Positions 1 through 34,141 of a stretch of DNA of 34,141 nt are shown here, piece by piece. Under the pieces are notes generated by a model. That model did no database searches, had not been told where the DNA came from, and saw nothing but the letters and a program-made list of their open reading frames with translations. The translations under genes and the position numbers were made by a program. Positions within the stretch are counted from its first letter, which is position 1. Every line of letters begins with the position of its first letter. The stretch is from Candidatus Daviesbacteria bacterium RIFCSPLOWO2_01_FULL_39_12. Its GTDB lineage: Bacteria; Patescibacteriota; Microgenomatia; Daviesbacterales; UBA10151. The stretch covers positions 1 to 34,141 of the forward strand of contig MFDM01000023.1 of NCBI GenBank assembly GCA_001776905.1, in the 5' to 3' direction.

Positions 1-65
1 AGTGTACTTTAAAAGTAATAATTTAAATCTAACAAAGAAAGGGGGTGAAAATGTTCTAGGAATCG

Positions 66-512
66 TTAATTTACTGTCTTGACAATGGGGTCCACCTTAC
101 CCATTAATTCCCTTGAGGTTCTTAGTTGAGACGCTTCATTCTTGACATAGCCAAAAATTAATCGTTGGTCAGCTGTAAGATCATTTCTGTCCAGTTGCCC
201 AGCCAATAGTCTCTCTTCTGCAGCATGAGATCCAGCCATGTTATAGCAACAAGATATATTATCTGCTTGAGTTACATTTCCAACTGCGGCGGAAAAGGCA
301 CTAGCCATGGAATCTGTTTCTTGAAGTACTTCCGCTGTATGAACGAAATTAGATTCCTCTGTGATTTTTTGCTTCCGTTGACTCATCTCGCGCATTACTG
401 CTAACCTATTAGCCACCGGAGTTTGTTCGGGAGTTAGTTGGATTTCTTTAGGAGTAGTAACTGCTGGTTTAACTCCAGCTGTAGTTTCTGAAACTGCTGA
501 TGCTTCAGGCAT
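66..512 (-). CDS. Hypothetical protein, 148 aa, downstream of tRNA-Val
   Basis: I do not recognise this protein. It is soluble-looking, with a Thr/Pro/Ala-rich N-terminus (about residues 1-35), no signal peptide and no membrane segment. The middle and C-terminal parts look helical and charged, with a Cys-Cys pair in SCCYN near residue 88. The frame stays open upstream to 569, but that extension would be read through the tRNA-Val gene, so the ATG at 510-512 is the sensible start. On the minus strand a TATAAT (519-524) ends six bases before this ATG, which would give a leaderless mRNA; no good -35 is visible. The alternative is cotranscription with the tRNA and release by tRNA 3' processing. 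It could be a lineage-specific orphan. That it is a real gene is likely but not proven. Confidence 0.55.
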   Translation of the reverse strand: MPEASAVSETTAGVKPAVTTPKEIQLTPEQTPVANRLAVMREMSQRKQKITEESNFVHTAEVLQETDSMASAFSAAVGNVTQADNISCCYNMAGSHAAEERLLAGQLDRNDLTADQRLIFGYVKNEASQLRTSRELMGKVDPIVKTVN

Positions 513-518
513 ATTTTT

Positions 519-524
519 ATTATA
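519..524 (-). promoter_or_regulatory. Candidate -10 (TATAAT) for the 148-aa gene, leaderless geometry
   Basis: A perfect TATAAT on the minus strand ends six bases before the ATG at 512, the same spacing as in the lepB promoter at 655-663. There is no recognisable -35, because that position falls inside the tRNA 3' half. This is inference from motif and spacing only. Confidence 0.35.
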
Positions 525-533
525 CACCTTCAG

Positions 534-605
534 TGGACGGAGAGGGATTTGAACCCCCGACATCTGCAATGTGAATGCAGCGCTCTACCACTGAGCTATC
601 CGTCC
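534..605 (-). tRNA. tRNA-Val, anticodon CAC
   Basis: Read on the minus strand, this folds as a full cloverleaf. The 7-bp acceptor is GGACGGA/TCCGTCC with discriminator A. The D arm is GCTC/GAGC with loop AGTGGTA. The anticodon stem is CTGCA/TGCAG with loop TTCACAT, giving anticodon CAC (valine, GUG codons). The variable loop has 5 nt. The T arm is GGGGG/CCCTC with loop TTCAAAT. It is 72 nt long and CCA is not encoded (CTG follows), so CCA must be added by a nucleotidyltransferase. A strong promoter lies directly upstream (616-644). Confidence 0.97.
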
Positions 606-615
606 AGTTTTTATA

Positions 616-644
616 ATTTTACCATTCTACCCTCTTGCTCTCAA
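616..644 (-). promoter_or_regulatory. Promoter of tRNA-Val
   Basis: On the minus strand, TTGAGA (639-644) and TAAAAT (616-621) are separated by exactly 17 bp. Each matches 5 of 6 sigma-70 consensus positions, and a TG precedes the -10. The expected start is a few bases before the mature tRNA 5' end at 605. It lies back to back with the lepB promoter. Confidence 0.7.
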
Positions 645-663
645 CTGACAGCTTTGAGATAAT
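635..663 (+). promoter_or_regulatory. Promoter of lepB, probably leaderless
   Basis: On the plus strand there is an extended -10, TGAGATAAT (655-663), with a weak -35 TTGCTC (635-640) 17 bp upstream. The ATG of lepB at 670 is where transcription should start, so the mRNA probably has no 5' leader and no ribosome binding site. It overlaps the divergent tRNA-Val promoter. Confidence 0.55.
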
Positions 664-669
664 AATCAA

Positions 670-1275
670 ATGGAAATTCAGCCTAAAAATAACAGCTCTT
701 TAGATTATTATACTTCCCCAAACCAAAATTCTTTTTTTGATAATATCGGCACTCATCTGATTGATTTTATTCAAACTTTGGTAGTATTTGGAGCGATATT
801 TGTGCTTATCTACCTATTGATAGCTCAGCCCCACCGAGTTTCCGGCAGATCGATGGTCCCCAACTTTCAGGACGGAGATTTGATCTTAACTGATAAGCTC
901 AGCTATAGGTTTGGAGAGCCTAAAAAGGGTGATGTAATTGTCTTAAAATATCCTAAAAGCGAGACGCAGGAGTTTATCAAAAGAATCGTGGCAGTACCAG
1001 GAGATACATTAGAGATAAGGAGTAACTCTTTATATATTAACGGTCAAAAATCGGAGGAAGTCTATCTACCACCAGATACTATCACGGAAGGAGCTGCCTA
1101 CATCAGAGAAAACGAAATTATCACGATTGAAAAAGACCAATATTTTGTCTTTGGAGACAACCGGCTAAATTCTTCCGACTCCAGATCCTGGGGACCGGTA
1201 ACCAGAGCAGAAATTGTTGGCAGAACGTTTTTTCGCTATTGGCCTCTCAACACCTTCGGGTTAACAGTGCACTAA
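670..1275 (+). CDS. lepB: Signal peptidase I
   Basis: This membrane-bound serine protease removes signal peptides from exported proteins. One transmembrane helix (about 32-52) anchors the enzyme, with the catalytic domain outside. The Ser/Lys dyad is visible: Ser61 in SGRSMVP (box B) and Lys104 in KRIVAVPGD (box D). Box E, GDNRLNSSDSR, lies at 162-172. At 201 aa it is of the short Gram-positive-like type, with no second N-terminal helix. It is the only plus-strand protein gene in the window. It diverges from tRNA-Val and converges on parB with only 5 bp between the two stop codons. The start is set by the extended -10 six bases upstream, suggesting leaderless translation. Confidence 0.95.
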   Translation: MEIQPKNNSSLDYYTSPNQNSFFDNIGTHLIDFIQTLVVFGAIFVLIYLLIAQPHRVSGRSMVPNFQDGDLILTDKLSYRFGEPKKGDVIVLKYPKSETQEFIKRIVAVPGDTLEIRSNSLYINGQKSEEVYLPPDTITEGAAYIRENEIITIEKDQYFVFGDNRLNSSDSRSWGPVTRAEIVGRTFFRYWPLNTFGLTVH

Positions 1276-1280
1276 ATTGT

Positions 1281-2135
1281 CTATGCTTCCTTAAGCTTAA
1301 AATAACCCATGATGGCCTGATAGATATCCTGTAATATCGGGGTGGTTTTATCAGGATGGCCGTTTATCAAAAATTCCATTCTCACTTTCTGACCAGTTTG
1401 GACACATTTTACAGAGGCTTTATCGGCTCTTTGGGAAATAATATCTGATAAATCATTGGCCACTTTATCCAATTCTTCAGAAACAATATGCATTGTCTCT
1501 GTGATAGCCATTTTCTTAGGTCCTACACTCTGTCGGGCTCTAAATCTTCTGACTAACTCCTCTGTCCCCCTGACTGATAGGTTTCTTTTTAAAACTTCTT
1601 TATATGCATCAATTATCAACCTGGGATCCTCTAAAGCAGCCAAAGCTCTGGCGTGACCCTCAGTAGTAGCCTGAGACATCAGAGCATCCTTGAGAGCATC
1701 CGGTAAAGTTAACAAACGGATGGTGTTTGAAATATATGATGGGCTTTTGGAAACTCTTTGTGAAATTTCCGCATTAGTTAATCCAAATTCTTCCATTAAT
1801 CTCTTGTATGCTTGAGCTCTTTCTAAGGGGTTTAGATCGATTCTTTGCACATTTTCCACAATGGCCATCTCCAGCATACCTTGCGGGTTAGTTTCTCTAA
1901 TAATTACTGGAACTTTGGAAAGTCCAATCAGTTTGGCGGCTCTCCATCTTCTCTCTCCTGCCACAATCTGAAATCCGGCCGGAGTTTTAGCAACCACCAA
2001 AGGCTCCAAAACTCCATGCTCTCTGATTGATTCCGCCAACTCCGATAGAGATTCCGGAGTCAGTAGTCCCCGAGGTTGCAAAGGATTAGGCTGCAGCAGG
2101 TTTATTTCCAGCTCGTGAATTTCTTCTTGTTCCAT
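1281..2135 (-). CDS. parB: ParB/Spo0J-family chromosome partitioning protein
   Basis: ParB-family proteins are CTP-dependent clamps that load at parS sites and, with ParA and SMC, segregate the replication origin. The N-terminal ParB/Srx domain carries the CTP-binding GERRWRA motif (60-66) and ENVQRIDLNPLE (94-105). A helix-turn-helix follows (about 119-145), then TEGHARAL (158-165). The C-terminal part (about 200-284) is longer than the usual short dimerisation domain and I do not recognise it. The ATG at 2135 was chosen, giving 284 aa; an upstream TTG at 2147 would overlap rpmA. It starts one base after the rpmA stop and is the last gene of the ftsZ operon. No parA and no canonical parS palindrome were seen in the window. 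Confidence 0.93.
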   Translation of the reverse strand: MEQEEIHELEINLLQPNPLQPRGLLTPESLSELAESIREHGVLEPLVVAKTPAGFQIVAGERRWRAAKLIGLSKVPVIIRETNPQGMLEMAIVENVQRIDLNPLERAQAYKRLMEEFGLTNAEISQRVSKSPSYISNTIRLLTLPDALKDALMSQATTEGHARALAALEDPRLIIDAYKEVLKRNLSVRGTEELVRRFRARQSVGPKKMAITETMHIVSEELDKVANDLSDIISQRADKASVKCVQTGQKVRMEFLINGHPDKTTPILQDIYQAIMGYFKLKEA

Positions 2136-2136
2136 T

Positions 2137-2382
2137 TTAAGATACAAAAATGTATGTTTTATTTAATTTTTTCTTAAAGTCAACCTGGCCAGATGTTGTG
2201 GCAAAAATAGTGTAATCTTTACCTTGTTTTGTGCCCGAACCGGCAAAAAACTTGTTACCTTTCTGTCTGACTATAATATTTCCGCCTGATATTTTCTGAC
2301 CACCGTAAATCTTGACGCCTAAGCGTTTGGAAATAGAATCTCTGTTCTTCTTAGTGGTAGATCCGCCTTTTTTGTGTGCCAT
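2137..2382 (-). CDS. rpmA: 50S ribosomal protein bL27
   Basis: bL27 is a large-subunit protein whose N-terminal tail reaches the peptidyl transferase centre. The protein begins [16 protein letters not shown], matching the family start AHKKaGGSTrNGRDS. It lacks the usual Ala after KK and has an extra residue after [26 protein letters not shown] and KFFAGSGT follow in the expected order. It is 81 aa, a normal length. The frame is open upstream to 2418, but the family N-terminus fixes the start at 2382. There is no Firmicutes-type N-terminal extension, consistent with the lack of a prp protease gene between rplU and rpmA. The gap to rplU is 40 nt. Confidence 0.96.
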
Positions 2383-2422
2383 GAAATGAAGTATATCTTC
2401 TGTGAAAATTGAAGTCAATATG

Positions 2423-2722
2423 TTAATTTTTCACATTCCAGACCAATCTGCTTTTTGCTAATCTTAGACCTGTAACTTTTCTGAAGTTGGCCTTTGCGTG
2501 ATATTTTGCCACTCTAATTTTTGATCCTTTGACCGTATCCAAAACATCTAAAGTCAACTCCTCTTTCAAAAAAGGAGTACCAACCTTTAATTTACCCTCA
2601 TCAGACGAAAGAAGTATCTTGACTTGAATTTGTTTACCTATGATCTTTTCATCAATATCAAAAGGTTGACCAGGTATCACTTTTAGTTGCCTACCGTTAA
2701 TTTGACAGATAGCGTAGTTCAT
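2423..2722 (-). CDS. rplU: 50S ribosomal protein bL21
   Basis: bL21 is a large-subunit ribosomal protein that binds 23S rRNA. The N-terminus [19 protein letters not shown] matches the family opening (YAVI..GGKQ..V..G). [22 protein letters not shown] stretch near the C-terminus carries the basic rRNA-binding loop (family: KhKRRKgYrrktGHRQ). It is 99 aa, about the usual 100-104. The frame continues upstream to 2791 inside rodA, but that extension has no family similarity. The gap to the rodA stop is 22 nt, and rpmA follows in the conserved rplU-rpmA pair. Confidence 0.95.
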
Positions 2723-2744
2723 TGTGGGAATTTTACATATCTTC

Positions 2745-3809
2745 CTACTCAGTGTCAACTTTCTTTCTGTATCTCGAGACAGACGAAACAAGCCCTAAAC
2801 AGATAAAGGTTGACAAAAGTGAGGATCCTCCATAAGACATTAACGGCAAAGTAATACCTGTAATTGGCAACAAACCTACATTCATTCCGATATTGACAAA
2901 TGTCTGAAACAAAAGCATGGCACAAACCCCAAAAACTAACAAATGACCGAAATAATCAATCACATTTGTGGAAACAGCCGTGATGACTATAATCAAAAAT
3001 AAATAAAGTATAATTATAATCATTGATCCAATAAAACCCATTTCTTCGGCAATTGAAGCGAATATAAAATCTGTCCTGAATTCTGGTAAAAATTGTAGTC
3101 TTGATTGGGTTCCTCTACCTAACCCTCTTCCAAAAAATTCTCCTGAACCAACCGCTATAGTTGATTGAATCAAATTATATCCCTTACCCAAAGGGTCTGT
3201 CTGCGGAGCTATAAATCCAAAAATTCTTTCCTTCTGATACTCTTGTAAAGAAAACCAGATCAACGGCACTAACAATAAACTTACTATAATCAGTACTGAA
3301 ATTTTTCTAAGTTGCACACCGGCTGCAAAAAGCATTCCCAACCATATTGCTAAAATTGTCAAAGTTGAACCTAGGTCTGGCTGCTGAAAAACTAAAAAAA
3401 GCAGCGGCAGAGTTATCATTAGGCTCTTTAATATATTTTTAAAAGTAGCAGAATTTCTACTCCAAAAATCTGCCAAGGTTAATATTAAAACTGGTTTAGC
3501 CAACTCAGAGGGTTGGATATTAAAAAGTCCCAAAGGAATCCATCGGATAGCTCCTCTTGTCTCAACTCCCAAAACTAAAACTCCTACTAAAAGTAACAGT
3601 ATGCACAGATAAAGTGTGGATGTAAAATTTTTTATCACTCTGTAGTCGAAATTAGAAACAAAAATGAACAAACTAAATGAGAGAATGGCAAAAATAAGCT
3701 GCTGGATAGCCAACTGAGGAGACGACGAGTATATCACCAAAATTCCCATAGATAATAGGAAAAGACTTGCAATCATTATTGGCAGATTGATCTGGTGGAG
3801 AAATTTCAT
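2745..3809 (-). CDS. rodA: SEDS-family peptidoglycan glycosyltransferase RodA
   Basis: RodA polymerises lipid II into glycan strands and works with a class B PBP, normally in the elongation machinery. The protein is 354 aa with about ten membrane helices. It carries the SEDS signatures RGAIRWIPLG and NIQPSELAK (85-105), FQQPDLGSTL (141-150), DPLGKGYNLIQSTIAVGSG (205-223) and a C-terminal GITLPLMSYGGSS. The likely catalytic Asp is D247 in LPEFRTDFIFA. It is called RodA rather than FtsW because the dcw cluster has its own ftsW and because this sequence has the RodA-type RTDFIFA and GYNLIQS motifs. It lies 18 nt after ileS; no mreB or mreC is present in the window. Confidence 0.9.
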   Translation of the reverse strand: MKFLHQINLPIMIASLFLLSMGILVIYSSSPQLAIQQLIFAILSFSLFIFVSNFDYRVIKNFTSTLYLCILLLLVGVLVLGVETRGAIRWIPLGLFNIQPSELAKPVLILTLADFWSRNSATFKNILKSLMITLPLLFLVFQQPDLGSTLTILAIWLGMLFAAGVQLRKISVLIIVSLLLVPLIWFSLQEYQKERIFGFIAPQTDPLGKGYNLIQSTIAVGSGEFFGRGLGRGTQSRLQFLPEFRTDFIFASIAEEMGFIGSMIIIILYLFLIIVITAVSTNVIDYFGHLLVFGVCAMLLFQTFVNIGMNVGLLPITGITLPLMSYGGSSLLSTFICLGLVSSVSRYRKKVDTE

Positions 3810-3827
3810 TTTCAGAAAGTCAAATAG

Positions 3828-6698
3828 TTACTGTTTGTTTTTAACTTCTGCAACTTTTAGACTCTTGCTTCTTTTTATGGATAAAGAAGCTGTACTAACC
3901 AGAATGATGTTTTCATACATTTTTGGCCAAGCAGGCGCCTCGATTATAGTTTTATCTGCTAAAGTTAAGTTTTGTTCCTTTCTTAATTTCTGAATCTGTC
4001 TAATTAACTCCCTGGCTTCCCCTTCTTTTGCAAGTTCGGGAGTAATTTTTGTATCCATCTCTACAGTAGGTCCAACTTTTGAGGACTTTTTAAACTCAAT
4101 TTTCTTTACATTAAGCTCATCAGCCAGAATTTGCTCCAGGTCCTTTCCTAATTGATTAGGAATTTGATAGACCATTCGGGGTAAAGGTTGTCTTAATTTA
4201 ATTGACACTTCTTTTCTTTTGGCATGCCCAATTTCAGCTATTTTTCTTACCATATTCATATCTTTAATAAGTCGGTCATTCAACAATGATTTATCTCCTT
4301 GAGGATAATCTTCAAGGTGCACTGATTTTTCACCCGTCAAATTTCTAAAAATTTGCTCAGAAATAAAAGGAAGAAAGGGTGCTGAAAGCTTGGCAGATAT
4401 CACCAAAACCTGGTACATAATTGAAAGCGCTCTGTTTCTATCTTGTATGTCAGCTTCCGGGCCTGCTCTATCCCTGGAACGTCTGATATACCAAGTGGAG
4501 AAATCATTAACCATAAAATCTTCTATTGCCCTTGATGGTGTCGCTGCATCAAAATTGGCCAGTTTCTCATTTGTTAACAAAACCACCTTCGTTAATCTGG
4601 CTAAAATCCATTTATCTAATGATGTTAGATTATCTATTTTTGTTTCGGAGTCCCAGTCAACCAGTTGAGCGTAATCAACAAAAAATTTATAACTGTTCCA
4701 AAAAATTAAATAAAATCTCCTTTTAACCTCGGTAGCAGGAGTAAATCCGAAATTTAAATTAATTTCCGGATTTTGGGTGACATACATCCATCTCATAACA
4801 TCAGCTCCAATTTTATCGGCCGCCTCATTAAACTCAATGGCATTACCTTTAGACTTATGCATTGGTTCACCTTTTTCATCCATTACCATTGCATGCCCTA
4901 ATAAATTTTTAAAAGGATTGGTTTTGTTAAGAGCAGTACTTATGGCAATCAATGAGTAAAACCAATTTTTAAACTGTCCCGAGAAAGCTTCTGTTATAAA
5001 ATCGGCCGGAAACCAATCCTTTGACATGGTAGAAAAAGGGACTACGCCGGCATCAAGCCAGGGGGTACCAACATCCGGAATTCTGGAGACAATCTCACCG
5101 CATTTAGAACACTTTATTTTTATCTGGTCAACCCATGGCCTGTGAGGTGAGTAACCTTCAAATTCCTTCCATCCCTCAGTAGCCTTATCTTTAAGCTCAT
5201 CCTTACTTCCAATTACCTCAAAATTACCGCAGTTTGAGCATTCCCAGATTGGTAAAGCTAAACCCCAATATCTTTTTTTGGAAATTAACCAATCGTGCAT
5301 ATTTTTTAGCCAGTCCAGTTCCCTATCCAATCCCCATTTTGGAATCCAATTAATTTTTTTAGCTACTCCAACCATCTGCTCGCGAAAAGTTTTTCCTGAA
5401 GAATCTTTTTTATCCATAGCAATGTACCATTCATCAACCACCCGCCAAACCAGTTCTGTTTTACACCTCCAACAAGTAGGATAACGATGCTTGTATCCTT
5501 CAACTTTTACTAGAAACCCTTCCCTTTTAAGGTAATCTATAATCTTTAAAGTGGCTTCATTTACAGTAAGCCCTGTTAACCAGTCAAAACCATCAACATA
5601 AACTGCCTCTTCATTAATTGGCGCTATAGTGGGTAAAGTCTCCTTTTTACCCAAAGCAAAATCTTCAGCACCTGCCCCTGGAGCAATATGCACCAAACCT
5701 GTTCCTTCTTCTGTAGAAATAGGTAATATAACAGGATCCGAGGCTACCACTCGATGGGTATATCCTTTTAAGGATTCTCTAATAGTGGGCAAATTATCGA
5801 ATGGACCTTCATATTCCCATCCCACTAATTCCTTCCCTTTGTAAGTTTTTACAAGTTTGGCTGTTACAAATAGTCGCGACAGCGACTGATTGTCACAGAC
5901 TATATATTTCTTACCCTCTATCTCATATTCTGCGTATGCAAGCTGAGGATCCACTGCCACAGCCACATTAGCAGGAATGGTCCATGGAGTAGTAGTCCAA
6001 ACTAAAAGATAAGTATCTTTCTTGTCTTTAACAGGTAGTTGAAAATAAACAGAGTTATGAGTTAACTCCTGATATTCCTCTGTTAAAATTTCATGTTGAG
6101 AAATGGCTGTACCGCACCTGGGACACCAGGGAACCGAATCCCTTCCTTTGTATAACCATCCTTTTTCGTGGACTACTTTTAAATAATTCCAAATCGCATA
6201 GTTATTTGCATCCGATGAGGTATGGTATGAATTATCCCAATCCATAAAATAACCTAACCGCTTACTTTGTTCAGTTTGGATTGCCGAAAATTTTTTAACC
6301 CTTTCTTTACAAAGATTGATAAACTTTTCCAAACTTTTAAATTTATCTCCTAAAACTAAATTTTCAATCTCTTTTTTGTTTTTTAAACCAAGCTCTTTTT
6401 CAACCTCTACTTCTACCCACAGTCCCTGTTCGTCAAAACCATTTTGGAATCTTTGTTTGTAACCCTTCATATTGAAAAACCTCTGCCATAAATCTTTATA
6501 TGTTCTGCCCCAGGCGTGGTGTACGCCCATAGGGTTATTGGCAGTAATCGGCCCATCTAAAAAGGAGAACTTTTTTTCAGATTTATTATTTTTATGAAGA
6601 TACTTTTCTACAATTCCCTCTTGAGACCAAAAATCTAATAATTCCCTCTCCATCTTTGGAAAATCAATCTGTGATGAAACTGACTTCAATTTAGCCAT
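3828..6698 (-). CDS. ileS: Isoleucyl-tRNA synthetase
   Basis: This class I synthetase charges tRNA-Ile and edits misactivated valine. The N-terminal Rossmann domain is interrupted by the CP1 editing domain (about 190-400), with WTTTPWTIPANVAVAV (234-249) and HIAPGAGAEDF. The C-terminal anticodon-binding domain contains DKWILARL and WYIRRSRDR. Cys pairs at CPRC (192), CWRC (409), CSNC (487) and CSKC (530) suggest zinc ribbons. The signature motifs are degenerate: HIGH reads GVHH (58-61) and KMSKS reads PMHKS (612-616). CPRCGTAISQHE and the overall form resemble the eukaryote-like (type 2) group. It has 956 aa, slightly short for that group. A 16-bp palindrome at 5872-5887 encodes SLSRL. It lies 35 nt after ftsZ. 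Confidence 0.95.
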   Translation of the reverse strand: MAKLKSVSSQIDFPKMERELLDFWSQEGIVEKYLHKNNKSEKKFSFLDGPITANNPMGVHHAWGRTYKDLWQRFFNMKGYKQRFQNGFDEQGLWVEVEVEKELGLKNKKEIENLVLGDKFKSLEKFINLCKERVKKFSAIQTEQSKRLGYFMDWDNSYHTSSDANNYAIWNYLKVVHEKGWLYKGRDSVPWCPRCGTAISQHEILTEEYQELTHNSVYFQLPVKDKKDTYLLVWTTTPWTIPANVAVAVDPQLAYAEYEIEGKKYIVCDNQSLSRLFVTAKLVKTYKGKELVGWEYEGPFDNLPTIRESLKGYTHRVVASDPVILPISTEEGTGLVHIAPGAGAEDFALGKKETLPTIAPINEEAVYVDGFDWLTGLTVNEATLKIIDYLKREGFLVKVEGYKHRYPTCWRCKTELVWRVVDEWYIAMDKKDSSGKTFREQMVGVAKKINWIPKWGLDRELDWLKNMHDWLISKKRYWGLALPIWECSNCGNFEVIGSKDELKDKATEGWKEFEGYSPHRPWVDQIKIKCSKCGEIVSRIPDVGTPWLDAGVVPFSTMSKDWFPADFITEAFSGQFKNWFYSLIAISTALNKTNPFKNLLGHAMVMDEKGEPMHKSKGNAIEFNEAADKIGADVMRWMYVTQNPEINLNFGFTPATEVKRRFYLIFWNSYKFFVDYAQLVDWDSETKIDNLTSLDKWILARLTKVVLLTNEKLANFDAATPSRAIEDFMVNDFSTWYIRRSRDRAGPEADIQDRNRALSIMYQVLVISAKLSAPFLPFISEQIFRNLTGEKSVHLEDYPQGDKSLLNDRLIKDMNMVRKIAEIGHAKRKEVSIKLRQPLPRMVYQIPNQLGKDLEQILADELNVKKIEFKKSSKVGPTVEMDTKITPELAKEGEARELIRQIQKLRKEQNLTLADKTIIEAPAWPKMYENIILVSTASLSIKRSKSLKVAEVKNKQ
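5872..5887. repeat. GC-rich palindrome inside ileS
   Basis: AGTCGCGACAGCGACT is a perfect 6-bp inverted repeat with a 4-nt loop. It is in frame within ileS (residues 271-276 of the product, at the edge of the editing domain) and stands out from the AT-rich surroundings. See the findings on in-gene palindromes. Confidence 0.5.
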
Positions 6699-6733
6699 AC
6701 TGGAGATATTCTAACAGAATACCAGGATCGTAT

Positions 6734-7882
6734 CTAGCGGTTTGACCTTAAAAAGGCCGGGATTTCTAAATCTTCTTCCTCTTCTGCCGGCTTTTCTTCT
6801 TCTTGATTATCACTTACCTTTTGGACGGGTACAGACGTATCGTCCGAGGTATCGGAAAAAGTGGCTGGCTGTGTTCTCAAAGAGGCAGAACCGATGCCGG
6901 TTCCCACATATTCCCTTAGTCTTCTTCTGGTTTCATCAAAACCGGTGGCAATCACCGAAATTTTCACCTGATCCAATTGATCTTCTTTGATGGTAGCCCC
7001 AAAAATAATATTGGCATCAGGATCGGCAGCTTGAGCGATGATTTGGGCCGCTTCATTAACTTCTGCCATAGACAGATCAGGACCTCCCACAATATTGAAA
7101 AGTACACCCTTTGCACCTTCAATTGATACTTCCAGCAAAGGAGACGCGATGGCCATTCTGGCTGCTGCCGCGGCCCTATTTTCTCCTCCGGCCATCCCAA
7201 TTCCCATCAGCGCAGAACCTGCACTGGACATGATAGTTTTAACATCTGCAAAATCAACATTGATCAACCCTGGAACAGTAATTAGATCTGAAATACCCTG
7301 CACACCTTGACCTAAAACTGAATCCGCCAATTTAAATGCCTCCTGTAAAGTCATGTTTTTCTCCACCGTTTCCAAAAGCCTCTGATTGGGAATAATTATT
7401 AAGGCATCTACCTTATCCTTAAGCTTGTCTAAACCCTCTTCTGCCACCATCATTCTTCTGGTGCCCTCAAAAGAGAAAGGCTTGGTAACAACTGCCACTG
7501 TCAAAGCACCAATATTTCTGGCTATTTGGGCTACCACCGGTAAGGATCCTGTGCCAGTTCCCCCTCCCATCCCGGCTGTCAGGAAAATCATGTCAGAATC
7601 CCCCAAGACATCCTGCAGTTTTTGGGAGGACTCCTCTGCTGCTTGCAGACCTATTTCCGGATCTCCTCCTGAACCTAGTCCTTTGGTTAAATTTTCTCCA
7701 ATTTGTACTTTAGTAGGAGACTGATTATTCAGCAAAGCCTGAGAATCTGTATTTACAGCTACAAAATCCACACTTTGGATCTGTTGAAGGGAGATCATGG
7801 AGTTTAAAGAATTTGAGCCACCCCCTCCCAAACCTACTACTTTTATTTTGGCAAATCTTTGTACGTCAGGTTTAATTAGCAT
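6734..7882 (-). CDS. ftsZ: Cell division GTPase FtsZ
   Basis: FtsZ is the tubulin-like GTPase that forms the Z ring at the division site. The N-terminal GTPase domain has GLGGGGSNSLN (17-27), NTDSQAL (44-50) and the tubulin signature GGGTGTGS (106-113). The T7 loop region reads PGLINVDFADVKTIM, so the residues used for GTP hydrolysis are kept. An acidic linker leads to the C-terminal peptide LEIPAFLRSNR, the usual docking tail for FtsA and other anchors. It is 382 aa, a normal length. It has its own promoter in the 84-nt gap after ftsA (7925-7954) and heads the ftsZ-ileS-rodA-rplU-rpmA-parB operon. No ribosome binding site sits at normal distance from the ATG. Confidence 0.98.
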   Translation of the reverse strand: MLIKPDVQRFAKIKVVGLGGGGSNSLNSMISLQQIQSVDFVAVNTDSQALLNNQSPTKVQIGENLTKGLGSGGDPEIGLQAAEESSQKLQDVLGDSDMIFLTAGMGGGTGTGSLPVVAQIARNIGALTVAVVTKPFSFEGTRRMMVAEEGLDKLKDKVDALIIIPNQRLLETVEKNMTLQEAFKLADSVLGQGVQGISDLITVPGLINVDFADVKTIMSSAGSALMGIGMAGGENRAAAAARMAIASPLLEVSIEGAKGVLFNIVGGPDLSMAEVNEAAQIIAQAADPDANIIFGATIKEDQLDQVKISVIATGFDETRRRLREYVGTGIGSASLRTQPATFSDTSDDTSVPVQKVSDNQEEEKPAEEEEDLEIPAFLRSNR

Positions 7883-7924
7883 AGTGAGTCATAATACATG
7901 ATGCTTAATACACTTCCTTGGCAG

Positions 7925-7954
7925 AATATAGCAAATAATAATCAGTAATATCAA
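7925..7954 (-). promoter_or_regulatory. Promoter of ftsZ
   Basis: On the minus strand, TTGATA (7949-7954) and TATATT (7925-7930) are 18 bp apart, each 5 of 6 to consensus. It lies in the ftsA-ftsZ gap, the largest gap inside the cluster, and predicts a leader of roughly 35 nt. It would let ftsZ be expressed apart from the dcw operon. Confidence 0.6.
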
Positions 7955-7966
7955 GTCCCAAAATAT

Positions 7967-9265
7967 TTAGGGCAGGAATGATTTTATAATAGCAACACCT
8001 TTTTCAAAAAGATTTTTAAACGGTAAATTTCCCGACAACACCGGGATATGGAGTTCTCCCCCTGTCCCTTGCGATGTTACACCATAAAGTATTAAACCTG
8101 TGGCTGTCGCAAATGAGGGAGAATCTATCTCCTCTATCAGTCCGGAAAGATCTTCTGTCTTGCCTATTCTGGCGGGCAAACCCAAAACATACTTGGCTTG
8201 ATCTAGACAGCCAACTGTCAAAGCTCCTCCACCGCAAATTACCAATCCCGAGGGAACTTGTGTACCAAATCCGCTTTTTTTGATCTCTTTGCCAACGTAT
8301 TTAAAAATCTCCTGAAGTCTGGGCCTGATTATGCCATCCACCACAGCCTTCTTGGAAATTTTCCCCACATCTTCTTCTATACCCAAACCTTTCAACTCTA
8401 AAATACCCTCATCTTTTTTCTTGGCACCTTCAGAGTTGCTTTTCTCAGCTTCCTCTGCCAATGCAGGAGATTTTTCCTTCCGCCCTAAAAATAATTTTAT
8501 CTTCTCTGCAGATTCCAAAGAAACTCTTAAACCAACAGCCAAATCAGAAGTAGTATGCCTTGCTCCAATCGGTATGACAGAAGAGTAGGAGATAGACCCA
8601 TCTATAAATATCACCACATCAGTCGTCTCCCCACCGATATCCACCAACACCACCCCTAACTCCTTCTCAGTATCTGTTAAAGATGAAAAAGAGGAGGCTA
8701 TTCCTGTAAAAATTAACTCACTGACATCAATCCCCACCTCTTGTATACACTTAACTAAATTCCTCATTGACGTGGATGAACCGGTGATAATGTGGGTTTG
8801 GGTTTCCAATCTGACTCCTGTCATTCCGACCGGATCTTTAATCCCTTCCTGTCCATCTACGGTAAACGTCCTGGGGATAACATGTAAAATTTCTCTTGAG
8901 GCAGGCAAGGGAACTGCTTTAGCGGCATCATTAACTCTTAAGACATCTCCCTGCTTAATCTCCCCCTCCGGCTCAGAAACCGCCACCACAGCATGGGAAT
9001 TGACGGATTCTATTTGCGGACCGCCCACAGAGACAAAGGCTTGGGAAATAGAGTATCCTGCCATCCTTTCTGCACTCTCTACCGACTCGGTGATGGCCTC
9101 AACTGCCTCTTCAATGTCAACCACCTGATTTTTTCTAACTCCCTTGGAGACAGTGTTGGCAACTCCAATCAGATTTATTTTGCCTGACTCATCAACTGAT
9201 GCAATCAGTGTGGCAATTTTTGATGAACCGACATCAATTGCGCAGATTATTTTGTCTTTCGCCAT
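7967..9265 (-). CDS. ftsA: Cell division protein FtsA
   Basis: FtsA is the actin-like ATPase that tethers FtsZ to the membrane and recruits later division proteins. The protein starts with the phosphate-1 motif AIDVGSSKIATLIA (9-22). A 1C/SHS2 domain follows (about 80-160), then phosphate-2 VDIGGETTDVV (208-218) and the adenosine motif ICGGGAL (343-349). The C-terminal NLFEKGVAIIKSFLP (418-432) is an amphipathic helix of the membrane-targeting type. It is 432 aa. A charged, low-complexity insertion at about 262-290 (Lys/Glu/Ser/Ala-rich) is not typical. The start overlaps the end of ftsQ by 32 nt, indicating coupled translation. Confidence 0.96.
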   Translation of the reverse strand: MAKDKIICAIDVGSSKIATLIASVDESGKINLIGVANTVSKGVRKNQVVDIEEAVEAITESVESAERMAGYSISQAFVSVGGPQIESVNSHAVVAVSEPEGEIKQGDVLRVNDAAKAVPLPASREILHVIPRTFTVDGQEGIKDPVGMTGVRLETQTHIITGSSTSMRNLVKCIQEVGIDVSELIFTGIASSFSSLTDTEKELGVVLVDIGGETTDVVIFIDGSISYSSVIPIGARHTTSDLAVGLRVSLESAEKIKLFLGRKEKSPALAEEAEKSNSEGAKKKDEGILELKGLGIEEDVGKISKKAVVDGIIRPRLQEIFKYVGKEIKKSGFGTQVPSGLVICGGGALTVGCLDQAKYVLGLPARIGKTEDLSGLIEEIDSPSFATATGLILYGVTSQGTGGELHIPVLSGNLPFKNLFEKGVAIIKSFLP

Positions 9266-10052
9266 ATCTAATCACTGGTTTATCAAATCTTAAATCGATA
9301 AACTCTAACTTTACATCATCTATTTTAGCTTTCTCCAGGATCAATTGTAAAGCAGCAAGTTGACTGTCGATTTCGAAGGTTAATCTAAGGACTAATTTCG
9401 GAGAGGTATCTATTGAAACTAGATCCTCTTTTTCTAAAAAAGCCCTGGTTATAGGTAAACCAAATTCAGAAACTTTTTGTAATATTTTCAATAAATTTTT
9501 TATCAGACCCTCATCTAATCTTTTGCCAACAGATAAATCATATCGTAAATAAATCTTGGGTAAATTTTCTTCAGTTGCTCTTTCAAAAACAACTCCTTGA
9601 TCGTCCACTAAATATTTTTCTCCCAGATCAGCAAATTGAGCGCTTTCTGTGGCCGAGATGTTAATTAGTTGTTCAATCGCCGAGCCGGTGGCTTCCTTCA
9701 ATTTTAATGGAGCAAAAATAAATTGCGCTTTTCTTTCAGTCAGATTTATTGTTAGTTTATCAGGGTATAACTTGGAAAACTGCACATCTCCTATACAAGA
9801 ATATTTTAATGTTAGATCTTCTTTGCCTTTTTTAAAATCTATCATGAAAATATTTTTTCCATAAAGATTGAGTTCTTTATTAATTTGCTCATTTTCTACA
9901 CAGGATAACTTATTACCGATAAAATCAATTCTTTTAACTTCAAAAATTGGAGTTTTAATTGTCAAAAATATTGGCAAAACTAGTAAAAAAATAGTGAGGA
10001 GAATCTTCAATAGAACGATCGTCGGAGGTTTCTTTTTTGATTGTAACATCAT
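9234..10052 (-). CDS. ftsQ: Cell division protein FtsQ (POTRA domain)
   Basis: FtsQ/DivIB is a bitopic divisome protein linking the cytoplasmic ring to the wall synthases through FtsL and FtsB. There is a short basic cytoplasmic tail, one membrane helix (about 11-32), then a POTRA domain opening with FEVKRIDFIGNKLS and NEQINKELNLYGKNIF. A beta domain follows, with YLVDDQGVVFE typical of FtsQ. It is 272 aa, a normal length. Sequence identity in this family is low, so the call rests on topology, the POTRA start and the position between murG and ftsA. The start overlaps the murG stop as ATGA; a second ATG follows immediately (MM). Confidence 0.9.
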   Translation of the reverse strand: MMLQSKKKPPTIVLLKILLTIFLLVLPIFLTIKTPIFEVKRIDFIGNKLSCVENEQINKELNLYGKNIFMIDFKKGKEDLTLKYSCIGDVQFSKLYPDKLTINLTERKAQFIFAPLKLKEATGSAIEQLINISATESAQFADLGEKYLVDDQGVVFERATEENLPKIYLRYDLSVGKRLDEGLIKNLLKILQKVSEFGLPITRAFLEKEDLVSIDTSPKLVLRLTFEIDSQLAALQLILEKAKIDDVKLEFIDLRFDKPVIRYGERQNNLRN

Positions 10053-11164
10053 AACCTATCTCTTTCAGCAAGAAGAATTGTTTCCAAGGCCAACCTTTTG
10101 GCAGCATCTGGTACGATGATTTTGCGGGCATTGTTGGTCTGTTTTTTGAAAGTAGCTAAATTTCGAAAGAAAGCTTTAACAGTTTTTAAAAGACTTTTAC
10201 CTGTTAATTTTGATTGGGGTAAAATTCTCACCATCCCTAAGTGTTCAAAATATTTGGCATTTTTATTTTGTTCATCCTGATATAGATAGGGGATGGGAAT
10301 TACTAAAGCCGGTACATTAAAAAAGGCAAGCTCCACTAAACTATTTATTCCTGAGCGACAAACAGCCAGATCAACCTCTGATAAAATCTTGCCCAGTTCC
10401 TCACCAATCCATTTCTTCACAATATATCGCTCACTTTGAAATTTTTTTAGCCTTTCATAATCTGCAAATTTATTATCACCTGTTAGATGAATGACGCAGG
10501 CAGATTTAATAAGTTGGGGAAGAATTTTCTCAACTGTTGTATTGATGATATGCGAACCCTGATTCCCACCCATAATAAGCATTAAAGGTAATCTATTTCT
10601 CTTAGAATATTTAAGTAATTGTATAAAATCTGGTGGAATCTTTTTAACAGGATTCAGAATTCCATCTCGTAAAGGATTGCCAGTTAATATTACTTTTGAG
10701 CTAGAATTTGCCTGATTTTCAAACGAGACTGCGATTATATCGGCAAATAAACTACTGATTTTATTTGCCAGACCTGAAACTAAAGTTTGCTGGTGGATAA
10801 TGACCGGTTTTGAGAAAAGCCAACCTGCGATAACCAAGGGTAGCCCTACATATCCCCCAAACGATAAGACCACATCAGGGTTTTGAGATAAAATTATCCA
10901 AAGGGATTGAGTAAAGCCCACTGGAATTTTCAGTAAGGATGGAATTGTATAGGGAGTAAATGTTCTTTGTAATCTGCCGGCAATTAGAGGTATAAATTTC
11001 ACCCCCAGTTTGGGAATCTCTGCTGATTCTGCAGAAGGGGAGGAATCCCCCTCTCTGGTAGTTTTTCTACCCACATAAATAATCTGAATATCTCCTCTTT
11101 TTTTCAGCTCATTTATAACAGCAACAGCGGGTGTAAAATGCGTCCCAGCAAGGAGAACTTTCAT
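10049..11164 (-). CDS. murG: MurG: lipid I N-acetylglucosaminyltransferase
   Basis: MurG adds GlcNAc from UDP-GlcNAc to lipid I, making lipid II at the inner face of the membrane. It is a GT-B protein of 371 aa. The N-terminal loop, normally GGTGGHxxPAxA, is shortened to GTHFTPAVA (7-15). FGGYVGLPLVIAG, HQQTLVSGLANK, GGNQGSHIIN (the GGSQGA site) and CRSGINSLVELA follow. The last UDP-site motif reads YQDEQNKNA, with Glu where His is usual (DHQxxNA). The frame opens at 11197, but the family start MKVLLAGT fixes 11164. It ends in an ATGA overlap with ftsQ and lies 38 nt after ftsW. Confidence 0.93.
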   Translation of the reverse strand: MKVLLAGTHFTPAVAVINELKKRGDIQIIYVGRKTTREGDSSPSAESAEIPKLGVKFIPLIAGRLQRTFTPYTIPSLLKIPVGFTQSLWIILSQNPDVVLSFGGYVGLPLVIAGWLFSKPVIIHQQTLVSGLANKISSLFADIIAVSFENQANSSSKVILTGNPLRDGILNPVKKIPPDFIQLLKYSKRNRLPLMLIMGGNQGSHIINTTVEKILPQLIKSACVIHLTGDNKFADYERLKKFQSERYIVKKWIGEELGKILSEVDLAVCRSGINSLVELAFFNVPALVIPIPYLYQDEQNKNAKYFEHLGMVRILPQSKLTGKSLLKTVKAFFRNLATFKKQTNNARKIIVPDAAKRLALETILLAERDRL

Positions 11165-11202
11165 TAATAGTAATGATACGCCATTACTCCTACCCATTCA
11201 AC

Positions 11203-12291
11203 TTATGTATTATGCTTGGAAATATTTAAAAGTATCCCGACTGCTGTTAAATTAGCAACCAGCGCTGAACCACCATAGGAGATAAACGGTAAAGGCACTC
11301 CTGTTAAAGGTAACAAGGCCACCATGGAGGAGATATTGATAATTATCTGTATTCCCAACCAAGTAGTTAATCCGAATGCTAATATTTTTCCAAAATTATC
11401 AGCACAGTTTTGGGAAATTTTAAATCCCCTATAGATTAGGAGTGCAAAAAGTCCGATTAGAAATGTTGCTCCTAAAAATCCCAATTCCTCACCAATTACC
11501 CCAAAAATAGAATCTGTTGTCACTTCCGGAATATATTCAAATTTTTGTCTGGAATTCCCCAAACCCAGACCAAATAGTCCACCAGAACCTAAGGCAATTA
11601 AAACCTGCAATATATGATAAGTGAAGCCCTGCGGATCTGAGAAGGGATCTAAAAATGCCAAAACTCTTTTGCTTCTGTAGCTTGAGGTTAAGATTAAAAT
11701 AATAAATGAAATGACTGCAGCAGGTAAAGCAATCATAAAATGCCATAAAGGAGCTCCGGCAATAAAATATATAATAACTGCGGTAGTAAAGAAAACTATT
11801 GTTGACCCTAGATCTTTTTGCAAAACTGCAGTGATCAGTGAAACAGTTACCAGTAAGATTATAAACGGAGTGAATCTGATTTTTTTCTCAAAAATAGTTG
11901 CCAAATACAAAACTGTTGTTAACTTAATAATCTCGGCTGGTTGTAAGGCGATTCCACCTATCTTTAACCACCTATGCGCCCCTCCTCCGGAAATACCCAA
12001 TCCGGGTATAAATACTGCCAAAAGTAAAGGCAGGGATAAAATTAATAATATCGGTGCTAATCTCTTAAATCTTATATAGTTAAAATTGGCAAAAAAAAGC
12101 AAAGATAAAAACCCTATCCCCACCCAAATTGCTTGTTGTCTTATGTAATATAAACTATCATTAAAATCCTTTAATGCAGAAATTGTGGAAACATTATAAA
12201 TCATCAACAGGCCGAAAATTACCAATGCTATTACACTAAAAAGCAATACCAGATCTAAAGATCTTTTTTGGGGCAATAATTTCAATCTCAT
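11203..12291 (-). CDS. ftsW: SEDS-family septal peptidoglycan polymerase FtsW
   Basis: FtsW is the division-specific lipid II polymerase, partnered with the class B PBP encoded upstream. It is 362 aa with about ten membrane helices. SEDS motifs: GGAHRWLKIGGIALQPAE (102-119), LQKDLGSTIVF (157-167), DPFSDPQGFTYHILQVLIALGSGG (215-238) and the C-terminal GVPLPFISYGGSAL. The catalytic Asp is probably D260 in PEVTTDSIFG. Position between mraY and murG is the classic dcw location, which separates it from rodA at 2745-3809. The start overlaps the mraY stop by one base (TAATG). Confidence 0.94.
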   Translation of the reverse strand: MRLKLLPQKRSLDLVLLFSVIALVIFGLLMIYNVSTISALKDFNDSLYYIRQQAIWVGIGFLSLLFFANFNYIRFKRLAPILLILSLPLLLAVFIPGLGISGGGAHRWLKIGGIALQPAEIIKLTTVLYLATIFEKKIRFTPFIILLVTVSLITAVLQKDLGSTIVFFTTAVIIYFIAGAPLWHFMIALPAAVISFIILILTSSYRSKRVLAFLDPFSDPQGFTYHILQVLIALGSGGLFGLGLGNSRQKFEYIPEVTTDSIFGVIGEELGFLGATFLIGLFALLIYRGFKISQNCADNFGKILAFGLTTWLGIQIIINISSMVALLPLTGVPLPFISYGGSALVANLTAVGILLNISKHNT

Positions 12292-13298
12292 TATTTAGAT
12301 AGCAGTGCAATCCATAAACCAAATATGGCAAATAAGGATTGGGCCAGCCAAAACCTGGTCACTATTTTCGGTTCTTCCCAGCCAATATATTTAAAATACA
12401 TATGAATTGGAGCAATGGGTAAAATCTTTCTTTGGAAAAATCGTTTGGATAAAATTTGCAAAAGTGACGATAAAACAATCACTATGAACATTCCGCCAAT
12501 TATAGCCAACGCTAAAATTTTTCCCGTCAAAAGGCCAACTACTGCCAATGTGGCACCAAAGCCAAAAGCTCCTCCATCTCCCAAAAATATTCTGGCTGGC
12601 CAAATATTGAAATACAAAAAAGCCAAAAGTGCTCCAATCCAAATACCTATGAAGGATGCCAAAGGCAAATTAAGAATAGATGAGGCCACTGCCAAAAAGG
12701 CAAAGAGGCAAATCAGTAAAAGTCCTGCTGATAAACCATCCAATCCGTCAGAGATATTGTAGGCATTAGCGAAAGCCACAATTACCAAAGCAGCAATCGG
12801 GATATAAAAGACTCCCATGATTAAGTTTCCCACCAGGGGAATGTGAAAATTATTAAGTCCGCCCAATAAGTAAAGCATGGTGGCAACTGCAGCTGCCAAG
12901 ATCGTCTGAATAATCAATAGTTTACCTCTGCCTAAACCCAGCAGCTTTCCTTTCCTTCTGGTTAGTACCCATCTGACATCATCAACAAATCCCAGTAAAC
13001 CAAATGAAATCATTGTGAATAGTAGGATTTTTAGATTAAACCTGCCGATGTCAGGATTTAGCAGGGCAAAAATTCCCGTTAAAATAGACAGCACAACAAT
13101 CAGCAAAACCCCGCCGCCGGATGGAATATCTTCATCTCCCCGCATCAATTTATCATGAATGGGAGTTTCGGAATTTTTTTTATCAGCTAATTTTTTCCCA
13201 AATTTATTCTTTAAATAAAATAAAAAATCTATGAAGGGGACCATGCAGATGCTGGTTACAAAAAAAGATAGTAGAATTAACCCCAAAAGCTGCGTCAT
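12291..13298 (-). CDS. mraY: Phospho-MurNAc-pentapeptide translocase MraY
   Basis: MraY transfers phospho-MurNAc-pentapeptide from UDP to undecaprenyl phosphate, forming lipid I. The polytopic protein has 335 aa and about ten helices. Conserved sites are DD at 106-107 (GFVDDVRW), NISDGLDGLS (181-190), the Mg-binding FLGDGGAFGFG (238-248) and PIHMYFKYIGWEEPKIVTRFW near the end. The last motif is normally PIHHHFE, so two of the three histidines are replaced (HMY). The first His, the one considered most important, is kept. The start overlaps the murF stop as ATGA, and ftsW follows with a 1-base overlap. Confidence 0.95.
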   Translation of the reverse strand: MTQLLGLILLSFFVTSICMVPFIDFLFYLKNKFGKKLADKKNSETPIHDKLMRGDEDIPSGGGVLLIVVLSILTGIFALLNPDIGRFNLKILLFTMISFGLLGFVDDVRWVLTRRKGKLLGLGRGKLLIIQTILAAAVATMLYLLGGLNNFHIPLVGNLIMGVFYIPIAALVIVAFANAYNISDGLDGLSAGLLLICLFAFLAVASSILNLPLASFIGIWIGALLAFLYFNIWPARIFLGDGGAFGFGATLAVVGLLTGKILALAIIGGMFIVIVLSSLLQILSKRFFQRKILPIAPIHMYFKYIGWEEPKIVTRFWLAQSLFAIFGLWIALLSK

Positions 13299-14491
13299 TT
13301 TTTCACAACCCTTTTTACCACCTCATCTAATCTTACAGCACGAGAGCCTTTAATTAAACAGACATCTCCTTTTTCCAAAGTTTTTAAAAGATGGGCCACA
13401 ATTTGGGAGTTTGATAGATTAGACTCTACTCTTTCTTCCCAATAGCCTAAGGATTTTAATTCATCCTCTATATAGTTGGCGTCTCCTCCTCCCAAAAAGG
13501 TGTAGTCGATCTTTTCTTTATAAATTTTTCTGGCAATTTGTCTGTGTAGCTTTTCGGAATATTTGCCCAACTCCAACATTTGACCTAAAACTATTATTTT
13601 TCTTTTGGCAGGTAATTTTATTAAGGTGTCGATAGCTGCCTCAACTGCCTGAGGTGATGAGTTGTATGTATCATCTATGATGACTGATCCAAAAGGACCG
13701 GGTAACGGCTGAAATCTATGCATGGCAGGCTCTAGCAGTTCCAGGGCAAATTTTATCCTGGTTAAAGGAATTTTCAAAATAACTGCACACAAAGCAGCTG
13801 CCAAGGCAGCATAAATTTGATGTTCGCCTAAAAGCTTATATTTTATTTGTACCCTTTCCACCCCTAAATTTAGCTCAAAAACAGTCTGGAAATTCTCTAC
13901 CTTGATATTGCCGGCCCAAATTGTACAATTTTTGGCATCCATTCCAAAATAATATACTTTACCTTGACAATTTTGAGCCAGTAATCTGCAGTTGATATCA
14001 TCATAATTTAGTATGGCCACCCCATCTTTAGGCAAACTTTCCACCAACTTACCCTTTTCTTGAGCAATCTGGGGGGGGCTGCCCAAAAATTCACTGTGAG
14101 CATATGCGATTCGGGTAACTACCACCGTCTTTGGTTTGACAATCTGCAAATAGAATTCCATCTCTCCCGGATACTCCACTCCCATCTCCAAAATTACCTT
14201 TTTGATGGAAGGGTTCAACCTTAAAATTGTTTGCGGGATGTTTAAAATTGGATCTAAATTTGGTTTGGTGGCTTCTGTTTTGTATTTTTGAGATAAGACA
14301 GCCTGCAGAGCTGAGACGGTGGTAGTTTTGCCAACAGATCCCGTCACAGCTATAAATGTGTCTCGAGGATAAAGTTTGGCATATTGTTTTGCCAAATAAA
14401 TTCTCAGAAGATGAAATGGTTTCTTAAAAGGGGCAATCTTAGTTTTATAGGGCGTCACCTGAGTCCAAATCGGATGATTTTTAATATCCAT
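13295..14491 (-). CDS. murF: UDP-MurNAc-tripeptide D-Ala-D-Ala ligase MurF, short N-terminus
   Basis: MurF adds D-Ala-D-Ala to UDP-MurNAc-tripeptide using ATP. The ATP-binding domain has the P-loop TGSVGKTTT (50-58), LEMGVEYPGEMEFY, DDTYNSSPQAVEAAI, the MurF-specific GQMLELGKYSEKLHRQ and the C-terminal LIKGSRAVRLDEVV. At 398 aa it is about 50 residues short. The P-loop sits at residue 50 instead of about 105, so the usual N-terminal UDP-MurNAc-tripeptide-binding domain is missing or reduced to a short helix. No better upstream start exists, because murA ends one base before the ATG. A run of eight G on the plus strand (14071-14078) lies in the gene. The ATGA stop overlaps mraY. Confidence 0.92.
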   Translation of the reverse strand: MDIKNHPIWTQVTPYKTKIAPFKKPFHLLRIYLAKQYAKLYPRDTFIAVTGSVGKTTTVSALQAVLSQKYKTEATKPNLDPILNIPQTILRLNPSIKKVILEMGVEYPGEMEFYLQIVKPKTVVVTRIAYAHSEFLGSPPQIAQEKGKLVESLPKDGVAILNYDDINCRLLAQNCQGKVYYFGMDAKNCTIWAGNIKVENFQTVFELNLGVERVQIKYKLLGEHQIYAALAAALCAVILKIPLTRIKFALELLEPAMHRFQPLPGPFGSVIIDDTYNSSPQAVEAAIDTLIKLPAKRKIIVLGQMLELGKYSEKLHRQIARKIYKEKIDYTFLGGGDANYIEDELKSLGYWEERVESNLSNSQIVAHLLKTLEKGDVCLIKGSRAVRLDEVVKRVVKK

Positions 14492-14492
14492 G

Positions 14493-15743
14493 CTAATCTA
14501 TTCTTTGAATTATTGCTCCCAGTTTTTTCAATTTACCATAAACATCCTCATAGCCTCTTTCAATCAGCTCTGCCTGACTAATTACGCTCTCACCTTTAGC
14601 TACCAAAGCAGCCAGCACTAAAGCCATACCTGCCCTGATATCCGGTGTATCTAAAATCCTACCTCTTAGTTTAGTAGGTCCATAAACTAATGAGCGGTGA
14701 GGATCAGCCAGAATTATTTGTGCTCCCATGGAAATCAATTTATCTACAAAAAACATCCTACTCTCATACATCCAATCGTGACAAAGAGTGACACCTTTGC
14801 TCTGTGTTGCCAAAACAATGGCAGCACTCATCAAATCAGTGGGAAATCCCGGCCAGATATTTGTTTGCAGTCTGGGCACTGCCTTAAGATTCGACTTCAA
14901 AACAGTGATTGACCCCAAATTCTTTCTGATTCTCAGGTTAAATCTTTTTAAAGGCTCCAAAACCGGATTAAGATCACCTTGATCCAATCCTTTAATGGTA
15001 ATTTCTCCTCCCGAGATTGCTCCGGCCACCAGATAAGTCCCCATCTCTATAAAATCACATCCCAACTTATACTTAACACCATGTAATTTAGGCACCCCTG
15101 TAATTTCTAATCTGTCTCCGACTTGGGAAATTTTGCCTCCCATCTTAGAAAGCATTTTACAAAGATCCAAAACATGAGGCTCTTTGGCATAGTTTCTGAT
15201 AATTACCCTACCTTTACCCAATGCGGCAGCCAAAATCAGATTCTCCGTAGCTGTGACTGAGGCTTCTGCTAAAAATATTTTGGTATTTTTTCTGTTCTGC
15301 CTAAAATTTAAACTATACTCTAAATCATTTTTTTTATAATTTGCCCCAAGGGATTTAAAACCTTCCAGATGAGTATTAATACTTCTTTGGCCGATGATAT
15401 CTCCTCCTGGATGATAAAATTTTACCTTACCTAATCTGCCCAACAAAGCCCCCACCAAAACAATCGATCCTCTCAACTTAGTCATTAAATCTTTGGGCAG
15501 GGCAGATCCTTTTAAACTTGAGGCGTTAATGGTCAGCTGAGAAGAAGTTTTTTTAATTTCCACACCCAAACTGCTCAATATTTTAATTAATACCCTGCTA
15601 TCAGATAAATCCGAGACATTTTCCAAAACAACTTCATCATCTGTCAAAAGAGCTGCTGCCACACAAGGAAAAATGGCATTCTTGTTTCCGGAAACCGTAA
15701 TTTCACCCTCTAACTTCTTACCGCCAGTGATAATGTATTTCAT
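14493..15743 (-). CDS. murA: UDP-GlcNAc enolpyruvyl transferase MurA (Asp-type active site)
   Basis: MurA transfers enolpyruvate from PEP to UDP-GlcNAc, the first committed step of peptidoglycan synthesis. The 416-aa protein has the family architecture: the N-terminal SGNKNAIFP motif (18-26, catalytic Lys22-region), LRGSIVLVGALLGR (90-103), TGVPKLHG, FPTDLMSAA and DIRAGMALVLAALVAKGES. The active-site loop reads HPGGDIIGQR with Asp115 where most enzymes have the fosfomycin-alkylated Cys (PGGCxIG). Asp at this site is known in mycobacterial and chlamydial MurA and gives active, fosfomycin-resistant enzyme. The start overlaps the murB stop as ATGA, and murF follows after one base. Confidence 0.95.
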   Translation of the reverse strand: MKYIITGGKKLEGEITVSGNKNAIFPCVAAALLTDDEVVLENVSDLSDSRVLIKILSSLGVEIKKTSSQLTINASSLKGSALPKDLMTKLRGSIVLVGALLGRLGKVKFYHPGGDIIGQRSINTHLEGFKSLGANYKKNDLEYSLNFRQNRKNTKIFLAEASVTATENLILAAALGKGRVIIRNYAKEPHVLDLCKMLSKMGGKISQVGDRLEITGVPKLHGVKYKLGCDFIEMGTYLVAGAISGGEITIKGLDQGDLNPVLEPLKRFNLRIRKNLGSITVLKSNLKAVPRLQTNIWPGFPTDLMSAAIVLATQSKGVTLCHDWMYESRMFFVDKLISMGAQIILADPHRSLVYGPTKLRGRILDTPDIRAGMALVLAALVAKGESVISQAELIERGYEDVYGKLKKLGAIIQRID

Positions 15744-16321
15744 ATGGCCTTAATCCTAAAAACAGCCGATAAAATTATATGCTGTTTTAATCTTAATTTA
15801 TCAGGTGCAATCTCCAAAACCTGATCATCTGAGGATAATACTTTAATACTTTTACACAAACTTTGCAAAACAATACTGGTGAAAAGATTACCTCCCACAC
15901 TTCCAGTCATATTTAAAAACTGATCGGACAGCAGATTTTGTTCCTTTAAGAATTCCCTAAATTTAGTTAAGCTGACACCAGAATCAACTTCAATTAAAGC
16001 CTCCTCTATACCTAATCCTATCCTGGTAGCTTTACCTTTAATTGAAATTACCTCGAGATTTTTAGTTCTATTTTTAACCACCAAGCCGTTAAACCCCAAA
16101 TCAGATATCATCATTTTTGATCCTGTCCCAAAAATAAAAAAAGGCAGCTTCAGCTGACGGCACATCTCAATAATTTTTCTTAGTTCGCTTACACTAAATG
16201 CAATAAAAAAAAGTTTGGCAGGACCACCAACTTCCAAGCTGGTGTAATCTTTTAAAATTTCATCAAACTTAAACCGCTCTTTACCAAATGTGTCTACAAT
16301 TAGCTTATATTTATTATCCAT
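15740..16321 (-). CDS. murB: MurB-like FAD-binding protein lacking the C-terminal domain
   Basis: MurB reduces UDP-GlcNAc-enolpyruvate to UDP-MurNAc with FAD and NADPH. The first two thirds match: YTSLEVGGPAKLF (26-38), the FAD loop GTGSKMMISDLGFNGLVV (65-82), and MTGSVGGNLF (138-147) for IPGsvGGA. The protein ends at residue 193 after VLSSDDQVLEI and HIILSAVFRIKAI. It has no YRxS motif and none of the C-terminal substrate domain, which supplies the catalytic Ser and Glu in normal ~300-aa enzymes. The stop is embedded in an ATGA overlap with murA, so it is not a sequencing frameshift with the rest downstream. It is either a minimal MurB working with a partner or a non-catalytic relic. The symbol reflects similarity and position, not proven activity. 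Confidence 0.8.
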   Translation of the reverse strand: MDNKYKLIVDTFGKERFKFDEILKDYTSLEVGGPAKLFFIAFSVSELRKIIEMCRQLKLPFFIFGTGSKMMISDLGFNGLVVKNRTKNLEVISIKGKATRIGLGIEEALIEVDSGVSLTKFREFLKEQNLLSDQFLNMTGSVGGNLFTSIVLQSLCKSIKVLSSDDQVLEIAPDKLRLKQHIILSAVFRIKAI

Positions 16322-17513
16322 TTAACACCTTTTCTACAGCCTCCCTGTCTAACCAAGGTAGCTCTTTTTTTCCATCTAAATTCATTGATCTTTCGTGGCC
16401 TTTGCCAAAAATCCCCACCGTGTCTGTCTCCTTGGCTAAACTATTAATTGCAAAGTCTATGGCCTCTCTTCTGTCTTCCACCACAAATAAATTTGTTCCC
16501 AATTTGGCGCCTATTTTTAATGCACCTGCCACAATTTGTTTATTTATCTCACTTAACTCCCCCCTGGGATCTTCGGCAGTTACCACTGTTATATCAGCAA
16601 AGGAAGCTGATACCTGCCCCATTAAAAATCTTTTTCCCACATCTCTTTTACCTGCGCAACCAAATACTGCTATCAGTTTGCCTTTTGTTTGCTGTTGCAA
16701 TGTTTTTAAAGCTTGCCCTAAAGCATTTGGCGTATGAGCAAAATCAACCACAACTGTGATCCCTCTTTTATTTTTAATCTCCTCCATTCTCCCTTCTAAT
16801 GCTGAAAAATTTTCTAACACTCCTTGGGCAATTTTTCTATCTATATCTAAACAAAAAGCCACAGCTAAAGCTGCCAAAGCATTCTCCAGATTATAATCAC
16901 CGGGGACTTTAAGTTTCAATTTTAAATCTTTTTGACTAAAATCTCCTTTGCTCAATCCGAAAGTTAATGTCTTACGCATAATCAATTGCTTAAGATTTTG
17001 ATTGATGATGGCAAATTTTACATCTTTTATTAGCTTTAATTTAGCCTGAAAATAGTTTTCCCAACTTTTATGATAATCCAAATGTTCATGGGTAATATTG
17101 GTAATCACTCCCACCTCAAAATTAATTCCCCAAAATCTATACTGGTTCAAAGCATGCGATGTCACCTCCAAAACTAAAAATTTATCTCCGGCGTCCTTGG
17201 CCTGACGGGCAAACTTTTGCACCATAAAAGGATTGGGAGAGGTGACATGAAAACCTGTGTCATATGTTTTTCCACCAACAAAGGCATTAATGGTGGAAAC
17301 CATGGAAACTTTCTTCCCAGCTATCTTTAATATCTGATAAATCATATTGGTGGTGGTGGTTTTTCCATCAGTGCCAGTCACTCCAATAACAGCCATTCCC
17401 CCGGTGGGGGAACCATAAAAAACATTGGCCAAAAAGGCCAAAGGTAGATGATAAAAATTATTAATGATCCATTGTGGCACAATGGAGCGTAATAACTGCT
17501 TCATTGAAGCCAA
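16314..17513 (-). CDS. murE: UDP-MurNAc-dipeptide ligase MurE, no N-terminal UMP domain
   Basis: MurE adds the third amino acid to UDP-MurNAc-L-Ala-D-Glu. The ATP site TGTDGKTTT is at 46-54, TSPNPF at 91-96, LEVTSHALNQYR at 115-126, GRMEEI at 241-246, VDFAHTPNAL at 256-265 and GKGHE at 370-374. The third-residue motif is AEDPRGE (313-319). The Arg equals that of the meso-DAP-type DNPR motif, which hints at DAP, but the motif is not canonical. At 399 aa with the P-loop at residue 46 instead of about 110, the N-terminal UDP-binding domain is absent. A perfect 7-bp hairpin (17396-17412) encodes SPTGG just before the ATP domain. It overlaps murB by 8 nt and lies 30 nt after ftsI. Confidence 0.92.
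   Translation of the reverse strand: MASMKQLLRSIVPQWIINNFYHLPLAFLANVFYGSPTGGMAVIGVTGTDGKTTTTNMIYQILKIAGKKVSMVSTINAFVGGKTYDTGFHVTSPNPFMVQKFARQAKDAGDKFLVLEVTSHALNQYRFWGINFEVGVITNITHEHLDYHKSWENYFQAKLKLIKDVKFAIINQNLKQLIMRKTLTFGLSKGDFSQKDLKLKLKVPGDYNLENALAALAVAFCLDIDRKIAQGVLENFSALEGRMEEIKNKRGITVVVDFAHTPNALGQALKTLQQQTKGKLIAVFGCAGKRDVGKRFLMGQVSASFADITVVTAEDPRGELSEINKQIVAGALKIGAKLGTNLFVVEDRREAIDFAINSLAKETDTVGIFGKGHERSMNLDGKKELPWLDREAVEKVLNG
17396..17412. repeat. GC-rich hairpin inside murE
   Basis: TTCCCCCGGTGGGGGAA is a perfect 7-bp inverted repeat with a 3-nt loop. It is in frame and encodes SPTGG at the junction between the short N-terminus and the ATP domain of MurE. A related coding (SPSGG, from CCCTCAGGCGGGG) occurs in the O-antigen-ligase-like gene near 31822-31836. 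Confidence 0.4.
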
Positions 17514-17543
17514 TTATAGCAGGTTTTACACACGCCGGTGGAT

Positions 17544-19241
17544 CTATTCATCCGATGCTATTTTGTAGTAAGTAAACAGTTCTTTGGCTATTTCAAAAAA
17601 GGTGGGGGCGGCGGTCTCCGAACCATAAATGGATGTTTGAGGTTGGCTGTAGACTACTATCATGGCAAACTTGGGATTATCAGCCGGCGCAAAACCCACG
17701 AACGAAGCAATGGTTTTATTCGGATCATAATGACCGGCTATGGGAATTTGAGCAGTCCCTGTTTTCCCGGCTATTTTAAATCCCTTCGGTTTGGCCCATT
17801 TAGCCTCACCTTCCGACACAGCCTTCACCATCATCTCCGTGATAACTTTGGCCACTTCTTCTTTGACTGTTTCCCCTACCACCTTGGGGGTTATTTCAAA
17901 AGTCTGATCCTCTTCTACAATACTTTTCACAACATGCGGTTCCATCAGTTTCCCGCCATTTGCCAAAGAAGCAACCGCCGTAATCATTTGAATGGGAGTA
18001 ACAGCAATCCCCTGCCCAAAGGAAGCGGTGGCCACATCAATTTCCCGCCACTGATTTTTTTCCCTTAACGGAGGTAAAGCCTCATCCTGCAGATCAATAT
18101 TTGTTAACTTACCCAATCCAAATTTTTCCAAATATGGATACAGCTTATCCAATCCTAATTTCTGACCAACAAACACCATGCCAGTGTTATCCGAGTGAAC
18201 GATCACATCATTCATGCTCTCTTGAGGAAAATATTTATTGTTCCAGGTTCTGATGGTAAATCCACCCAACTGGATCGGCCCGCTGCAAATCTCACATTTG
18301 CTGTCCGGTTTGACTAAATCCTCATTTAAAGCAGCTGCCATCACCAATACTTTAAAAGTTGAACCCGGCTCATAAGCTTGAGCCACAGCCGGATTTTTAT
18401 AATATTCTGCAGGAAAATTAAAATAGAGTGCCGGATCATAATTTGGATAAGATGCCATAGCCAAAATCGCACCGCTTTTCGGCTCCATTACAACTGCCAA
18501 AGCTTCTTTTGCTCCATATTTTATCAACCCTTTTTTAAGTTCATTCTCCACTATAAATTGAATGCTCCTGTCTAAATTTAAGTGAAGATCTTTGCCGTTT
18601 TTAGCCTGAGTTTGGAAAAAGCTACCGGTCAGAATCGGCAAGCCAAAAGCATCTCTTTCGTTTTTAACAGTTCCCCCCACCCCTTTCAGTTCACCATTAT
18701 AAAAACCCTCCACGCCAAAATATCCTGTGCTTTTATCCCTTTCATCAAAACCGACAAATCCCAAAAGTTGCGCCGAAGATGATCCTTCAGGATAAAATCT
18801 CAAACTGGACAGCTCAAATCCGATACCAGCTAAATTATTCTCTTCAATCTCTTTTTTTGTCTCAACATCAATATTTTTGGCAATTTGCACCCAGTATAAG
18901 TCTTGTGAAAGTTTACTTAAGATATCTCCGGACCAATCATCTGCCTTAGCTTCGTCTTTGATCAGAAATCTGGCCAGTTTTTTTGCTAGAGTCGGTTTGT
19001 CGGCAGAGGATATAGTTTTAGGAAGAGCATACAATAGAAATGCCGGGTTGCTTGATGCCAAAATTGAGCCGTCCGAGAAATAAATATTGCCTCTTTTGGC
19101 CAAGACTTGAGCATTTTCAAAATGCTGCTGCTCAGCTTGAGATTGTAGTTTTTCCGATTGTAATATTTGCCAATAAAAAAGCCTGGAAATTATGGCGATC
19201 AGAAACAAAAAAAATATAGATTTAATCCAAAATATCCGCAT
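17544..19241 (-). CDS. ftsI: Class B penicillin-binding protein FtsI (PBP3-like transpeptidase)
   Basis: This D,D-transpeptidase crosslinks septal peptidoglycan and partners FtsW. There is one N-terminal membrane helix (about 8-28), then the dimerisation/pedestal domain with RGNIYFSDGSILASS (50-64). The penicillin-binding domain has all three active-site motifs: STFK with Ser294 and Lys297, SDN at 350-352, and KTGT at 493-496. Family motifs EPGSTFK, ASFGQGIAVTPIQM and VGFAPADNPKF are present. It is 565 aa with no PASTA domain. It lies 3 nt after the ftsL-like gene and 30 nt before murE, the standard dcw position. Confidence 0.95.
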   Translation of the reverse strand: MRIFWIKSIFFLFLIAIISRLFYWQILQSEKLQSQAEQQHFENAQVLAKRGNIYFSDGSILASSNPAFLLYALPKTISSADKPTLAKKLARFLIKDEAKADDWSGDILSKLSQDLYWVQIAKNIDVETKKEIEENNLAGIGFELSSLRFYPEGSSSAQLLGFVGFDERDKSTGYFGVEGFYNGELKGVGGTVKNERDAFGLPILTGSFFQTQAKNGKDLHLNLDRSIQFIVENELKKGLIKYGAKEALAVVMEPKSGAILAMASYPNYDPALYFNFPAEYYKNPAVAQAYEPGSTFKVLVMAAALNEDLVKPDSKCEICSGPIQLGGFTIRTWNNKYFPQESMNDVIVHSDNTGMVFVGQKLGLDKLYPYLEKFGLGKLTNIDLQDEALPPLREKNQWREIDVATASFGQGIAVTPIQMITAVASLANGGKLMEPHVVKSIVEEDQTFEITPKVVGETVKEEVAKVITEMMVKAVSEGEAKWAKPKGFKIAGKTGTAQIPIAGHYDPNKTIASFVGFAPADNPKFAMIVVYSQPQTSIYGSETAAPTFFEIAKELFTYYKIASDE

Positions 19242-19244
19242 TGC

Positions 19245-19541
19245 CTAGCGAATATATTGTATCTTTTCCACCTTGGAAAATCCAAGTTCAGCTGATTTTG
19301 AGGCCAAAGAGGTCAGCGAAGACTGGGTGGCAATTTGATTTTCTAACAGCTGATTCTCCATTTCCAAACTCTCCTCAAGCTTGGAAATCTTTTCCAATTT
19401 CCCGCCATATAACACCATGTTATTTTGGATCCAGATTTCTAAAATTACCAAAGTTAGGATAAAAAGGAATGAAAATAGAATATATTTTTTACTAAATCCC
19501 TTTTCGTTTTTTACAGGTTCAAATTTTTTAATAATTGTCAT
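19245..19541 (-). CDS. ftsL: FtsL-like division protein
   Basis: This 98-aa bitopic protein has a basic N-terminus (KKFEPVKNEKGFSKK), one membrane helix (about 20-40) and a leucine/glutamate-rich coiled coil (about 48-75), then a short tail ending GFSKVEKIQYIR. Topology, size and position between rsmH and ftsI match FtsL, which forms a coiled coil with FtsB/DivIC and activates the FtsW-FtsI pair. FtsL sequences diverge too far for a motif-based call, so this is a positional and structural assignment. Its ATG overlaps the rsmH stop as ATGA, and ftsI starts 3 nt after its stop. Confidence 0.78.
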   Translation of the reverse strand: MTIIKKFEPVKNEKGFSKKYILFSFLFILTLVILEIWIQNNMVLYGGKLEKISKLEESLEMENQLLENQIATQSSLTSLASKSAELGFSKVEKIQYIR

Positions 19542-20431
19542 AGAAATTTAAAAATCCTCATTTTGGCCGATCTTGATCTGGGATTATTTATGACCTCCCT
19601 CTGATCAGGAACGATCGGTTTTTTAGTTAAAACCTGACCAAATCCGCCAATCTGCCAGTTTCTAAAAGTAGTTTTAACGATCCGATCCTCCAGTGAATGA
19701 TAGCTAATAACCAAAATTGTGCCATTTTTCAAAATTAAATCTTTGACTTGATCTAATCCCTCCTTTAATGCATCTAATTCATCGTTTACAGCAATTCTTA
19801 AGGCTTGAAACACCCTGGTGGCCGGATGAATTCTCCATTCTCTTACTCCGGCTCTTCTGTAAACACCAACCACCAAATCTGCCAAATCTCTCGTGCTTGT
19901 TACCCCCTTTCCCCTTATTTCACGGGCGCGTACCAAAGAATCAGCAATGGCTCGAGAATATTTTTCCTCACCCAAATTTTTAAATAATCCATATAGCTCC
20001 TTTCCTGATAAAGCATTCACTAAATCCAGTGCCCTAACCTCTAAAGTAAGATCCATCCTCATGTCCAAGAGGCCCAATTTGGCGAAAGAAAAACCCCTCT
20101 CGGGGTTCTCAAGTTGCAAACTGGAAACCCCCAGATCAAAAATTGCACCTGCAAATTTCAATCCATTAGTGTCCGTCTGCTGTATTAAATTTTTAATGTC
20201 TCTAAAATTTCCCTGTATTAAAACAAACTTCCCCAATCCCCCGAATCTCACCCTTGCTCTTTCTAAGGCTTGGTGATCAACATCCAAACCAATCACATTC
20301 CCACCCTTTTCTAATATCTCTATAGAGTGTCCTCCATCTCCCAAAGTACAATCCAAATACCACTCCCCGGGCTTCACCTTTAGTGCCTCTATTACTTCCC
20401 TAAGAAGAACAGGCTCATGATACTTTGGCAT
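19538..20431 (-). CDS. rsmH: 16S rRNA m4C1402 methyltransferase RsmH (MraW)
   Basis: RsmH methylates N4 of C1402 in the 16S rRNA decoding centre using S-adenosylmethionine. The 297-aa protein starts HEPVLLREVIEAL and has the SAM site DCTLGDGGHS (27-36) and GLDVDHQAL. Family motifs DLGVSSLQL, RGFSFA..GLLDMRMD, GEEKYSRAIA, HPATRVFQALRIAVNDEL, ISYHSLEDRIVK and NPRSRSAKMR occur in order. It is of normal length. Second gene of the dcw operon, it overlaps the end of mraZ by 17 nt and the ftsL start by 4 nt. Confidence 0.97.
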   Translation of the reverse strand: MPKYHEPVLLREVIEALKVKPGEWYLDCTLGDGGHSIEILEKGGNVIGLDVDHQALERARVRFGGLGKFVLIQGNFRDIKNLIQQTDTNGLKFAGAIFDLGVSSLQLENPERGFSFAKLGLLDMRMDLTLEVRALDLVNALSGKELYGLFKNLGEEKYSRAIADSLVRAREIRGKGVTSTRDLADLVVGVYRRAGVREWRIHPATRVFQALRIAVNDELDALKEGLDQVKDLILKNGTILVISYHSLEDRIVKTTFRNWQIGGFGQVLTKKPIVPDQREVINNPRSRSAKMRIFKFL

Positions 20432-20825
20432 AGTCTCTTTCTATCTCCGTAAGATGCTTTTTCCAAAAATTTTTATTCCAAACCTCAAAATGATCGCCTG
20501 CGCCTATAATTACTACCTCTTCCATAATCCTAGCGTAAGTCAGCAGGGCGGACGGAATGACAAACCGGCCTTGACTATCCAACTCCGCTGGCACGCTGCC
20601 TGAAAACAGATATCTTCTCAAGTATCTGGCCCGTTCTTCTGTTGCTGAAATTTCCAGCTGCCTTTTTGCCTCTTTTTCAAACTCCTCAGGCGAAAATCCC
20701 CAGATGCAATTTTCAAATCCGCGGCTTAAGATTAAATCCTTACCTTTAATTTCTTGTCTGATCTTTTTAGGAAGCACAATTCTTCCTTTGCCTGAAAAGT
20801 TAAGTTGATATTCACCCAAAAACAT
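20415..20825 (-). CDS. mraZ: Transcriptional regulator MraZ
   Basis: MraZ is the DNA-binding regulator that usually heads and controls the dcw cluster, binding tandem TGGGN-type repeats in its own promoter. It is 136 aa with two SpoVT/AbrB-like halves. The first DNA-binding motif is SGKGRIVLP (11-19, Ser replacing the usual Asp) and the second is DSQGRFVIP (83-91). It starts MFLGEYQLNFSGKGR as expected (family: MFxGxxxxxLDxKGRl). An AGAGGA ribosome binding site (20833-20838) lies 7 nt before the ATG but can pair with CCTC next to the start. The matching operator is seen upstream at 20900-20950. It overlaps rsmH by 17 nt. Confidence 0.95.
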   Translation of the reverse strand: MFLGEYQLNFSGKGRIVLPKKIRQEIKGKDLILSRGFENCIWGFSPEEFEKEAKRQLEISATEERARYLRRYLFSGSVPAELDSQGRFVIPSALLTYARIMEEVVIIGAGDHFEVWNKNFWKKHLTEIERDYAKVS

Positions 20826-20838
20826 GAGGACATCCTCT
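20826..20838 (-). promoter_or_regulatory. mraZ ribosome binding site within a small hairpin
   Basis: On the minus strand the Shine-Dalgarno AGAGGA (20833-20838) forms part of GAGGATGTCCTC, in which GAGG can pair with CCTC across a 4-nt loop immediately before the ATG. Most genes here lack a visible ribosome binding site, so this one is notable. Whether the short stem forms is unknown. Confidence 0.4.
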
Positions 20839-20851
20839 TTACCTCGCCGAA

Positions 20852-20869
20852 GTCCCGATTCATCGGGAC
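20852..20869. repeat. Perfect palindrome in the mraZ leader
   Basis: GTCCCGATTCATCGGGAC is an 18-bp sequence with a 7-bp perfect stem, GTCCCGA/TCGGGAC, and loop TTCA. The flanking T and A could extend pairing to 8 bp. It lies between the predicted mraZ promoter and the ATG, so it would fold in the mRNA leader. It is not followed by a T run, so it does not look like a terminator. It may be a dispersed palindromic element or a leader structure. Confidence 0.55.
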
Positions 20870-20888
20870 AAAGACGGGCTTTCTGGGC

Positions 20889-20917
20889 AGAATACCAGGG
20901 TTTTCACCCTTTTTCAC
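20889..20917 (-). promoter_or_regulatory. Candidate promoter of the dcw operon
   Basis: On the minus strand an extended -10, TGGTATTCT (20889-20897), has GTGAAA (20912-20917, 4 of 6 to consensus) 17 bp upstream as -35. The -35 lies within the MraZ repeats, which would suit repression. A TTGACA at 20953-20958 and a TATAGA at 20920-20925 also exist, but they are 27 bp apart, too far to work together. Confidence 0.45.
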
Positions 20918-20950
20918 CATCTATAACCATTTTCCCCCATTTTCACACCA
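20900..20950 (-). promoter_or_regulatory. MraZ operator: five TGG-type direct repeats
   Basis: Read on the minus strand, units start at 20950 (TGGTGTGAAA), 20939 (TGGGGGAAAA), 20929 (TGGTTATAGA), 20919 (TGGTGAAAAA) and 20909 (GGGTGAAAAC). Spacing is 11, 10, 10 and 10 bp, one helical turn. Known MraZ operators are tandem TGGGN/GTGGG-type repeats separated by 5 nt, so both sequence and period fit, directly upstream of mraZ. The third unit is the most divergent. Confidence 0.85.
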
Positions 20951-20997
20951 GTTGTCAAGACCCAAACTAAAACAAAAAGCTATGAGGTGACGAGCAA

Positions 20998-21918
20998 CTA
21001 TTTAGAAGTTAGCACTGCAAATATTCCGGCTCCGTTGGCCGTGGTTTGCAACTTGGATCCGTCTATTTTTGTTTCCAGCTCTTCCCATTTATTTTCAGAG
21101 CTATTGTATCTATAAATTTTGGCATCTGAGGAAGGATTTTCAGACAGCTCGACTGTAACCACCCCCGTAGGCAACTCTTTTGCCACAGGAATATTTAGGG
21201 CATATACCTTCCCTGAAACTGCTTTGCTTGAAGGCAGCTTTGGCACTCCTGTTAGATCACTAATTATCGAGAAACCAACCACTGATAAATCCCCTCTTTC
21301 ATCAGCTACTTTATAGCTAAAGTGGCTATCTAAGGAATTTAAAACGCCCAATGCCACATCTACTTTTTGTAAATGCCATTGGGTAATCATTTTGTAAGTT
21401 TTCTTCCCCTTTCTAATTTTCAAACTAAGCGTGCCGTTTTCCACACCTTTATCATATTTACAAACATTTTTGGAGCAGGACCCAAATAAAATTTCCTGTT
21501 CATACTCGCCTTTCTTATCCTTGGTATCGATGGTACCTGATACACCTCTGTCAATTGAACCTGAGACAGAACCCTCCTCATCAGTGACTTTAATTCCGGA
21601 TACTGTAGTAGTATCTGGCAAAGATGTATATGCCAGCTCATAAGAGATCTCATCATAAGAGGCGGTTCTTTTTAAATTTAAAATTAAAGCATTTCCATCT
21701 CTTCTGGGAAGAAGTAGAGCATATGCACCTTCTGGATCAAAGCTGATATCTATTTCCTCAGCTACACCACCACTGGATGTAAACTTTTGAAAAGTGATGA
21801 AACCTCCAGCAACTATCAGCAGTAATAAGACAATTAAAATGACAGTCATTTTACGTTTTTCGCCAGAAAAAGGAAAGCTTTGCTTATGGACTGTCAAAAA
21901 AACCTTCAATTTATCCAT
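20998..21918 (-). CDS. Hypothetical membrane-anchored extracytoplasmic protein
   Basis: I do not recognise this 306-aa protein. It has a basic cytoplasmic N-terminus (1-23, ending GEKRKM), one membrane helix (about 24-45), then a long beta-rich, Ser/Thr/Gly-rich outer part. Two Cys (CSKNVC, about residues 148-153) could form a disulfide. The last ~45 residues (IYRYNSSENKWEELETKI, then AGIFAVLTSK) resemble the closing segment seen in many secreted beta-sandwich proteins. It starts one base after the glyS stop and is the last gene before the dcw promoter, so it is probably made with recO and glyS. A surface or wall-associated role is inferred from topology only. Confidence 0.75.
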   Translation of the reverse strand: MDKLKVFLTVHKQSFPFSGEKRKMTVILIVLLLLIVAGGFITFQKFTSSGGVAEEIDISFDPEGAYALLLPRRDGNALILNLKRTASYDEISYELAYTSLPDTTTVSGIKVTDEEGSVSGSIDRGVSGTIDTKDKKGEYEQEILFGSCSKNVCKYDKGVENGTLSLKIRKGKKTYKMITQWHLQKVDVALGVLNSLDSHFSYKVADERGDLSVVGFSIISDLTGVPKLPSSKAVSGKVYALNIPVAKELPTGVVTVELSENPSSDAKIYRYNSSENKWEELETKIDGSKLQTTANGAGIFAVLTSK

Positions 21919-21919
21919 C

Positions 21920-23227
21920 CTAATCTATCTTACCATGAAGATATGATTTCAAGTCAACTATCTTTACCCTCTCTTGTTTGGCGCTGTCTCTATCTCTGAC
22001 TGTCACCATTTCATCTTCCAGGCTTTGGAAATCTACTGTCACGCAAAATGGTGTACCAATCTCATCCTGGGAAGCATATCTTCCTCCAATATTTCCCCTA
22101 TCATCCCATGCGCTTATAAAATCCTGTTTTAAATCCTGGTAAATCTTTTTTGCCAAACCCACTAATTTTGGTTTGTTGGCAAGAAGTGGAAAAACAGCCA
22201 CCTTGTACGGTGCTAGTTTTTGATGCAGTTTCAGGATGGTTCGTCCACCTTCTTCAGAATATGCATCGACCAATAAAAACAAAGCTGCCCTATCAACCCC
22301 TCCTGATGTTTCAATAACCCATGGTAAATACTCTTCACCTGTATCCGGATCACGATATTTCATATCCTGACCACTATACTGCTCATGTCTTGACAAATCC
22401 CAATCACCTCTGTGATGTATCCCTTCAAATTCAGACCACCCAAATGGGGAGTTATATTCTATATCAGTGGCTGCCTTGGCATAATGGGCCCGTTCTTTCT
22501 CCTCATGATCTCTAAACCTTAAGTTCTCTTTCTTAATTCCCAAAGATAAATACCAGTCCATTCTTTGTTTCTTCCAGTACTCAAACCACTTTTGATCCTC
22601 TTTTCCTTTAGGATCTATGTAATATTGAATTTCCATCTGCTCAAACTCTCTTGATCTGAAGGTAAAATTTCCCGGGGTAATTTCATTACGAAAAGACTTA
22701 CCAACTTGAGCAATACCAAAGGGAATTTTCACCCTGGTGGAATCTAAAACATTTTTAAAATTAACATGAACTCCCTGGGTAATTTCTCCCCTAAGATAAA
22801 TTTCAGACTGTTTATCTTCTAAAACACCCAGATAAGCCTTAACCAGCAGGTTAAATTTTTGGGGCTGGGTCCACTCTACCTTTCCATCATGGGATTTCTC
22901 GTGTTCTAAAGTCTCACGAGTATGGTCAGCTCTAAATCGCGCGTGGCATACTTTACACTCCACCAACGGATCTGTAAATGCCTCCACATGTCCGGAAGCC
23001 TCCCAAACTTTGGGGTTTAACATGATGGCAGAATCTATCCCCACCATGTCTTCGCGAAGTTGAACCACATCCTTCCACCACTGCCTCTTTATATTGTTTT
23101 TTAACTCTACCCCTAAAGGACCATAATCCCAAGTCCCACCCAAACCTCCGTAAATTTCCGAACCAGGATATATAAATCCCCGTCTTTTACATAAAGCCAC
23201 AATTTTTTGCATTAAATCATCATTCAT
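21920..23227 (-). CDS. glyS: Glycyl-tRNA synthetase, homodimeric class II type
   Basis: The enzyme charges tRNA-Gly. It is the single-chain alpha2 form, not the two-gene alpha2beta2 form. It opens with KRRGFIYPGSEIYGG and TWDYGPLGVELKNNIKRQWW. A CKVC pair (91-94) marks a small zinc-like insertion. Class II motif 2 is seen in GKSFRNEITP and REFEQMEIQYY. Glycine-recognition segments include GWSEFEGIHHRGDWDL, and motif 3 is ETSGGVDRAALFLL. The C-terminal anticodon domain begins APYKVAVFPLL. It is 435 aa. The frame is open to 23272, but that extension is encoded by a palindromic repeat, and AAGG sits 6 nt before the ATG at 23227, which fixes the start. It lies 10 nt after recO. Confidence 0.96.
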   Translation of the reverse strand: MNDDLMQKIVALCKRRGFIYPGSEIYGGLGGTWDYGPLGVELKNNIKRQWWKDVVQLREDMVGIDSAIMLNPKVWEASGHVEAFTDPLVECKVCHARFRADHTRETLEHEKSHDGKVEWTQPQKFNLLVKAYLGVLEDKQSEIYLRGEITQGVHVNFKNVLDSTRVKIPFGIAQVGKSFRNEITPGNFTFRSREFEQMEIQYYIDPKGKEDQKWFEYWKKQRMDWYLSLGIKKENLRFRDHEEKERAHYAKAATDIEYNSPFGWSEFEGIHHRGDWDLSRHEQYSGQDMKYRDPDTGEEYLPWVIETSGGVDRAALFLLVDAYSEEGGRTILKLHQKLAPYKVAVFPLLANKPKLVGLAKKIYQDLKQDFISAWDDRGNIGGRYASQDEIGTPFCVTVDFQSLEDEMVTVRDRDSAKQERVKIVDLKSYLHGKID

Positions 23228-23237
23228 ATTCGCCTTG

Positions 23238-23274
23238 TCATTGCGAGCCCCGCCGCAGGCGGAGCGTGGCAATC
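23238..23274. repeat. Palindromic repeat element at the recO-glyS junction
   Basis: The element runs from TCATTGCGAG to GTGGCAATC. Outer arms ATTGC (23240-23244) and GCAAT (23269-23273) enclose a perfect inner stem CCGCC (23250-23254) GCA GGCGG (23258-23262). It is very GC-rich against an AT-rich background. It looks like the TCATTGCGAG...GGCAATC class of dispersed palindromes found in several bacterial groups (my recollection of the type, not checked). It encodes the last eleven residues (IATLRLRRGSQ) and stop of recO. Confidence 0.75.
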
Positions 23275-23927
23275 TTACTTAAAAACCTCCTGCTTTTTAA
23301 TTGGCCCTCAATCACTCTTTCTACATGATATCGTAATACACGTTCCAGTTCCAGAGCCTGTTTTTCCTTTATCTCTATTTTTTCTATCTCATCCCAATTC
23401 AATTCCTCCAAATTTTTGAGCAAATCCCTTAGGTGTCTACCTAACACACCTCCAGGGTGTGGTACGTTCACACCTTGGTAGGCAAAACTAAGAAAGCCTA
23501 AATTAGAAAGTATTTTTGCCTCAAATGCCCGAACTAAAATCTGGCGGGGGTTTTTCTCGAGCCTTTTCAAAACATTTACCAAATGCTCGTACAAAATCCT
23601 GCTTTCCTGGTTTTCTGCTGTTAATTTATCTACCAGTTCCAAAAGATGATAGGCATAGGTTGATAATGTTAAATCCTCTTTCAGTCTGGAATAAGATTCC
23701 AGAGTAGTTGCTTCTGTTAAAATCGGCATGCCTTTCCCCTGATGTAAATATAGAATACTTCTGTTTAAAAGCTCTATATTCCCGGCTCGACGGGAGGTAA
23801 TTCTTCTGACTCCTTTTGCCAAAATAGAAATTTTGCCTTTTTGAAGAGAAAAAACAGTCAAAATCCGATCCGCCTCCCCAAAATCCTTCCTCTTTAAAAT
23901 AATCCCTTCAGTCTTAAACCCTCTCAT
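23238..23927 (-). CDS. recO: DNA repair protein RecO
   Basis: RecO works with RecR and RecF to load RecA on gapped DNA and anneals single strands. The 229-aa protein starts with the RecO OB-fold: FKTEGIILKRKDFGEADRILTVFS, then KGKISILAKGVRRITSRRAGNIELL. The helical C-terminal domain follows, with YEHLVNVLKRLEKNP. The zinc-finger cysteines common in this family are absent. In their place is YQGVNVPHPGGVLGRHLR, encoded by DNA full of inverted repeats (23429-23474). The last eleven residues and the stop come from a palindromic repeat at the glyS boundary, so the native end has probably been replaced. There is no clear promoter in the 86-nt gap upstream. Confidence 0.88.
   Translation of the reverse strand: MRGFKTEGIILKRKDFGEADRILTVFSLQKGKISILAKGVRRITSRRAGNIELLNRSILYLHQGKGMPILTEATTLESYSRLKEDLTLSTYAYHLLELVDKLTAENQESRILYEHLVNVLKRLEKNPRQILVRAFEAKILSNLGFLSFAYQGVNVPHPGGVLGRHLRDLLKNLEELNWDEIEKIEIKEKQALELERVLRYHVERVIEGQLKSRRFLSKIATLRLRRGSQ
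23429..23474. repeat. Cluster of nested inverted repeats inside recO
   Basis: On the plus strand TTAGGT (23429-23434) pairs with ACCTAA (23439-23444). CACACC (23445-23450) pairs with GGTGTG (23456-23461), and that GGTGTG can instead pair with CACACC (23469-23474). So 46 bp consist almost wholly of perfect 6-bp arms with 4- to 7-nt loops, allowing alternative hairpins. It lies in frame, where RecO proteins often have a zinc finger. Confidence 0.6.
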
Positions 23928-24013
23928 GAAGCAAGTTTACCATACTCAACATTTTAGCTTTGCAAGGTGTATCCCTAAAGGTCTGTTCCTTAAAAAATCT
24001 GATCAAGGGATTT

Positions 24014-25924
24014 TTATAAGTCAAATTTAAATTCCCTGTCCTGTTCCAGTTTAAAATCAGCTTTTTGGGAACCATTCAACTTTATCTTATATTTAAAATC
24101 TTTAGCACCCGGTTGTTTTTGGATTAACAGCTTATACTCACCTTCCGGCTTGTAAGCTACCTCATATTCTATTTCCAGTTTTCTGGAATTTTGCGGTCTG
24201 ACTGTGATAAATGTTTCAAAAACAGTTTTTCCCAAATCTTCAATGGTATTAACCTGATCCTCAGACCCTTTTGAAGAAATTAATTTACTCCCTTTTGGCA
24301 CATATATCCTGACATAATCCCTGTTTATTCCGTTTAACCATTTATTAAATTGTTGTGGATTGGAATAATCAATGATTACCTTCTTGGTAATTTTGCCGTT
24401 TTTAATATTTATTTCCTGGGTGACGGTTTGCTCAACATACAAATTAGTTTTTCCTCCGGCAAAATTGGCATCATTAATATGCAAATAGTCCTGCGGGCCG
24501 GCAGGCAGGTCTCCGTCATAATCTTTAATTTGACCAGTCCAATTTAGCTCAGATAAACCCTCCTGGACTTTTTTATCATGCATATAAAACATAATGTGTT
24601 TGTGATTGGCCAGCCGGGCCACTGCTTGGGCAAATTGCGGTAACCTACTAATCTCCGCCTCCAAGGTTTTAGTTAAAATTTGTTGCATTAAAACTCCCAA
24701 GATGGCTTTTCTATCCTTCTCTCCTTTAGCCGCAATCTCGGCATAGGATTCCAGCTCATATATCACATTGGGACAGTTGCATCTTTTATCCAGCTCAGCT
24801 GAATATTTAGTCCCAAATACATCAATCGGTCCTGTCACTTCAATCAATTCCTCAACTACTTGTGTATCAATGTAGATTATTCCATCAAAAGGTAATCCTT
24901 CGCCTAAAAGCTGGTACATCCTTTCAAACTCTTTGGCAGCTGTAGGAAGATGGGGAGAGATATTTGAATCTCTCATACTCCAGGCAGATCGAACTTTACC
25001 TGTTGTTTCCGGTAAATATTTGACTAAAGGCTCGGGTGGGGCAAGCGGACAAATCTTAGTCAGACAGACATTGAGGAGTTTCTCGTCTAATCTGTATATA
25101 TCATCGGAGTTGGTTGGGCTAATTTGGCCATTATCAATTGACAATGTGGCAAAGGCTGTGATGAATCCGCCTGTTGGTCTAATTTCTTTATCATTTTGAA
25201 AAAGTAAAAGATAATTTTTCTTATTAGGTACCCCTAAAGCTTGAGGAGCAACCTCCAAAGCAGTTCTTCCTTCCATCACAGCTACTCCAGCCCCAATCAT
25301 GAAATTTCTTAAAACTTCTAAATTCTTTCTAATGCTTATCCCTCTAATTTTCTCAGGGTATTTTTTTGTGTCAATACCTTCCACCTCATCAGCAGCTTTT
25401 GTTAGCTTACTTTCTATATCATCCAAGTAAGGCTGCAATTTTTCTAATATTCTTATAGACTGGACAATTCTTTCCGATCCTCCTTTGGGAGTATTGTTAA
25501 AACCTAACTCCTCTTTTTGTGACTCTAGTTTAGTAAAGAGTGTAACTAAAGCTTCCAACTCATAAACTCCTGCTTGAGTAAAACCCTTAATATCCTGGTA
25601 ATAACCACCCAAAAATGGGATAAATTTCAGCCAAAATAAAAAGCTTAGCGGGAAATTTACTTTCTGCAAGGCAGATTTTGTGGATGAAAGTTCTTTTTGC
25701 ACTGTTTCATAGTTTTGGGCCTCATATGCTTTAATCAAAGCTTTACCATGAGCATTGAGATCTCTAACCCCTGTATAAACAAAAACGAGTGGAATGGCGG
25801 TTAATAAAAAAACTACTAAAAAAATAATAAACAGCCTTTTGAAAAATCTCCCTTTTTTTGGACGTCTCTTTATATGTGATTTGTCATATTTATCTAGCTC
25901 CTTTGTCAGATTAAATAAGGCCAT
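24014..25924 (-). CDS. DUF4012-domain membrane protein
   Basis: This 636-aa protein has a basic cytoplasmic N-terminus (about 1-27), one membrane helix (about 28-51), a helical stalk, then the DUF4012 domain. The hallmark is KKNYLLLFQNDKEIRPTGG followed by FITAFATL (about 233-260). DUF4012 has no established biochemical function. It is common in Patescibacteria and Gram-positives near polysaccharide genes, which fits its place as last gene of the glycosyltransferase operon, 9 nt after the priming transferase. A role in anchoring or transferring surface glycan is plausible by position only. A GC-rich imperfect palindrome (24488-24511) encodes DLPAGPQD. An 86-nt gap without a convincing terminator follows. 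Confidence 0.85.
   Translation of the reverse strand: MALFNLTKELDKYDKSHIKRRPKKGRFFKRLFIIFLVVFLLTAIPLVFVYTGVRDLNAHGKALIKAYEAQNYETVQKELSSTKSALQKVNFPLSFLFWLKFIPFLGGYYQDIKGFTQAGVYELEALVTLFTKLESQKEELGFNNTPKGGSERIVQSIRILEKLQPYLDDIESKLTKAADEVEGIDTKKYPEKIRGISIRKNLEVLRNFMIGAGVAVMEGRTALEVAPQALGVPNKKNYLLLFQNDKEIRPTGGFITAFATLSIDNGQISPTNSDDIYRLDEKLLNVCLTKICPLAPPEPLVKYLPETTGKVRSAWSMRDSNISPHLPTAAKEFERMYQLLGEGLPFDGIIYIDTQVVEELIEVTGPIDVFGTKYSAELDKRCNCPNVIYELESYAEIAAKGEKDRKAILGVLMQQILTKTLEAEISRLPQFAQAVARLANHKHIMFYMHDKKVQEGLSELNWTGQIKDYDGDLPAGPQDYLHINDANFAGGKTNLYVEQTVTQEINIKNGKITKKVIIDYSNPQQFNKWLNGINRDYVRIYVPKGSKLISSKGSEDQVNTIEDLGKTVFETFITVRPQNSRKLEIEYEVAYKPEGEYKLLIQKQPGAKDFKYKIKLNGSQKADFKLEQDREFKFDL
24488..24511. 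repeat. GC-rich imperfect palindrome inside the DUF4012 gene
   Basis: The 24-bp segment starts GTCCTGCGGGCC and ends GGCAGGCAGGTC. It is symmetric around a central GGCCGG/CCGG core, with three mismatched pairs, and is about 80% G+C in an AT-rich gene. It is in frame and encodes DLPAGPQD. Confidence 0.4.
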
Positions 25925-25933
25925 AGATTGAGT

Positions 25934-26569
25934 TTATACAGCACCTTTACCAGATATTACTGCGGGAAATGTTTTTAAAATGATCCAAAGATCGTGAAAT
26001 ATAGATTTTTTTGAAACATATATTGCATCCATTCTAACCCTTTTTTCAAAATCAATCTCAGATCTACCTGTGACTTGCCAAAGACCAGTCACTCCAGGTT
26101 TGCCGGATAAGATAATCTTAACAAATTTTTGGGACTCCGGGAAATTTTTTTGCTGCTGATCCAACTCATCTGGATAATATGCCCTGGGTCCTACCAAACT
26201 CATTTCCCCCTTTAAAACATTGACCAGCTGCGGAAGCTCATCTAATGAGTATTTCCTGATGAATTTACCCACCATGGTAATTCGCGGGTCTTTAGTTAAC
26301 TTAAAATTACTTCTTTTATATTCTTCATACAATGATTTAAATTTAGGATCGGTTCTTAAAATATCGTGGGCATTGGCAATCATAGATCTGAATTTATACA
26401 TCCTGAAAAGCTTGCCGTTTTTACCCACTCTCATTGGCGTATCTGCCAAAATCGGCCCCACTGAATCAAGCTTTATAGCTAAAGCCACCATCAGATATAT
26501 TGGTAATAAAATAATCAGCCCTAAGATAACACCAATAATGTCTACTACTCTCTTGCTAAAATCGTACAT
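25934..26569 (-). CDS. Priming sugar-phosphate transferase (bacterial sugar transferase family)
   Basis: Enzymes of this family (WcaJ/PglC-like, monotopic phosphoglycosyl transferases) move a sugar-1-phosphate from a UDP-sugar onto undecaprenyl phosphate, starting lipid-linked glycan assembly. The 211-aa protein has one N-terminal membrane segment (about 8-31) and the conserved core KLFRMYKFRSMI, DELPQLVNVLKGEMSLVGPRA and KPGVTGLWQVTGR. It is the short form without the extra N-terminal helices of WbaP/WcaJ. The ATG at 26569 was preferred; an upstream in-frame start at 26599 would overlap the preceding gene. The sugar is not predictable. Its presence shows that the operon builds a lipid-linked glycan. 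Confidence 0.92.
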   Translation of the reverse strand: MYDFSKRVVDIIGVILGLIILLPIYLMVALAIKLDSVGPILADTPMRVGKNGKLFRMYKFRSMIANAHDILRTDPKFKSLYEEYKRSNFKLTKDPRITMVGKFIRKYSLDELPQLVNVLKGEMSLVGPRAYYPDELDQQQKNFPESQKFVKIILSGKPGVTGLWQVTGRSEIDFEKRVRMDAIYVSKKSIFHDLWIILKTFPAVISGKGAV

Positions 26570-26582
26570 GTAATTAATTAGT

Positions 26583-27617
26583 TTACAACAAAGCGACAAC
26601 AGTTTGCTGGAAATTTTTTAGAAAGAGGTCTTTGCTAAATTTTTGGGCATTTTTTTTAATTTCCTGTTTGTTCCAGTGATTTAAACCTACCTCGAGTGAA
26701 GTCGAGAGATCATTAAACCGACGCAGTATCTTAACCAAACTATCCACTGTGGGATGATCAAAAAATAGACCTGTTTTACCTTCTATCACTGTTTCCAGAG
26801 CACCACCATCCCTGTAAGCAATGACGGGTTTCCCCAGAGCTTGAGCCTCTAAACTGGCCAATCCAAAGTCTTCCACTCCCGCAATAATCAGTGCCTTGCA
26901 TCCCGCCAAAATTTGCACAACTTGTTTTTCATCAAACTCACCGCTGATAATTTTTAAACTGACTCCAATTTTTTTGCATGCTTCAATTATCAAATCAAAC
27001 CTTTTGTATGCGGCAGGTCTACCTATTATCACAAAATATCCACCATCAAATGTCTCCACACCCTCAAATCTTTGTAGATCCACAAACGGATAAACAATTT
27101 TAGAATTAACTTTGTAAATCTTTTTAATTCTTTTTTGGGCATTTTGAGAACCGGCTATAAAATAATCTACTCTTTTTGCCGAAACCTGATCATAAATTCG
27201 CAATTTACTCATCAGGATTTCCAAAAACCCATAATTTTTCTCACCGGACAGATGCCACAAAAATCTGGGCGGAGTGTGGCAATAGCTGATATGTCTGGTC
27301 TGCGGCTTGGTGATAATGCATTTGGCAAAACGGGTGGTGTGAGATATTACCAAATCAAATCCATCAAAATTAAATTGTTCAAAAGCGATTGGGTATAAGG
27401 GTAACATTACTTTATAAAAAGATTTCCATCCTGGAATTTTTTGCAGGAATGAAGTGATTATTTTTTTATTCGCAAACCTACTTACCAACTGATTATTCGA
27501 ATAATCGAAAACTGAAGTATAAATTGGGGAATCAGGGTAAATTTCACAAAGACCCTCAAGTACCCTTTCAGCTCCTCCCCACTGGACCAGATCATCATGT
27601 ACTATGGCTACACGCAT
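26583..27617 (-). CDS. GT4-family glycosyltransferase
   Basis: This is a cytoplasmic GT-B retaining glycosyltransferase of 344 aa. The N-terminal half begins MRVAIVHDDLVQWGGAERVLEGL, with the glycine-rich acceptor-side loop, and contains ISYCHTPPRFLWHL, reminiscent of WbaZ-like mannosyltransferases. The C-terminal donor domain has IIGRPAAYKRFDLIIEA and the EX7E motif VEDFGLASLEAQALGKPVIA. The start at 27617 is supported by GGAGGT 9 nt upstream on the mRNA; the open frame continues to 27659. It overlaps the end of the previous glycosyltransferase gene by 10 nt. A 16-bp palindrome (26691-26706) encodes LSTSLE near its C-terminus. Donor and linkage are unknown. Confidence 0.9.
   Translation of the reverse strand: MRVAIVHDDLVQWGGAERVLEGLCEIYPDSPIYTSVFDYSNNQLVSRFANKKIITSFLQKIPGWKSFYKVMLPLYPIAFEQFNFDGFDLVISHTTRFAKCIITKPQTRHISYCHTPPRFLWHLSGEKNYGFLEILMSKLRIYDQVSAKRVDYFIAGSQNAQKRIKKIYKVNSKIVYPFVDLQRFEGVETFDGGYFVIIGRPAAYKRFDLIIEACKKIGVSLKIISGEFDEKQVVQILAGCKALIIAGVEDFGLASLEAQALGKPVIAYRDGGALETVIEGKTGLFFDHPTVDSLVKILRRFNDLSTSLEVGLNHWNKQEIKKNAQKFSKDLFLKNFQQTVVALL
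26691..26706. repeat. Palindrome inside a GT4 gene
   Basis: CTCGAGTGAAGTCGAG has perfect 5-bp arms (CTCGA/TCGAG) around a 6-nt loop. It lies in frame near the 3' end of the gene and encodes LSTSLE in a segment that is poorly conserved in GT4 proteins. Confidence 0.45.
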
Positions 27618-28726
27618 TCCGAGTATACCTCCAAAGTCTGTTTTGCCAATTTTTCCCAACTAAACTGTTTGTATCTTTTTAATCCTTTTTCTGTTAATTC
27701 TTTTCTTAATTTTTCAGAATTTAATACCTGGGAAATTTTTTTTGTCATATCATCCATATTATGTGGGTCAAAATAAATGGCCGCATCCCCACCAACTTCC
27801 TTAAGCGCCCCAGCATTTGATGAAACTACCGGACACCCACTTGCCATTGCCTCCAAAAGTGGTATACCAAAACCTTCTTCAAAAGACGGCATCACAAAAC
27901 AAGACGCATTTTTATATAAGGCTACCAGCTGTTCATCAGACACATATCCTGTGTAAATAATTCCATCATATTGATTTTCTCTTTTGATTCTTTGCCAAAA
28001 ATAGTGATCTTGTCCAGACAGGACTAAAATAAGGTTTGGGTAATTTTCTTTTAATCTTAGGAGTGCCTTAATTAATCCTTCCACATTCTTATGAGGATGA
28101 GCATTACCAACATAAAAAATATACGGTGGTTTAATATTAAATTTATGCAACATTTTTTCTTCATCATTTTTTTTCATTAATTTTCCGATCGAGAATACTT
28201 TATCATCAACTGCCTCATAAGTCACAATAATTTTCTCACCATCCACTTCCCACTGTTTAACCAGCAAATCCTTTACATAATTTGATGGGACTAAAATTTT
28301 TTGTGCATTCTTAATAGCTTTTTTAAAAACTGCCTTATATCCAAACTGTTTAACTTTATAAAGTATTGGATTTAAAGTGGTGGCTCTTTTCATTTGAAAA
28401 TGTTGATGTATCAAATCATGGATAGTTACCACAAATTTTCCTTTATAAAAAACTGGCATATTAAAGTGCGGAAAATGTACAAGATCGGGATTTAATTGGT
28501 TTAATATCTTGGGAAGTTTAATTTGTTCATTTATCCCATACCAATTAAAGTTTGTTAATACCTTATTAAACTTGGTATGATAGACTAGTTTATCATACTC
28601 ATTCAGCAGGTGAAGAATGTAGTATTCATTAAACTTGTCAAGGATTTGTAATTGGTCAATTAAATTTCTAATATACCTTCCCACTCCGGATTCTTGATAC
28701 ATTCTGGCATCTATGATAATCCTCAT
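27608..28726 (-). CDS. GT4-family glycosyltransferase
   Basis: This is a GT-B glycosyltransferase of 372 aa. It begins MRIIIDARMYQESGVGRYIRNL, a typical start for mannosyl- or rhamnosyl-transferases of this family. HFPHFNMPVFYKGKFVVTIHDL lies in the N-terminal half. The C-terminal domain has IFYVGNAHPHKNVEGLIKAL, LVLSGQDHYFW and the EX7E site FEEGFGIPLLEAMASGCPVVSSNAGALKEV, which binds the nucleotide-sugar donor. The ATG overlaps the stop of the upstream gene as ATGA (28723-28726), and its own end overlaps the next GT4 gene by 10 nt, so translation is probably coupled along the operon. The exact donor and acceptor cannot be read from sequence. Confidence 0.93.
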   Translation of the reverse strand: MRIIIDARMYQESGVGRYIRNLIDQLQILDKFNEYYILHLLNEYDKLVYHTKFNKVLTNFNWYGINEQIKLPKILNQLNPDLVHFPHFNMPVFYKGKFVVTIHDLIHQHFQMKRATTLNPILYKVKQFGYKAVFKKAIKNAQKILVPSNYVKDLLVKQWEVDGEKIIVTYEAVDDKVFSIGKLMKKNDEEKMLHKFNIKPPYIFYVGNAHPHKNVEGLIKALLRLKENYPNLILVLSGQDHYFWQRIKRENQYDGIIYTGYVSDEQLVALYKNASCFVMPSFEEGFGIPLLEAMASGCPVVSSNAGALKEVGGDAAIYFDPHNMDDMTKKISQVLNSEKLRKELTEKGLKRYKQFSWEKLAKQTLEVYSECV

Positions 28727-29916
28727 CTGCTACCTTTCCCTAATTTTTCATAAATTTCAGATAAATTTTCAGCAATCGGATCCCAATCATACTTCTTCTT
28801 AACCATTACTTTGGCTTTTTCCAAAATTTGCCGATAATAACTTTCATCAGATAATAGTCTGATGGTTGCGTTAGCAATATCCGAAGGATCATCTCTGATA
28901 ATAACTTCTTCTCCGTCTCTGGCATCTGTTCCGCCAATCCCGATGGTGGTTGTTACAACAGGCAGCCCCGAAGCAAAAGCCTCCAAATTCTTGTATCTGG
29001 TTCCTCCTCCTCCATAAATTGGAGCAACCAAAACCGAAGCCTTTTGGTAAACTTCTCTGACATCTTTTACCTCGTCAACCCTGATATCCTCACTGCTTAA
29101 CTTTGCAAAAAAGATCTTGGCATCTTTACCGATAATCCAAAGTTTGGAGTTAGGGATTTTTCTTTTTATTTTTGGCCACACATTTTTTACTAAGATAGAA
29201 ACTGCCTCTCTGTTTTGTAACCAGGTAAAGTTACCCAAATATAAAATAATTGGATCTTTGGATCTATCAACTATTTTTTTTCCAAAATATTCACTATCTA
29301 CCCCATTTGGAACAATATCAACATCAAGAGATGGGATTTGTGATGTCATAGTCTTTTTATCCTCCTCAGACATGGCTACCACTTTTTTAGCCTTCTTCCA
29401 ATAATTTAGCTCCCAATATTTCATTTTAAAAACATCCAGATAAAGAAGTTGTTTTAGTAAAGGAATTTTAAACTCATCTGCAAAATGTCGGTAAACTAAA
29501 TATTCAATGGTTTGCTCAACCAAAAGTATGGGGATACTGGTTTGCGGGATATGAGGCATGACATAAAAAGTTTCAGCATGAATTAAATCAAACTTTTCCC
29601 TGTTTATTTCTTTATCAATTTCATCTTTTTCTCCTTTGGCCCAGTTTCTGATAACCAAGAAAGGGTAGGTACTAAGAGCGGTTTTTAAAATATTATTGAT
29701 GGTCCAAGGATGTTGGGATCTTTTAAAAATTTGCACTTTGGCACAAAATTTTTCTAACTGACCAATAAATTCCCTTTCCTGATCATTTTTCACCAGAGAA
29801 AACAAACTGATCTGATGACCTAATTTAGAAAGTCTCCTGATCAAATTATACGAGCGGGTTTGTCCGCCGGTTAATAAGGGATATGGTAAATATGGCGTGA
29901 GCATGAGGACTTTCAT
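28723..29916 (-). CDS. GT4-family glycosyltransferase
   Basis: This is a GT-B glycosyltransferase of 397 aa. The N-terminus MKVLMLTPYLPYPLLTGGQ and TRSYNLIRRLSKLGH forms the first Rossmann half with the glycine-rich loop. The C-terminal half has IILYLGNFTWLQNREAV, then PIYGGGGTRYKNLEAFASGLPVVTT. This form of the donor site (GGGTRxKxLEA) is typical of sugar transferases that replace the first Glu of EX7E. Both ends overlap neighbours by ATGA junctions (28723-28726 and 29913-29916). The role is addition of a sugar to the lipid-linked glycan; specificity is unknown. Confidence 0.92.
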   Translation of the reverse strand: MKVLMLTPYLPYPLLTGGQTRSYNLIRRLSKLGHQISLFSLVKNDQEREFIGQLEKFCAKVQIFKRSQHPWTINNILKTALSTYPFLVIRNWAKGEKDEIDKEINREKFDLIHAETFYVMPHIPQTSIPILLVEQTIEYLVYRHFADEFKIPLLKQLLYLDVFKMKYWELNYWKKAKKVVAMSEEDKKTMTSQIPSLDVDIVPNGVDSEYFGKKIVDRSKDPIILYLGNFTWLQNREAVSILVKNVWPKIKRKIPNSKLWIIGKDAKIFFAKLSSEDIRVDEVKDVREVYQKASVLVAPIYGGGGTRYKNLEAFASGLPVVTTTIGIGGTDARDGEEVIIRDDPSDIANATIRLLSDESYYRQILEKAKVMVKKKYDWDPIAENLSEIYEKLGKGSR

Positions 29917-31382
29917 GGTTCCGGATCTAAATTGTCATCAAAAGGAGCATTCAGCTTTGTTAAATCAACTATGATAAATTGATCGCTTTCCAAAAGGGGC
30001 TGAAAATGCCTCATCACCCAAGTAGTTTTAGCATCTTTTGTTGTCGAAACATAGTGTGTCACTCCGTAATCTGCAACCATCTCTTTAACTGGTAAATAAA
30101 CAAACGGGAAGCCCCCTCTGTTTATCTGATACAAAAAGGCGGTGTCCCCATTATATGGCGCTAACACAATGGCATTTTTAGGCAGTAATTTATCAGCCAC
30201 CTTTCCCGCCTCAACAATTGCAGGATTGTTTATCTTATAAAACTCTTTATCAACTTTGAAAGTAAAATAAAACGTCAGTAAAAGTAGCATGAAGGCAACA
30301 GGGATTGTCCATATTCTAGCAAGATTATTAGGGATACCTTTGATTAAACTAACCAGTCCAATTGAAAGAAAAATTGCACCAATTGGCACAAATATATACT
30401 GATAATAGTTATGTCTGACATTCCCTGTGGCAACTATTGAAAAATATAAAATCATCGAGGCAAGCCAAATATGCAAAAAATAGCTTTTTTGTTTTATCAA
30501 AACCCCGATTACAAAAAGAGCAAAGCCTGCAACCGATAAAATTTCTCTGCCTAATCTTTCTGATACTAACCACCAGAAAAAAGCCGGTCTGAATCTTATC
30601 CCGTCGCCATTTAAAAGCCATGAAGAGGCAGGAATACCTTGAGGTTGTTGCAATATCCAAAGTCTCCAAAGTAAAAATGGGGTGATTGCCAGTAAAAACA
30701 ATCCTCCATACTTTAAAAATCCGCTTATTTTCTTTTCTTTAACAAAGATGGAGTAAACTAGTGGAAAGACGAAAAATATTGCCCATGGTTTCATCAGAAA
30801 AGCAATCATAGTAAAGACAAACCCCCATATACCCCAAGCAAATCTTCTTTCCCATATCGCTCTGTCTGAAAAGTACACCATCCCTAATGCAAAAAATAGA
30901 AAGGTTGGTTCGGGTAAAGTGGTCCTTGAAAAAAATACATTAAACGGTAAGAGCGCATAGATCGTGGTCGCAATAAAGGAAGTAAAAATATCTAAATATC
31001 TTTTTGATATAAGATAGACAAAAACAATACTTCCCAACGAAAATAGGACTGAAACCAATCTGTGGAAGCTATCATTTATACCAAACAGTAAATATAGCGG
31101 ATAAACAAAAATATTATATATAGGAAATTCCACAAATCTGTATTGTTCGGTGTTGACCATTGGCATTTCTGAAACTCCGGACATATCATCATATTTGGGA
31201 TAAAAGGGATTAAAACCAAGCTTAATAAAATTTCTGGTCACAGCTGCTGTATCTGTTTGTCTCCAGGAGTGCCAATCCGCAATCGGTGAATCAATCTTAT
31301 AAAGCCTTACCAAAAAAGCCAAAACTAAAATTACACCCAACCAAAAATATTGATTTGTTAAAAGATTCACAATCCTCCTCAT
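29913..31382 (-). CDS. GT39/ArnT-like membrane glycosyltransferase (GT-C fold)
   Basis: This 489-aa polytopic protein has about ten or more membrane helices, a first outer loop and a soluble C-terminal tail (about 385-489). The first loop reads DSPIADWHSWRQTDTAAVTRN (about 31-51), the characteristic region of PMT/ArnT-type enzymes. These use a polyprenyl-phosphate sugar as donor on the outer face of the membrane. EMPMVNTEQYRFVEFPIYN and the helix-rich middle fit the same family. It is joined to both neighbours by ATGA overlaps. A role in modifying the exported glycan or surface proteins is inferred. No polyprenyl-phosphate sugar synthase is visible in the window. Confidence 0.85.
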   Translation of the reverse strand: MRRIVNLLTNQYFWLGVILVLAFLVRLYKIDSPIADWHSWRQTDTAAVTRNFIKLGFNPFYPKYDDMSGVSEMPMVNTEQYRFVEFPIYNIFVYPLYLLFGINDSFHRLVSVLFSLGSIVFVYLISKRYLDIFTSFIATTIYALLPFNVFFSRTTLPEPTFLFFALGMVYFSDRAIWERRFAWGIWGFVFTMIAFLMKPWAIFFVFPLVYSIFVKEKKISGFLKYGGLFLLAITPFLLWRLWILQQPQGIPASSWLLNGDGIRFRPAFFWWLVSERLGREILSVAGFALFVIGVLIKQKSYFLHIWLASMILYFSIVATGNVRHNYYQYIFVPIGAIFLSIGLVSLIKGIPNNLARIWTIPVAFMLLLLTFYFTFKVDKEFYKINNPAIVEAGKVADKLLPKNAIVLAPYNGDTAFLYQINRGGFPFVYLPVKEMVADYGVTHYVSTTKDAKTTWVMRHFQPLLESDQFIIVDLTKLNAPFDDNLDPEP

Positions 31383-32809
31383 CTTGCTTCCTTTGCTATT
31401 TTTAAAACAGCCAAGTTAAGACCCAATATCATCCAAAAAAGTGTGGCCACCTTTGATGCCTCCAATACATCTATAAATAAACCATTAAGCAAAAAGGCAA
31501 TTATCATTGCCAAACTGGCGGCAGAAAAATATTTGATCAACTTACTCTCATCTCCAAAACAATATTTAACCCTTTTGGCAACTTCCACAAACACTAATAC
31601 TAGGGCATATGTACCCAATATGCCAACCTCCCCTAATGATCTTAATATATCATTATCTGTAGCTATATCTATTGATGAATAACCTGTTCCCAAAAAGGGA
31701 TTTTTAATAAATGCCCTGATAGCCCTTGGCCATTCAATATTTAATCTTATTTGAAATGATCTATAAACCCCAAGCTGAGTGGTGTCTATGGGTTCTCCCG
31801 GAGTAATATCTGAAGCTTCCCCGCCTGAGGGAGAAACAAAGATGGAAGTATCGGCAGATCTCGAAGACGTCTTTATAGCCAGCGTGGGAATATTTAGCCT
31901 GGATCTGACTTGCTGATCTTCTGTTTTACCTTCATATCTTTGCCCCATATTTAAAAGATTAATTGTGACCGTTGAGATAAATCTATCTCTAAGTTGCGAG
32001 GGATATATTAAAATTAATGCACCGGCTATAAAAATTAACAGTAGATATTTTTTCTTTTTGGAAAAAATTAAGGCAAAAATGATTCCAACAAAAGCGGCTA
32101 CAAAAGAGAGTCTGGCAGCAGTCATAATTAAGACAAAAAGCGATAATCCTCCCAAAAAAATGAGAGCTAATTTATACCATTTTTTAACTGTAAAAAAGAC
32201 CGTTGTCAAAATCACTAAAGTCATAGCCAAAAAGGTGGCCAGATCATAGTGACCTGCAAAAGTGGAGTTAACTCTTGCACCGGGAGTAAGTCTCAAGCTT
32301 AAACCCTTGGCAAATTCCGAATTAGAAGTGGAAATTACCGACCAATCCAAATACTGCTGTCCCAATGCATAAATATCCACTGCTAAAACTACACAGAAAA
32401 GAACAATCAAACTTAAGATAAACTCTCTTTTGGTTTTGATGACTGTTGCAACAATTGGTAATAAAATCATATACTCCACTCTCCTTAGAAAATGCAGGAT
32501 GGCTAAATGAGGAGAAACTGTCTGGGTTAAAAAGATGGCTGAGATTAAAGAAACTAAACCTATGAAAAAAAATAACAGCAATACTTGATTTAACCTATCG
32601 TTTACAAAAACCTTTAATTGATTTGAAAGAGCTAAATAAATTCCCCATCCACCAGCCAAAAGAGCAATAAGTAAATCTTCAACTCTAATAGCTACAAATG
32701 TACCTACCACGTTTGTTAAAGGGAACTTTGGATATAAAGGAATAAAGGCAAAAAGAAACAGAGTTAAAAAAAATAAAGCCTTTTGGTAATAAAATAAAAA
32801 GCTAAACAT
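31379..32809 (-). CDS. O-antigen ligase / polymerase-like membrane protein (Wzy_C family)
   Basis: This polytopic protein of 476 aa has about ten to twelve membrane helices. One long outer loop (about 275-375) leads into SFQIRLNIEWPRAIRAFIKNPFLGTGYSS, the conserved WaaL/Wzy_C segment ending in NPFLGTG. Such proteins polymerise or ligate lipid-linked glycans on the outer face of the membrane. Which of the two cannot be told here, and the organism type suggests no lipopolysaccharide. The start chosen is the ATG at 32809, overlapping the upstream gene by 8 nt; the frame extends to a TTG at 32881, which is less likely. The loop contains SPSGGEAS, coded by a GC-rich stretch (31818-31836). Confidence 0.85.
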   Translation of the reverse strand: MFSFLFYYQKALFFLTLFLFAFIPLYPKFPLTNVVGTFVAIRVEDLLIALLAGGWGIYLALSNQLKVFVNDRLNQVLLLFFFIGLVSLISAIFLTQTVSPHLAILHFLRRVEYMILLPIVATVIKTKREFILSLIVLFCVVLAVDIYALGQQYLDWSVISTSNSEFAKGLSLRLTPGARVNSTFAGHYDLATFLAMTLVILTTVFFTVKKWYKLALIFLGGLSLFVLIMTAARLSFVAAFVGIIFALIFSKKKKYLLLIFIAGALILIYPSQLRDRFISTVTINLLNMGQRYEGKTEDQQVRSRLNIPTLAIKTSSRSADTSIFVSPSGGEASDITPGEPIDTTQLGVYRSFQIRLNIEWPRAIRAFIKNPFLGTGYSSIDIATDNDILRSLGEVGILGTYALVLVFVEVAKRVKYCFGDESKLIKYFSAASLAMIIAFLLNGLFIDVLEASKVATLFWMILGLNLAVLKIAKEAR

Positions 32810-33356
32810 ATTTTTTGATAAGAACCAATTTAGTAAACTTATAAAGCAGTCGTATGGAAACCAAAATTCCCAACCAGACAATTATTCTTGCAACTATACT
32901 CGATGGGTAAAATCTCAAGGTAACTTTGGTAAAATACTCCTTTCCCACTACTTCAAACTTAGTTGCTCCCCAAAATTTAGAGGATCCGTCCTCATAATAC
33001 GGTTCCAAACCATTAACATATAAAGAATCTCTCAGCGGATAATAAAGCTCTTCTAAATAGGTGGAGTCTGTGTGTCTTTTAATCACATTCCAGGAATACT
33101 CCGGGGGATGGTTTAACCTTAGGGGAGGAAAAGGCAGTTTGGATAAATCATGGTAATCTTTTGCATAAAAAGGGGCGACAAAACTTCTAAAATTATCAGA
33201 AAAATAGGCTGCCACATTGGGGATTTGGATGGTATCACCCTCTAAGGTAGATTTTTCAGAATTAGGCAAGCTTTTAAATTGAGACACATGTTGCGGTGAA
33301 GGCCAAACCATATAAACAAGGAGTAGCAATGAGAATAGAATGAAAATAATCTTCAT
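32802..33356 (-). CDS. Hypothetical two-helix membrane protein in the polysaccharide operon
   Basis: I do not recognise this 184-aa protein. It has an N-terminal membrane helix or uncleaved signal (about 2-19), an outer domain of about 130 residues rich in Tyr, Pro and Phe, and a C-terminal helix (about 153-173) ending in basic residues. The outer part contains PFPPLRLNHPPEYSWNVIK and YLEELYYPLRDSLYVNGLEPYYEDG, with no known motif or catalytic signature. It sits one base after the acyltransferase gene and overlaps the polymerase-like gene by 8 nt, so it belongs to the operon and may be a partner of the polymerase/ligase. The function is unknown. Confidence 0.8.
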   Translation of the reverse strand: MKIIFILFSLLLLVYMVWPSPQHVSQFKSLPNSEKSTLEGDTIQIPNVAAYFSDNFRSFVAPFYAKDYHDLSKLPFPPLRLNHPPEYSWNVIKRHTDSTYLEELYYPLRDSLYVNGLEPYYEDGSSKFWGATKFEVVGKEYFTKVTLRFYPSSIVARIIVWLGILVSIRLLYKFTKLVLIKKYV

Positions 33357-33357
33357 A

Positions 33358-33960
33358 TCACTGAAATAATCTGGCTCTTCCTAATCTATATTTTGGATCC
33401 TTTAATTTTCTCTCCCCAATCACTTGCGCCGGTACTCCACCCACTATTTTAAATTCCTCCACATTTTTAGTAACTACAGCACCAGCTCCCACCACTGCCC
33501 CTTTTCCTATCTTCACACCGGGCAAAATAATAACCCTGGGCCCAATAAAAACATAATCTCCTATTTCAACAGTGGCCACTGTAGCATGAAAATCATCAGA
33601 GTTTACATCATGTTCGGAGTTGTAGATCATCACTTCTGATGCTATATCCACATGATCTCCAATTTTAATCTTATCCCTTCCATCTAAAAAAACGTTGTCT
33701 CCAATAATTGAACCTTCCCCTATCTCAATATTTGCCGGAAAGAAAAATCTTGCTCCAATATGAATTCTGGACCCTTTACCTATTTTTACTCCCTCCAGTT
33801 TATAAAAAAATAATCTGATAAAATGAGATGGAATTAGTCCAATCCAGGTTAAAAATAATAATTCTAAATCTAAAACCCAGTTTAAAAACCTGTTCAAAAT
33901 CCTCTGAGAAGCCTCTCTGTTATCCAAGGGCTTGCCCATACGATCATAAAAAATAGCCAT
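33358..33960 (-). CDS. Hexapeptide-repeat (left-handed beta-helix) acyltransferase
   Basis: Members of this family O- or N-acetylate sugars using acetyl-CoA and act as trimers. The 200-aa protein has an amphipathic or hydrophobic N-terminal stretch (about 30-53). Hexapeptide repeats run from GVKIGKGSRIHIGA to VKIGKGAVVGAGAVVTKNV (about 57-167). The extended loop carries the likely catalytic His in YNSEHDVNSDDFHA. The ending VGGVPAQVIGERK is typical of maltose/galactoside O-acetyltransferase-like enzymes (WbbJ type). It is 37 nt after the truncated glycosyltransferase and 1 nt before the unknown membrane protein. It probably acetylates a residue of the surface glycan. Confidence 0.92.
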   Translation of the reverse strand: MAIFYDRMGKPLDNREASQRILNRFLNWVLDLELLFLTWIGLIPSHFIRLFFYKLEGVKIGKGSRIHIGARFFFPANIEIGEGSIIGDNVFLDGRDKIKIGDHVDIASEVMIYNSEHDVNSDDFHATVATVEIGDYVFIGPRVIILPGVKIGKGAVVGAGAVVTKNVEEFKIVGGVPAQVIGERKLKDPKYRLGRARLFQ

Positions 33961-33997
33961 GTATTAATTATATGGTGAACAGCAGGTATAAGCAAAC

Positions 33998-34141
33998 TTA
34001 AATATTCCCCACCCTTTCAAATACTTTCAAAACTTCTTTGGCCATTTTTTCCCATGAGAATTTTTTGGCTTGTGCTAATCCCAGTTTAGAATATTTTTCC
34101 CTAAGTTTCTTATCAGTGGTGATAGTTCTGATAGCCTGCTC
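33998..34141 (-). CDS. C-terminal end of a glycosyltransferase (cut by window edge)
   Basis: The last 47 codons of a minus-strand gene run off the window end, with a TAA stop at 33998-34000. The visible part reads EQAIRTITTDKKLREKYSKL, then AQAKKFSWEKMAKEVLKVFE. This is the standard end of GT4 glycosyltransferases (compare RKELTEKGLKRYKQFSWEKL in the gene at 27608-28726). The donor-binding region lies outside the window. It is the most upstream visible member of the polysaccharide operon. Confidence 0.8.
   Translation of the reverse strand, partial: EQAIRTITTDKKLREKYSKLGLAQAKKFSWEKMAKEVLKVFERVGNI

Follow-up and report, generated by a model that had tools for sequence, protein, structure and literature searches.

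A palindromic repeat resembling CGTC-tagged REPs at the recO-glyS junction of a Daviesbacteria genome, with sibling copies inside the genes of its relatives

The recO-glyS junction

The window, by which we mean the whole stretch of 34,141 nucleotides analysed from contig MFDM01000023.1 of Candidatus Daviesbacteria bacterium RIFCSPLOWO2_01_FULL_39_12, carries recO and glyS in succession on its minus strand. recO (positions 23238 to 23927), identified by its matches to RecO_N, RecO_C and TIGR00613, encodes 229 amino acids, and glyS (21920 to 23227) encodes a glycine--tRNA ligase of the PRK04173 type, 435 amino acids long from the ATG at 23227. The TGA of recO and this ATG are separated by a gap of 10 bases on the same strand (23228 to 23237, CAAGGCGAAT), one fewer than the 11 claimed by the original prediction.

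The end of recO is formed by a REP-like palindrome, a single unit of 39 bp on the plus strand (23237 to 23275) that reads GTC-ATTGC-GAG-CCCCGCCGCAGGCGGAG-CGTG-GCAAT-C-T, its GTC tag and 3' T included. The TGTC at 23236 to 23239 on the plus strand corresponds to the unpaired terminal motif by which CGTC/TGTC-tagged REPs are typically marked, recognized as such here from the conservation of the tag among 93 copies. The pattern TCATTGCGAG..GGCAATC matches the window once, at 23238 to 23274, and finds nothing in 100 shuffled versions; the palindrome predicted at the end of recO is real. A weak match to TGTCAT..arm at 29933 on the plus strand lacks the conserved ends and is probably due to chance. 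The RecO product ends in FLSK-IATLRLRRGSQ-TGA, in which the codons of IATLRLRRGSQ (residues 219 to 229) and the stop are element sequence; the final eleven codons and the stop of recO were thus rightly attributed to the palindrome, and at the level of DNA the element is used as coding sequence. The false N-terminal extension foreseen for glyS is likewise present, as the longest glyS ORF takes as its start a TTG inside the element and runs to 450 rather than 435 amino acids, the 15 spurious residues spanning 23228 to 23272 on the minus strand.

Neither as DNA (z -0.94, with 36 of 200 shuffles as stable) nor as RNA (z -1.32, 22 of 200) does the recO copy fold into a hairpin more stable than expected by chance. 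The case for the element rests on repetition: the genome (1,004,025 bases in 34 contigs) holds 12 strict copies, as against 0 for a reversed control pattern, and the copy at recO is therefore not unique but belongs to a repeat of the dispersed type that had been supposed. Five further copies represent a sister subtype ending AAGCAATC, and another four a second sister subtype with the outer stem ATTCC/GGAAT.

RecO was matched in 34 of 38 related genomes (this one included), and the gene was read through to its stop at 30 loci, again including our own. Comparison of these 3' ends indicates that the tail is not conserved: IATLRLRRGSQ is absent from RecO at the other 29 loci, and the proteins of the closest relatives end in FLRK, FLRKI, FLKQR, FLKKYE, FLKKI or FLKK, which is the point where the element starts here. 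Judged from these termini, the tail is new in this genome. In an AlphaFold2 model of RecO based on 18 sequences the mean pLDDT is 81 overall and about 52 for residues 211 to 229, which are modelled as a helix of low confidence. RecO C-termini are variable, and a distant relative (L150) ends in an unrelated and longer tail, which would leave room for reading IATLRLRRGSQ as an ordinary RecO C-terminus that resembles the repeat by coincidence. We find this scarcely credible for a tail that equals, base for base, a repeat with 12 genomic copies and that is missing from the closest relatives.

glyS is also found at 28 of the 30 recO loci, at distances ranging from direct adjacency to more than 1 kb, and the hairpin is absent from all other recO-glyS junctions among them. 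The absence of a second such junction, a fold within the range of shuffled sequences, and the position of most sibling copies inside unrelated ORFs all argue against the idea that the hairpin is kept for a task at the junction, such as processing or stabilisation of the mRNA or tuning of glyS translation. We regard this as improbable, even if a GC-rich hairpin does immediately precede the glyS start, and even if REPs elsewhere have been proposed to act as RNA elements, as set out in section 15 of the paper on CGTC-tagged REPs by Di Nocera, De Gregorio and Rocco (2013; PMC3733652).

Instead, we propose that a mobile hairpin resembling the CGTC-tagged REPs has, very probably, been inserted at the recO-glyS junction and is tolerated there as a probably neutral protein tail. 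A dispersed element of the CGTC-REP kind would have been transposed into the end of recO, where it adjoins glyS; an element-free allele from the same species was not encountered. Since no stop interrupts the bottom strand of the element (AGATTGCC...CTCGCAATGAC) in the entered frame before CAA-TGA, RecO would have gained about ten residues and a new stop, with the glyS start left 10 bases downstream; the tail would be translated and probably without effect. The insertion would have survived because the conserved ends are poor in stops, one usable stop is present, and the site lies where RecO already ended. Ribosomes would, on completing recO, open the hairpin before it could mask the start of glyS. 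The case illustrates how the terminus of a protein may be written by a mobile hairpin, and what errors gene finders make at such junctions.

Distribution, anatomy and kin of the element

The element occurs at 95 places in 14 of the 38 related genomes (our own included); two were dropped for identity of both sequence and flanks, and 93 distinct copies were analysed. When the phylum was sampled more widely it was present in 54 of 286 genomes, and the same ends also turn up under the titles of many other phyla, with at least 116 stretches and no fewer than 80 loci. At five loci (L031, L077, L106, L109 and L112) copies from two genomes share a nearly identical inner palindrome (GACTCCGAT..ATCGGAGGA), which suggests that a single subtype multiplied recently.

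Copies were found by a pattern that does not include the tag, so the conservation of the tag is independent of the search, while the outer ends are set by it. Of the 93 distinct copies, 92 have GTC ahead of the stem (GTT in the other), and in 91 this triplet follows a pyrimidine (T or C). In the recO copy the stem opens with A-T at its first two positions, a feature that the search patterns demanded. In architecture, an outer stem of 5 bp encloses an internal loop that is conserved and an inner palindrome that is hypervariable; the inner part measures 8 to 30 bases between the searched ends and takes 82 distinct sequences, and the stem is followed by CT and then by variable bases. Within an element, 65% of inner-arm positions form Watson-Crick pairs, compared with a mean of 44% when partners are swapped inside length classes; none of 2000 permutations of 78 distinct inner sequences reached the 65% (one copy that the pattern of the test did not accommodate was excluded). 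This is a stronger test than the folding of inner parts against shuffles, in which only 41 of the 82 sequences stand out. In one copy (L037, genome G020) the inner part seems to hold a further, nested palindrome, CCCTGAGCCTGTCGAAGGG.

An inverted partner lies within 40 bases of 47 of the 93 copies, at a spacing of 9 to 18 bases in 40 of these 47; the recO copy has none within that distance. The outer arm of the partner reads ATTGC in 23 cases, ATTCC in 16, ATCCT in 4, ATTTC in 2 and ATCGC in 2, counts that show the variety of arms and carry no independent proof of pairing, since the search demanded a complementary arm.

These traits recall the CGTC-tagged REPs as portrayed in the parts of PMC3733652 drawn on here: one end tagged with CGTC or TGTC, A-T first in the stem, mostly head-to-head dimers, and units that also lie within genes, UvrD and other DNA-repair genes among them. 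Our element shares the Y-GTC tag and the copies within genes; its AT-first stem was imposed by the search. Whereas head-to-head dimers predominate among the CGTC REPs, about half of our copies are paired, which is frequent rather than clearly predominant. The four published CGTC families are given stems of 8 to 9 bp, loops of 4 to 5 bases and a 3-base tail that is mostly CCA (PMC3733652), unlike the 5-bp outer stem, internal loop, variable inner palindrome and CT tail found here. On these grounds of sequence and layout we class the family as a structural variant of the CGTC-REP/RPE kind, outside families 1 to 4; the same paper counts the Rickettsia elements RPE-4 and RPE-6 among the CGTC REPs. 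With GTAG REPs and REPINs the element has in common short hairpins and inverted pairs with short spacers, but the tag differs and no copy examined lies beside a RAYT. According to section 15 of PMC3733652, flanking ORFs are described as receiving stop codons from the ends of GTAG REPs, just as recO is supplied with its stop here, and the recO copy is a mild example of an already known kind of event.

Transposases in the same genomes

Part of the evidence would suit a classical REPIN that is moved in trans by one of the REP-associated tyrosine transposases (RAYTs) of the genome. There are head-to-head pairs, and our genome has three Y1_Tnp (RAYT-like) genes, whose best family, REP_Tyr_transpos, is matched below its cut-off. 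At least one RAYT is found in 33 of the 38 genomes, with 112 matches in all, and across the 38 the number of copies correlates with the number of RAYTs (rho 0.56, p 0.0003, with no correction for ancestry), a correlation that shared ancestry or a general load of mobile elements may account for.

Other observations point away from such a partnership. Neither a strict copy nor the half-motif CATTGCGA occurs in 43 distinct RAYT locus records, some of which overlap. One RAYT of our genome (L071) is flanked by perfect 22-nt inverted repeats (467 to 488 and 1194 to 1215 of its locus) and a second lies between 13-nt inverted repeats, both sets unrelated to the element. In a tree of 95 RAYT proteins no clade is confined to the copy-rich genomes; the nearest comprises five genomes, one of them without copies. 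Given the locus records, the flanking repeats and the tree, a RAYT as dedicated mobiliser is unsupported, and we consider the REPIN reading rather unlikely. In having no RAYT locus with a copy and no RAYT clade that tracks it, the element resembles the CGTC REPs, for which, according to the parts of PMC3733652 used here, a dedicated transposase was not found and the mobiliser has been an open question in print since 2013. It could be sought in this lineage too.

Copies inside genes

Gene calls made with a dicodon model of our own, rather than taken from curated annotation, place 52 of the 93 copies within ORFs; of the others, 29 are intergenic and 12 lie at gene ends. Forty-one copies are deep inside ORFs, with at least 40 codons on each side. 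(An earlier codon model missed recO itself and was replaced.) Random windows of 36 bases from the same loci fall within ORFs in 85% of cases and deep inside them in 61%, so that genes are avoided, but only partly.

The original prediction held that the recO copy had been accepted as coding sequence, and the other copies in this genome agree: 8 of the 12 lie within ORFs and 1 forms the end of recO, with 1 ambiguous, upstream of thymidylate synthase, and 2 intergenic. The ORFs with an internal copy encode trigger factor, MurT, TsaD, ATP synthase gamma, an unassigned protein of 294 residues and a protein with CoaD-like and dephospho-CoA-kinase-like parts; in two of the eight the copy belongs to a putative N-terminal extension, of ribosomal proteins L1 and L4, whose starts are unproven. 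Over all 14 genomes, examples of genes with deep copies are tsaD, radA, atpG, murT and tig.

Orthologs or structures confirm clean insertions in four proteins. The TsaD match is interrupted in 19 of the 38 genomes, stopping at query residue 123 to 132 and resuming at 152 to 165; the gap brackets the double element of our genome, and structure 3zet lacks the same stretch. The loop that holds the double element is hypervariable, with different insertions in other relatives. In RadA of genome G016 the element falls within a 21-residue gap relative to 5lkm, and in ATP synthase gamma a gap of 9 residues coincides with the element. In MurT of three genomes (G000, G022 and G016) element sequence occupies about the same position, and most of 26 aligned orthologs have a short loop.

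The lengths of the units modulo 3 are distributed alike within genes (28, 16, 8) and between them (16, 9, 4), so frame selection on precise units is not visible. Relative to the gene, in-gene copies favour one orientation over the other (38 vs 14, p 0.001; 17 vs 7, p 0.06, for single copies only). The favoured orientation is the one with fewer stop-free frames in the conserved ends.

Several sites are shared between genomes. In six cross-genome pairs, copies in orthologous proteins lie no more than 4 alignment columns apart and differ in their inner sequences; a seventh pair, from a UvrD-like helicase of G006 (L038) and G016 (L112), occupies the same loop as judged by eye. The tsaD copies of G022 and G015 (L285 and L277) agree in flanks, position and orientation, and their inner palindromes, CTCCGCCTATGGCGGGG and GTCTGCCAAAGGCGGCC, differ while each is largely self-complementary. 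Shared sites may reflect inheritance with arm-to-arm correction or independent insertion at a permissive site. At sites with the look of inheritance, tsaD in two genomes among them, the inner palindrome would appear to change and yet to stay self-complementary, as if arm were copied from arm. The tsaD genes of other relatives have other insertions in the same loop and in a second loop.

The dicodon model was trained on the same loci, which is mildly circular, and the main contrast was therefore redone with a rule based on ORF length only. By this rule, which admitted 92 copies (GTT not being allowed), 40 of the 92 in the relatives lie deep in ORFs, compared with 9 of 85 scorable copies from other phyla (Fisher p 7e-7, related copies not being independent). 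The latter come from 73 loci not titled Patescibacteria among the at least 80 listed, and 15 further copies near contig ends fall outside the 85. Random positions are deep in about 0.6 of cases in relatives and other phyla alike. In the wider phylum sample 9 of 29 scorable copies are deep, as are 3 of 7 from loci bearing candidate-phyla titles; one of these loci (L208) overlaps with the set from the relatives.

Rickettsia palindromic elements lie in frame within many functional genes of a reduced-genome bacterium and were the subject of original papers by Ogata and colleagues. Our elements resemble them as palindromes in frame within genes, 41 of 93 being deep, and differ in host lineage and, presumably, in sequence. 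The lineage studied here consists of bacteria with tiny genomes that are probably host-dependent. We tentatively suggest, as a possibility slightly less likely than not, that a hairpin of the CGTC-REP kind has colonised the genes of this lineage on a scale like that in Rickettsia (about two fifths of copies deep, as against about a tenth at the listed loci of other phyla), that weak purging in reduced genomes would have permitted this twice independently, and that inner palindromes such as those in tsaD apparently change with arm copied from arm. If this is true, new loops and tails of proteins would routinely arise from a mobile DNA hairpin. The part worth following is the frequency of the element inside the genes of this lineage, which offers a second, unrelated setting for the question raised by Rickettsia of why small palindromes persist in essential genes, and is also suited to asking whether weak selection in reduced genomes explains such persistence.

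A search of titles and abstract openings found no account of such elements in candidate-phyla bacteria, and text matches to the motif strings of the element were, among those listed, unrelated by title. A term search of the available text of PMC3733652 likewise gave no mention of candidate-phyla bacteria. Two minor observations concern individual genes. The UvrD/PcrA-like helicase of G006 (L038) contains element sequence at two places, one of them a full head-to-head pair, and N-terminal extensions with the element occur in two genomes each for L1 (L010, L082) and for L4 (L012, L018).
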